A stretch of 64,000 bases of DNA from Oryzias latipes (lineage: Eukaryota; Chordata; Actinopteri; Beloniformes; Adrianichthyidae): the NCBI RefSeq assembly GCF_002234675.1, contig NC_019876.2, positions 24,267,371-24,331,370 of the forward strand, given 5' to 3'. Each line of letters begins with the position of its first letter. The first letter of the stretch is position 1. A model generated the notes under the pieces. That model was not told the DNA's origin, did no database searches, and saw nothing but the letters and a program-made list of their open reading frames with translations. The position numbers and the translations under genes were made by a program. Shown here piece after piece: positions 1-64,000 of this stretch.

Positions 1-1
1 T

Positions 2-3000
2 AGGTCAAAGTGTGATTCTTTTCACTCAAGTGTCCAATCAGCTAAAAGAAGAGAAGCTGCTGCAGAAGCTGCTGCATGTCAAGAGGTTTTGGCAGTGTTG
101 GAGGAACAAGAAAAGGAAGCAGTTGAACTTCAAAGGCTGGAGGCTGAAGATAAGGAGCGTCTTGTTCAGTTTGAATCAGAGAAACAAGCTAGACTTCAGG
201 CTATACAAGACAAACGTAGAAAACTTGAACGACTCGAAGAAGTCAAAAGGCTAAATGCTGCTAAAGCTAGAGTAGAAGTCTACGACCAAGCAGAAGTTTC
301 CCTCATACAAGGTAACACTAAAAGAGTAAGTACTTCTCAAAAATTTCCTTTGACAAAGTCATCATCTATGCTTCAAAGACCAAGACCTCCTGTGATTCCT
401 AAGTCTTTTCCAGCCCCTGTTCAAACACTTGATGCCTCAAGTCCTCCATTTATTCCACAAGCAATCACATACCAAATGACGACACCCCTAACAACAACGA
501 CTCATATGCAAGACAGTGCAAACTTTGTTAGTATTTTAGCAGAAGGCATAAGTGCTAATCGTCTTCCAACACCTGAGCCCGCAGTTTTTACTGGAAATCC
601 TTTGAAATTCAAAGATTGGCAAGTGTCTTTTCAGACACTAATAGACAAAAAAAATATACCAAAGAATGAAAAGCTGTTTTACCTTCAAAGGTATGTAGGC
701 GGTTCTGCAAAAAAGGCTGTAGAAGGATTTTTCATGCTCGGAACAGAGGCTGCATATGACTCAGCGTGGCAGATTTTGGAAAAACGATTTGGTGATCCAT
801 TCATCATAGGGAAGTCTTTCAGTGATAAACTCTACAGTTGGCCAAAAATAAGTTCAAAGGATGCACATGAACTTAGAGAATTTGCAGACTTCCTCCAGAG
901 CTGTGAAAAGGCTATGTCACATGTAAAGACCTTGGAAGTTCTCAATGACTGCAATGAGTGCCAAAAGATCTTGCTCAAACTTCCAGATTGGTTAGTTTCC
1001 AGTTGGAACCGCAAGGTTATGGAAACCAGAGAAACCTTTCACACGTATCCAAGGTTTAAAGAACTAGTGGACTTCCTCTCAAGAGAAGCAGATCTTGCTT
1101 GTGATCCTGTATTTTCAGTACAAGCATTAAAGAGTGTGGAAGGAGAAAAACCCAAACAACCAAAATATATACCAGTTCAAGCTAAGACTCTGTTCACAAA
1201 CACAACAGAAAGAAGTAACCCACCATGTGCATTTTGTAAACATTCAGGACATTTCATCGCAGAATGTAAAAAGTTCTGTGAAAAGAATTTGCAAGACCGT
1301 GTTAAGTTTGTGCAAGCAGAAAAGCTCTGTTTTGGCTGTTTGAAGGCTGGCCACCAGTCAAAAAGGTGCTACAAAAGAAGTACATGTGGAAAATGTCAGA
1401 AGAAGCATCCCACCTGTTTGCACAATGATGACTTTAAAGAGCAGCAAAGGTCAACACTTCAAAATCCAAAGGATAAAATAACAGAAAATGAAAACACGAA
1501 GAAAACCACTGAAGCAGCAACATCAAACAGAGTGATACAAGAAAGTCAAATTTCACAAACCTCCTCCATAGTACCAGTTTGGGTATCATCCTCAAAGGAA
1601 CCAGATCGAGAGATTCTTGTTTACGCATTATTAGACACCCAAAGTGATACTACTTTCATTTTAGATGAAGTAGCACAAGATCTCAACACGCACAAGGAAA
1701 ATGTAAGTCTGCGTTTGTCCACAATGTCATCCAAGTTAGCAAGTATTTCATGTCAAAGGCTAACAAACCTACAAGTAAGAGGATACAACTTGGAAAGAAG
1801 AATCTCACTGCCACCAGTCTTCACACGAGAATATATTCCAGCAAATAGATCACACATCCCAACATCAGCTACTGCTCTAAAGTGGACTCATCTGGAAAAG
1901 TTGGCTGACAAGATCCCACCTTTGCTGTCTTGTGAAGTCGGCCTTCTTATTGGGTATAACTGCCACCAAGCCCTTCAACCAAAGGAGATTCTGCCTGGTA
2001 AAGAAACTCAGCCATATGGTCAACGAACTGATCTGGGCTGGAGCATTGTTGGCTGCTCACAATCCTCAAGTGATTGCGTTGACTCTATAGGAGTCAGCCA
2101 CAGAATAATAGTCTGCCAAGTAACACCGTCTGCACAGTCATCAGTTGAACTCAGGAGAGAAGTAAGCTTTGCATGTCAAACTCAAATAAGAGAAATCACT
2201 TCAACAGAAATTATCAGAGCATTAGAGTCAGATTTCTCAGATCAAGCATCAGATGTTAATCAAGTCTCTCAAGATGACCTTCTCTTCTTGTCAAAGGTAA
2301 AGGCAAGCATCAGGCAGAAAGAAGATGGCCACTATGAACTCCCACTGCCATTCAGGGAGGACAAGCCTGAGCTTCCAGATAACAAAAGTTATGCACTGCA
2401 CAGGTTAGCCTCATTAGAGCGACGGCTGCGAAAGAATGAACAGTACTTCAAAGATTATGTTCATTTTATGAATGACATAATATCAAGAGGAGATGCTGAA
2501 AAGGTTCCACATTCTGAGTTGGATAACCAGCCTGTATGGTACATTCCACACCATGGGGTTTACCATCCACACAAGCCAAGTAAGATCCGTGTGGTGTTTG
2601 ACTGCTCAGCTAGATACAAAGATGCCTCTCTAAATGACCATCTTCTTACTGGGCCAGATCTCACAAACACCTTAGTTGGTGTGCTTTGCCGGTTCAGAAA
2701 AGGTCCAATAGCTATCATGTGTGATGTTGAACGGATGTTCCATCAATTTCATGTTGTAAGAGACCATCAAGACTACCTCAGGTTCTTGTGGTGGGAAAAT
2801 GGAAATCTAAGCTCCGAACCTGCAGTATATAGAATGAGAGTACACCTGTTTGGAGCTGCCTCATCGCCAGGCTGTTCTAATTTTGGACTCAAATATTTGG
2901 CATCACAGGGCCACGGAACCTTTAGCAAAGAGGCTATCAATTTCATTCAACGAAGCTTCTATGTTGATGATGGCCTAATAAGCTGTGAAACTCCAGCTGA

Positions 3001-5563
3001 AGCCATACATCTGGTGAATGAGGCAAGAGCTCTATGTAGAACTGGGAATCTTCGTCTCCACAAGTTTGTCTCTAACCATCCAGAAGTCTGTGCTGCAATA
3101 CCACCTGCAGAACGTGCACAGAGTGAAGACATAAACATGGCTCTTGGTGAACTTTACATCGTGCGTGCTTTAGGTGTCCAGTGGTGTGTTGAAGTTGATG
3201 AATTCCAGTTCAGAGTTATTGTCAAGGACAAGCCCATGACAAGAAGAGGAGTTCTTTCAACAGTTGCTTCAGTCTTTGATCCCTTGGGATTTGTAGCTCC
3301 TTACATATTGCTTGGGAAGCAAATTCTTCAAGAGCTCTGTAAAGAGAAAGTGAGCTGGGACGAAGACCTCCCAGAGCAAATCAAGTCTCGATGGGAGTAA
3401 TGGCTGAGAGACTTATCCCAACTGCCAACAATCAGGATACCAAGGTGCTACTTATCTTCAAGCTTTGGCAAGTTCATACAGTATGAACTCCACAACTTTT
3501 CAGATGCAAGTTGTAATGGATACGGATCCTGTTCATATCTCCGAGCAGTAAGTGAATCAGGAAAGGTGTGTTGTTCACTTGTAATGGGAAAGGCAAGGGT
3601 GGCCCCCACCAAGCAGATCACCATACCAAGACTGGAGCTGTCAGCGGCAGTAACCTCAGTTCGGAACAGTGATACTGTCAAAGAGGAACTTGAGATTGAA
3701 AATTTGGATGTGTACTTCTGGACAGACTCAAAGGTTGTTCTTGCATATGTGAACAATGATGCAAAGAGGTTCCACACCTTTGTAGCCAACCGCATTCAGC
3801 GCATAAGGTCGAGCTCAGAACCAAAGCAATGGCATTATGTCAGTTCAGAAAACAATCCAGCTGACCATGCCTCAAGGGGGTTAACTGCATCACAGTTAAG
3901 AGAATCTAACTGGCTAACGGGTCCAGATTATCTCTGGCAACAGACACTTGAAATGCAAGTTGGTGAAGAGGAGATGGTGGGAGTTTTGGAAATATCCGAC
4001 CCAGAGCTTCGCAAGTCTTGTGTCAACACTGTGAAAACAGAAACGGGTTCAGTTCTGAGCCGCTTCACCAAGTTTTCAGACTGGTCTAGAGTTGTGAAAG
4101 CTGTTGCCAGGCTGAGAAGATTTGTCCAAGAACGTAAGGGAGTACAACCAAGATCAAATGAGACAAGCAGTCTTGAGGAAAGGCGACAAGCCGAACTGCT
4201 TATAATTAAGTTGGAACAAAGAGAAGCCTTCGCAGAAGACATAAGGAAATTAAAACAAGGAAAAGTCAACTCTCTTAACAAACACAATCAGTTATACCGT
4301 TTAAATGTTTTTCTTGATGACGACGGAGTCCTCAGAGTTGGAGGAAGGCTTTGCAGATCAACCCTGGACTTTAGTGTAAAACATACAGCTATACTTCCCA
4401 AAAGGTCTCATGTATCATCCTTGCTTGTGAAACACTATCATGAGCGTGTTTGTCACCAGGGCAGAGGAATGACCATGAATGAACTGCGAGCAAATGGGAT
4501 ATGGATAATTGGATGTGGAAACATGGTCTCCTCACATATTTACAAATGTGTGAAATGTAGGAGATACAGGAGAAATACAGAAGTTCAGAAGATGGCTGAT
4601 CTGCCAAGAGAGCGGACGGAAACAACCCCTCCTTTTACATATTGTGGCCTTGACTGTTTTGGTCCATTTATAGTAAAGGATGGAAGGAAAGAATTAAAAA
4701 GATATGGCCTCTTGTTTACTTGCTTGTGCTCGAGAGCTGTTCATATTGAGACACTGGATGATATGACGACTGATGCTTTCATAAATGCATTTCGAACCTT
4801 TGTGGCAATCAGAGGACCAGTTCGCCAACTAAGGTGTGATCAAGGCACCAATTTCATGGGAGCCAGAAAGGAGTTTTCTGAGTTGCTCAAGAAAGTGGAC
4901 CCAGAACGTCAAAGGGCTCTTGGTTGTGAGTTTGTGGCAAATTTCCCATCTTCAAGTCACATGGGTGGAGTTTGGGAGCGCCAAATAAGAACGATCCGAA
5001 GTATTCTTGCAGTCATGCTTGACAAGACAGGAACCAGACTTGACACTACATCTCTGAGAACTTTTCTCTATGAAACAATGGCTATAATCAACAGCAGACC
5101 ATTAACTGTGGAGCACCTGAATGATCCCACCGGACCAGAGCCTCTTACACCAAACCATATACTGACTATGAAATCTTCAGTCATACTGCCTCCTCCTGGA
5201 CAGTTTTGCAAAGAAGATTTATATCTGCATAAAAGATGGAGAAGAGTGCAATTCCTGGCCAATGAATTTTGGCAAAGATGGAAGCGAGAGTATTTGCTAA
5301 ACCTTCAACAACGTCAGAAATGGCAAAACTCAACACGAAACCTGAAAGTGAATGATATTGTGATTCTACAAGATGAAAGCACACCAAGAAATGAGTGGAA
5401 GCTTGCTAGAGTCTTACAAACCTATCCTAGTCAAGATGGCATCGTACGAAAGTTAACTCTACTTGTCAGTGAGACTACACAGAATAAAGGAAATTCACAC
5501 ACTAGACTACTGCATTTAGATAGACCTGTTCATAAGGTTGTAACGCTTGTAGAAGCAGAGTGA
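2..5563 (+). pseudogene. BEL/Pao gag-pol polyprotein, interrupted by one in-frame stop
   Basis: One reading frame runs from base 2 to 5563 and is broken only by a TAA at 3398-3400; the frame is the same on both sides. Counting from base 2, a charged coiled coil covers about residues 15-90 and the DUF1759-like region about 190-365. CX2CX4HX4C knuckles start near residues 409 and 443. A protease motif DTQS lies near 545, and the reverse transcriptase YVDD near 987. After the stop come the A17/RNase H region, an HHCC zinc finger (about nt 4432-4560) and an integrase core with Asp at 4652 and 4838 and Glu at 4976. The basic C-terminal region contains WQRWKREY. The protease has Gln where most retropepsins have Gly. 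The start codon is outside the window. The frame is otherwise undamaged, so this looks like a recent copy. Confidence 0.9.
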
Positions 5564-5631
5564 GTAACCAAAGCAGTAGTGGTTTGACATGAAAATCCCA
5601 TTTATTCTTCATAGGAGTGATTTTGGTGGGA

Positions 5632-6285
5632 GTGTAAATGCAGCTGAAATTTATATATTTTATTGAAGTTCATGGGTTGTGAAACGTTTAATAATTGGTG
5701 ATTTAATTTTTATTCCTTTGGAGTGTACAGTGAATTTTGTTTGATTTTGTTCAGGAGAATTTGAGCCTTTTATGTTGGCCGCAGGTGAGCACGGTCTTTT
5801 GCTCACGAGGTTGCAACAATTAGGAGTTCAAGCTGGGAGAAAGAGCTGCAAAAAGAAATACCTTGGACTCAAAGAGACTCTTTTACTTGACAAGCGGAAA
5901 CGAGGTATTTGTTATGCTTGTTTTGTGTTATTTTGTATTGTTTATTTTCTCCTCAAACATGTATAATGTTTTGTTATAGTTTTCACGGCGTAATGAAGGC
6001 GCAATGAAAGCGAAGGCACGCAATGTCCCACAAGAAGTGTGATGACCTGCAGAAGTACAAATAAACGCCCGTTGTAAACCGACCTGTGTTGTCATGAGAA
6101 GAGTCACACCTAGTGTGTCAGAAGATTTATAACCCCTATTGTAACAGTAAAATATGTCCAACACTATAGGCTTTCTGCTCTCATCTATCTGCTCAGCTGT
6201 TGGACAGGACAAGTTAAAAAAAGAATAGGAAAAAGAAATCAACGATGACCGGACGATTTTTTTCATCTGTCAACAACCCCCCCGA
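5632..6285 (+). repeat. Probable 3' LTR of the BEL/Pao element
   Basis: A G-rich tract resembling a polypurine tract (about 5617-5631) follows the integrase stop, then a noncoding stretch opening TGTAAATGC. An AATAAA signal lies at 6058-6063. The distal part (about 6108-6220) recurs in diverged form at 9843-9966, as expected for an LTR. The ends are approximate because the 5' LTR is not in view. Confidence 0.6.
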
Positions 6286-6690
6286 CACATTTGGAGGTAG
6301 CGGGGTGGTAGTCTGGATGCAAGAATGTTCCCTCCAATTGTTCATGAGTCTGTGCATACACACAAGCTAAATGCACTGTGGCCTCTGCCCCCCCCCGGCG
6401 CTGTACGCACTGCAACTCTGAGGCTTACCTTTTCTCCTTTTTTTGGGGTGTGCACTGGAGATAAGAGATAAGAAGAATGAGGTTGTTTAAGCATTTAAGT
6501 GACCATGTGAAACTCAGTGGAAGTAGGTAAAAACAGAAATACAGAACAGTTCCCACTTGACCTCAAGTCCCTTCCCATCGGTCACATTAATGATCCGTTT
6601 GGTTTGTTCGTGAACGCCACATCTCTAGTGAACTTGATTTTGTAACTTTGCTTTTTGATGTAAATAGTATAATTGTGTATGTAAGTAGTG
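6286..6690. other. No gene seen; sequence downstream of the LTR
   Basis: There is no convincing coding sequence. A C-rich stretch and a G-rich tract (about 6290-6325) resembling a retroelement primer-binding region follow the LTR; the latter is discussed as a finding. Confidence 0.4.
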
Positions 6691-6696
6691 TGAAAT

Positions 6697-6713
6697 TTTA
6701 TTTATATATATTT

Positions 6714-6807
<94 letters not shown>

Positions 6808-6831
6808 ATATACATATACATATATATATAT
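6697..6831. repeat. (TA)n / (CATA)n microsatellite
   Basis: About 135 bp of almost pure TA dinucleotides, with scattered CATA units towards the right end. Apparent reading frames of alternating Tyr and Ile here are artefacts of the repeat. Confidence 0.97.
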
Positions 6832-7218
6832 TTTATTCATATTTTTTGTGCACTGAGAAAGTGCAAGCAGTGCTGATTGCGCAAGCAAGTAGGGAACATT
6901 GCCCAGGGCTGCTGGCAGCAGGGGGCGCTTAATGTTGACGGCCGCCGTCCAGGGACATTTATACATCGTCCAGACAGAGCTGCACCCGGCTGGGACCGCC
7001 CAGCTGTCAGTTTTTGTAATGACGTCATCCCCACCTGACTGCTGCAGGGTGCATCTATGACCACCCCAACAATTGTTAGAAAAATTGGGCTAACGTTGAA
7101 GATTCTGCCAATGACTTTCCACTGCGTGGTGACAGTTGTATATGTGACCGTAGCTTTGGAATAAATGTTCTTTCACAGAGGACATGAAAGAGACCGGAAC
7201 ATCTGACTTGACTTCCCT
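6832..7218. other. No gene seen
   Basis: Unique-looking, moderately GC-rich noncoding sequence between the TA microsatellite and the Tc1 remnant. I see no splice-supported exon or RNA gene. Confidence 0.4.
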
Positions 7219-7273
7219 CATAGTTGAGGGAATAAGTAATTGACCCCTTGCTGATTTTGTGAATTTGTTCACT

Positions 7274-7376
7274 TTAACCCTTGTTCTGTTTGGAGAAAAA
7301 GGTTCAGCGCACTGTCTAGTGGGTCTAGATGAGCCAACTCCCAATGTTAAAGTGCCTAGGATAGCACAAGGGTTAC
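7274..7376. mobile_element. Short TTAA-type MITE inserted in the Tc1 end
   Basis: It starts at TTAA (7274-7277) followed by CCCTTGTTCTG and ends with an inverted match, GATAGCACAAGGGTTA. The core GGTTCAGCGCACTGTCTAGT is shared exactly with the longer copy at 9578-9792. The Tc1 inverted repeat reads through on both sides. TTAA targets fit piggyBac-type MITEs. Confidence 0.75.
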
Positions 7377-7655
7377 AAGAAACTAACCTTCTGTCATCCT
7401 AATGGTGGGTTCATTTGAACAATGACAGATAGAAAATCACAAAGACAATTTAAAAAATTACATTAAAGAATTTATATAATGTTTTGCATTTCATTGAGCA
7501 AATTAAGTATTTGATCCCATTGTAACCATTTAGAGTTCTGGCTCACAGACAGTTAGACTCTGCTAATCAACCTTAATTGAAGACACCTGTTTGAACTAAT
7601 CACCTGTAGAAAAGACACCTGTCCACAGAATCAGTCAGACTGCAAACTCTCCAAC

Positions 7656-8267
7656 ATGGGAAAGACTAAAAAGCTTTCAAGATTAGACCTGGACAAGACC
7701 GGAATCGGGTACAAAACCATCAGCAACAAGCTGGGGGTTAAGGTGACAACTTTTGGTGCAATTGTACCAAAATAGAAGAACCTGACCATCAGTATACCTA
7801 TAGGTCTGGGGCTCCAAGCCAGTTGACCTCAAGACCACCATCCTCACTTTCAAGCATGGACTTGGAAGCATTATGCTTTGGGGGTGTATTTCTGCACAAG
7901 GTTACTTCAATATGTGGATGTGAAGATGGACAGTCATGTACCACCAAATCCTGAGTATGAACCTCCTTCCCTCCTTAAGCCAGGAGGGTAAAATCAGGTT
8001 GTGGATGGGTCTTCTAACAGGTTAATGACCTAAAACAAACAGCCAAGACAACCAAGGAGTGGCTGAAGACGTGTATCAAGGTTATGGAGTGCCCTTGATA
8101 TAACATCAACCTGAAGCTCAGCATCAGCCACCAAATCTTTAAGATTTAGATGTCATTTACAAAGAAGAGGGGACCAAAAGTCCTCCTGATGTGTGCAGAA
8201 ATCTCCTTATCAAATACAAGAAACGTCTCACCTCTGTACTTGCTAATGAGGGTTTTCAGGCAAGAGA
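7656..8267 (+). pseudogene. Tc1 transposase pseudogene
   Basis: It starts at ATG 7656 with MGKTK and a helix-turn-helix region (IGYKTISNKLGVKVTT), followed by an early stop. Further stretches of Tc1 transposase similarity appear in shifting frames: a KHGLGSIMLWG-like block near 7850-7880, TAKTTKEWLK near 8040, and a C-terminal segment near 8225-8265 ending in a NEGFQARE-like block. The middle, including much of the DDE core, is deleted or shifted. It is dead. Confidence 0.8.
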
Positions 8268-9145
8268 GTTTGAATACTTGTCACATGAACCCTCACTGGC
8301 CCTTTGCACAGTGCGCAGAGTTCAAAAGCTTTTTTAAAATCTGTATGTCTGTCTGTTTTTCACCTACTTCACCCTTACTAAATGTTATGTGTTGTTCAAT
8401 TATTCACTATGACCCGACCCCCCAGCATGCCCATAAATAAATGTGCATGAACATTTTGTCTTCAACGGCTCTCCAAGCTCTCTGCAATCTTAATATTTTC
8501 CGTGAGGGCCACCTGCGAGCCCCTTTGCCCTTTTTTCACTTGCAGACAGCCTTTATCCACCCGTAAGGACAGTTGTGTATAAGGCTTCAGTTGTGAAATG
8601 CCGTGTTATTAATCAATTCAATTGAACTGAAACAAAGTGCTGCCTACTATCGCGTTTACATTTGTTTTTGGTAAAAATTTCTCACTGTTTAATCATTTCT
8701 AAAAACGAACCTAAAGCCTTTAGAAGAAAAAAAGTCTGGATTTAATTAAAAAAAAAGGTTAAATCCCAACACTGGGGGAGACTGGTGGGCCCATGTTTAC
8801 CACTCTAGTCGGGGACCTCTTCCACTCTTGGGCACGGGGGGAGAGGCCCATCCTCACTCAATGCCAGACTTCACTCAGGGCTACGGTGGTTGCCTGAAGC
8901 GTGTCTCCCTTGGGCGCCCTAATTCATGCCTGAGGTTGCGGTGGCCGGATGCTCAGAACTCCCTGGTGGTGGTGGGCTGCTTTCCTGGGGCTGGGGGTGC
9001 TGTCTGCCATGGCCAAATGTCTGTTCTCTGGCTGGGCTAGGTTCTAGCTCATTGTCCCCTGTGCCCTCCTGCTCTCTGGTGCTGGGAGGCCCTGTGGCAA
9101 TCATTCTGGCCCTGGTTGGGTGGCTGACGTTGGCTTGCCCGGAAG
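8268..9145. other. No gene seen; G-rich repeat copy at about 8760-9145
   Basis: 8268-8750 is noncoding. From about 8760 a G/T-rich, C-poor stretch resembles the G-rich blocks at 40430-40660 and 43985-44360, with shared wording such as gctgggggtgctgtctgc-like runs. Open frames inside it reflect base bias rather than a gene. Confidence 0.5.
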
Positions 9146-9149
9146 GTGG

Positions 9150-9470
9150 ATTATCTTGATCTGCATCTCCTTAATAGTTTCCTAAATGTCTTCCCTTACT
9201 GCGTGCATCCCAAGCGGCCTTACACCCAGCAAGTCTTCCCAAATCTCTTTGGTCTGTTTCTGAAAAAATCTCACATAGACCAAAGGCTGGGCCTTATATA
9301 TGACATCTGTAGACTCATCAATGGCTAATGAAAGCACAATAGCTGCTAATATTTCCAATCTTCTGATTGTGGAGGTGGACGATGTTAGGATTTGTATAAT
9401 TTTGTCAGTGAGTTCATCTTTTTATTTCTGCCTTCCAGGAGGGTCTTTGCAGCGGCACTAAAGCACTCTT
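9150..9470 (-). pseudogene. hAT transposase fragment
   Basis: Read on the minus strand, about 9345 to 9160 encodes a block containing SLAIDESTD followed by AQPLVYVRFF. This matches the conserved core region of animal hAT transposases of the GTF2IRD2/ZMYM-like type. Upstream residues (TSSTSTIRRLEILA) fit the preceding part of the domain. The frame ends in a stop after about 60 residues. No inverted repeats were found. Confidence 0.7.
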
Positions 9471-9577
9471 ACCCAAAATGTCACAAATAGAATCTTAAAA
9501 AATAAGACAATGTGATTTTCTAGATTTCATTTTGTCTCTCATAATTATGCCTATGATAACAGGCCTCTATCATCTGT

Positions 9578-9792
9578 TTAACCCTTGTCCTATCTTAGAT
9601 GACCCCACCCTTACATTGACGTGTTCTCCCTACCATGAAAAAGGTGGATAAAGGTGGAAAGATTTCATGTAATCCATGGACACCAGTGAAGATCACAAAT
9701 CATTGAAGAAAAAAGGTTCAGCGCACTGTCTAGTGGGTCTAGATGACCCAACTCCCAATGTTAAAGTGGGAGTTGGGTAGCACAAGAGTTAA
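9578..9792. mobile_element. TTAA-flanked MITE, fuller copy
   Basis: TTAA lies at 9578-9581 and at 9789-9792. The terminal inverted repeats are imperfect: ACCCTTGTCCTATC at the left and the complement of GGTAGCACAAGAGT at the right. It is 215 bp long with no coding capacity. The copy at 7274-7376 is a shortened relative. A piggyBac-type origin is inferred from the target site. Confidence 0.8.
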
Positions 9793-9842
9793 GTATGAGC
9801 ACTTGCACGATTGGTGGCTGACTAAATGCTTTTTTGCCCCCT

Positions 9843-9966
9843 GTATAAACCTTGTGTGTCAGAAGATTCATGAACCTCGATTGTAACAGTAAAATGTGTC
9901 CAACACAAGAGGCCTTCAGCTCTTTTCTGTTTGCTCAACTGCTGAACAAAACAAGTTAAAGAATTA
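9843..9966 (+). repeat. BEL/Pao LTR fragment
   Basis: This segment aligns base by base, with scattered differences, to 6108-6220 of the LTR. Shared words include TGTGTCAGAAGATT and TTGTAACAGTAAAAT. It is a second, older copy or a solo-LTR remnant. Confidence 0.7.
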
Positions 9967-10439
9967 TCATACACCCCAACAAGGAATACAATAATAATAT
10001 GTGGCAAAGAAAAGATTCTGCTAAACAAACCAAAAAAAACCTCTTAATCGAATTTTGTTGTACAGAGTGGCATGAATGTTGGCTCAAGCTCAGACAGAAT
10101 GCTGGTTCTTGATTTCAGCTCTGCTGCAGGCATGAGAGGGGACATTGAGGTGGAAACTTGAGCACTGCAGACCTCAATGAGGAGGACACAAAAAACAGGT
10201 AGATACAGCTAGATACAGAGCTCCCAGAGCTGTTAGTTGACCATTTGTGTCCAAGCCTGCACATTGGGACTTCAAGATATTGCATGTAATATAATTTGAA
10301 AAGAATTTGCAAAAGCTAGTAAAGCATAAAGGAATTCAAATGTTGTCAATGTTTCCAATATTTCTTGAACTAAATTCACCTTTTTAATATAAGCTCCTGT
10401 CACTTTGATCATTTCTTCCTGTCATAAGAGGTGGGTAGG
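9967..10439. other. No gene seen; spacer before receptor gene 1
   Basis: AT-rich noncoding sequence. Nothing recognisable apart from the approach to the promoter of the downstream receptor gene. Confidence 0.4.
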
Positions 10440-10533
10440 TTGTGACATGAAATGAGCCAATCAGACACTTTCTCTTCTCAGCCAAAGAGGAGAAAGAGTC
10501 CAACTGTCTGCAATTTAGCGCAAGAATGCAAAC
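10440..10533 (+). promoter_or_regulatory. Upstream region of receptor gene 1 with CCAAT box
   Basis: AGCCAATCAGAC (CCAAT at 10457-10461) matches the position and flanks of the CCAAT box before the other four receptor genes. The TATAAA box found in those four is not seen here, so initiation may differ. Confidence 0.5.
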
Positions 10534-11946
10534 ATGAAGACATCTGCTCAGTTTGTCTTATTCCTGACGGTGTTGCTCTCAGGTGAGTTTCTTTTAAAAA
10601 ACTTTTGATACAAATGTTAGATGCTTTTCACTAAAGTTTGATAGAAATGTTGGCTGCAAACTTAGTTGTTAATGTTTCTTCTGCATTTCACTTTAGTTGG
10701 AAAGATTCTTCTGACATCGTCCTCGTTGTTGCATCAACAGACTGATTTCAAATCAGCTCACAAAGGTGAAACTGTGTTTTTACCATGTATCTATGAAGTG
10801 GATGATCTAATATGGGTCTCGTGGTACAAACAAGCTTTGGGACAGAAACCAAAGCTGGTCTCAAGATTTTTCAGATATAGAAAACAACCCAATTTCTTCC
10901 ATGACTTTAATGACAATCCACGCTTCTTACTGCATACAGAAAACCAAAATAATCACCTGACAATTTTAGATCTACAATATTCAGATTCTGCTACTTACCT
11001 ATGTGTAGCAAACTTTGGAAAAGATCTGAATTTCTCATCAGCTTTTACCATCGATGTAAAAGGTTCAGGTTTAACCATCCAGACTTCAGTGAGTCCGTCG
11101 TCCTCTGAGAACATCCATGCAGGAGACTCTGTGATTCTGAACTGTACAGTCCACACTGGGAGCTGTGATGAAGAACACAGAGTTTACTGGTTCAAAGACT
11201 CTGAAGACTCTCATCCAGGACTCATTTACACTCATGGAGGCAGGAATGATCAGTGTGAGAGAAAGAACACACAAACACACAGTTGTGTCTATGAGCTGCA
11301 CATGAAGAACCTGACAGAGTCTCATGCTGGGATCTACTACTGTGCTGTTGTCTCATGTGGACACATACTGTTTGGAAACGGGACCAAGCTGGATCTCATA
11401 GGTGAGTTTTACCTTTAAATAATAAATTTTGTGGATGAAACAATATTCCAGGGAATTTAAAGTTAAATCATTATTTTTATCTGGTTCCAGACTCTGCAGC
11501 TCCTCTGAACTCTGTGATTCTGAACACTTTGGTTGGATTATTGACGGTCATGAGCGTCCTCGTTGTTTTTCTGCTTTTTCTGCTTTGGAAAATCAACAAG
11601 AGCAACAACTGCACCTCCACAGGTACACAATCTTCTTTCACTGTTTTACAAATGTGTTCTTGAATTAAACTTTTCTGTCTTCAATAACCAGAGGAAAGAT
11701 CGCCTGCTGCCCCCTTAAGAAGCACAGAGGTGAGACTCAACTCTCTTCAGTTATCATGTTAATCTTGGATTCTCACAAAGTTCACACTGTGATTCTCTTC
11801 TGTCAATTTGGTTTCAGGCTGAGAACAAAGACACAGAAAGCCTCCATTATGCTGCTGTTAATGTTAAGAAGTCCAACAGATCAAGAAGTCAGAAGAACGA
11901 CATAAACACAGACTGTGTTTATGCCAGTGTGAGACAGCAGAACTGA
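10534..11946 (+). CDS. NITR-like inhibitory receptor 1, five exons
   Basis: Exons with GT-AG introns are 10534-10582, 10697-11401, 11491-11622, 11692-11729 and 11818-11946, giving 350 residues. Exon 1 encodes a leader. Exon 2 encodes both Ig domains: an outer V-type domain (FLPC, WYKQ, DSATYLC) and a membrane-proximal domain with six cysteines and a J-like FGNGTKLDL. Exon 3 encodes an uncharged transmembrane helix. The tail has an ITIM (LHYAAV) and a second motif (CVYASV). Such receptors are thought to signal through SH2 phosphatases at the plasma membrane of lymphoid or NK-like cells; that is family knowledge. It lacks one Asn of the KNNTQ sequon kept in the other four genes. It is the only plus-strand member. 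Other teleost two-Ig receptor families are possible alternatives. Confidence 0.8.
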
Positions 11947-12060
11947 ACCTTTAGGTCACTGAAGAGCTTAAATTATTTTTTTCTCTTAAAAACAAAAAAT
12001 GTTAAACTGTATTTTTTTCTAAGTTTTTATCATTCAAATAGAAATACTGGATTTTTTCTG

Positions 12061-12066
12061 AATAAA
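12061..12066 (+). terminator. Polyadenylation signal of receptor gene 1
   Basis: AATAAA lies 115 bp after the stop codon of receptor gene 1. Confidence 0.6.
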
Positions 12067-12599
12067 TGTCTTTTGTAAATTTGAAAAATTTTGATAGTTG
12101 TGTTTTATATAGTGAATTATGGTCCTTTTGCTCATTATTTAAATGTAAAAGATCTTTTTTTTTAGATATGACATATCTGTCTGTGACAAATTATTTAGAG
12201 GGCAAACAAAGATTTTTAGGATCCACTGTTTTGTGCTTTCACACGTTTTGATTTTTTCTAAATGGTTGTTCCACATCAGAATGAGTTTTTTTTTTATGTT
12301 TCTTTTGAGCCGACCAACTACATGCTGTGTTAAAGCTAGAGCAATTCAACTTTTCTGAGGGAGAAATCTGCAGAATAGGAAGAAACATTGAGAGATTAAA
12401 CACTGTGTATGAAAAATGAATTTAGAATAATGCCTTATCTAAATTTTACCTCACCTTTGCCATTTAGAAGCGCAGGCTCCAGCAATCATGGCCTCTGAAA
12501 AATACATAACACATAGAACTTAAACAATATGTAACCCATAGAACTGGTTCAGAATCATTTGCAGCACATCATGCATGCTATACATGTGAGAGGCTCCAC
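12067..12599. other. No gene seen
   Basis: AT-rich sequence downstream of receptor gene 1. I see no coding or repeat signature I can name. Confidence 0.4.
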
Positions 12600-13320
12600 T
12601 GCAGTTTAGATTCAAGATTCAAAGGGTTCATTATCATATACACAGTAAGAAACGGGTTTCCCTGGACAATGAAATTCTTTCTTTGTTGTCTGCTCCGAAT
12701 GCCAAAAGTATAGAGGAAACTGAAACAATTCACACACAACATACACACAAAGCACAAAATGTCGAATGGCAATTCTAAAAGTGCAAATTTGCAAAAAGTG
12801 ATAATAACAGTAGCGAACAATGAGGATGTGCAAAGGTGCAGTTTGTTGTTTCAGACTCCTGTCAGCTGTTAAGGAGTCTGATGGCAGAGGGAAAGAGTTC
12901 CTGAGTCTGGTGGTCCTGCACTTCACACTCCTGTACCTCCGTCCTGAGGGGAGGAGAGTGAACAGACCTTGTTGTGGATGGGTGGGGTCCTTGATGATGG
13001 AGGCAGCTCTCCTGGAGACCCTGCATTTGTAGATGCTCTGCAGCGAGGGAAGAGGAGTCCTGGTGATCTTGGACGCACTTCACTACTCTCTGCAGGCGTT
13101 TGCGGTCCATGGCGGTAGTGCTGCCGTGCCACACTGTGATGCAGCTGGTCAGAATGGTCTCAACCATGCAGCTGTAGAACTTGCTGAGGATCTTTGGGGA
13201 CATGCCGAACCTCCTCAGCCTCCTCAGAAAGTACAGCCGCTGAGGAGCAGACACATGGGAGGTCAGATTGGGGAGGTGGGTGCCAGGCACTCACGGTGGG
13301 GGGAAGGCTCTTTGTAGGTT
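12600..13320 (-). pseudogene. Non-LTR retrotransposon ORF2, C-terminal end
   Basis: On the minus strand the block PQRLYFLRRLRRFGMSPKIL followed by FYSCMVETILTSCITVWHGS matches the region after the reverse transcriptase domain in jockey-like LINE proteins. It continues, in another frame, as RTTRLRNSFPLPSDSL near the C terminus. The frame is broken several times. A 3' UTR-like stretch follows to about 12600. It is a 5'-truncated, dead copy. Confidence 0.7.
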
Positions 13321-13719
13321 GTGTTCTGGATTCTCTCTGTGCAGATGGTTACCTGACAGCTAATGGCCCTGGGACCCGTGGAGACCACTGACCAGGCGGA
13401 TTCTGCACCCTCATTTTCTGCATTTACATATCCATACATACATTGTATAAATCAGTGCTCATTCTTTGTATTCCTGCTGTGAGCCCTGTTTTAATAAAAG
13501 GCATTCAGGGAAATTGAATGAGCCCGTTTATCTGTACTAGAAATATTGTTAGGGTAATAAATCTTTGGCTTGAATTGGAAACCCCCGTCTGTGTGCTTTC
13601 ATTCCAACAGAATCTCCACGCTTCACCTTGAACTGAAATTAGCAAGTATACAGAATATTGGTGGAATAACTATGAAAGGCCACTGATAAAACATAGGATG
13701 TTAGTCAAGATTTTATTTA
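13321..13719. other. No gene seen
   Basis: Noncoding sequence between the LINE fragment and the duplicated receptor flank. It contains a possible weak AATAAA near 13495. Confidence 0.35.
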
Positions 13720-14135
13720 TTGGCTACTGATAATGCTCTAATTTTTAATTATTGTGTGTTTCTGTGATATGGAGACTGTATTTATTCTAATAACATAAAA
13801 CAAGAAGAACAGATGCTTTGTTTGTTCCTTTACTTCCTTTTTTCCATTTCTTGCTGTTACTGCATGTTTGCCTCTCTGCACGTGCTCCAGTGTTTTGTTC
13901 CTATGTTCTCGTGGTGGAAATATGGTGTTAAGAACACTAAAATCACTAACGCCTCCACACCGGAAGAGGAGAGATGATCGCTGTCTGAAAAGGACGAGGG
14001 ACATCATGATGCTGAGAAAAGCGAGAAGGTTAACAGCGAGCATGGAGAACCGTCGACAAACGCAGCACTCATAGATGACAGAGGGCGTAGGGCGCACACC
14101 TGGTTCTTCAAGTAGGTCACAGAACAGCTGAGTTA
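13720..14135 (-). repeat. Receptor 3' flank module, inverted copy
   Basis: The reverse complement of this stretch matches 37290-37690, 47150-47450 and part of 53760-53960, each lying 3' of receptors 3, 4 and 5. Shared words include AACAGATG/CATCTGTTCTTTTTGTTTCCTG and ACCAGGTGTGC. Its orientation relative to receptor 1 is the same as in the other genes, so it was duplicated with the receptor. Confidence 0.7.
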
Positions 14136-14214
14136 ATTGGGCTGAACCGTCCACGGGGAATAACCAGGTAAACACACTGCCAGAAATTCTCCCACGGTCG
14201 TTCATTTTATTGAT

Positions 14215-14485
14215 TTCATGGGGCGGTCATGGAGCAGAGGTAGAGCAAGATCGCAGGTTCAGTTCCCGTTCTGTGTGATGCACCCATGTCATGTGCCCCG
14301 TGTCATAGTGTCTTTGACTAAAACCCCCTTAAACCCACATTGGTGCTGGTGGTTATAAGTTGCCAGTGTTCTGCAGTGTTGTGAATGTGTGTGTGAATGG
14401 GTGACTGGGACTATGAGTGTAAAGTGCTTTGGGCCTTTTGAGAAGGTAGGAAAGCACCATATAAATATACACCGTTTACCACTTA
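14215..14485 (+). mobile_element. tRNA-derived SINE
   Basis: The head contains a pol III B-box-like GGTTCAGTTCC (14256-14266) and an A-box-like region before it. The tail contains GTGTGTGTGAATGGGTGACTG and GTAAAGTGCTTTGGGCC, then a CATATAAATATACACC end. The same family recurs at 46780-47052 and, truncated, at 61795-61935. Confidence 0.75.
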
Positions 14486-14743
14486 ACATTTTCTGTCAAA
14501 GCCTCAAGTTCAACAGTCTGAGCAGAGAAATGAGAAGACAATGCCCCACGAAAGGACAAATGAATGCTAAGAACAAATGACAAACCACATCCGGGTCTTC
14601 TCAGAGGAATCACGAGAGGGGTAGCTGTCAATCGAAAGTCGCAGGAGTTAGGAGGAGGTGTGTCACAAATATCAAGTCTAGGAGAAACATACACCTTTCT
14701 GAGCTGTGCAGGACATGAGTAAGAGCTGGATGACAGTGTTGAG

Positions 14744-14975
14744 ATGACCGGTGGTTGTGTAAAAGGTGTTCAAAGTGGAGGTGGGATTACATCAAGGATC
14801 AACTTTAAACTCCCTCTTGGTTCTGTGGACAGACTAACAATTGAGGTTAGACAGGAATCTCTGTGGACCATGATGTTTGCAGATGACATTGTGATCTATA
14901 GTGAGAGCAGGGAGCAAATGGAGGAACATCTAGAGTTGGAGGTTTGCTCTGGAAAGGAGAGGAACAACGGGCCAC
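14744..14975 (+). pseudogene. Non-LTR reverse transcriptase fragment
   Basis: The frame ending in TMMFADDIVIYSESREQMEE carries the FADD form of the reverse transcriptase catalytic box. Upstream in a shifted frame is a GLHQGSTL-like block. About 70 codons survive, with frameshifts. The wording is that of RTE-like fish LINEs, from memory. Confidence 0.7.
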
Positions 14976-16270
14976 TGCAAAATGTACTATCTTTGTGTAA
15001 AATGAAACATTTATATCCAGAACAAAAACAAAATGTTCAATGTGCAAGCGAAGTTTTGTGTGCAAGTGTGCAGTTTTACATGAAACAGACTTGGCCCAGC
15101 AATCTCTTCAGAAAAAGGATTTGAAAAAAGGGTCAAATCTGAACAGGGCACACAGGCGGTCCAAGCAAAACATCAAGATCATAAACCACTCGCTGAAACC
15201 CCATGGCTAAAATGTTCATGCAATTTTTTTTACTACCGTCGTGTTGCAGGCGACAACCTGTAGCAAAACACATAGGCAACACTTTAGAATAAGTAAGGGT
15301 TAAGTACGTTAAATGCAAGCATGTTTATTGGATTTTTTGAAACCTTTTTTACCCCCCAAACCCTGTGGATTGCACAAGGGGACATTTTGTGGCATTCCAG
15401 TGATGGGTCTGCCCTCTTTGAGTGTCTGTTGCTCTCTCATTGCGTGCAGCCTTGCTGTTAGAAAGGAGGAAATTAGGCAGAGCAAAGTTTGGGCATCTTA
15501 AGGGCACTTATGCACACCTCGTGCATGCAGCATTTGCACACAGTCAGTGAGAAGCCAGTGCGCACACTTTACTAGCGACTGGAGTGCTGCGTAAAGGGCG
15601 CCATAAGCATCACCTGTACGTCATAAGTGTGTAACTTACATTATCCTTACTATTACTTCACATTATACTTACCACATGCTTGACATGGATGCATTGGCCA
15701 CAAGGAAGACACATCTGCTCTCCCTTTAGGATGCAGCCGCTCCTGTCTACGACCATCTACGGGCCTAAACAACTCTGAAACCTGTAGCACCCAAAGGACG
15801 ACCTCCGCACGTGTTCATTTGACTAAGGCTTAAGATGTGGCTTCTCATAACACTTGGGTGGCATGACATGAACTGCAGTGCAAAGAATTTCCAACAGAGA
15901 TGCCAGATCTTTTAGTCACGAAATCCTATCTGTGAAGAATTCAAATTCAGAAGAATCCTTTGGTGGCAGAAAGTGCTCTTGATGAACAACTTTGAAACAT
16001 GACAAAGAGCAAATTGAAACACAACAGAGAACCTATGGGAATCCTTTGATTTGTGTTGAGTTTAATGCAGTGGTGCCCTAAGTGGTGGATAAATGCACAG
16101 CAGTCTTCTCCACCTCATGAGAAAGCATTCACTGCTCACATTAAGATTTTAGTTTTTACACAAGTACCTCTGCTGGTAGTGAATGAAAAGAAACATCATT
16201 TTCATTATTTAGTTATTCACTATCCCAAAAAATAGACAATTAATGATAAATGTGGCCCTAAATAACAAAA
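14976..16270. other. No gene seen
   Basis: About 1.3 kb without a convincing exon or RNA gene. Short frames of about 60 codons have no domain signature. Confidence 0.4.
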
Positions 16271-16274
16271 ATTG

Positions 16275-16575
16275 ACCATGTCAAATCCCGGCTGGGATCT
16301 TTCTATGTGGTGTTTGCATGTCCTCCTCATGCATGTGTGGGTTTTTTCCAGGTACTCCGGTTTCCTCCCACTGTCCAAAAATAATGCTTCTTGGATATAT
16401 AATGACTCTAAATTGCCTCTATGAGTGAATATGTGATTTTGAGGCCCTACAACAGTCTGATGACCAGTTCATGGTGTACCCGCCTTCACCTAACTGTAGC
16501 CAGGACAGGCTCCAGCAACCCCGTGACCCCGACAGGGATACAGTAGGCTAAGAATACAGAGAGACGGATGTTCTT
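16275..16575 (+). repeat. Interspersed LINE-tail-like repeat
   Basis: The series GGGATCTTTCTATGTGGTGT, GTGGGTTTTTTCCAGGTACT, GACTCTAAATTGCC and GGCTCCAGCAACCCC, in that order, is a common fish interspersed repeat, probably the 3' part of an RTE-type LINE. The assignment is from memory. Confidence 0.6.
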
Positions 16576-17286
16576 TGACTGAATCAGTTCTGGTAGCTTT
16601 AATTGTTTGGCAGACATATTTGTGGTGAGTCCATTTTTGTAATGTTTAGAATTATATATTTTTGGAGGGTAAATAAAATCCACATTCCGGTTAATCAAAC
16701 CTGTGACTCAATCATGACTGGTCCATCACAGTGACACATATTTTAGAAAATAAACATGTTTAAAAATGCACAGAATTGCAAACACACTCCTAAACCATAG
16801 ATAAACAGACCAAAGGTGTCCAAATAGCTACTAGTTTAAAGCTCATAAACTGAAAAGCCTTTTATCCAAAAAGCTTTAATACAAAACCAGAAAAGAAGAT
16901 TATTTAGTTAGCTTAAATGTTGGAAGTTTGATGGTTTCCGTCTGAATTAAATCAGTTTAATAGTTAAATCATAAATGTGTTTTGAATAAAGCTTTCATTC
17001 CTTAAACCTTAAATTTCTTACATGAAGGCTAGGTCAATATTTTTAAAGGGAGAATTTTAAATTTTTTGGTCTTGTAGTTTACTTACCATTTACTTTGTAA
17101 ATAGCTTTTCATATCCTGACTGGTGCTGGAGAATGATATTAAATTACATTTATTATGTACTGTTTGTAAAAAATTAAAACAAATCAGAACACTGTAAAAA
17201 AATGATAAACCAACACAAAGACTGGGTTGCGACTATCCAAACAATAGGATGTGTATTAATAAAGAACGGGCCAAAAGTACATTAAA
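16576..17286. other. No gene seen
   Basis: AT-rich noncoding spacer 3' of receptor gene 2. TTTATT at 17288-17293, just beyond, is an AATAAA signal on the minus strand for that gene. Confidence 0.4.
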
Positions 17287-17330
17287 GTTTTATTAAAGAT
17301 AAATTCCGCTAATTTTAAGGAAAAACAGGT

Positions 17331-18743
17331 TCAGTTCTGCTGTCTCACACTCGCATAAACACAGACGGTGTTGGAGTCGTTCTTCTGTCTTCTTGATCTG
17401 TTGGACTTCTTAACATTAACAGCAGCATAATGGAGGCTTTCTGTGTCTTTTGTCTCAGCCTGAAACCAAATTAACAGAAGAGAATCACAGTGTGAACTTT
17501 GAGGCAATCCAAGATTAACATTATGACTGAAGAGAGTTGAGTCTCACCTCTGTGCTTCTTAAGGGGGCAGCAGGTGATCTTTCCTCTGGTTTTTGAAGGC
17601 AGAAAAGTTTAATTTAAGAACACATTTGTAAAACAGTGAAAGAAGATTGTGTACCTGTGGAGGTGCAGTTGTTGCTCTTGTTGATTTTCCACAGCAGAAA
17701 AAGCAGAAAAACAACGAGGACGCTCATGACCGTCAATAATCCAACCAAAGTGTTCAGAATCACAGAGTTCACAGGAACTGCAGAGCCTGGAACCAGATAA
17801 AAATAATGATTTAACTTTAAATTCACTTGACAATTGTTTCATGAACAACTTTATTCTTCAAAGGTAATCTCACCTGTGAGGTCCAGCTTGGTCCCGTTTC
17901 CAAACAGTATGTGTCCACATGAGACAACAGCACAGTAGTAGATCCCAGCATGAGACTCTGTCAGGTTCTTTATGTGCAGCTTGAAGACACAGCTGTGTGT
18001 TTGTGTGTTGTTCTTTCTCTCACACTGATCATTCCTGCCTCCATGAGTGTAAATGAGTCCTGGATGAGAGTCTTCAGAGTCTTTGAACCAGTAAACTCTG
18101 TGTTCTTCATCACAGCTCCCAGTGTGGACTGTACAGTTCAGAGTCACAGAGTCTCCTGCATGGATGTTCTCAGAGGACGACTGATCCACTGAAGCCTGGA
18201 TGGTTAAACCTGAACCTTTTACATTGACTGTAAGAACTGCAGAGAAATTCATGTGTGTTTGATAACCAGCCACACAGAAGTAAATTGCTGAGTCTGATTG
18301 TTTCAGATTTGAAATGATCAAACTGATGCTTTGGTCTGATGTTGTTAAAGTAAAGCGTGGATTGTTCTTATAATTATTGTAATAAATTAACTCTGCACTA
18401 TATTTACTGAAAAGAGAGATAGGCTTTGGTTTGCGTCCCAGGATATGTTTGTACCATAGAATATATTGCAAATAAACTCCGTCATAGAAACATTGTAAAG
18501 TCACAGTTTCTCCAATGTGAGCTGATAGAAAAACACTTTTTTGGTGATCAGATGAAGATGATCCCAGTGGAGGGCTCTGTGCTGAAAGAAAGAGTTAAAA
18601 ATCAAACTTTTCTTCAATTTTTTTCACTCTCTTGGCACAAATAAAAATATTGTACTTTTTTTAAACATGAAATATCATAACTCACCAGTGTTCCCTGAAA
18701 GCAAACATGTCAGAATGACCACAAACTGAGCAGGTGTCCCCAT
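17331..18743 (-). CDS. NITR-like inhibitory receptor 2, five exons
   Basis: Exons in transcript order are 18743-18686, 18581-17874, 17786-17655, 17585-17548 and 17459-17331, with GT-AG introns and 354 residues. The leader is MGTPAQFVVILTCLLSG. The V-type domain has TLQC, LWYKHILG and DSAIYFC. The second domain keeps six cysteines and FGNGTKLDL. The transmembrane helix is uncharged and the tail has LHYAAV and CVYASV. The stalk reads SAVPVNS where the others have SAAPLNS. A TATAAA and CCAAT promoter precedes it and an AATAAA follows at 17293-17288. It reads as intact. The assignment to NITR rests on the six-Cys second domain and J-like motif. Confidence 0.8.
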
Positions 18744-18860
18744 GTTTGGATTCTGGCGCTGAATGACAAAAAGCTTGACTCTCTCTACTTTATAGACGAG
18801 AGACTGCATCTGATTGGTCCGTCTGAAGTCACACGCTTTCCCTTCTTAGGAAATATGATC
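18744..18860 (-). promoter_or_regulatory. Receptor 2 promoter: TATAAA and CCAAT boxes
   Basis: On the minus strand TATAAA lies at 18794-18789 and CCAAT at 18817-18813, 46 and 70 bp above the start codon. The whole cassette recurs before receptors 3, 4 and 5. Confidence 0.7.
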
Positions 18861-19710
18861 ACATGTTCACAGAAACAAACCATGTCAAGATTTTATCTAA
18901 ACAAGATCAGTGCAGGGATGGAAAGAAAGATGAGGAACCTTTGGTTCAAGTTCTAGAAGTAAAGTCAAACATATTGTTAGATTATAAAAGTAAATGACAT
19001 TTATTTTCGTAACATTTAAATTAATCTTAGCAAATCCATCAACTATTCAGGTTAATTTAGGAAAAGGTTCAAATTTTCACAGACATGCCAAGTTGTTGTC
19101 TTTTTTACCAACTGCAAGCTAAGTTTATAGTGTTTTTTAGTAAATTTGGGAGGAAGTTTGATTGCGGCCAGATGCACAGGTGAGCCTGAAAGTCAGATCA
19201 ACTGAAGTCAATGTTATTGTTGAGTTCAGATCCAAGTTGCAAGATGATAGGTTACAGCAAATGTTTCCTGATACTACAGAGGCTACAGAATAATCCTTTA
19301 GCACAGAGCAGATGACGTCAATTGGATGAGCAGGAAATTCCTTCAGACCTAAAAGACAGGGCTGGAATTCTTAGAACCAATGATTGAAGGTGTGGAGCAA
19401 TGCTTCTCAACAGAATAGTGAGGCAAAGAACCCAACATTCCTTCAACTCCGAGGCCAAAGCAAAGGGGTAAAACACAAGCAAAAAAATTCCAAACGGAAC
19501 AGGGAGAACACTTAACTTAAACCAGAAACAGGGTCATAAACGTGAAAGTAGACATTAACTAGGACGTGCTGGGATGTGAACTGAGTCAATGAACTGACAG
19601 TGAAGGAGGGAAACTGAGCCTATTAAATACTGGAGCAAAATGAGTTATCACCCATTACAGGTGAGTAAAATCAGAGTGAAGGGAAAAAGGAGGGTGACAG
19701 TGAAGTCAGA
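18861..19710. repeat. Receptor 5' flank module, copy at receptor 2
   Basis: It aligns over most of its length with 56241-57370 upstream of receptor 5, and partly with 39736-40100 and 50666-50770. Examples are GATCAGTGCAGGGATGGAAAG, AGATGCACAGGTGAGCCTGA and TATTAAATACTGGAGCAAAA. It shows that receptors 2 and 5 come from one duplicated block. No gene is seen in it. Confidence 0.75.
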
Positions 19711-20394
19711 ACGCTACCTGTTGTCATCTTCCTCATTGAACTCTTCGTCACCTTCTCCATCTGTCTCTGTTTGCTGTCTGTTGCTCTCTTCTCCTCAACC
19801 TATCTTCTATCGACGTCATCTGTAAACAGACTATAACATCAGATTTGTTTCTTTTCATAATAGATGTAAACAAAGGTAAACATAATAGAAAACTGGCCTT
19901 TGTAAAAAGATTAGCATTTAAATTATAGACAAATGTTTGGAATTGTAAACTTTTAATTATGAAATATCATAGATGACACTCAAAAATTATACCGTGTAAA
20001 CTTTCTCCTTTCTGGATATTTGGACTTTATTCCTCCATGCAACACATCTGTTTTTGATAACATCCAAATATAGTGGTTTAGTCTAAGGAAATGTGCAGCA
20101 TTCATAATTTTAAACAGTTACCATATAATCTCAACATAAAAAAATGCAAACTGCAGGCTAACTACAAAAATAATCAACAGCTGCAGAAAACGTCTTGGGC
20201 AGGTCTTAAAAGTGTTTAAAATTTTTTTTCTTATATGAATAATATTAAAGAAAACACAGGACATTTGTTTCATAATTACAGAGAAATTCGGGAGATTTGC
20301 TAGTGAGTATATCACCATGTCACATAGGTACTACACTGAATTTCCTAGTAGAATTTAGTATAGTGTAGAATAAGACTTAAGCTTAAAGAACTAA
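19711..20394. other. No gene seen
   Basis: AT-rich noncoding stretch between the duplicated flank and the first unnamed-family remnant. Confidence 0.4.
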
Positions 20395-21760
20395 CCTCCC
20401 AGATGTTCACACGACTTTCATATTTCTAGTGTGTTTATCTGTTTCATGTGTTGGGACAGAGTCCTGCCACCCCCTGCAGCTACCACAAGAGAAGAATGCC
20501 CATTTTATTTTTATTTTTACAAAAAATGTCTGTTGTCCATTTTTTATTGGGAGTCGGGGTTGCTAGAAATAGTGAGGAACATTACACACATTTTTCATGA
20601 AAATCCTTTACTTTGTGCACCAAAATTGACACCAATGACATTCAGGACGTAAGTTTGAAGAAAAGTATTTTAAATAGCTACAAATCCAAGATAGCTGCCA
20701 TTTTTCAAGGTGAACAACTTGTCAATCCTGGTAAATGCTATTATCGACATAGAACTTCAACCTATACAATTTAATCATGTATCTCAACATTATTATGAAT
20801 GTATTCTTATATATAATACCCAGTGGTGCGTCCACAAATTTAAAAGGCCACCAGTTTTCCAAATGGCGGCTGCTACGTTGCTGAAATTGCAATCACTTCT
20901 CTTCAATAAAAACATGTTTTTTTAGACTTTTGATAACTGCCGTAAAAATGTCTACTATTGCTTCTTGTATTCATGTATGTAGTTGTTTTATTTCTTCGAT
21001 AGAGTAATGTTAAAGCACAATCAGGGCACACTGATGACATCACTGCTGTGTAACTCAGCATGGGTTTCAGCATTGGCTTGTAATGTACTAGCGTACTAGC
21101 TGTAGTTGTAGGTACTGATACGACTATTGTAGTAGTGCTACTTCCAGACGGTGTTATTTTATATAAGTGTCCGAAAGGCTATCTAGTATGCCCCGCATGC
21201 ACAATGTTTAGTTATTAATTCTAGAGTAGTGTTAGTTAGATAGGCGCGCCTGACTTGACAGGGTGTGCCAGCACGTCAAGCCAAGGGTTAAGGGGCTTTT
21301 AGTAACCCGGATGGCCTAAAAATCACATAGGAATTAATAAAAGCTTGATGAACGATTGGAAAAGTTTATTGTCCACAATAAACACAGGGAATTCTCAGGC
21401 ATAGCAATTGATCAGGCACATGCACAGGCCAATGCTGTTGTTAACGGTGATGTTGGTGCAATTCGAGTCCTTCCCTGGAACACTGAGTGACACAGATAGC
21501 CTCCACACTGGAAAGAAGTCTAACCTTGCTGACATTCTAGAACAGGGATGGCCAACCCTGGACCCTGGGGGTTGTCAATGGATAAAAAGCTTTTCTCTGA
21601 TTGGTGAGACCACTCTGCATGTGTTGCATTCACTAAAGCCAGGAAAATACAGGACTGACTTCATCATTAAAGTTATAGGGTAGTTCTGGAATGAAAAAAC
21701 ATTTGGGGATTGATTCAAAAATGTTTGGGGCTAGATTTCGGGATGCCCAGGATGCCATAG
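20395..21760 (+). pseudogene. Unnamed mobile-like coding family, remnant A (internally deleted)
   Basis: Most of this stretch is noncoding and matches 45190-46200 and 40680-41330. Near 21395-21465 a broken frame encodes FSGIAIDQAHAQANAVV. It then jumps directly to a segment matching 41890-41965 (CTGAGTGACACAGATAGCCT and following), so about 0.5 kb of coding sequence present in copies B and C is missing. The right end matches the right end of remnant D, including CATTTGGGGAT. I do not know a formal name for the family; no function is claimed. Confidence 0.55.
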
Positions 21761-22329
21761 TATTACATTTTATATTTTAAATTAAATTAAATTAAATTAA
21801 TTTTATTTATATAGAACCTTTCATGACGAGAAGAAGCACAAGGTGCTGTACATAAAAACAAAAACAAATGCAATAAAATACAATAAAATACATTCAATTA
21901 GCCCCGCGCAATAAAATACACAAAGACAACACCAGTGGATAATAAATAAGTGATTAAAATAAAGAGAAACCAGAATTAAGAGAAACCAAAATAAAGAGAA
22001 ACCAGCAAGCGCCGTCTGCCCTGTCCTCCTCTCGGCAGGGGTGTCAGTATAGACCCAAACACCCCAGCCGAGGGTGAGAAAACACTCGAAAACAGTCTAA
22101 TTTGAAATAAAAAGAATGTGTGGTAAAATATCATAAATCTTGATTAAGCAAATAAAATAATAAAATGATGAGCAAAAACATCATAAAATGTAAAAAAGAA
22201 TGAAGAATAAATATATATGTGATAAAATATCAGAAAATATAAGAATATAAAATAGTGGATTAAACAGTAAAATGCTAAAACTCATGTAGTAAAACATCAT
22301 AAAACATAAAAAGGCATAAAATCTAATTA

Positions 22330-25300
22330 AAAGCTAATTTAAAAAGGTGTGTCTTTAGTTTCTTTTTAAAAACCTCCACAGTTGATGAAGCCCTCACATC
22401 TTCAGGTAGACTATTCCACAGACGAGGCCCGTAGTTTCTAAACGAGGCCTCGCCCTGGTTTTTTGTCCTGACCATGGGGACCTTCAGCAGGCCTGCACCT
22501 GAGGACCTAAGGGCTCAGGAGGTTTATACGTTAAAAGCAAGTCGGATATAAAACACCATGGACACTCTTAAAAACTATTAAAAGAATCTTAAGATCAATC
22601 CTGAAGCTGACGGGGAGCCAGTGCAGAGATTTTAAGATTGATGTAATGTGCTCCCTCTTCCTGGTTCTCGTTAAAAGGCGTGCAGCAGAGTTCTGGACTA
22701 GCTGCACGCGATTGAGAGTGGCTTTCTTTACACCAGAAAGGAGGGCATTACAATAATCTATTCTTGATGTAATAAAAGCATGAATTAGGATTTCAGCACT
22801 GCCTCTAGAGAGAAAGGGTCTCACTCGGGCGATATTCCTTAGATGGTAAAATGCAGATTTAGTTAGTTGATTCACATGTTGGTCAAAGCTAAGATCTGCA
22901 TCTAAAATCACACCGAGGTTCCTTACTGTGTCACGTGTAGTCATAGAGTGGGTTGACAGATAAGATTGGACCCTATCTCTCTCAGCTTCAGAACCGATTA
23001 CCAAGACTTCAGTTTTGTCCTGATTGAGCCGCAAAAAGTTCTCTCCCATCCACATTTTAATATCTAAAATACAGTTTAAAAGGCTATCCAGGGGTCCATT
23101 GTCATCAGGAGACACAGCTACATACAGTTGAGTGTCATCAGCATAGCCATGAAAGTTAATGCCGTGTCTCCTGATGACATCACCAAGTGGAAGCATGTAA
23201 AGATTAAAAAGTGTGGGACCCAGGATGGAGCCTTGAGGCACCCCACAAGTCAGTTTGTGCCTTTCAGATGAAAAATCATTTAGATTAATAATAAAATCTC
23301 TGTTTGTGAGGTAAGATTCAAACCAACTAAAAGCTGTGCCAGTAATTCCAACCATGTCATGAAGTCTATTTAAAAGGATTGAATGGTCAACTGTGTCAAA
23401 GGCTGAACTCAGGTCCAGTAAAACTAGTACAGATACTTTCTTCATGTCCGCATTGGACCTGAGATCATTAAGACCCTGACAAGTGCCATCTCTGTTGAGT
23501 GATGAGATCTAAAACCAGACTGAAACTTTTCTAAAATGTTATTTTCATTAATAAAATCATTCAGCTGAGTAAAAACAAGCTTTTCTAAAATTTTACTTAA
23601 AAATGACAGGTTGGATACCGGCCGGTAGTTATTTAAATTGAACACATCTAAACCACTCTTCTTCAGACTGGGCCTCACCAGAGCAGTCTTTAGGGATGCA
23701 GGGAAGACTCCAGTCTGAAGAGAGCAATTCAAAATGTTTAGTAGCTCTTCCTCACATGATGTGAAAACTGACTTAAAAAGTGAGGTGGGGATGGGATCAA
23801 GAGAACAAGTTTTGGGTTTCATTTGGGACATCACTTTTCTGAGTCCTGCAGTGTCAATCAAGACAAAACTGTCGAGCGTTTTCTCACTGATAGGAGGACG
23901 TACAGTGGAAAGGTCAACAGGGGGTTGTTGATCCCTCCCCTGTAAGATAGATGATCTAATGCCATCTATCTTAGTAAAGTGGACTGCAAACTCCTCACAG
24001 GTTTTACTGCCAAAGGTGGATGGTGGGCCAGAGGTTGGGTTTATTATTTTGTCTATTGTGGCAAAGAGGATTTTTGGCTTTGACTGCTTTTCTGCGATGA
24101 ACTTTGAGAAATAGTCTTGCCTTGCCTTTTTAATGGAATTATTGTAATGCATTAAGGTGTTTCTAAAGATTTGGTGATGTATGGTGAGTTTTGTTTTCCG
24201 CCAATGCCATTCTGCCCTCCTCGTCATTCTTTTGAGTTTCCTAATATCTTCTGTTCTCCAGGGAGGTGGAGCTTTCTCCTTAACTGTATGCAACCTTAAT
24301 GGGGCAACTTTGTCCAGAATTGTTGTGAGGTTATTATTAAAATGTTCAATTGATGAGTCCATAGATGGATATGAAAAAGTTGGTTGCTGATTTTCCAAAT
24401 GTGAGATGAAGTTTGCAGCCACTTCAGGGTGTAGACGGCGCCTTCTAATGGTTCTCTCAGGGAGCTTCTCAATTATGCAGTCATGCACCTTAAAAAACAG
24501 ACATGAATGGTCTGTAATGCCCACATCCACAACAGAGGTCACTGTGGCCTGTGAGTAATGATAAGATCCTGAGTGTGACCTCTGTTGTGGGTGGGCACAT
24601 TCACATGCTGAACAAAGTCCATAACTGTTAAAATATTCACAAAATCAATACATTTCTGAAGGGTCATCGATGTGTAAGTTAAAATCCCCAAGAACCATTA
24701 TTTTCCTAAAATCCATGTATACTGAGGAAAGCAGATCAGAGAAATCAGAAATAAAAGATGAATTATATTTAGGAGGTCTGTACACGATCAAACACAACAT
24801 GACGGGAATATTGAGTACAATGGCCTGATATTCAAAAGTAGAATATTCATTAAATATGATGTCTTTAAAACCAATACCTGCAGATAATAATAATGGATTG
24901 GATTTCTCTGCACTTTTCAAGACACTCAAAGCGCTTACAGTGTGCCCATTATTCATTCACTCCTCATTCATACTTGGTGACAGTAAGCTACGGTTGGAGC
25001 CACAGCTGCCCTGGGGCAGACTGACAGAGGCGTGGCTGCCATTTTGCGGCTACGGTGCCTCTGACCATCACCGGGATCATTCATACATATGCACACGCCA
25101 GTGGAGCCACACTGGAGGCAAGGAGAGTGAAGTGTCTTGCCCAAGGACACAATGACATTTTTGGCTGGTGGGAGCGGGGATCGAACCGCCAACCCTTCGG
25201 TCATTGGACGACCTGCTCAACCACCTGAGCCACTGTCGCCCAATAAAATTACAGCAGTCCCACCACCTCTGCCATGTTTTCTGTCCTTATTTGTGAAGTT

Positions 25301-25524
25301 AAAAAGGGGGGGTGTTGCCTCTGACAGAGAGATTGGTGGACCAGAGTTCCAGGTTTCTGTTAAAAACAGGCCATTAAGATTGTTATCTAAAATAAAGTCA
25401 TGTATAAGAAATGATTTGTTTGAAAGTGATTGAACATTTAGGAGTGCCAAATTCAGATCGGTTGATTTATTGCTGTGACTGGATTGATGGTGATTGGTTG
25501 AGTTCTGGATGTGTACTGTTTTAA
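22330..25524 (-). pseudogene. LINE ORF2 (endonuclease and reverse transcriptase), broken
   Basis: The endonuclease begins near 25450 with LLNVQSLSNKSFLIHDFILD and FLTETW. It is interrupted by a SINE at 24893-25242 and resumes with VLGDFNLHIDDPS near 24690. The block 24542-23442 holds the linker and early RT motifs (NNYRPVSNLSFLSKILEKL). A one-base frameshift near 23450-23480 leads to the next frame (23445-22531), with LLDLSSAFDTVDHS, GVPQGSILGP and YADDTQLY. The C-terminal part (WNSLPEDVR, near 22410) is in yet another frame. All catalytic boxes survive, but two frameshifts and the SINE kill it. Confidence 0.9.
24893..25242 (-). mobile_element. tRNA-derived SINE inside the LINE endonuclease
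   Basis: On the minus strand it starts GGGCGACAGTGGCTCAGGTG (A-box region) and carries a B box GGTTCGATCC at 25187-25178. It splits the LINE endonuclease frame, which resumes on the other side. The tail is ATT-rich (near 24885-24895). It differs in body from the SINEs at 14215 and 46780. Confidence 0.8.
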
Positions 25525-25722
25525 AGTGTGGGTGACATGGCCTATTTTAATAAGCCAAAATATAATAAATAGTCTCTATTTCATGTTGCGATTGTATTTA
25601 ATATTTTTCGAAAAAGAATAAATAGCGAAAAACGCGATATAAACAACGAGGACGGCCGCCGGCTTCACGCATTCCGCCGACTTCGCGCCGCCATGTTTGT
25701 GACGTAACGAAAGGCAGACAAC

Positions 25723-25953
25723 ATGGCTAGCACCGATAGCGAAGCACAGAGTGATGCTACCTATTAGCGATTTATCATCAGATGAACAGAAAGATGAAGA
25801 GGAAAGTTGCGGAGATTATCATGATGATGAGTCACTTTTGCAACCGTATCGATTCGAACCCTTTTGCGAAAGTGAGGAGGATATAGCAGAAAGTAGTAGG
25901 TCTAGTGATGCCGATGACGATAGCCAGCATGAAGATTCGGCTAGACTCCAGTA
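25723..25953 (+). pseudogene. P2X7-ballast-like gene, exon 1 with 5-bp deletion
   Basis: It is nearly identical to exon 1 at 27466-27710 but lacks GTCTC after GATGCTACC (near 25759), which shifts the frame into a stop at once. The homologous DNA ends at about 25950, short of the splice donor. The later exons are absent. Confidence 0.85.
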
Positions 25954-26197
25954 AGTCTAAAAAATGTATAAAATTAAATTACTCCACTTACCCTAAAATA
26001 TACTCAAAATGTCCCCTTTTGGCCTAATCTAAACAAAGGTAAACACTGGTTTTCAACCCAATTTACAAAATAAATGTCACAAAATAAAAGTTTCCCAGAT
26101 ATTACTACTCTTTAGTTAACAAAGTCACTGTATACCATTAACAACTGTGGAACATTAACAGTTTTACCTGTTTGAACCAGTTTGAAATCTTTTCTCG

Positions 26198-26211
26198 TGC
26201 GCGCGCGCGCT

Positions 26212-26240
<29 letters not shown>
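26198..26240. repeat. (GC)n-(CA)n microsatellite
   Basis: CGTGCGCGCGCGCGC is followed by about 13 CA units. It lies in the part of the small Kolobok copy that is unrelated to the large copy. Confidence 0.95.
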
Positions 26241-26242
<2 letters not shown>

Positions 26243-26533
26243 CAGTTTACTCACGGTACCGGCACCTCAAAAGCAAAAGAAAAAAAAAACGTTGCAGGCC
26301 TGTTGCTTCTCTTGCAAAACATTGAGTGCGTTGAAATACTCCAGTTGGATCCAAGGACAACAGAAAACACGACTACTTCGCCTCAATGTGATCCATCGTG
26401 ATGCACACTAGCTTAGCAGCCTCCGCTCCCGACTCCAGCGCCGTCCTCTCCGACCCAGAAAACGGCTCGCTCGCTTCCAGCTCACCCGCCTTTCCTCGAC
26501 TCAGAAGCCAAGATCCTCCTCCCAACTCTCCGT

Positions 26534-26737
26534 TCAAAATTCTTCGTTTGTGTCCCGGTTTTTGTCCCTTCGAAAACGCAGACTTCTCTCCTGCAGATCT
26601 GGAGGGAAAAATCCTTCGCCGTCCACCTTCTTGAACTTTCCCCTTTTCAGCAGCGTTTCTTGTTTTGGGAATTTATACACAGATACACTTTCACTAGATG
26701 TATTGCTACATCCAGCTGCCACACAACGACTTGGCAT
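26534..26737 (-). pseudogene. THAP-domain exon, N-terminal part only
   Basis: From ATG 26737 the frame encodes MPSRCVAAGCSNTSSESVSV and YKFPK, the N-terminal C2 half of a THAP zinc finger. It is almost identical to 30625-30523. After about residue 31 it runs into unrelated sequence, so the CxxH half and AVPTIF box are missing. Confidence 0.8.
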
Positions 26738-27028
26738 GTTGATGATTAACAGATTTAAACACGAGAGAAACGAAGACTACCTGTTTTGTTTACATGCTGT
26801 CCGAAGCGGAACTGCGAAAGTCAACGCCTTTCGTGACGTCACAGGTCATATCGATGTCACTTCCAGCCTACGCTCTTAGCGGCAAATTCAAATCTCTGAT
26901 TCCTTCAAAAGATGTCTATTATTCATATGCTTCGGATTTTTTTCGACGCTAACTATTGGTATCAATAGAATCAGCGTTTAAAGGGCTTTTTTATTTGACA
27001 AAGTTGTTCAAAGCATGGCATCCACACT

Positions 27029-27264
27029 TTAAGGTTATTATAGTTCTTGATACGTTTCTTAGGGTAGATAGCTCGTGTGGATATAACAGAGGGTATGGTG
27101 AAGGTGACATGTGGTGTTGATGGCTTGAGGGATATCTGGCAGGGGGGGTCTGAGGGAGGGGACAGAGTTTTGCTGTGGCACTGCAGATGTTGGTTCTGAG
27201 GGAGTATTCGGAGTTACTAGTCAGTCCTCTTTAAAACAATGCACAGTGTGTTGGATATTAGCAG
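27029..27264 (-). other. LINE inter-ORF segment between the two Kolobok copies
   Basis: This 236-bp piece continues the LINE from the end of ORF1 (right of the large Kolobok) towards ORF2 (left of the small one). It has TTAA at each border. No separate gene is present. Confidence 0.65.
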
Positions 27265-27465
27265 TTAAAGTGTGGGTGACATGGCCTATTTTAATAAGCC
27301 AAAATATAGTAAATAGTCTCTATTTCATGTTGCGATTGTTTTTAATATTTTTCGAAAAAGAATAAATAGCGAAAAACGCGATATAAACAACGAGGACGGC
27401 CGCCGGCTTCACGCTTCCGCCGAATTCGCGCCGCCCTGTTTGTGACGTAACGAAAGGCAGACAAC

Positions 27466-28550
27466 ATGGCTAGCACCGATAGCGAAGCACAGAGTGATGC
27501 TACCGTCTCTATTAGCGATTTATCATCAGATGAACAGAAAGATGAAGAGGAAAGTTGCGGAGATTATCATGATGATGAGTCACTTTTGCAACCGTATCGA
27601 TTCGAACCCTTTTGCGAAAGTGAGGAGGATATAGCAGAAAGTAGTAGGTCTAGTGATGCCGATGACGATAGCCAGCATGAAGATTCTGCTAGACTCCAGA
27701 ACACGGCATGGTTAGTTGCCTTTCGTGATTTTGGAACCTACGTAGACTAGGCCTTGTGTATACATCTGTAAAAGTACACGCAGAATTGAAAAGTCAATCT
27801 AATAGGGCCTAATGGTGAAATTTTTTCAGTGATTCCTAACAGTATATATGTAGGACAGCTGGATTCAGTTTGTAAGTTACAAATGAATTAGATGAACTAA
27901 AACTAAGTTTTTGTCATAGGTGCCAGTGTCAATGTTGTGCTGTCATGCCTCTAGTGATGGAGTGTATTTGCTGCCGTGAAATAGATGAAGTCCAAGGAGA
28001 AATGCTGCGCAGAGGGGTAAATGCATCCTGCATCACTGAAGTGGATAGTTTCCAGACCTGCTGCCTGAATCCTGATGTTTTGAGGGTAGCATACTATGCT
28101 TATGTTGATCATCATGGTAGAATGGAAGAAGCTACATCACATGAGTGAGTATACTCTACATGTCGAAGGTTGACACAGAATAGATCTAATTACCAGGGTA
28201 TACATTGGTAGCATAGCAATTGAGTTAAAGTTAATTTAGTAGCTGGTAAAAACAGACTCTCGGTCAGGCCTAGGATATGATATATTTATTTACTTCCATC
28301 AACAATAAAAACACTTGTATGTAAACACGTCAATATATTTCAAACACTGACAGACATGTAATCAAGTCTTTATTCTATTTTCAGAAGATATCTATATATC
28401 GCATACAGGCAGTTTGTGAGGCTGTGCTGGGGACATCTTGGGAGAGCGGTTCGTGTTACCCTGCCATCCTGTGCTGTGAAAAAAATACGGTCAACTTTTT
28501 CCGCACCAACTGGACAGTATGTTGGATTTTTGTATCCTGCATTAGACTGA
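27466..28550 (+). CDS. P2X7-ballast-like Cys-rich protein, three exons, inside Kolobok
   Basis: Exons are 27466-27710, 27920-28144 and 28385-28550, with GT-AG introns and one open frame of 211 residues. Residues 1-80 are acidic and Ser-rich. From about residue 82 a Cys-rich domain begins (WCQCQCCAVM, ECICCREI, SCITEVDSFQTCCLN). Then come AYRQFVRLCWGHLG and LPSCAVKKIRSTF, ending with GQYVGFLYPALD. Cys spacing and the final blocks match the cytoplasmic zinc-binding ballast domain of P2X7 receptors; there is no channel part or membrane segment. Similar standalone genes are commonly labelled P2X purinoceptor 7-like in fish. Its position inside the TTAA borders says it is transposon cargo. The role is unknown; it could bind metal and nucleotide as in P2X7 or act in transposition. 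Its stop lies one base from the transposase stop. Confidence 0.75.
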
Positions 28551-28551
28551 T

Positions 28552-30625
28552 TCAAGTGGACTTGTATCTGGATTTGAACTGTGAGACAGCAGTTTCTTTG
28601 GTTGGTCTTTGGTATTCACCACTCAATGGAGGAGGCACATCTCTGACATCCACATCTTCTCTGGGGTGTACGAGTCTGTCCAGGACATCCTTGATGATCT
28701 CATTGACATAGTCTGAAATGTATTGTGGAACACATATAAATGTATATGTATATTTTTACCTATACCAAACAAATGTACGTGTATTCTAAAAATTTACATG
28801 CCTGTTCATTGGAGTGAGCCAATACATATAGAAATAAAGCAATATATTATAAATAAAGAATCGTGTTTTTTCATATAAATAATATGAACATAGGTTTATT
28901 GAAAAATGGAAAAAATACAACTTACCAAATGTAGGTTCTTCTAAAACTTTCCTCACTGTGTGTCCCCCTTTCTTCCACTTTGGCAGGGACACTGCATACT
29001 GGAGTTCACCTGATCTGGTACTTTGTTGAGTCCGCCCACTATTTTCATTGAAATGCATCACTGCTAACAGTCCTCTATTAAAAAAAATATGTATTGACAT
29101 AAACATTCACCTGAAAATACTAACATCTTGAAAATATGTTACGCTAAAGACAACTATTTTTTCTTTGATAAGCTGATAAAGCAATGTTTCAAGTACCAGC
29201 ATATAACATGTATGTACCTGCAAAGCTGGCCCTCATAAGAAAAGGCATACATTTTCGGAGCGTAGTGGTTCAAGAGGCTGTGGAACGCCTCCAGAGAGGA
29301 GGTCTGCTCCCGGTTTGATGCCTTTTTTAGATCTCTGATGAGGTATGTTGTTGTTGCCAGTGTTTCTAATTTCACCATCAAGGTAGAACCTGTAAGCAAG
29401 CAAATTGGATGTACATCATCCAAACTTACTTCTACTTCTACAGATGACTCCAATAAAAAAAAAGATACGGCTGTGTAAAATATACAAAACATACTTACAT
29501 GGTTTCAACCACTTCTTTCTAGCTGCTCTTCCTCTCAGCCTTTTATGCTCACATTTAGGGAATAACTCATTGTTGTGCATATGAATATTTACAATATGAT
29601 TCAGCACAGACGTCCACTTGGCTTCAACTAGGTTTGGCTCTGCTGAATCTGTTGACATGACTGACCAATAAAGGTGATTGATTATGCTGTCAATCCACTC
29701 TTTCAAGTCTGTGCAGTCTTTTTCTTTGGAAAGTGCCACAAGTTTTTTTCTGAGACCTGGAAATAATAATAAATATATTGGATATTTTACAACTGGAACA
29801 ACTTCTGATAAAGAAAAAAGACTTGAGGAAATGAATAATACCCTTCGCAACATGCCAAACGTCCAAAAGGTGTTGAACATCTGGCAAATTCTCTCTGATC
29901 CATTTCCGTAACTGGACATGCCTGTCTGTTATTATCACATCTATATCTAGACCCTGTTGTGTTCCCAAGAAATTAACTGATCTTATGAAGCCCTCCTTTT
30001 TCATATGCGAGGCACCACCAACTTCATTGCTCATAATTAACTTCATTGCTAATTAATTGTGTGAAATGTGTACAGGCAACATTTAATTTAAATGAAGGAT
30101 TATTCAGTATAAAGATCTGTTACTCTGTATAATAGGAAATGTATAATAGGGAAATTTTTATATCAATATATATACCGTATATATATTAAACGTTAAACTC
30201 ACTCTCTTTTGTAATAAATACATTATGTAATAAACGTTAAACTCACTCTCTTTTGTGCCAGCTTTTCGGTCACAGATTTTCTCTTTTTGTACTGACTCCT
30301 GCCAGTGCTGGTACTGGGCGTTTCTGTTTCGGACGTTGCCACTAGCGATCTCTTGAAAATGGTGGGGATTGCGTTCGGTTTCAATACTTTTTTATATCTG
30401 ACATGCATTCCAATATCTTTCATGAGCTGTGGTGTTTCTTCAAAACAGTCTGCCTCAAAATGTTCGCTGCATAAAGTTGACGAAGCAGTTGGCCCAATTC
30501 GCCCTCGTTCGCTGAACTTGTTTTGTCCATTGTTTCAGCAGCGTTTCTCGTTTTGGGAATTTATACACAGATACACTTTCACTAGATGTATTGCTACATC
30601 CAGCTGCCACACAACGACTTGGCAT
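28552..30625 (-). pseudogene. Kolobok THAP-transposase gene, internally deleted
   Basis: The THAP exon starts at ATG 30625 (MPSRCVAAGCSN, YKFP, then WTKQVQRTRANW). The second half (LCSEHF, NAIPTIF) is in a different frame, indicating a frameshift near 30500. Splice-bounded exons follow at about 30046-29842 (IVTDRH-like VIITDRHVQLRKWI and DVWHVAKG), 29756-29499 (KEWIDSIINHLYWS, LFPKC), 29389-29218 (SSLEAFHS), 29074-28926 (MHFNENSGRTQ) and 28712-28552. The segment that should link the THAP exon to 30046, carrying the first catalytic block in relatives, is absent. Family membership is from the order of these blocks. Confidence 0.8.
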
Positions 30626-30943
30626 GTTGATGATTAACAGAGAATTAACGAGAATTAACGAATTAACGATGATTAACGAGAGAAACGAAGACTACCTGTT
30701 TTGTTTACATGCTGTCCGAAGCGGAACTACGAAAGTCAATGCCTTTCTTGACGTCACAGGTCATATCGGGGTCACTTCCAGCCTGCGCTCTTAGCGGCAA
30801 ATTAAAATCTCTGATTCCTTCGAAAGATGTCTATTATTCATATGCTTCGGATTTTTTTCGACGCGAAATATTGGTATCAATAGAATCAGCGTTTAAAAGG
30901 CTTTTTTATTTGACAAAGTTGTTCAAAGCATGGCATCCACACT

Positions 30944-32174
30944 TTAAAATATTGGCTCCGAGAGAGCTGGGGTGAAAACCGTCAAGGTCGATAAAAAGAG
31001 GGCCGATTCCAAAAGAGATTAAAATTATCAATAAAACCAAACCTGAATTTGCAACAAGCGGACTGCAGCCAGGTGTTCAGGGAGAGGATTCTGCTGAATC
31101 TAGAGGATCCTCTAGAGAGTGTGGGGATGGGTCCAGAAATTAAAACAGTTTTCCCAGTATTTTTTAAATAGACAAAGAGGTCCAGAAAGTCCAGTTTTGT
31201 TACCTCTGACTGCTGCAGTGTGGTGTCATTAGTCCCAACGTGGACAATAATCCGGGTAATGGTGGATGGGAGGAAATGCAGAAGGTCTGGAAGTTTTTGA
31301 AGAATGTCCATCACTTTGGCTCCTGGAAAGCATCTGGTGACTGCATTAAAGGATCTTATATTCCTCGTGATGGAGTCTCCGATGATCAAAGTTGATCAAA
31401 GAGTGGTAGAGGCGGGGGGTTGTGGGACTCGACAGGTGTGGCAGCAGAGCCACCCCGCTCCTCCGCCGCTGTTCTTGGGACTGCTCCTGTGGCGGGGGGG
31501 CGTTTTTGGGGCCGCACGGATTGTGATGGATCGCGGCCGGTGCACCGTTCAGTCACCGCGTCCCGGAGGAGTTTTATCCTCCTGTCTAAAGCTGCTACTC
31601 CGCGCGCCGGGCGCCGAGTCTGAGCCGCTTCCGGCGTTCGCTTCCTCGCTTGGGCCCCGGTGAAGGAAACGGCGGCCGGGCTGTCTGCACCAGATCCCCC
31701 AGTGTGGTTGCCACTTGAAGCTGTGGGAGAGCATTTCGCTCCGCTGGGCAACCGTGCCGATGGGGCGGGAAATAGTCCTGGTACACTGCCCGCTCCAGCT
31801 ACGACCACGTCTTCGTTTCCCAGAACGGTGAACCGATTGGAGAGGGTGAGCTGGGGAGGCGTTGATGGTGGTGTCGGCCTCGTCTGGGGTCTTCTTGCAC
31901 CCCGAACAACAACCTCAGCCCACGATGGATGGTCTCTCGGAGTGGAGCAGGAGGAAGGCCGCACACATTCGGCGTCTCACGGAAGCGTGTCCTGGGCGAC
32001 CGTCAAACGGGTGATCACCTGCGACTGCTTAGCAGCGAGTTGATAGGCGCTGGAGAGGAGAGTCTCTTTCTCGGTGAGTGCATCAGCGAGTTTTACTAGT
32101 TCATCCTTAAGCTTAGTGACAGTTTCATTCATTTGGTCACAGCAGCAGTTTTGACAAACCGTAGAAACCGCCAT
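30944..32174 (-). pseudogene. LINE ORF1: coiled coil, basic linker, SGNH esterase
   Basis: It starts at ATG 32174 with a Cys-containing segment and a coiled coil (MNETVTKLKDELVKLADAL). A TGA at 31979-31977 interrupts the frame, which continues unchanged as a Pro/Arg-rich linker to 31386. A one-base frameshift at about 31385-31400 leads to the esterase: IIGDSI (Ser block), VHVGTND (Asn block) and, in a third frame, DGFHPSSLG near 30960-30985 (Asp/His block). The Kolobok insertion begins right after it. Esterase ORF1 proteins are typical of CR1/L2 LINEs. Confidence 0.85.
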
Positions 32175-32178
32175 GAGT

Positions 32179-32264
32179 GCTGTGTCACCTGCTGACGCTG
32201 TGTCACCTGCTGACGCTGTGTCACCTGCTGACGCTGTGTCACCTGCTGACGCTGTGTCACCTGC
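32179..32264. repeat. 18-bp tandem repeat at the LINE 5' end
   Basis: GCTGTGTCACCTGCTGAC is repeated four times exactly, plus a 14-bp partial unit. It abuts the ORF1 start codon of the minus-strand LINE. Tandem 5' units act as promoter modules in some LINEs; that role is only inferred here. Confidence 0.9.
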
Positions 32265-32274
32265 TTTTATAACC

Positions 32275-35200
32275 TCTATACAAGGGGCAGGGGTGTTATG
32301 ACTTCATCCAGTATTAGGTTCGCATGAGCTATATTGTTTTTTCCTATCAAAATGCTGTGTCTTTTTTAATTCCTCATATATAGCAAACTTTTGGACTTTG
32401 TTTTTACCCTGGATCAAGCAGCTTGTTTGCAATCACTCTCCAGGTGCGGAGAGGATGCACTAGGTTTCCTCTTTCTGAGGTTTATTTTCTTTATTTTTTA
32501 TTTTTTCACACTCAGCTGGAGAGACGAAGACCGGCTGAGCAACTTCACCTGGAGACGAACACTAGCTGAGCGACTTCATCTGGAAGCGGGCAAACTCCAA
32601 ACAGCAACAGGCGTTATGTTCACGTACTCCGTTTCTCAACTATTGGCTCTAAACTATCTCGAGCATGATGGCACAAAAATACCTTCCATTTGGTCCCTGG
32701 CCTACAATCATCAGAACACTGGCGCACCTGCATTACGTAGCAGCCATTCGTCCCCCCCTCTTCAAGAAGCTCTGAGCAGAACAGAAATCATGGAGTGGAC
32801 TACACTGTGCTAAGCAGTCTACAGCGGCATCAACCATCAGATCTGTCTCATGCCAAAATGGAATTATTTAATGCACAATCTCTTTCAAATAAAACCCTCC
32901 TTATCCATGATCATATTTTGGATAAGAAACTGGACTTTATGTGCCTGGTTGAAACTTGGCACAGAACATGGGACCTCTCAGTTCTTACAGCCACATGGAG
33001 AAAGCCTGCAGTTCTGGACGTGGGGGAGGTTTAGCCGCCATTCATCGGGCTGATCTAAAACTTTCCCCACTACCACTGCCATGGACTTTTAATGCAAACC
33101 CCCATCTTTCATAACAATGCTTCTTAAATATTGGCCCCCCAAACCAAATTCATTATTTCTTCCTGAAATACTAGGTCTACTTACATCACTCTGCTCCATG
33201 TCAACCAGCATTGTTATTGTTGGTGATGTAAATATTCATGTTGACAACCCCTCCAGTCATTATGGAACAGAATTTCTGAGCATGCTAGACTGTCTTGGTC
33301 TCCAGCAGCGTGTGGAGGCGCCCACACACACCAGGGGTCACACCCTAGATCTAGTCATAACTGACTCAGCCCCCATTCACAACCTACAGGTTGTTGATGG
33401 GCTAAACATCTGATCACTTTCTTGGTGATCAGATGTTCAGGTTTCCATGGACTTTATGTTTCCACTACCCAAAATTAGACCTAAGCGCCAAATGTCCCTC
33501 TGGAACTGGAAAAAAAATTGACCCAACTTCTATAGCTGCCTTCAGCAGATCATCTGCCCTGACCTCAAAACTGCAGATGAACTGGTGGAACATTACAATG
33601 CATCCCTGATCAGTGTTTTCAACCTCCATTCCCCTATTAGGAAACGTGAAGTCAGTTTTGTATGCTCTGCTCCACACCAGCATTACGCCAAATGAAAACA
33701 GCTGGTTGTGCTCTGGAACACCATTTTGGAAAATCTTACCGTTCACAAATGCGCCTACCATAACCATCAAAAGGCCTACTGCCAGGCCCTGAAGGATGCA
33801 CGCTGTAAATTCTATTCTAGCGAAATCAACAAAAACTCTGGAAACTCAAAGCAGCTTTCTTCCACTGTAGGCCATTTTCTGAAACCCCTACTGTCTGCTC
33901 AAATTGAAGCTAGATCCAAGGTTCTCAACATCTGCTCCTCCATGCCAGACCCTGCCTCCCTGTGTCTGTTTCTCTGTCCCATTGTCTGAAAGCTCACCAC
34001 CCTTTCTATTTTTCCCTGTGGTTTCAAGATCCCGCATTGAGAAAACTCTGCTGGAAGAATTCATCCACTTGTACTGTGAATCTCCTTCCGACAGCTCTTG
34101 CCAAGTCTGTTTTCCCTACTGTGAGCCCAATTATCACCAAGCTTGTAAATCTCTCACTACAAACTGGCTACATCCCACCCTCCTTAAAAAACTGCTGTCA
34201 TCCATCCTGCTCTCAAGAAGGCCTCGCTGGACGCAGAAGCGCTTGCCAGTTACAGGCCTATTTCCAACCTCCTTTTTCTATCAAAGGTACTGGAGTAGAT
34301 AGTCACTTCACAGCGGCAAAACCATCTAAAGCAAAACAACCATTTTGAAAAGTTCCAGTCTAGTCTTCGATCAGCCCATAGCATGAAAACTGCTCTGCTC
34401 AGAGTGACGAATGATCTGCTGATGGCAGCTTTTTCAGGATCACCATCTCTGCTTGTTCTTCTGGAGCTAACAGCAGCTTTTGATACAGTGGACCACACCG
34501 TTGTTCTGCATCGCCTCCAAAACTCTGTAGGACTGTCAGCAAATGTGCTGCAGTGGTTCCAATCATATCTGACTGACAGAACTGAATATGTGCTCATGGG
34601 AGGATGCAAGTCCAGACCGCTCCGTGTGACATGTGGTGTCCCGCAGGGGTCAGTTCTCGGCCCTATTCTCTTCATAATTTGCTTCATGCTTCCCCTTGGA
34701 CGTGTCATCTGTAAACATGGGTTGTCCTTCCAATGTTATGCTGATGACACACAGATCTACATAAAAAAACGTTTCAAACTCCACTGCAGCTCCATCCCAT
34801 CTCACTGCATGCCTTGAGGAGATAAAGGCATGGATGAACAGCAATTTCCTACAGCTAAACAGCAGCAAAACCGAGGCACTCCTTGTTTGCACCCCCCATC
34901 AGATTCATTCCTCCTCAATATCCCAGTTCACATTAAAAAGTCAGATCATCACTGTCTCCTCCTCAATCACCAATCTAGTAGTACAGTATGACCCTCAGCT
35001 AAACTTCAGCAACCACATAAAGGATCTATACAAGACCTCGTTTCACCACCTATGAAACATCTCGTAACTACGGCCCCCTCTATCATTTCCTGATGCAGAA
35101 ACAATTGTACATGTCTTTATCTACTCAAGCCTGGACTACTGCAACTCCCTTTTTTTGGCATTCCCAAACAGTGCAGCCAGAATCCTAAATGGAGCCAGGA

Positions 35201-35560
35201 AATATATGAGCACATCACCCCTATCTTGAATCGCTGCACTGGCTTCCTGTTTCATCCCAGATTGAATCCAAACTTCTCATCATCACCTAGAAATGCATGG
35301 CTGGTCATGCACCACCATACCTCCAGGAACTCCTCATTCCCCAGAAACATACCTGTTCCCCTCCGTTCTTTAGACAGCTTCCTTCTTCAGGGCCCCCCAC
35401 CAGGCTCTGCACGATGGGAGACAGAGCATTTGGCTCTGCTACGCCAAGTATTTGGAACTCCCTTCTTATCCATCTCAGAAAATTCCAGACCCTGGACACT
35501 TTTAAAGCTCTTTTAAAGACATTTCTTTTTTTTAAAAAAGCCTATGATTGCTGATGGTTT
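32275..35560 (+). mobile_element. L2/Rex1-like LINE, plus strand, decayed
   Basis: The 5' region (32275-32420) recurs at 53605-53760. Endonuclease and reverse transcriptase remnants follow. The 3' end encodes FKALLKTFLFFKKAYD near 35500-35550, the usual C terminus of these elements. No ORF1 is visible. It lies head to head with the minus-strand LINE at 32270. Confidence 0.75.
32795..35554 (+). pseudogene. LINE ORF2 pseudogene (endonuclease and reverse transcriptase)
   Basis: Endonuclease remnants include LFNAQSLSNKTLLIHDHILD (from about 32870) and IVIVGDVNIHVDNPSSHYGT (from about 33210). The reverse transcriptase block lies at 34383-34817, with LLVLLELTAAFDTVDHTVVL, GVPQGSVLGP and YADDTQIY. 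The C-terminal remnant ends at 35554. There are several frameshifts and stops. No terminal duplication was identified. Confidence 0.85.
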
Positions 35561-35620
35561 TTATTGCGTGCTTGTTAAGTGCTAGTTTTATAGTTTTTAT
35601 AGTTTTAAGTTAGCTTTGTA

Positions 35621-37125
35621 CAACGGAGTTTTAGGGCCACCAAAAAAAAAGTAAAATTACGAGATTTAAACTCGTAAATGTACAAGTTTTTTTCTCATAA
35701 ATTTATGAGAAAAAAACTCGTAAATTTAAGAGATTAAAGTGAAAGTGAGCAACAGTACAGCAGAGCAGAGCGACTAAACTCAATTGAACAGGTGAGCTGA
35801 ATGTTCATTGATAACGTTAAAAATGTTTGGAAGCTCATTTGTTTTTTGATTATCAATGTTTTATTCATTGATGGGTGTTTTGCAGGATCTCTGCAGCTGT
35901 TGATGAAGACGTCGGTGTCCCTGCAGCTGTCCACTTCAATCCTTTCTTCCTCCATGAAACCAATATCTCTAAGTCTGTGTGACGCTTTGGTCAGAGGAGG
36001 AGCACTTTTTGGCATTTTCAAAGTTCTTCTGCTAATATAACAGACTATTTTCATTCATCTTTGTTTTATATTGAAACGGGACGTTTCATCAGGAGGAGGG
36101 GGCATATGGAACTGTTTACACATTGATGTTCTGCGCATGACAGGTTCATGACGTAATGAGACAAATGGACGGGTACGTTAATGAAAAGGAAAATAAAGTA
36201 GCAATCCTTTACACCCAAACGTGTCTCTGAGCTCCGTATTTTACGAAACTCCACTTTACCGACAACAAACCCAGAAAGACGGCTACACGAACAATGATCT
36301 GATTTTGAGTCATACTCCACATCTTTCATATTCAAGCTAGGTTCCGATAAACAGATAACCTCATCAATCTATGACGGCCCAATCTATGATTTTTGTCATG
36401 ATCTGATCATGTGACAAACCCAGATGCTGTTACCCGGAAGGAAGAGGCAGGTAAGTGAAAGGTAAGTAAGTGGCTTTATTTTGTAGGAGCCAGCGGATCT
36501 TGTAGTGAGATGCGTCATGGGACTTGATATAGCGGACTTGAACAAGGCTCAGGATTTTCAGAGTTCAAGGGAGGGACTTGGGTGAGCCGGAACGCTGGAA
36601 CCAACTTCAGGGAGGTGTAGGAGTGGACAGTCAGCAGGAAGGAGGATAGGCTCGATGATGGCAGCGCCGAGGATCTTAGCTGTGGCGTGGCTGGAGTTTT
36701 TGAGAGACGTCAGGCGTGCAGCTTCTGCTCAAGAGGATGGAGGACTCTGGTGACACTCGTGGAAGGTAAGACCTGAGAGCGCAGCAAAACAAGGTGAGCG
36801 AGGGAACAAGACAAAGGGGCCAGACGTAGCTCAAAGCGGAGTTAAGCACCATCAGTGTTAACGAACTGGCGAAGAATGCTAGAGGTGAGTCTCCTTAAGA
36901 AGCAGGTGAGGCGAAGAGATGAGTGGGCACAGCTGTGAATCTGGAGCAGAGCTGGGAGGGGGAGGAGTCTGACAGGCCACCATGACAATTTTAAGAGATA
37001 AAAACTCAAAAATGTAAGAGAAAAAAACTTGGAAATTTACAGGATTTTTTTCTCATAAATTTACGATTTAAAAGTCGTAATTAAGAAAAATAAATTGTTT
37101 GTAAACTGGCCCTGAAACTCTGTCG
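35621..37125. mobile_element. DNA transposon with imperfect 18-bp terminal inverted repeats
   Basis: The left end CAACGGAGTTTTAGGGCC and the complement of the right end GGCCCTGAAACTCTGTCG match at 14 of 18 positions. Just inside both ends are A/T-rich subrepeats around AAATTTACGA and TTTTTTTCTCATAAATTTA. The interior carries a segment (about 36200-36350) related to 46680-46770 and 47098-47140. A TG...CA stretch at about 36411-36985 could be a solo LTR. There is no transposase frame. The superfamily is uncertain. Confidence 0.6.
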
Positions 37126-37289
37126 TGGCTTTGTATTATAATGTGCACATTTTTATTGAGTTTTTTCTTTTATATTTTTTTATTTTTCACATCTTGTGCT
37201 AGCACTATGAGGTTTCATTTAATGAAAGGTGCATTATAAATAAAATCTATTATCTGATTGAAATTTTTTATGAATCTTTAAAATAACAC

Positions 37290-38204
37290 AACCATTGATT
37301 GTTGTATTCTTAACACCACATTTCCACCATAAGACACAAATGCAAATTACAGGAAGATGTGGAGAAAGGCAAACATGTAGGTTAGTAACAGCACCAAATG
37401 GAAAACAGGAATTAAAGGAACAAACACAAAATCCCAGAAACATCTGTTCTTTTTGTTTCCTGTTGACAAAATGAACGATCCTGGGAGAATTTTGGCAAGG
37501 CAGCTCAGCAGTGCGTTTACCTGTTTACAACTTCCCCACGGGCGGATCAGCCCAATTAACTCACCTGTTCCACGTCCTACTGAAGAACCAGGTGTGCACT
37601 CCACGCCTTCAGTCATTCATTTCCGTGAGCGCTGCGTTTGTCGCCCCACCCTCCTCCCCAGCTTCCACCTGTGAGCTCCGTTAGGGGTAGTTTTATACCT
37701 GAAGTTTTTCTATGGAGATCTTGTTTTATTGTATCTGAACGGAGCCTTATGCCAAACTAAAAGAAAAATAGAAAAAATAAAGCATTCTCTACTGCATGAG
37801 TTGTCTGACTGAAATAGACACAGTCTTCATTTCACAGAAACACAAAATTCAAAATTACAGCATTATAAACAGCTATTTGAAAAAAAAATCTTTGCTAACA
37901 TGATATTATCAGCATTATATGACAAGATATTGTCAATCAAACCTTTATTTGTATAAAACTTTTACAACTCAGTCACTCAAAGTGCTTCACACAAAAACAT
38001 AATTAAATTTAACAACAAAAGGACAAGACCAACAAATATTTTGTCTAAAAACCGCACAATGCCAACAACATGCACACATACACACACCATAATAAAAAGA
38101 GTGATAAACTGATGGAATGTAGGAATTCCTTGTGATGGTGATTTTACTTTTTAAAAATCTATAGAGCAAAAAGATAATTGAAATCTGTTCAGTGATTTAA
38201 AGCT
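37290..38204. repeat. Receptor 3' flank module, copy at receptor 3
   Basis: It is nearly identical to 47150-47537 plus 48724-49138 downstream of receptor 4. At 37787-37794 it has the empty site CTCTACTG for the hAT insertion found in that copy. At 37838-37848 it has the empty site for the LINE fragment found near receptor 5. No gene is seen. Confidence 0.8.
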
Positions 38205-39618
38205 TCAGTTCTGCTGTCTCACACTCGCATACAGACAGTCGTTGTTGGAGTTATCATTCTGTCTTCTTGATCTGTTGGACTTCTTAACATTAACAGCAGC
38301 ATAATGGAGGCTTTCTGCGTCTTTGTTCTCAGCCTGAAACCAAATTAACAGAAGAGAATCACAGTGTGAACTTTGTGGGAATCCAAGATTAACATGATAA
38401 CTGAAGAGAGTTGAGTCTCACCTCTGTGCTTCTTAAGGGGGCAGCAGGTGATCTTTCCTCTGGTTATTAAACACAGAAAAGTTTAATTCAAGAACACATT
38501 TGTTAAACAGTGAGAGAAGTATGTGTACCTGTGGAGGTGCAGTTGTTGCTCTTGTTGATTTTCGACAGCAGAAAAAGCAGAAAAGCAACGAGGACGCTCA
38601 TGACCGTCAATAATCCAACCAAAGTGTTCAGAATCACAGAGTTCAGAGGAGCTGCAGAGTCTGGAACCAGATAAAAATAATGATTTAACTTTAAATTCCC
38701 TAGACTATTGTTTCATCCACTGACTTTATTCCTCAATAGTAAAACTCACCTGTGAGGTCCAGCTTGGTCCCGTTTCCAAACAGTATGTGTCCACATGAGA
38801 CAACAGCACAGTAGTAGATCCCAGCATGAGACTCTGTCAGGTTCTTCATGTGCAGCTTGTAGACACAGCTGTGTGTTTGTGTGTTGTTCTTTCTCTCACA
38901 CTGATCATTCCTGCCTCCATGAGTGTAAATGAGTCCTGGATGAGAGTCTTCAGAGTCTTTGAACCAGTAAACTCTGTGTTCTTCATCACAGCTCCCAGTG
39001 TGTACTGTACAGTTCAGAGTCACAGAGTCTCCTGCATGGATGTTCTCAGAGGAAGACTGATCCACTGAAGTCTGGATGGTTAAACCTGAACCTTTTACAT
39101 TGACGGTAAGAACTGCTGAGAAATTCATGTGTGTTAGATGATCTGAAATACAGAAGTAAGTAGCAGAGTCTGATAGGTTCAGATCTGAAATTGTCAAATT
39201 ACTACTTTGGTCTGATGTTTTTAGTGTAAAGCGTGGATTGTTCTGGTATTCATGGGGAATTGGTATATCTGGATTATATTTGGTAAAATATGCTACAAGT
39301 TTTGGTTTTTGTCCCAGAATATGTTTGTACCATAAAATATATCGGAAATAAACTCTGTCATAGAAACATGGTAAAGTCACAGTTTCTCCAATGTGAGCTG
39401 ATAGAAAAACACTTTCTTGGTGATCAGATGAAGATGATCCCAGAAGAGGGCTCTGTGCTGAAATAAAGAATTACAAACAAAACTTGGTCTTAAATTTTTT
39501 CCCTCTCTTAACACAGATAAAAATATTCAATTTTTTTAAACCTGAAATATCATAACTCACCAGTGTTCCCTGAAAGCAAACATGTCAGTAAGACCACAAA
39601 CTGAGCAGGTGTCACCAT
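38205..39618 (-). CDS. NITR-like inhibitory receptor 3, five exons
   Basis: Exons in transcript order are 39618-39561, 39457-38750, 38660-38529, 38459-38422 and 38333-38205, with GT-AG introns and 354 residues. The leader is MVTPAQFVVLLTCLLSG. The V-type domain has TLPC, LWYKHILGQKP and DSATYFC. The second domain has six cysteines and FGNGTKLDL. At the end of the transmembrane exon it reads LLSKINKS where the others have LLWKI, a Trp to Ser change at the inner membrane face. The tail has LHYAAV and CLYASV. It reads as intact. Confidence 0.8.
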
Positions 39619-39735
39619 GTTTGGATTCTGGCGCTGAATGACAAAAACCTTGACTCTCTCTACTTTATAGACGAGAGACTGCGTCTGATTGGTCCGTCTG
39701 AAGTCACACACCTTCCCTTCTTAGGAAATATGATC
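39619..39735 (-). promoter_or_regulatory. Receptor 3 promoter: TATAAA and CCAAT boxes
   Basis: On the minus strand TATAAA is at 39669-39664 and CCAAT at 39692-39688, at the same distance from the start codon as in receptors 2, 4 and 5. Confidence 0.7.
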
Positions 39736-40670
39736 TCATGTTCACAGAAACCAACCACGTCAAACTTTTTTCTAAACAAGATCAGTGCAGGGATGGAAAG
39801 AAAGTTGAGGAACCTTTGGTTCAAGTTCTAGAAGTAAAGTCGAACATATTGTTAGATTTTAAAAGTAATAAATCAAATTTACTTTTGTAATATTTAAGTT
39901 CAGCTCAGCCAGTCCATCAAATATTCAAGTAACTGTTAAAGTTACTTAAGGAAAAGGTGAGTTGCAGAGATAATACTGATTTTTTTGCCCTTTTGTCAGC
40001 GTCATTAATGTTAGGAGTAAATGAGGACAACCCAAGTAATGGCCGGCCCAAGACTAAGTTTATAGGGTTTTTATTTCATTTGGGAGGAAGTTTGTTTGCC
40101 GCTAAAGACGGTGAGAGATTTTTCCTGACAACAAGTAGTACTCATGCTGACACAAGTAAATACAGAATGGGAAGAGAGAAAGCGACGGCAGTTTAAGCTT
40201 TTAGTTATCGGTCCTTTTTATCTGCGAATTTGTTTTCTTTTCAAAATTATCGCCGTGATGTGTAACTTCCCACTATCATCTGATAATATCAGTAAACGAT
40301 CAAGCAACCCTAATTAGTATCCATAATTTTCACAACTCTTTATGTTGCAAAAAAATAAAAAAATTGACTAAATTGGAAAAACAAGAAAAACATTAATCTA
40401 AGTCATCTTCAGGTTGGAAAAAATGTCAGCCCCGGCGTCGGCTTGGAGACTCTGTTGGTCGGGGGGTTTGAGTTTGGTGCCTAGATGGGGGGGAGGGGAG
40501 GCGCAACATGGTCTTCTAGGTGAGTGTGTTTGGGGGGGGGGGGGGTTGGGGTCATTGAGTAGGGGTCCAGCTTGGCTTGGGAGGTGGTCTTTTTGCCTGT
40601 GCTGGGGGGCTGGCGGGGAGCTCTGTCCGGGGTGGGGGTGGGGGGTTATTGTGCTGTGCCATTCCTTTTG
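39736..40670 (+). repeat. Receptor 5' flank remnant and G-rich repeat block (copy 1)
   Basis: 39736-40100 resembles the 5' flanks of receptors 2 and 5. From about 40100 the sequence matches 43600-44360 (GTAAATACAGA, GAAGAGAGAAA, TATCAGTA, GCAACCCTAATTAGTATC). It then turns strongly G-rich at 40430-40660, with a run of 14 G at 40532-40545. No gene is seen; open frames there follow from base bias. Confidence 0.6.
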
Positions 40671-42120
40671 TCAGGCTGCTGCTGTTTCTCTCAACATTTT
40701 TTGCAAAAATGTGTAAACATGAAATCTTTAGAGTCATTTGCAACTTTTAGTAAAAAGGTCACGGTATAGTATTCCCTGTTCCTCTCAGTTGATCTAAAGG
40801 CTTCATCACTGGTTCTCCTTTGTGCACTTGCTGCTATTTGTCTTTCGTTTGCTGTTTCCTTTCTTTCATTTATATTTGTCGATTTGTGTCGGAAAGTGTA
40901 ATTTTTTGATAAAAATGTCTGTATTTTTAGACTTTTGGTCAATGCTGTAAAAATGTCTACTATTGCTTCTTGTACTCATGTATGTAGTTGTTTTATTTAT
41001 TCAATAGAATAATGTTAAAAGCACAACCAGGGCACACTGGTGACATCACTGCTGTGTAACTCAACATGGGTTTCAGCGTCAGTTCGTATTGTACTAGCGT
41101 ACTAGCTATAGTTGTATTTACTGAAATGATTGTTGTAGTACAACTGCTTCCGGACGGTAGTTTGTTATATTATATGTTTCCCAAATGCTATCTAGTATGC
41201 CCCACATACACAATGTTTAGATATCAATTGTAGAGTAGTGTTAGTTAGGTAGCCATGCCTGAATTGACAGGGTGTGCCAGCGTGGGAGAGCCAAGCCAAG
41301 GGTAACAAGCTTTTAGTTACCTGGATGGAGGCCAGTGCTGTTATTAACTGTAATGATGGTGCAATTGGAGTCACTGAGGATCCATCTGCTCTCAGCATTG
41401 GAAATTGTCTGGCCCAGAAGTCAGCCACTTAGTCAGCCAATACGAGCTAGCTTTACAAGTAAAAGCTGCAAATGAAGACAACAGGCATCATGAACAAAAC
41501 AGTCAGTCCCAGAAATCCTTTACTGACAAGGTCAGGAAGGTGTTTGGTGCCATGAAGGATTTGGGCCAATCCTTTTCTGGAAGAGTCCAAAGTCCTACTT
41601 GTACTGGACACAAAGATCATTGCACATCCCAGTGCTGAAGAGCTAGTTCAAATACACTTTTAGAAAGATCAGGTTGCCTTAAAAGACATTTTCAGTGCCA
41701 TTGGCGACGAGGCTTCCTTATACAAGCCTATGAAAAAGAACAAGACAGACTTCATTCGCCAACAACTAGATGTGTCTTCCAGTGACAAGAAGAAGCAGGC
41801 TCTGAAACGTGGCTTGAATCTCTTCTTGCAGCTATTCATATCCTGTCAAGCACAAGAACATAATCTGAATTCTTCAGGCATGAGAACCAGTCCTTCCCTG
41901 CAGCACTGAGTGACACAGGTAGTCTCCACACTGGAAAGAGGTCTGACCTTGTCGACATTCTAGGAGGTATTATTTCTCTTCCTAATTCAGCCAGAATGTG
42001 ATGCCATCATCATTGATGGTTCTGCTCTTGTACACTCTCTGTCTCCAAATCATCAAGCACCCTTGAGGAATATGCTGTCCGTGATGTGGTGCCGAAGATA
42101 CAGATCTACTCAACAGAATA
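40671..42120 (+). pseudogene. Unnamed mobile-like coding family, remnant B
   Basis: Noncoding sequence to about 41400 matches copy C. A frame from 41405 encodes GPEVSHLVSQYELALQVKAA, followed by HEQNSQSQKSFTDKVRKVFG. Later, in broken frames, come a segment near 41890-41965 and one with AIIDGSALV-like residues near 42000-42030, which also begins copy D. The remnant is cut at 42120 by the 1.3-kb element and resumes at 43454 with GAATGGGCAGACATTG, matching copy D at 51708-51720. Function unknown. Confidence 0.6.
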
Positions 42121-42126
42121 TGAATG

Positions 42127-43453
42127 TACGGAGCCCGTGTCCTGACATTAAGATATAAAAATATATTTTGTTCCCACAGATTAATATCTTGTTCCCACAG
42201 ATTATTATCTCGTTCGCACAAAATACTTTTCTGTTCCCACAAGATACTATTGTGTTCCCTCGAAATACTATCCCGTTCCCTCGAAATGATTAACTCATGC
42301 GAACGCAATAATTATGTCGCTTGAACGCAATAATTAATCCGTTTGAACGCAATAATTATTCACGTCATGAGTCATTCACGCGGATATGCTCTCTGTACGC
42401 CGGCAAAAGCCGCTTTCAGCGGTAACTTCCGTGTGTCTGTGACCCATATTCGTTCAAAAAAGGAACATGAAAAACAAAAATGATCACTTTATTACCGTCT
42501 CAATTACTATAAGAAAAACATCAAAAGATTTATGATAACTAGGCTGCTTTGTCAAACAATAGCTCCTTCTAGGCTACTACTAGCGCCGCCGCAGAGCTCT
42601 ATGATGTATGCCGGCATTTGGGCAACTGGCTGGTCGGTTGACAGACAGCTGATATTGTAGTTTAGGGTCGAATAGGAATAATAATATTCAGGACTTGTCT
42701 TTTATTAACTCTAGCAGTCAGTCGCTTTACATTCGAAGGCTATTAGGCTACATGCTAACTGACTAGCCGATCATTGATCCTGTTATTAATTTACGTCATA
42801 GATTTACAGCAGATACCTTCACATTTCTGTCTGTGTATGTCTCATTACATTGCATTGAAGACACGGAGGATGTTTAGAGAACAGATTTATTTATTTTAAA
42901 AAGCACAAAAGCATTCATCGTATTCACGTTCATTCACATCTGGTACGCCCTCCGTCATCTCGCTGCAAAAGCCGCATCCTGCCGCTACTTCCGTGTCTCT
43001 GTGAGCATTCAATAGGGGTAAAAATAAAAGCAAGAATGATCGATCTGTTATTGTCTCGATGAAAATCTGAAAAATATCATATTAAGCTGGCTGCTTCGCC
43101 TAAAGCACTTACCTTTAGCTCGTAGCATAACAACAATAGCAGTACGTCGCGTTTCCCAGAATGCTTAGCGGCCAATCATTGGTCTTGTTGTTAAACCTTG
43201 GTCACAGGGACACGGTGATTGGCCAATGATTGGCCGCTAAGCATGCTGGGAAACGTGACGTACTGCTATTGTTGTTATGCTACAAGCTAATGGTAAGTGC
43301 ATTAGGCGATAGTATCTTGTGGGAATGGAATAGTATCTTGTGGGAACGGAATAGTATTTCGTGCGAACGAGATAATAATCTGTGGGAACAAGATATTAAT
43401 CTGTGGGAACAAGATATATTTTAATATCTTAATGTCAGGACACGGGCTCCGTG
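42127..43453. mobile_element. 1.3-kb element with long inverted ends built of 21-bp repeats
   Basis: The ends TACGGAGCCCGTGTCCTGAC and its right counterpart are inverted over about 125 bp. TGAATG occurs directly outside both ends (42121-42126 and 43454-43459). Inside the left end are six consecutive 21-bp units (42172-42297 region: TGTTCCCACAGATTAATATCT and variants); five inverted units lie at the right (43309-43420). There is no coding frame. The superfamily is unknown to me. Confidence 0.8.
43096..43309. repeat. 87-bp inverted repeat with 40-bp loop
   Basis: The arms 43096-43182 and 43223-43309 are near-perfect complements, from TCGCCTAAAGCAC to GTGCATTAGGCGA at the outside. It could form a long hairpin. 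It may be a MITE nested in the 21-bp-repeat element, or part of it. Confidence 0.85.
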
Positions 43454-43599
43454 TGAATGGGCAGACATTGGATAGAATAAACGTTTCAAAAACATAAGCA
43501 TTCAAGCATTTTACAAACCAGAATGACAAAAGGAAATAAACCACCACAATTACATTTGGGTTTTTGTTTTTAACTGTGGTTGGATCAAAGAGAGATCTT

Positions 43600-44450
43600 T
43601 CCCAACATCAAGTAGCATCTCTGCTTTCTGACAGGTTATTACTAATGCTGAAACAAGTAAATACAGAGTGGGAAGAGAGAAAAAGCGACAGCAGTTTAAG
43701 CTTCTAGTTATCGGACCCTTTTTATCTGAGAATTTTTTTTCTTATTGGAATTATCGGCATGACGTCACACTTTTCACTATCGGCTGATAATTATCAGTAT
43801 CTTATTATATCGTGCAACCCTAATTAGTATCTCTTTGTATTGCAAAAAAAATTTTTTACTAAATAGGAAAAAACAAGAAAAATATAAATGTAAGTCAATG
43901 CAGGAATCGGAATCTGCTGTTTAATCACTTCAGCATGGAAAAAATGTCAGCCCAAAGTTCTAGTAACTTAAAAGAATTCAGTCTCTTTGCTCTTCCATAG
44001 GTACCTCCATGAACTAGGCGGTGGGGTACTTGGCTGTCGCTGCTCCTTGTCTATCTGCCGTGGCTTAGCTGCTGGGTTTGGGGTCCTCCGGTGCCGTGAG
44101 GGTGGGGCTGGGGTGGAGACTCCTCTAGTCGGGTCCAGGGCCTGGGTGGGGCGCGGGCAGGGGTGCTGCATGGTCCTCCAGGTTCTGGTGTAGGGAGGGG
44201 TGTGGTTGAGATCATTGAGTGGGGGCCTGGCTTGGATTGGGGGCCGGTCCTTTTGCCTCTGCTGGGGGGGCTGGTGGGGGGCCCTGCCCAGGGAGTGGGG
44301 GAGTGCGGGTCTGCCTGCACTGGATGGGCTGCTCACCTGCGGCTGGGATCACTCCTTCGGGGGTCAAAATACTGGAACAAAATAGTAATCACCCATTAAC
44401 CCGTTCAGGCGAGTAAAATCAGCGTGAAGGTTAAAAGCAGGGTGACAGTG
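43600..44450 (+). repeat. G-rich repeat block (copy 2)
   Basis: The first part matches 40100-40430. The G-rich core (43985-44360) matches the style of 40430-40660 and 8760-9145. The right end (44380-44450) carries a fragment of the receptor 5' flank (ATACTGGAACAAAATAGTAA). No gene is seen. Confidence 0.55.
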
Positions 44451-44559
44451 AAATATGTAGGACAGAATCATAACTATCGAATAGAAAAGAAATGCCCTCA
44501 TGTGGGTCTTTTCAAACGTAAACATGACCAAACATCATATCAAACGTCATTGTTGATGT

Positions 44560-46720
44560 TCAAGAAGACAAAATAATCATATGTCATATTTCAGACAATT
44601 TCTACTCTTTTTTTCCCCCCTCACAACCACAAACAGGATTTCTGTGTCAGGCTGCATGATGGTGGACTTCACGAAGATAAATATCATATTGTTCGGTGCA
44701 TTTTGTTTTTCAGAATTCTGCTGTTTCTCTCCACAATTTGTTCTCTTGCATGTTTTCTGCTAAAAAATATAAACAAGAACTGTTTTCAGTCATTTGCAAC
44801 TTTTAGAAAAAAGCTCAGGCTATAGTATTCACTGTTCCTCTCAACTGATCTAAAGGCTTCATTACTGGTTTTCCTTTGTACACTTGCTGTTATTTGTCTT
44901 ACATTTGCTGTTTCCGTTCTTTCACTTACATGTTTCTTCTCTTTTTTTACCTCTTTCCTTCTCTACTTGCTTTCCTTCTCTCACTCCATTTTCATTTATC
45001 CACTTCCTGCTATCACTATGTCACCATCCGCTAATCCTCATCCCTCTTTCTCTCTTTCAGATTTAACTTTCTTTTCTCTTCCTGCACAACCTGCCATTAC
45101 TCTTTCAATTTTTGAAGGTGAAAGTGTTAGGCCAAAGCTGCAGAAATGCAAAGTATTCCAGCCGCTCAAATGTTGTAAACCAATTTGATTTTTCTGCCAG
45201 ATGTTCACGTGACTTTTGCATTTCTGGTGTGTTTATCTGTTTCATGTGTTGGGACAGGGTATTGCTACCCGCTGCAGCCACCACAAGAGAAGAATTGCCC
45301 TGCTTATATTTTTCTTGGGGGTTGGGGTTGCTAGACATAGTGGGGAACATTACACAAATTTTTCATGAGAATCTTTCACTTGGTGCACCAAAACTGGCAC
45401 CTATGACATTCAAGACATACTTTTGAAGAAAAGTATGTCATTCAGCTACAAATCCAAGATGGCTGCCATTTTTCAAGGTGACCAAATTGTCAATCCTGGT
45501 AACTGTTGGTATTGACATAGAACTTCAACCTATGCAATTTCATAATTTATCTCTACATTGTTATGAATGTATTCTTATATATAATACCCAGTCGTATGTC
45601 CACAAATTCAAAAGGCCACCAGTTATCTTAATGGCGGCTGCTAAGTTGCTGAAATCGCAATCACTTCTCTTCAATAAAAATGTGTTTTTTTAGACTTTTG
45701 ATAACTGTCGTAAAAATGTATACTTTTGCTTCTTGTACTCATATATGTAGTTGTTTTATTTCTTCGATAGAGTAATGTTAAAGCACAACCAGGGCACACT
45801 GATGACATCACTGCTGTGTAACTCAGCATGGGTTTCAGCATCGGCTTGTAATGTACTAGCGTACTAGCTGTAGTTGTAGGTACTGATATGACTATTGTAG
45901 TTGTGCAACTTCCAGACGGTGTTATCGTAGTGTCCAAAATGCTATTTATTATGCCCCACATACACAATGTTTATATATTAATTGTAGAGTAGGGTTAGTT
46001 AGATAGCCGCGTCTGAATTGACAGGGTGTGCCAGCGAGGGAGAGCCAAGCCAAGGATAATGGGGCTTTTGGTTACCCGGATCGCCCACAGATCACACAGG
46101 AATAAATGATGAACGATCTGAAAGTTTGTTGTCCATAAGACACACGGGGAATTTTCAGGCCTAGCAACTGATCAAGCACATGAACAAGCCAATGCTGTTG
46201 TGAGCGTTGTTGGTGCAATTGGAGTCACTGAGGACCAATCTGTACTCAGGCGTTGGATGTTGTCTGGCCTAGAAGTCAGCCAGTTAGTCAGCCAGTACGA
46301 GCTAGCTTCCCAGATAAAAGCTGCAAATGAAGACAACAGGCATCATGAACAAAACAGTCAGGCCCAAAAATCCTTCACTGACAAGGTCAGGAAGTTGTTT
46401 GGTGCCATGAAGGATCTGGCCAATCCTTTTCTGGAAGAGTCCAAAGACCTACAGTACTTGTGCTGGACACAAAGATTATTGCACATCCTAGTGCTGAAGA
46501 GCTAGTTCAATTACATTTTTAGATAGGTTAGGTTGCCTTCAAAGACTTTCAGTGCGATTGGCGAAAAGGTTTCCTCATACAAGTCCATGAAAAGAACAAG
46601 ACAGACTTAGTTCAATAACAACTAGATGTATCTTCCAGTGACAAGAAGAAGCAGGTCCTGAAAGGTGACTGCAATCTTCCAAACATGTCTCTGAGCTCCT
46701 TATTTTACATTCCACTTTAC
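44560..46720 (+). pseudogene. Unnamed mobile-like coding family, remnant C (longest 5' part)
   Basis: Noncoding sequence, pyrimidine-rich at 44930-45060, precedes a coding stretch. Around 46150-46200 it encodes GLATDQAHEQANAVV. From 46200 it reads EDQSVLRRWMLSGLEVSQLV, then HEQNSQAQKSFTDKVRKLFG and AMKDLANPFLEESKD. A frameshift follows, with VLDTKIIAHPSAEEL near 46470-46505. After about 46690 it joins unrelated repeat DNA. I recall this block order from uncharacterised multi-copy animal proteins but know no formal family name. Confidence 0.6.
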
Positions 46721-47141
46721 TGAACCCCAGAAAGACAGCTACACAAACAATAATCTGGTTTTAAGTCAGAATTTCTGCTTGAGGGGCGGCTGTTGTACAG
46801 CGGTAGGGCGGTCGACCCATGATCGTAAGATTGCAGGTTCGTCTCCCGCCTTGCAGGCCCATGTGTCGAAGTGTCCTTGTGCAAAACACTGAACCCCACC
46901 TTGCCTCTGGATGCAGGTTGGCGCCAGTGTTCGGCAGCAGAGCTGCCACCAGTGGTGTGAATGTGTGTGTGACTGGGTGAATGTGTCTGTGACTGTAAAG
47001 CGCTTTGGGCCTTGTAGGTAGAAAAGTGCTATAAAAGTATACACCATTTACAATTCTTTGTTTTTGAAACCTATTCGGAAATAAAGCTTCACAAAATGCT
47101 CCACATCTTTCATCTTCAAGCTAGGCTCCGATAAACTGATA
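46721..47141. repeat. Interspersed repeat split by a SINE
   Basis: 46680-46771 and 47098-47141 together match the continuous stretch at about 36215-36345 (AGCTACACAAACAATAATCT, CCACATCTTTCAT). The SINE lies between the two parts. Confidence 0.6.
46780..47052 (+). mobile_element. tRNA-derived SINE
   Basis: A-box region CAGCGGTAGGGCGGTCGAC, B box GGTTCGTCTCC at 46836-46846, body with CAGTGTTCGGCAGCAGAGC, and tail GTAAAGCGCTTTGGGCC ending near CACCATTTACA. Same family as the copy at 14215-14485. Confidence 0.8.
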
Positions 47142-49138
47142 ATGTTGGAATTTTTTACTGGAAGGTGTGCAGAAAGGCAAACATGTAGGTCAGTAACAGC
47201 ACCAAATGGAAAACAGGAAGTAAAGGAAAAAACACAAAATCCTGCAAACATCTGTTCTTTTTGTTTCCTGTTGACAAATGTCAACACGGGCGGATCAGCC
47301 CAATTAACTCACCTGTTCCGCGTCCTACTTAAGAACCAGGTGTGCGCTCTAGGTCCTCTTCATCCATTTCCGTGAGCGCTGCGTTTGTCGCCCCACCCTC
47401 CTCCCCAGCTTCCACCTGTGAGCTCCATTAGGAGTAGTTTATATATTTTTCTGTGGAGATCTTGTTTTATTATATCTGAACGGAGCCTTTTGCCAAACCA
47501 ATAGAAAAAGAGAGAGAAAATAAAGCATTCTCTACTCCAGGGGTAGGCAAACTATGGCCTGCAGGCTGGATCCAGCCCGCCTCCATGTTTGGTCCGGCCC
47601 ACTGAACAATATCAGAGACCCATTTTTTTTTTTTTTTTAATCTGGCCACACAATCAAGATGTGACATTTTATTACCCCCCTTTTGCAGTCTGTATCCCAA
47701 TCTGAAACCCTCTCAAAATCCCTGTGAAATAAAACAGAAGACAGTCTTCTCTTTCTACATCGCAGTTCATCTTTCCCGGTTTAGCTCATTATTTTGGAGC
47801 AATTATGCTGCTTTTTTAAACAGCGCACCCTGTTCTGTGTCCTGATTGGCTGGAGACCTTGTCAATCAATCTCCTCAGTCCGTGTCTCCTGTACAGAAAC
47901 ACGGAGCTTTTCAGATCTGCAAAAATCTGTGATCGATCAGATCTTGGACCTAATTTCTATGAAGGTTTGAGAATTTCAACAAGAGAAAACTATGAAAATG
48001 TTCATGTCTGGATGAGAATAGTGTAGAAAGTGGGCAGTGAGGAGTTTTACTGCCATAAACTTCTGTAATCATACTCAGTGGATTTCACCGATCACGGGTT
48101 ATTTTTAGACCGTAACTCCGGCAATAAAGAAGGGACCTCTGTTCTGGTGAAAAGGTAACGCAGAAATATGCGGAGCTGCAGCAGAAGAGATAGAAATTTG
48201 TTTTTTCATTACTACTGGATGAGAAACAGACGCGCAGGACACAGCGCAGCTGCTCAAACTGTGAGACGCATGATGAGCTCAAAGTGACTGCGTAATTATG
48301 ATGGGAGAGGATCCACTATTTATTATTTTTGTTATTATTTCTTTTTTAAATGTATCAGTATATTTTTCCTGAATTTTTGTCTTTGAAAATCAAGTGTAAT
48401 TTGGTCAGTTTTATTTCATAAATTGTGTTATTTACTTTATTAAAAGGATCATGAATGAATGAAACTTTATTCATACAGCACTTTACAACTCCTTGAAGGT
48501 ACCAAAGGGCTTCACAATAAAAAAGAGATCTAAAATGGGAACAAAAGTTTTAAACTAAAAACTCTAGAATATTCTGTTTCAGAATATAATTTTCAATCCA
48601 AATGTTTTCATCTACATTCTATGTTATATCATTCTCACTCCACGCATCGGCTCGTGGACCGGCCCTTCTATCAAATTTTAGAACCCAATGTGGCCCGCGA
48701 GTTAAAATAATTGCTCACCCCTGCTCTACTGCATGAGTTGTCTGACTGAAATAGACAGTCTTCATTTCACAGAAACACAAATTTCAAAATTACAGCATTA
48801 TAAGGAGCTATTTGAAAAAATAAAATCTTGGCTAACATAATATTATCAGCATTATATGACAAGAAATTATCAAACCTTAATTTGTATAGAACTTTTACAA
48901 CTCAGGTAACTCAAAGTGCTTCACACAAAAACATAATTAAATTTAACAACAAAAGGACAAGACCAACAAATATTTTGTCTAAAAACCGCACAATGCCAAC
49001 AACATGCACACATACACACACCATAATAAAAAGAGTGATAAACTGATGAAATGTAGGAATTCCTTGTGATGGTGATTTTACTTTTTAAAAATCTATAGAG
49101 CAAAAAGATAATTGAAATCTGTTCAGTGATTTAAAGCT
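47142..49138. repeat. Receptor 3' flank module, copy at receptor 4, with hAT insertion
   Basis: 47150-47537 and 48724-49138 match the uninterrupted flank at 37290-38204. The intervening 1186 bp are a hAT-type element. No gene is seen. Confidence 0.8.
47538..48723. mobile_element. Nonautonomous hAT-type element with 8-bp target duplication
   Basis: It begins CAGGGGTAGGCAAACTATGG and ends TTGCTCACCCCTG, hAT-style inverted termini. It is flanked by CTCTACTC (47530-47537) and CTCTACTG (48724-48731). The homologous site 37787-37794 near receptor 3 has a single CTCTACTG, so the empty site is visible. It is 1186 bp without a transposase frame. A TTTATTCATACAGCACTTTA stretch inside is another repeat. 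Confidence 0.9.
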
Positions 49139-50546
49139 TCAGTTCTGCTGTCTCACACTCGCATACAGACAGTCGTTGTTGGAGTTATCATTCTGTCTTC
49201 TTGATCTGTTGGACTTCTTAACATTAACAGCAGCATAATGGAGGCTTTCTGCGTCTTTGTTCTCAGCCTGAAACCAAATTAACAGAAGAGAATCACAGAG
49301 TGAACTTTGTGGGAATCCAAGATTAACATGATAACTGAAGAGAGTTGAGTCTCACCTCTGTGCTTCTTAAGGGGGCAGCAGGTGATCTTTCCTCTGGTTA
49401 TTAAACAGAGAAAAGTTTAATTCAAGAACACATTTGTTAAACAGTGAGAGAAGTTTGTGTACCTGTGGAGGTGCAGTTGTTGCTCTTGTGGATTTTCCAC
49501 AGCAGAAAAAGCAGAAAAGCAACGAGGACGCTCATGACCGTCAATAATCCAACCAAAGTGTTCAGAATCACAGAGTTCAGAGGAGCTGCAGAGTCTGGAA
49601 CCAGATTAAAATCAATTTAACCTTAAATTCACTTGACTATTGTTTCATCCACAACTTTATTCTTCAAAGGTAAAACTCACCTGTGAGGTCCAGCTTGGTT
49701 CCGTTTCCAAACAGTATGTGTCCACATGAGACAACAGCACAGAAGTAGATCCCATTATGAGACTCTGTCAGGTTCTTTATGGACAGCTTGTAGACACAGT
49801 TGTGTGTTTGTGTGTTGTTCTTTCTCTCACACTGATCATTCCTGCCTCCATGAGTGTAAATGAGTCCTGGATGAGAGTCTTCAGAGTCTTTGAACCAGTA
49901 AACTCTGTGTTCTTCATCACAGCTCCCAGTGTGTACTGTACAGTTCAGAGTCACAGAGTCTCCTGCATGGATGTTCTCAGAGGACGACTGACTCACTGAA
50001 GTCTGGATGGTTGAACCTGAACCTTTTACATCAAGTGTAAAAGCTGCTTGAGAAAACAAATACGTATAATGATGTGAAATGCAGAAGTACGTAGCGGAGT
50101 AGGATAGGTTCAGATCTGAAATTGTCAAATTACTACTTTGTTCTGATGTTTTTAGTGTAAAGCGTGGATTGTTCTGGTATTCATGGGAAATTTCTTTTTC
50201 TGGACTATATTTGGTGAAATATGCAATAAATGTTGGGTTTCGTCCCAGAATATGTTTGTACCATAAAATATATCGCAAATAAATTCCGTCATAGAAACAT
50301 GGTAGAGTCACAGTTTCTCCAATGTGAGCTGATAGAAAAGCACTTTCTTGGTGATCAGATGAAGATGATCCCAGAGGAGGGCTCTGTGCTGAAATAAAGA
50401 TTAAAAAATCAAACTTTTTCCATTTTTTTCTCAATCTTAATACAGTTTAAAAATTCATTATTTCTTAACATGAAATATCATAACTCACCAGAGTTCCCTG
50501 AAAGCAAACATGTCAGAATGACGACAAACTGAGCAGGTGTCACCAT
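49139..50546 (-). CDS. NITR-like inhibitory receptor 4, five exons
   Basis: Exons in transcript order are 50546-50489, 50388-49681, 49594-49463, 49393-49356 and 49267-49139, with GT-AG introns and 354 residues. The V-type domain has TLPC and LWYKHILGRNP, but its E-F loop reads SYSATYFC where the other genes have SDSATYFC or a close form, so the usually conserved Asp is lost. The second domain has the six cysteines and FGNGTKLDL, and FCAVVSC where the others have YCAVVSC. The transmembrane exon ends LLWKIHKS. The tail has LHYAAV and CLYASV. It reads as intact apart from the Asp loss. Confidence 0.8.
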
Positions 50547-50665
50547 GTTTGGATTCTGGCGCTGAATGACAAAAAGCTTGACTCTCTCTACTTTATAGAT
50601 GAGAGACTGCGTCTGATTGGTCCGTCTGAAGTCACACACTTTCCCTTCTTAGGAAATATGATCAC
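50547..50665 (-). promoter_or_regulatory. Receptor 4 promoter: TATAAA and CCAAT boxes
   Basis: On the minus strand TATAAA is at 50597-50592 and CCAAT at 50620-50616, in the same cassette as receptors 2, 3 and 5. Confidence 0.7.
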
Positions 50666-51419
50666 ATGTTCACAGAAACCAACTATGTCAAGATTTTATC
50701 TAGACAAGATAAGGGCAGGGATGGAAAGAAAGTTGAGGAACCTTTGGTTCAAGTTCTAGAAGTAAAGTCAGAGGATATGAAGCGCTATTTTACGAACCAC
50801 AGTTTGAATTTAGTATAAAAATATAGGAGTGGCTGACCAGCTGCCCTACAGTAACTTCTGATAGGGTTTTTAATGTGCAAAAAGTCATAAGAAAGAAAAT
50901 CCAAAAATGGTTTCTGAATTTTATTTTTCCTTTACCGATTTGTGGTTTAAAGAGTAAACTTTACACAAAAATATTCAACACAGACTCAAAATTGGGAGCA
51001 CATAGTTTCTGACTTCTCCACCTTAAATTTCAATAAGTCCAAGTACAGTCCGGATCTACTGACAATCATCTTCAATCAAACTCTGCTGCCAAGTGTCCAG
51101 CAGTAAGAAGTAGACAAGAGAATGTTCAGAAGAACCCATTGATGGAAGTGAAGGAACTGTAGAATTGGAGTCTTCTTTTGTGTTTAATAGTTATAAATCA
51201 ACGGTGTTAACTGAACTGTGTTAATAAGGATGTTTAAATCAGTAAACAGCAGATATAGAAGATTAAATAAACAGAAATCTATTACCGATTTATTTATTTC
51301 TTGATTTTTTTATTCATGTATTTTATTTGAATGAGAGTTTTATCACTACATTTTGTACAGAAAACAGTTAATAATATTAGTATAGTTAATAGTATATACA
51401 TGTTCCATAAAAAATGTAT
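50666..51419. other. No gene seen; short receptor 5' flank remnant at the left
   Basis: 50666-50770 resembles the duplicated 5' flank and then ends. The rest is AT-rich noncoding sequence. Confidence 0.45.
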
Positions 51420-51540
51420 TGGCTCTCACACACTCACAAGTTGCGTGTGTGTGCGTGTGTGTGTTCGTTGACGTTGCGGCCCTCCCTCAGCTAGACCCTG
51501 CCTTCAGTGGCCCCCAGGTAAATTGAGTTTGAGACCCCTG
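51420..51540. mobile_element. hAT-type element, one end only
   Basis: The stretch ends GAGTTTGAGACCCCTG at 51540, the complement of the hAT-style terminus CAGGGGTCTCAAACTC. A (GT)n-rich segment precedes it. No partner terminus is seen to the left. It meets remnant D abruptly. Confidence 0.6.
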
Positions 51541-53395
51541 TTCTATGAGGTATTATTTCTCTTCCTAATAGTCAGCCAGAATGTGATGCTATCATCATTG
51601 ATGGTTCTGCTCTTGACACCCTCTGTACCAAAGGCATCAAGCACCTTTGAGGAAAATGATATCCGTGATGTGGTGCCAAAGATACAGAATTACTCAACAG
51701 AGTTTTAATGGACAGATGTTGTTTTCGATGTCCATAGGACTTCAAGCTTGAAAGCTAAAGCAAGGTCAAAGCATTCTAGGCTTAAAAGTGGCCGGAAAAA
51801 AAAAATTACCGCCAATCTGGTCGAGCTTTCTGAGAGAAAGTGACAACAAGACTGAGCTCTTTCAAGATTGCAGCCCTGGGTCCCAACAATGTCACAGTTG
51901 TGACCAAAGCAGAGCAGGCACTTTCAAAAAAAGTCATCAACCTGGGAGGACTGAGTCTGTGCAACCAGGAAGGAAGCAGACTTGAGGATATTCACACATG
52001 CTTACCGTGTAGCCAAGCAACACAACATCTCTGTTGATAAAAGCATGAAACACAGATATTCTCCAAGATGTAGGTTTGGAAATAATGTGAGTAGAATTTG
52101 GCCTTGGTCAGCCCATCAGATGGCTCCACATTCATGACCTGGTAGAGAATCCCGGTCCAGAAAAATCTAGTTGCATTCTGTTCTTTCATGCATTCACCTG
52201 TTGTGATGTCACATCCTTTCGAGGTAAATGCAAGTATGGCAAAGATGGGTCGTGTGCCCTGAAGTTAGCTCAGTCTTCAGGAAGCTCAGTCAGTACACAC
52301 CTACCATTGCAGATGCTGACCTAAACATTCTTGAGAAGTTTGTTGTGACAATGTATGACAAACACAGTAATACAAGTAAGGCCGATGAGGCAAAACAGCA
52401 CTTCTTTGCTCTGAAGCAAAGGTCTTAGGATTCAATTCTAGCAACCAGTATATCTCGAGCTCATAATGTAAAATGCTCTGCCTTACAAGCTTCATGCATA
52501 TGGGGGCCAGGCAACAGAGTGCAACATCCAACCTGAAAGCCCAGCCAACTGGGGCTGGCAAAAGAATGGTCAGGTCTGGGAAATTATTTCGTCAACCCTC
52601 CCACCCATTAATCAGTCATGCCAGCGGTTGACAAACTGCTGCTACACCGGTGAATGTCGGGGGCCATGCAAAAACTACTGCAACACCTTGAAAAACACAC
52701 AACTCTGCAGTTGCAAATGCATGGAGTAAAAGAAGGGATAAGCATGCATACAAGACAGCTAGATTCTATACTACATCAGTGCAAGGTGGGATCATGTATA
52801 ACAACACGTCGATCAGCAACTTTGCTGTGACAGTTCATTTTTGCATCAAATTCTTATTATACTACTTTAGCATTATATTATGTACATTTTTTGATTGCTG
52901 TATGCAATCCATAATATCCAAAACTATGTGTTTTGATAAGTAGATCATCAGAATAGATTTATTATATGAAAATATAGACCAAATTCTGTGGACATAGGTA
53001 TGCAGGAGGCGGCCATCTTAAAAATTGGCCACCATTTTGTCTTTTAGGTTGGATAACGTACCTTTAGTAGGTTCTGTTCCACATATATGCCAAATTTGTT
53101 GCTTGTATCCCCAAGTGAAAGATTGTTTCAGCAATCTTTCCCACTAAAAGGTTATTGTTCCTACTAAACTCCAGGAAGTGGGTGGGAAGTGGTGGTGGGG
53201 GGCCCAATGAATAAAAGCTCTTCTGTGATTGGTCAGACTGCTTTCTATGTTGCATTCAGCCAGAAAAAGAAAGAAATGTCTCTTCATCAATAAAGTTATA
53301 GGGAAGTTCTCGGATGAAAAAACATTTGGGGATCGTTTTACAACAGTTTGGTGTTAGAGCTCGGGATGCCCAGGCCAGGCGACACCACTAATGTG
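51541..53395 (+). pseudogene. Unnamed mobile-like coding family, remnant D (3' part)
   Basis: It begins where the hAT end stops and carries the part of the protein missing from A-C. Blocks, in changing frames, are IIIDGSALDTL near 51595, SSTFEENDIRDVVPKIQ near 51640, VVFDVHRTSSLKAKARSKHS near 51720, PPIWSSFLRESDNKTEL near 51805, and VFRKLSQYTPTIADADLNIL followed by EKFVVTMYDKHSN near 52275-52375. A Cys-rich run lies at 52625-52730 (CCYTGECRGPCKNYC, CSCKC). The Cys run resembles a tesmin/CXC-type metal-binding motif. The right end matches remnant A. Confidence 0.6.
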
Positions 53396-53604
53396 CTCCC
53401 CAAAGAAGAAACTACAATCTTTGAAGTGTAACTCTTACAAAGTTTAATGATGTTTACATTTGAAATCTCTTCAGGAGTAGGAAGGCAACATATGTTATGA
53501 CTGTGACAACATTAATGTTAATCCTCTTAAACATTTGACTGGATTTTCAGTGTTCATTGTCATTTCATCAGAAATGTGATAATGTAGTGTGAAATTTTAT
53601 GTTT

Positions 53605-53760
53605 ACCCTCCACACAAGGGCAGGGTAGTAGTGACTTCATCCCGTATTCTGTTTGCATGAGCTGTATTGTTTTTTCTTACCAAAATGCTGTGCCTTTTTC
53701 ATTCCTCAGATTCAGCAAACCTTTGAGCTGTGTATTTACTCTTGATCTAATAGCATTTTG
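53605..53760 (+). mobile_element. L2/Rex1-like LINE, 5' fragment
   Basis: It matches 32275-32415 at the start of the plus-strand LINE (GCATGAGCT, ATTGTTTTTTC, AAAATGCTGTG). Nothing further of the LINE is present. Confidence 0.65.
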
Positions 53761-54160
53761 TATGAATCTTTAAAATAACACAGCCATTGATGGTTGTTTT
53801 CTTTACCCCACATTTCCACCAAAAGAAACAGGAAGATGTGCAGAAAGGTAAACATGCAGGCCAGTAACACCAGCAGATGAAAAATAGGAAGTAAAGGAAC
53901 AAACACAAAATCCCTTAAATATCTGTTCTATTTGTTTCCTGTTGTCAAAATAAATACAGTTTTCATTTCACAGAAACACCATCCATCCATCTTCCTCCGC
54001 TTATCTGGGACTGGGCCGCTGGGGCAGCAGTCTAACAAGAGATGCCCAGACTTCTCAGACTTCCCTTGCCCCAGCCACAGAAACACACAATGCAAAATTA
54101 CAGCATTACAAACAGCTGTTTAGAATAACTAAATCTTGGCTAACATGATATTGTCAGCAG
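53761..54160. repeat. Receptor 3' flank module, copy at receptor 5, with LINE insertion
   Basis: It matches 37255-37470 and 37825-37915 with gaps (TTCATTTCACAGAAACAC, TTACAGCATTA, GCTAACATGATATT). A 96-bp LINE fragment sits inside. Confidence 0.7.
53980..54075 (-). mobile_element. 5'-truncated LINE tail with 11-bp target duplication
   Basis: CATCCATCCATCTTCCTCCG begins the stretch, the complement of a GATG-type LINE tail. It is flanked by CACAGAAACAC at 53969-53979 and 54076-54086. Receptor 3's flank has this word once (37838-37848). It resembles the 3' end of RTE/Rex3-type LINEs. Confidence 0.8.
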
Positions 54161-54714
54161 CTTTTCACAGTTATTCAACCAACATTTTGGATACCTGCTA
54201 ATTTCAGTACAGGATCATGGTGTTGCTGGAGCCTACCCTTCTACTAAATGATAAAAGAGGGGTTAAATATGGAAAGGGCATTATTATATCATTCGTTAAA
54301 TTAAAAAAAACATTAATCTGTGTTTGATTTGTTTCTAAAACAATCTTTAGTTTTTGAGCCTAAAGGTTACAAAACACAGAAAATGAAACTTATGTTGGTG
54401 TGTAAAACTTGAGAGTAATTTCCAAATGTCTGAAGGATAAACAACAGTGGATCCTAAAAAATTTCCTAAAAAAGATCTCTATCAAATAAAAAAAAAGATG
54501 TTTGATCTTTCGTAAGTAATGAGCAAAAGGGCTATAACTCAATATACATAAAACACTAGGAATAAAAATATATTGGACATACCAAACAAAATTTCCTAAA
54601 AAAAAAACCAGTGTTACTCTCTTCACCAAAAACTACATGGAAAAAACAGTTTTTACCTTTTTTAAATTTAATTTAGAAAAAAAATCATTAAAGTCTCTTC
54701 AGTGACCTAAAGGT
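54161..54714. other. No gene seen; 3' region of receptor gene 5
   Basis: AT-rich noncoding sequence. Part of it (54400-54640) is the complement of material downstream of receptor 1 (12060-12260), in line with shared ancestry of the 3' ends. Confidence 0.45.
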
Positions 54715-56124
54715 TTAGTTCTGCTGTCTCACACTCGCATACAGATAGTCGGTTTTGGCTTCGTTCTTCTGTCTCCTTGATCTGTTGGACTTCTTAACAT
54801 TAACAGCAGCATAATGGAGGCTTTCTGTGTCTTTGTTCTCAGCCTGAAACCAAATTGACAGAAGAGAATCACAGTGTGAACTTTGTGGGAATCCAAGATT
54901 AACATAACTGAAGAGAGTTGAGTCTCACCTCTGAGCTTCTTAAGGGGGCAGCAGGTGATCTTTCCTCTGGTTATTGAAGACAGAAAAGTTTAATTCAAGA
55001 ACACATTTGTGAAACAGTGAGAGAAGTTTGTGTACCTGTGGAGGTGCAGTTGTTGCTCTTGTGGATTTTCCACAGCAGAAAAAGCAGAAAAACAACGAGG
55101 ACGCTCATGACCGTCAATAATCCAACCAAAGTGTTCAGAATCACAGAGTTCAGAGGAGCTGCAGAGTCAGGCAACAGAAGAATAATGATTTAACTTTAAA
55201 TTGGCTTGACTATTGTTTCATCCACAACTTTATTCTTCAAAGGTAAAACTCACCTGTGAGGTCCAGCTTGGTTCCGTTTCCAAACAGTATGTGTCCACAT
55301 GAGACAACAGCACAGTAGTAGATCCCAGCATGAGACTCTGTCAGGTTCTTTATGTGCAGCTCATAGACACAGCTGTGTGTTTGTGTGTTGTTCTTTCTCT
55401 CACACTGATCATTCCTGCCTCCATGAGTGTAAATGAGTCCTGGATGAGAGTCTTCAGAGTCTTTGAACCAGTAAACTCTGTGTTCTTCATCACAGCTCCC
55501 AGTGTGTACTGTACAGTTCAGAGTCACAGAGTCTCCTGCATGGATGTTCTCAGAGGACGACTGACTCACTGAAGTCTGGATGGTTAAACCTGAACCTTTT
55601 ACATCAAGTGTAAAAGCTGATTTAAAAAACAAATATGTTTGATGATCTGAAATGCAGAAGTAAGTAGCTGAGTCTGATGGTTTCAGATCTGAAATTGTCA
55701 AATTACTACTTTGTTGTGATGATTTTAGTGTAAAGCGTGGATTGTTCTGGTATTCATGGGAAATTTTTAATGGTGTTTCATATTTGGTGAAATATGCGAT
55801 AAGTTTTGGTTTTCGTCCCAGAATATGTTTGTACCATAAAATATATTGCAGAAAAACTCCATCATAGAAACATTGTAAAGTCACAGTTTCTCCAATGTGA
55901 GCTGATAGAAAAACACTTTCTTGGTGATCAGATGAAGATGATCCCAGAGGAGGGCTCTGTGCTGAAATAAAGAATTAAAATTCAAACCTTTCTTCAAATG
56001 TTTTCACTCTCTTGGCACAAATGAAGATATTCAAATATTTTTTAAGCATGAAATATCATAACTCACCAGAGTTCCCTGAAAGCAAACATGTCAGCATGAC
56101 GACAAACTGAGCAGGTGTCACCAT
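54715..56124 (-). CDS. NITR-like inhibitory receptor 5, with shifted exon 3 acceptor
   Basis: Exons in transcript order are 56124-56067, 55961-55254, 55158-55036 (inferred), 54966-54929 and 54843-54715. The V-type domain has TLQC, LWYKHILGRKP and DSATYFC. The second domain has six cysteines and FGNGTKLDL. The tail has LHYAAV and YLYASV and ends in TAA, not TGA. The acceptor used by the other four genes before exon 3 is CCTG here instead of CCAG. The next AG lies 9 bp downstream and keeps the frame, removing three stalk residues; with it the protein is 351 residues. The gene is probably functional, but this needs a transcript. Confidence 0.75.
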
Positions 56125-56240
56125 GTTTGGATTCTGGCGCTGAATGACAAAAAGCTTGACTCTCTCTACTTTATAGATGAGAGACTGCGTCTGATTGGTC
56201 CGTCTGAAGTCACACACTTTGCCTTCTTAGGAAATATGAT
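56125..56240 (-). promoter_or_regulatory. Receptor 5 promoter: TATAAA and CCAAT boxes
   Basis: On the minus strand TATAAA is at 56175-56170 and CCAAT at 56198-56194, in the common cassette. Confidence 0.7.
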
Positions 56241-57400
56241 CACATGTTCACAGAAACCAACCATGTCAAGATTTTATCTAAACAAGATCAGTGCAGGGAT
56301 GGAAAGAAAGTTGAGGAACCTTTGGTTCAAGTTCTAGAATTCAAGTAAACATATTGATAGATTATGAAATTAAATTAAATGTATTTTTGTAATATTTAAG
56401 TTTAGCTCAGCGAGTCCATCATGTAGTCAAGTAACTGTTAAAGTTAATTAAGGAAAACGTCAAAGTTTCACAGACATAACCGCGGCTAATGAAATGCAGC
56501 AGCACAGATCAACGCTTGAGGTCAGAATTTTGTCTAAACACCTTTAAACTGACAAAAAGTCTAAACTTCCGACTAATCCAATTCAAAACTCTTCACAGAA
56601 TTTACTACACTGGACAGAGGATGTTCAAGATGGGTCTCAGTAACTCAGACATTTGTGAGCACTGTGATAGTAATCTACCTGACAGTTACATGCATGCACT
56701 GATGTTCTGCACACCTGTCCAGGCTCTCTGGCAACAGGTATGTGCCGATCTATGTTTAGAGTAAAGGAGGACAACCCAAGTAAGTCTAGGTTTATAGTGT
56801 TTTTAGTAAATTTGGGAGGAAGTTTGATTGCAGCCAGATGCACAGGTGAGCCTGAAAATCAGATAAACTGAAGTCAATATTAATCTTGAGTTCAGATCCA
56901 AGTTGCAAGATGATAGCTTACGGTTATGTTTCCTTATACTACAGAGGCTACAGAATAATCCTGCAGCACAGAGCAGATAACGTCAATTGGATGAGCAGGA
57001 GATTCCTTCAGACCTAAAAGACAGGGCGGGAATTCGTAGAACCAATGATTAACGGTGTTAAGCAATGCTTCTCAACAGAATAATGAGGCAAGGAAACCAA
57101 CACTCCTCGAACTCCCAGGCCAAAGCAAAGGGGTAAAACACAAGCAAGAAATTTCCAAAAGGAACAGGGAGAACACTTAACTCAAACCAGAAACAGGGTC
57201 ATAAACGTTAAAGTAGACATTAAATAGGACATGCTGGGATGTGAACTGAGTCAATGAGCTTGCAGTGAAGGAGTGAACCTGAGCCTATTAAATACTGGAG
57301 CAAAATGAGTTATCACACATTACAAGTGAGTGAAATCAGAGTGAAGGGAAAAGGGAGGGTGACAGTGAAGGCCCAGGACAGAATCATAACAACTCAATGG
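56241..57400. repeat. Receptor 5' flank module, copy at receptor 5
   Basis: It aligns with 18861-19710 upstream of receptor 2 over about 1 kb, apart from a LINE fragment near 56480-56765. The frame at 57305-57640 lies partly in this repeat and has no domain, so I do not call it a gene. Confidence 0.75.
56489..56764 (+). pseudogene. L1-type LINE ORF2 C-terminal fragment (zf-RVT)
   Basis: The frame encodes FRLIQFKTLHRIYYTGQRMF, then CEHCDSNLPDSYMHALMFC and ALWQQV. This is the Cys/His-rich zf-RVT region at the C terminus of L1-type LINE ORF2. It interrupts the duplicated flank, which is continuous near receptor 2. Confidence 0.75.
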
Positions 57401-58583
57401 AAAAGTAAGACCCTCATGTCACCCTTGACAGTCAAAGACAGCACCACGTGGGCTAGCAAAGAAACTTTAGAGCTAACTGTGAGAAGGGCATCAGTTTTTA
57501 ATGGGAATTTTGTTAAGGAATGCGTTTCCACAGCTGTGTCAATAATGTATCCATCTTTATTCCCAAATAGGTATTTCATAAAACAGTGTCACTTCATTTT
57601 AAGGACTTGTCTCAGGACATTTGTCAACAACTCAAAGTAGAGACATCGTATTGTGTTGCTTTTTCATTAGCATGTGTTAGGAGCACAGGTTTTTAATTCA
57701 CCTTAGTCTTACATTTTTTTCCAAGTAGCTACTGAAAACAAAGAAATATTCCAAACAGTGCATGTGACGCGGCAGTAACACGGCAGCAATATGGCATTAA
57801 CAGCACTAACGGGGCAAGTTAAAACAACATACCATTAAAAGTCACTGAGAGCAGCAGTAACTCCTCCTGTGCACTGAAACCATGGAAGTTTTCCTCCTCA
57901 GTGTCGGATTGGAATAGCGCCAGACATTCTTTGTCACACTCTCTTCGTCTCTCCTTCGCTGTCGCTGTCAGTTTGTCACTCTCATCCTGAGACAAATTCA
58001 CTCCTGAGCTTGCGCTGTCCTCTCCTCTCCGTCATGCATCAGACCAGCTTTTCCAAACCCGTTGGTGATGGTGGTTTTTTTAACACTGCTTTTAATGATT
58101 GCTTTTAACTTGAAAGCTGCATTATGTTGTAGTGGTGCTCACGTGCACGTTGAGTCTAATGGCAGCAAGGGATTGTGGGATGCGGCCAAAATAGAGCTGA
58201 GCTTGGGTGTTTCTTTTTGTTGCATCATGAGTGAGGGCTTGAGAGTAGAAGTGACGTCAATGCTGTTTGGCTGCTTGTGGGTGTGTCAAAGTAAATAGAC
58301 TTGATACTGGAAATGAGTAAATGGATTCAGTTTTTCTCTTTGCCTCCTCCTCTCTGAGAGTGTTCGGAGTCGTGTGGTTCATGGGATATGGATATTTCTC
58401 CAGGGCAGCCAGTTGATTGATGGCTCAGTTGACTGACAGGTTGATTCTCCTTCTCCCCGCTCTGAATGACGAACCCTCTGCTTTTCTAAGGAGAAGCAAG
58501 GAGAAGCAATTACGTTGCAAGCTTTGAATAGCGTGGACAGCAGGTGGTTAACACAGTAGTTTACTTACTAGTATGCCATAGAT
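57401..58583. other. No recognised gene; one acidic frame on the minus strand
   Basis: On the minus strand 58010-57819 encodes an acidic stretch including NLSQDESDKLTATAKERRRE and LFQSDTEEENFHGFS, ended by TAA at 57821-57819. No ATG opens this frame, since a stop lies just upstream near 58033. It might be an exon or a transposon remnant; I do not recognise it. Confidence 0.3.
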
Positions 58584-59696
58584 CAGGGGTCAACAACCTA
58601 CGGCATGCGTGCCACAGGTGGCACACGGAGGGAAAGACAGTAGTGGCACGCGAGGGGGTGACGACATAAAGCTTTTGATTTGTTGCCTATTTGTATTATT
58701 CAGATTGGAAGCTAAATTGGGTTTGAGTGATCATCTCAAAATGATCTTTTTTTCCCCTTTGGGGTCATAAAGAAAGGGTCCAATCACACAGCACTGTTAC
58801 TTTGACCCCGCCCACCTATAGCCTATAAATACTGCCACTTTTCAGCACGTCACCGTTTAAGTGCTTTAAATTAATTAACTAATTAATTAATTTTAATCAA
58901 TTAACGCGCACGGTCAGAGAAAAAAAACATGTTTTGCCTATAAGATGGTAGGTGGTGTGAAATTCTTCTAGGTGATGTTTTGGTGTCTTAGTGGCCGACA
59001 TTTATAAAGTTTCAAGTTTAGTTTTAAATTCAGTTTGCTGAATAATAACCAATGGATGTCAGATTAAACCCAGACTTTCTTTCTGTTCTGCCAAATAAAT
59101 GTCAGTATGAAATGTGAACAAGTTTTAAAATTAATACTACAGCTGATCACCACTTCATTTACTGGGGATGAAAATAATGAATAATGACATTTTCCTATTG
59201 TGACATATTACTATAATTATATAAAAACTAATGAACAATAAAAAACATTCAATTTTACATGCAATAAAAGCACCATCACAGAATGAACTTACATTAAGTG
59301 ACTCAGGCCCTGCCGTATGATGTAACAAAAGAAGAAGAAGCCAAAATACACTCATTTCTTTTTTCATTTCAATTGTGAAGTTCTTAGAAGTGTTGATGAT
59401 ATTTTGTTCATGCCCCAAATGCAGTACTTTTGGTTTCAAACAAACATAGTTTCAATACTATTTCAACTTTGGCCTACTTTCCTTGTGCAATATTGTTATG
59501 AAAGCACTTTTTTGAGTTGATGCCAAAATATGTTTAAAAGAGCTATTTGACCTGCTGTTTGTGAATTAAAGTAAATAAAATTTCGGATAAATTGACCATG
59601 TTTTTATTAGACTTTGCATTATAGTTGGTGATGGCACAGTTGTTAATGAGAAGATTTGAAAGTGGCACTTCAGTTCATAAACATTGCTGACCCCTG
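58584..59696. mobile_element. Nonautonomous hAT-type element, 1.1 kb
   Basis: It begins CAGGGGTCAACAACCTACGG and ends ATTGCTGACCCCTG. It is flanked by CCATAGAT (58576-58583) and CTATAGAT (59697-59704), 7 of 8 bases alike. It contains TTAATTAATTAA-type sequence near 58870 and no transposase frame. Confidence 0.85.
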
Positions 59697-59749
59697 CTAT
59701 AGATGAAATGTTTATACTAAACCAGAAAACACTAAGTTAGGTATTAGCA

Positions 59750-61600
59750 ATCAGGCTAATACCAAAAAAGGGCGAGCAACAATCAAGCACTGGTTTACGC
59801 TGACTCAGAAATTACGTCCATTGATAGGTTAGACAGGCACTGTACCATCCACCCAGATGCCCCTCCTACCTGACGCCACAAGGTCCCGACCACCAGCCCT
59901 TACACCCCACCAATAGGTAAGGAGCAGCAACACTGCCAAGAGCAGTGACCGCTGTCAGGAGAAATGAACAATGCTGGAGTCTACAGTTTTTCCCAACATT
60001 CGGCAAAGTGAATGTAACAGTCTAGTGCTGAAAATTTTGCTCAGATCTGCAGCAGGTCAGAGTGGTGGCAAGGAATCCTAACAGGGTTATGTGCAGAGCC
60101 CCAGCTGAATAAAACGCATTAATAAAAGGCCTGTAAAATCGTCATGCTGTCTGCTTACTTGAGCTCATTCTAAACCTTTTTTAAACACACTCTACCTGCA
60201 TTACGAAGTGTTTCTCCTGGACCAGACATTCTGAATCCCTGGCCCTGGTTTTTCTCCGACTCCTTTTGCCTGCCGCCTGCCCCGATTCTCACCTGGACTA
60301 CTTTAGTGTCTTTCCTGATGCTCCCATGCTCATTATTGACCCCTGCCTGCCTGACCCTGATTTAGATTTGTGGACATTTAGCTGAGCTAATAAAGTCGTC
60401 TGCCCGTTTTGTGACAGAATAATTCGCCAAAATTGGATCCAGCAGCAGGAGTTTCTATACGACGACCCGTCTGATGAACCAGTCGCACCAGAATCCGTCA
60501 TGCCCTGGTCATTGATCCTGGCTCTTGTACAGTGAGACATATTAAAAGAGTTGAATGAACACAATACAACTGAGGGCCCGGCTAATAGGGTATATGTCCC
60601 TCTGTCTCATATCCAATGGATACTCCACCGTGTGCATGATTTGCCTGCAGCGGGACACCCAGGTATGGCCAGCACACAATTACTGTAAACTTTTTCTGGT
60701 GGCCCACGCTGCAGGCAGACGTAGCCCAGTACTTAACCTGACATGTATCCTGTCAAATGGCTTAGTTTCCTCAACAGCTTCCAGCCGGCCTCATGCATCC
60801 ACTCCCCCTACTACAGTGTCCGTGGTCACACATCATGGTGGAGTTCATCACTTGTCTACAACGTTCGAGAGGTAACACAAAGTCATGCAGGCCTATTCCT
60901 TTGCCCAAACTGCCCACAGCTCTAGACTCAGCAGAACATTTCATCAACCACGTGTTCCAGCACTACAGTCTCCTGGAGGATATCTTGTTGGACCGTGGCC
61001 ACTGGTTCACCTCACGGGCATGGCGTGAGATGTGCAAGAGTCTAGGTATAAACGTGAGTCTCACCTACGGCTACCACACTCAATCCAATGGCCAAGTGGA
61101 ACGCCTGAACCAGGAAATCATGCGGATTCTCCATACCTACTCTGGCTAACATCAAAAGGACTGAATTTAATTCCTGGTTTGCGCTGAATATGCCCAGAAT
61201 TCCTTCAGGAAGGCAACCACGGAGCTCTTTGCCTTTCAGTGTGTGCCGGGGGTTTAACCACTGTTCTTTCCCTATTCAGGAGAACCCCAGGAGTTGCCAG
61301 CAGTGGACGAGTGGCTACTCAAGTACAGCTCCAGCATGCAATCCATCGGACCCAAGAACAGTCCGACCAGCACAGGACCCAATCTGGTTCCCGGTCAGTG
61401 GGTCTGGCTCTCCACCCAAGACCTTCGGCTACAGCTCCCCTGCCAAAAGCTTAGTTCCAGGTACATCGCTCTGTTCCAAAATAACCAAACAAATCAGCCC
61501 TGTGTCCTACCATCTTCAGATTTAGATTTGTGGACTTTTAGCCGTGCTAATGAAACCTGCTCCAATTGAAACATGCTGTCTGCCAGTTTTGTGATCATGA
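59750..61600 (+). mobile_element. Ty3/gypsy LTR retrotransposon, internally deleted and decayed
   Basis: An LTR ends GTTTTGTGACA at 60416 and is followed by ATTCGCCAAAATTGGATCC, a primer-binding-type start. Integrase remnants follow. A partial second LTR lies at about 61520-61595 (TTTAGATTTGTGGACTTTTA matches 60361-60380). The left limit is approximate. Gag, protease and most of the reverse transcriptase are missing. Confidence 0.75.
60570..61500 (+). pseudogene. Ty3/gypsy integrase pseudogene
   Basis: From about 60600 the zinc-binding part reads HRVHDLPAAGHPGMAS in a broken frame. The core lies at 60900-61140: [40 protein letters not shown], then [12 protein letters not shown] with the catalytic-type Asp and Glu. 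The C-terminal part near 61380-61450 has GQWVWLSTQDLRLQLPCQKL. Frameshifts separate these blocks. Their order is that of fish Ty3/gypsy (sushi-like) elements. Confidence 0.8.
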
Positions 61601-61794
61601 GTGGGGAACTTAAACCAGCAGTAAAAACTAGTTCCTACTAACACTTACAGATGGACAAATGAAGAGAGGCAGATGCAAAAATTGTTATTGGACAAACCTG
61701 GTTTGCAGATTTCTAGTCTAGTCTAGTCTAGTCATGTTTATTTTTACATTAACCTGAAATCCACTTACAAGCCCCAAAAATCAAGTCTAAACTC

Positions 61795-61935
61795 CCAGCA
61801 ACAGTGGTTTGTGAGTGTGCCAGGGTTCGGCAGCGGAGTCAGTTTGTGAATGTGTGGGTGAATGTGACTGTAAAGCGCACTGGGCCTTCCAGGATGTAGA
61901 AAAGTGCTATACAAGTATTTTTCATTTACAGCATT
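61795..61935 (+). mobile_element. Truncated tRNA-type SINE (tail half)
   Basis: GGGTTCGGCAGCGGAGTCAG, then GTAAAGCGCACTGGGCC and AAAAGTGCTATACAAGTAT match the tail half of the SINE at 46780-47052. The tRNA-like head is missing. Confidence 0.7.
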
Positions 61936-63455
61936 TGGTGCAGGCCTCCTGAGTGTTCTGTACAGAATTATCCATTTTTCACCAGCTCGTGTTCACTTGT
62001 AAGGATAGTTGTAACAAAGCATTAGTTGAAGCACCACTGCTTTTTCTACATTTTAATGAACTCTACGGAGGGGAAATAGATAAAACACAGCTGCAGTGCG
62101 ATCAGTATTGCAACATGTCTGTCTTTTAAAGCAAAACCCAAATTTTACCAACAAAATATTTGTGTTGCAGTATAAAGTGTATGTTTCTCTTGCTTAACAA
62201 AAAATATTTTGCTCCTTAAATGCCTTTTTTGTTAGTGCTTTAGGAAATTTTTCACTCAGATCTGGCACATACTTAAAGGGTAGAAGGGGTTTCTGTGGGA
62301 CTTTTTCCCATTAGTTGAAGTTTTTTTTTTTTTTTTTTTTTTTTTTGAATGAAAGGCACTGAGGGCAGTGCAAGAAGTCCCAGAATCCAAGAATAAAATC
62401 ACTTTAGACTAATTTTTGCTAAGCATTTTGCTTCAGGTGGTAAAAATGGGTATGAATTAAAAGTAATCCTTTATTTTTACCTCCACCAACCAGTTTTTAT
62501 CTTCAGGTACATTTATGTTTATGTCCACTGACTTGTAGTTTAGTTTGATTCTATACGTTTCTGTTAGACCACGTCGGACAGATCACAGACTTCTCCACAC
62601 TGACCACAGGTCTCGGACCTCAATGTACTGATCTGGCATCATGATGCATTGATCACGGACCTCAATAAAATCCCTGGACCTTGAGCTGTCATTTCAAGTT
62701 TTCTCCCTTCCCAAATCCCTCACTGATTCTATACCTGTAAATCAGTGTTTTTCTTTTAAACCACTCCTTTCTATTTATAACCATTAATCTCAGTTTAAAA
62801 CTTTTCATTTCATTTCAGATCTTTTCTGTACAGCTAGTGGACTGTTTTCTGAATAGAATTCATATTCCATTCTTGAAATATGTGTTGGGTTAAAACAACC
62901 TGCAACATTAGAATAACAACATAAGACCAAATGTAAATTTTTACGAGGAGAAAGAACAGAGATAATACCCAGCAACAATCTCTCTCCGCTCTGGCGCATA
63001 TTCTGTCACCTTCTCTTTTATTAAGTTAGTTGGGTATTCCCTAATTTACAGATGCGCTGAACTCTACGGAGGGTAAACAGATAAAAACAGCTGCAGTGCG
63101 ATCAGTATTGCAACATGTCTGTCTTTTCACAGTCTTCCCACATTATCTTTTGACCTGCAAAGTCTTTTCTCACAGATAACTGACACAGAGAGGTCTTCGA
63201 TTTCGGTCTTGACAAAGATAACAGATCGCCTTCACAGTGATGCTGGCAAGACGCTAAGACAGTCTGTCTCCTCCCAAGAGTTTCACCTTCACCTCCCTGT
63301 GAAACAAACGTGGACACAGACACTTTTGCATGCATGATTATATTACCTATAGCTAGGTAATGCTTAAAAGCAAATATGAGATAACATATACATTTTTTCA
63401 ACAATATAAAATGTAATTCAAAGCTTTACTGACAAACGGGAGCTTTAAAGGTTCA
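61936..63455. other. No gene seen; paired direct repeats
   Basis: Two copies of a roughly 70-bp sequence, 62060-62130 and 63060-63128, share GCAGTGCGATCAGTATTGCA and flanks about 1 kb apart. A run of about 24 T lies near 62323-62346. Short frames have no domain signature. Confidence 0.5.
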
Positions 63456-63570
63456 TTTGGACCAGTGCACTCAGTTGCCACTTTCTTAGGGAACACCTCG
63501 CTCGTACCGGGTGGGACCCCCATTTGCCTTTAGAACTGTTTGGTCCATATTGGTCCATATTGACCAATGA
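63456..63570 (-). repeat. Interspersed repeat fragment
   Basis: CACTCAGTTGCCACTTTCTT, GGTACCGGGT-like CTCGTACCGGGTGGGACCCC and CATTTGCCTTTAGAACTG are the start of a repeat I recall as widespread in fish genomes. The copy breaks off after TGGTCCATATTG. Confidence 0.55.
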
Positions 63571-64000
63571 GCTTAATCATTTCCAGATACCATTCAATGT
63601 TTTTGAACAGAATGAAATAATAGACCGATACATTATTATCTTCAACGTAGATTGATGTTTGTTGAACAAACTCTTTACTGCTAAGCTGGACACACTCCTT
63701 CCTAAAAATCAAAGGGTTTAGGCAGAACCTTTCCTAATGCATGCGTTAATTGTCATGCCTAAAAACACATAACCACACTGAATCTGTGCCACAGTTGGTA
63801 GTGAAAATTGGTTTCATATATCTGCAAATGCTTTCCTTTCAACTTTAGTTGAAACCCCTTCTTTTATTTTGTAGGGTTTAAAGGGAAGTACTTTTTTTTC
63901 TTTTAGAAAATCAGTGCTGGTTGAAGAGTAATGTTGGTTTATTTGTTGTTTTATTCAAATAAAACTGTATAGGCAGAAAATAACTTTGGGCTACAACTAA
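63571..64000. other. No gene seen
   Basis: AT-rich noncoding sequence to the window end. Confidence 0.4.

Follow-up and report, generated by a model that had tools for sequence, protein, structure and literature searches.

The 64,000-nucleotide stretch of the Oryzias latipes genome that was analysed (the window) contains, at positions 27269-30943, a 3675-bp insertion that is almost certainly, in identity as well as in anatomy, a Kolobok-type DNA transposon copy of the Kol0 kind, internally deleted and with a dead transposase (Table 1). The placement of its family in Kol0 is suggested by gene content. It is one of five long copies in this genome (C1, C2a, C2b, C10 and the window copy) and arose from a 5.0-kb element by internal deletion. 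The ends AGTGTGGGTGACATG and CATGGCATCCACACT form an imperfect inverted repeat of 15 bp, and a TTAA duplication stands at either border, as an earlier, sequence-only reading of this DNA had proposed. Joining the two flanks of this copy gives a 436-nt string with a full-length match of 96% to two unbroken repeats (C22, C18), which are thus empty sites, showing that the element is a genuine insertion into a dispersed repeat. Inside the ends, inverted copies of an 18-nt subterminal repeat lie upstream of the start codons of both genes, whose promoters may therefore resemble each other. (The left repeat of copy C2b is inexact.) The form TGTGACGTAACGAAAGGC may be CRE/ATF-like.

Table 1. Coordinates (window positions) of the Kolobok element, its genes and the neighboring short copy.
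Feature	Position	Strand	Remarks
Short non-autonomous copy, TTAA on each side	25525..27028	+	1.5 kb, just upstream of the window element
Left TTAA target-site duplication	27265..27268	.	Flanks, once joined, match unbroken repeats at other places in the genome
Left terminal inverted repeat, starts 5'-AG	27269..27283	+	Matches right end at 13/15 positions, read on C1
Subterminal repeat TGTGACGTAACGAAAGGC	27441..27458	.	Directly before KolX start codon; inverted vs 30741-30758, 2/18 differences
KolX exon 1, acidic N-terminal part	27466..27710	+	
KolX exon 2	27920..28144	+	Most of the cysteines of the ballast zinc site
KolX exon 3, end of ballast domain	28385..28550	+	Stop 28548-28550; R160L (codon 28392-28394) and N189K vs the other four long copies
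Transposase exon 9	28552..28712	-	Stop 28554-28552
Transposase exon 8	28926..29074	-	
Transposase exon 7	29218..29389	-	Probable catalytic E (SLEAFH, by eye)
Transposase exon 6	29499..29756	-	
Transposase exon 5	29842..30031	-	By eye: region of the second catalytic D, and DxxH (DVWH)
Deletion junction	30020..30053	.	Exons 2-4 (including first catalytic D) gone vs C1; duplicated AACTTCATTGCT at joint
Transposase exon 1, THAP domain	30247..30625	-	2-nt deletion between 30492 and 30493
Subterminal repeat GCCTTTCTTGACGTCACA	30741..30758	.	Upstream of transposase start
Right terminal inverted repeat, CT-3' at end	30929..30943	-	
Right TTAA target-site duplication	30944..30947	.	Same joined-flank match as left TTAA

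The two genes of the element converge. On the plus strand lies KolX, whose three spliced exons give a frame that is fully open for 211 codons in the window copy (three alternative splice variants of 209-210 aa are open too) and in all five long copies; on the minus strand lies the transposase gene, and only base 28551 separates the two stop codons. On the plus strand, AATAAA polyadenylation signals start at 28833 and 28852; those of the minus strand (read as TTTATT) are at 28369 and 28285. The sequence-only reading had recognized the three-exon gene at 27466-28550, its length and the one-base spacing of the stops, and its description of the product as resembling the ballast domain of P2X7, without a channel, is borne out as well: the window protein matches the Pfam family PF20478 (P2RX7_C) with 65.4 bits (E 8.4e-18, cut-off 23.5), and a Pfam scan at E up to 1 returned nothing but PF20478, hence no channel domain. 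Alignment to P2X7 itself, which had been put forward as a check, gives best E values against P2X7 chains in the PDB of 5.4e-7 for the window protein and 9.1e-8 for that of C1. Five of the seven zinc cysteines (rat numbering) align to P2X7 in the HMMER alignment, the remaining two (C498 and C499) only after a gap is shifted by hand. The N-terminal part is strongly acidic, with 26 D/E vs 4 K/R in residues 1-80 of the C1 protein.

The guanine-nucleotide site is less well kept than the zinc site. P2X7 has five such residues (R546, H547, R574, R578 and K583), and the C1 protein has equivalents of two, R546 and R578; judged from the alignment columns of C1, the other three long copies outside the window have these two as well, and the window copy has one of the five, R578. 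What it has lost relative to the other four is R160, which occupies the column of rat R546, one of five GDP contacts in rat P2X7 and one of the two kept in invertebrates (Rump et al. 2020, PMC7016195). Since R160 corresponds to a guanine-nucleotide contact in P2X7, the window KolX, open frame or not, is probably not fully normal. Thus, of the earlier contrast between a damaged transposase and an undamaged cargo gene, the damage stands (relative to C1, the copy has lost exons 2-4 as well as 2 nt of the THAP exon) and so does the open frame, but the gene carries R160L and N189K.

An open transposase frame is found in C1 alone among the long copies; its KolX is open too. The C1 gene, on the minus strand, splices from nine exons, with GT-AG at all eight introns, into a frame that stays open for 750 residues, and the protein matches the THAP domain (PF05485, E 2.5e-17) and a Mutator-like transposase (1e-9) in Pfam. 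It reads AIPTIF for the AVPTIF-type box of Kolobok THAP domains. Catalytic-type residues were placed by eye in LAGDGRSD, ITDRH, DVWH and SLEAFH, and between DxxH and E there are H, H, C and H residues that, again by eye only, would suit an H2CH zinc finger. NCBIfam gave no match. Elsewhere the gene is broken: in C2a, exon 1 is short of 5 nt at its end and exon 4 of ~265 nt; a single stop interrupts C2b, and C10 combines a stop with a 1-nt insertion. Interrupted gap repair is a frequent source of internal deletions, and the duplication of AACTTCATTGCT where the deletion of the window copy was joined fits such an origin. The derivation of the window copy from a 5.0-kb element, the open C1, the distribution of the family in the genome, the loss of R160 and the short copy at 25525-27028 had all escaped the sequence-only reading.

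The family was searched for in one Oryzias latipes genome (734 Mb, 25 contigs), and all counts are lower bounds because each search scores no more than its top candidates. The long copies measure 5017 bp (C1), 4684 (C2a), 5069 (C2b), 5215 (C10) and 3675 bp (window) and are 98.3-99.3% identical pairwise. All five have TTAA on both sides, shared ends and differing flanks, and all five have the termini AG...CT, which fit the Kolobok pattern 5'-RR...YY-3'. The PF20478 profile reached its cut-off at five of six scored places in the genome, all of them in the five long copies. (The sixth, C11:10520905, scored 16 bits, below the cut-off, and was taken for chance from its frames.) A search with the KolX protein returned at least 113 rows; among the matches listed, exon 2 accounts for five and exon 3 for five, all in the long copies. 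A further 101 rows are exon 1, at no fewer than ~94 places, five of these being the long copies, and by our own count exon 1 stands without the ballast exons at no fewer than ~89 places. The 32 exon 1 rows that share one identical score are a sign of a recent burst. Two rows with E above 6 were put down to chance. A query with the 560 catalytic residues of the transposase gave at least 30 rows, all in the five long copies among the matches listed.

What are the many places with exon 1 alone? We examined 24 short copies, 23 from outside the window and one within it. Both ends were located in 21, each flanked by TTAA, and three are without one end in the stretch examined. They fall into two classes. 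Eleven retain the THAP exon region (eight complete ones measure 1.24-1.43 kb), and in six of the eleven a THAP-only frame of 141-142 residues is open. The other thirteen are about 1.5 kb long (one is 1.26 kb), and their middle is replaced by ~0.7 kb of foreign-looking filler. In 15 of the 24, a frame of 78-103 codons, acidic like KolX, is open from the KolX start; for the short copy in the window, three frames compared with Pfam gave a THAP piece and nothing else, below cut-off. Since short copies have neither the catalytic core nor the ballast exons and are yet widespread, the proteins that move them act in trans.

P2X channel exons (PF00864) are found at six other places in the genome. A scan for three ballast motifs, covering ~10 kb downstream of the final P2X exons, found none at these six places. 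In the control, two of the three motifs were found in all five long copies and the third, WC.C..C, in none, because an intron splits it; it is mainly the PF20478 profile search of the genome, and not the motif scan, that speaks against ballast-bearing P2X genes here. In viral contigs, seven stretches fitted the pattern, and none of them encodes a relative.

Is KolX under selection? No frame-breaking lesion is present in KolX in any of the five long copies, and about seven are present in the transposase, a contrast that the sequence-only reading had put forward as cargo kept and transposase lost. If lesions are spread evenly by length, however, the chance that KolX escapes all seven is P 0.18 (0.22 for six), so the contrast is not evidence of selection. 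The substitution types in both genes look neutral as well. Against a neutral expectation of about 0.75 N, the N:S counts over the five copies are 9:0 (private) and 0:2 (shared) in KolX, and 25:9 plus two stops (private) and 6:1 (shared) in the transposase; the suggested comparison of copies for purifying selection thus gave counts that show no constraint on KolX. A Fisher value of 0.018 for private vs shared changes in KolX was set aside as a sign of selection, being drawn from two shared changes and one test among several, with a pooled value of 0.41. On the other hand, coding divergence is lower than non-coding divergence (54/2889 in both genes vs 75/2086, P 0.0002; in KolX alone 11/636 coding columns vary, P 0.019 vs non-coding), which points towards constraint. 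We do not rely on this contrast, because the non-coding columns include misaligned stretches at repeats and deletion junctions and because the N:S counts are uninformative; with shared changes only, it is 9/2889 coding vs 10/2086 non-coding (P 0.36). Exon 1 can be compared over 28 copies, the five long ones and 23 of the 24 short ones (L065 is without exon 1): private changes are 20 N, 2 S and one stop, and shared changes 1 N and 3 S, but 12 of the 23 private changes, including both silent ones, fall in a single scrambled stretch of L014.

How did a P2X7-like gene come to lie in a transposon? Capture from the host, in which a Kolobok element picked up the tail exon of P2X7 and carried it as cargo, would explain why the domain matches vertebrate P2X7, and the filler of the short copies could be read as another case of foreign DNA between the same ends. 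But KolX is split into three exons and has a start codon to itself, and the P2X7 ballast is encoded by one exon (PMC7016195); the standalone domain is reported from sponges and cnidarians (PMC7016195), and KolX-bearing Kol0 elements from sponges to vertebrates (Kojima and Bao 2022, PMC9587614); and a ballast-bearing P2X gene was not found among the places scored in the Oryzias latipes genome. Capture is accordingly very improbable. We consider it just as improbable that a host gene, domesticated as Nanor was, lies inside a transposon copy by coincidence, even though standalone ballast proteins exist in fish, with one reported for medaka (PMC7016195), and the KolX frame is open next to a broken transposase. 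Such a host gene is hard to reconcile with the presence of nearly the same sequence at five TTAA sites whose flanks differ, with a copy in which both genes are open, or with private KolX changes of which nine alter the amino acid and none is silent, a pattern with no sign of constraint. All ballast loci found in the genome are inside the element, none outside the transposon ends. The sequence-only reading had suggested that standalone P2X7-like proteins in fish may largely be transposon genes, and at five of five ballast loci found in this one genome they are, each in the same TTAA-bounded Kolobok family with a THAP transposase; the word "largely" depends on Kojima and Bao (PMC9587614). Single-copy, syntenic homologues unlinked to Kolobok ends, named at the time as the pattern that would speak against it, were not found in the genome searched. 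A piggyBac-type element, to which the TTAA duplication might point, has a negligible probability: the 750-aa protein matches THAP and Mutator-like transposase, the five families listed for it up to an E of 1 include no piggyBac transposase domain, and the termini 5'-AG...CT-3' follow the RR...YY pattern that sets Kolobok against piggyBac (PMC9587614).

A more serious alternative is that KolX is a passenger without a job, its frame open in five copies simply because they are young. The copies are indeed nearly identical, the sparing of KolX from seven lesions could be chance, the N:S counts look neutral, and short copies have spread widely without the ballast exons. Their spread is, however, uninformative about need, since they could use the proteins in trans. 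Against the passenger also stand the report of KolX throughout the Kol0 lineage, from sponges to vertebrates (PMC9587614), and the silence of both shared KolX changes, although these are just two. On balance we think this explanation rather unlikely. The convergent pair, ending one base apart, and the near-identical subterminal repeats upstream of both starts argue that KolX is a resident gene of the transposon and not host cargo; the label "cargo" given to it earlier has to be dropped, since KolX is the element's own second gene.

What would a resident KolX do? The complete 5.0-kb form consists of two convergent genes, one for a nine-exon THAP/DDE-type transposase and one for the 211-residue KolX, in which an acidic N-terminal third precedes the ballast domain; the transposase would cut and join, and KolX would help or regulate. 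No catalytic motif was recognized in KolX. As the zinc cysteines are largely kept and three of the five nucleotide-site residues are lost, an interaction module built around zinc is to be expected over a nucleotide-dependent enzyme. Our tentative picture, to which we give slightly less than even weight, is that both proteins are made together and act in trans, with KolX as a zinc-stabilized, non-catalytic helper or regulator of transposition. The convergent transcripts, which would overlap by ~0.5 kb if they end at the polyadenylation signals, might restrain one another, a suggestion from gene layout that is doubtful. It is improbable, if attractive, that the element makes its own brakes, the acidic and THAP-only proteins of the short copies titrating the partners of KolX and occupying the ends while the overlapping convergent transcripts damp both genes.

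The ballast domain was described across animals, with transposons unnamed, by Rump et al. (2020), and in the main text of that paper "transpos" does not occur (PMC7016195). The paper reports the domain on its own in sponges and cnidarians, the one exon for the P2X7 ballast, a tick protein in which a ballast is fused to a THAP-like domain, and Nanor, the standalone ballast proteins of fish. Like KolX, Nanor and other standalone ZCD proteins are short and have a ballast domain and no channel; they are described there as genes, whereas every ballast locus found here is a transposon copy. The "ancestral synteny" of the invertebrate ballast genes in that account might, although this is improbable, be nothing more than the two convergent genes of the transposon, and the tick fusion protein might have the same origin. 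(Two linked markers near the invertebrate ballast genes count against a mobile reading; one of them could be the transposase itself.) A warning follows for annotation: gene calls of "P2X7-like" or "nanor" in fish may be transposon genes.

With the ballast of P2X7, KolX shares the zinc-site cysteines, the CIT and PSC...IR...GQY.GF.YP motifs and a similar C-terminal end; unlike P2X7, it has no channel, and its ballast is split over exons. A 2018 paper on Xenopus Kolobok transposases is reportedly by Hikosaka. Like the transposase of the present family, these proteins combine a THAP domain, which carries a box of the AVPTIF type, with a DDE-type core, and in Xenopus, too, short elements are thought to be moved in trans (PMC6004289); KolX and P2X7 are absent as words from the main text of that paper.

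The closest relatives are the Kol0 elements with KolX, such as Kolobok-1_XT (PMC9587614), which have the same TTAA duplications, RR...YY ends, DDD/E-type transposase with DxxH, and second, ballast protein. Kojima and Bao (2022, PMC9587614) identified the KolX of these elements as a ballast-fold protein, reported Kol0 elements with KolX from vertebrates, annelids, cnidarians and sponges, considered Nanor a likely domesticated KolX, and derived P2X7 from the fusion of a P2X4-like gene with KolX. The shared ancestry with P2X7 that the sequence-only reading had suspected is thus supported and was stated by them. The kinship of KolX and P2X7 has therefore been in print since 2022, and the window family is a clear further example, a clean and recent one in which both genes and one complete copy are at hand, in the chromosome-level assembly of a fish that probably serves as a laboratory model. 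What it adds to the published Kol0 elements is a worked-out structure (convergent genes, stops one base apart and mirrored subterminal repeats), one copy in which both frames are open, and many short derivatives. With such a copy, the role of the ballast domain before its acquisition by P2X7 becomes testable, in a transposition assay with and without KolX.

A ballast-tailed P2X gene was not found in the assembly, either by a genome search with PF20478, the P2X7-type zinc-binding ballast domain, or by a three-motif scan of ~10 kb 3' of the six P2X loci, and P2X7 may therefore be absent from this genome or have shed its tail.

The flanks of the element recur widely when compared with the assembly, and the right flank carries a GDSL-lipase/OSK-like coding stretch like those of esterase-bearing LINE elements. 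A short copy of the same Kolobok family lies 240 bp upstream of the element, and it looks as if a single dispersed repeat houses both.

Features around the element and within a long genomic copy
Feature	Position	Strand	Remarks
GDSL-lipase/OSK-like coding stretch	window 30982-31392	minus	Pfam E 1.7e-5, under cut-off
Short copy, same Kolobok family	window 25525-27028		own TTAA repeats
Insert, some 230 nt	L012 (stretch with long copy C10), about 2890-3115		in transposase intron of C10; read by eye

The upstream copy is one of 13 short copies (with L066-L077) in which element ends flank a filler of ~0.7 kb, shorter in L071; in a Pfam search of three frames of the upstream copy, its THAP piece was matched, under cut-off, and nothing else. 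Inspected by eye, the insert in C10 has hAT-like ends (CAGAGGTGGGCA...TGCCCACCCCTG) and is bordered on both sides by CGCTAGAG repeats.

In six short copies (L013, L014, L058, L059, L060 and L065), a frame that encodes the THAP domain alone stays open for 141-142 residues, and its products would be possible competitors of the transposase. A comparable role has been proposed for Xenopus relatives (PMC6004289).
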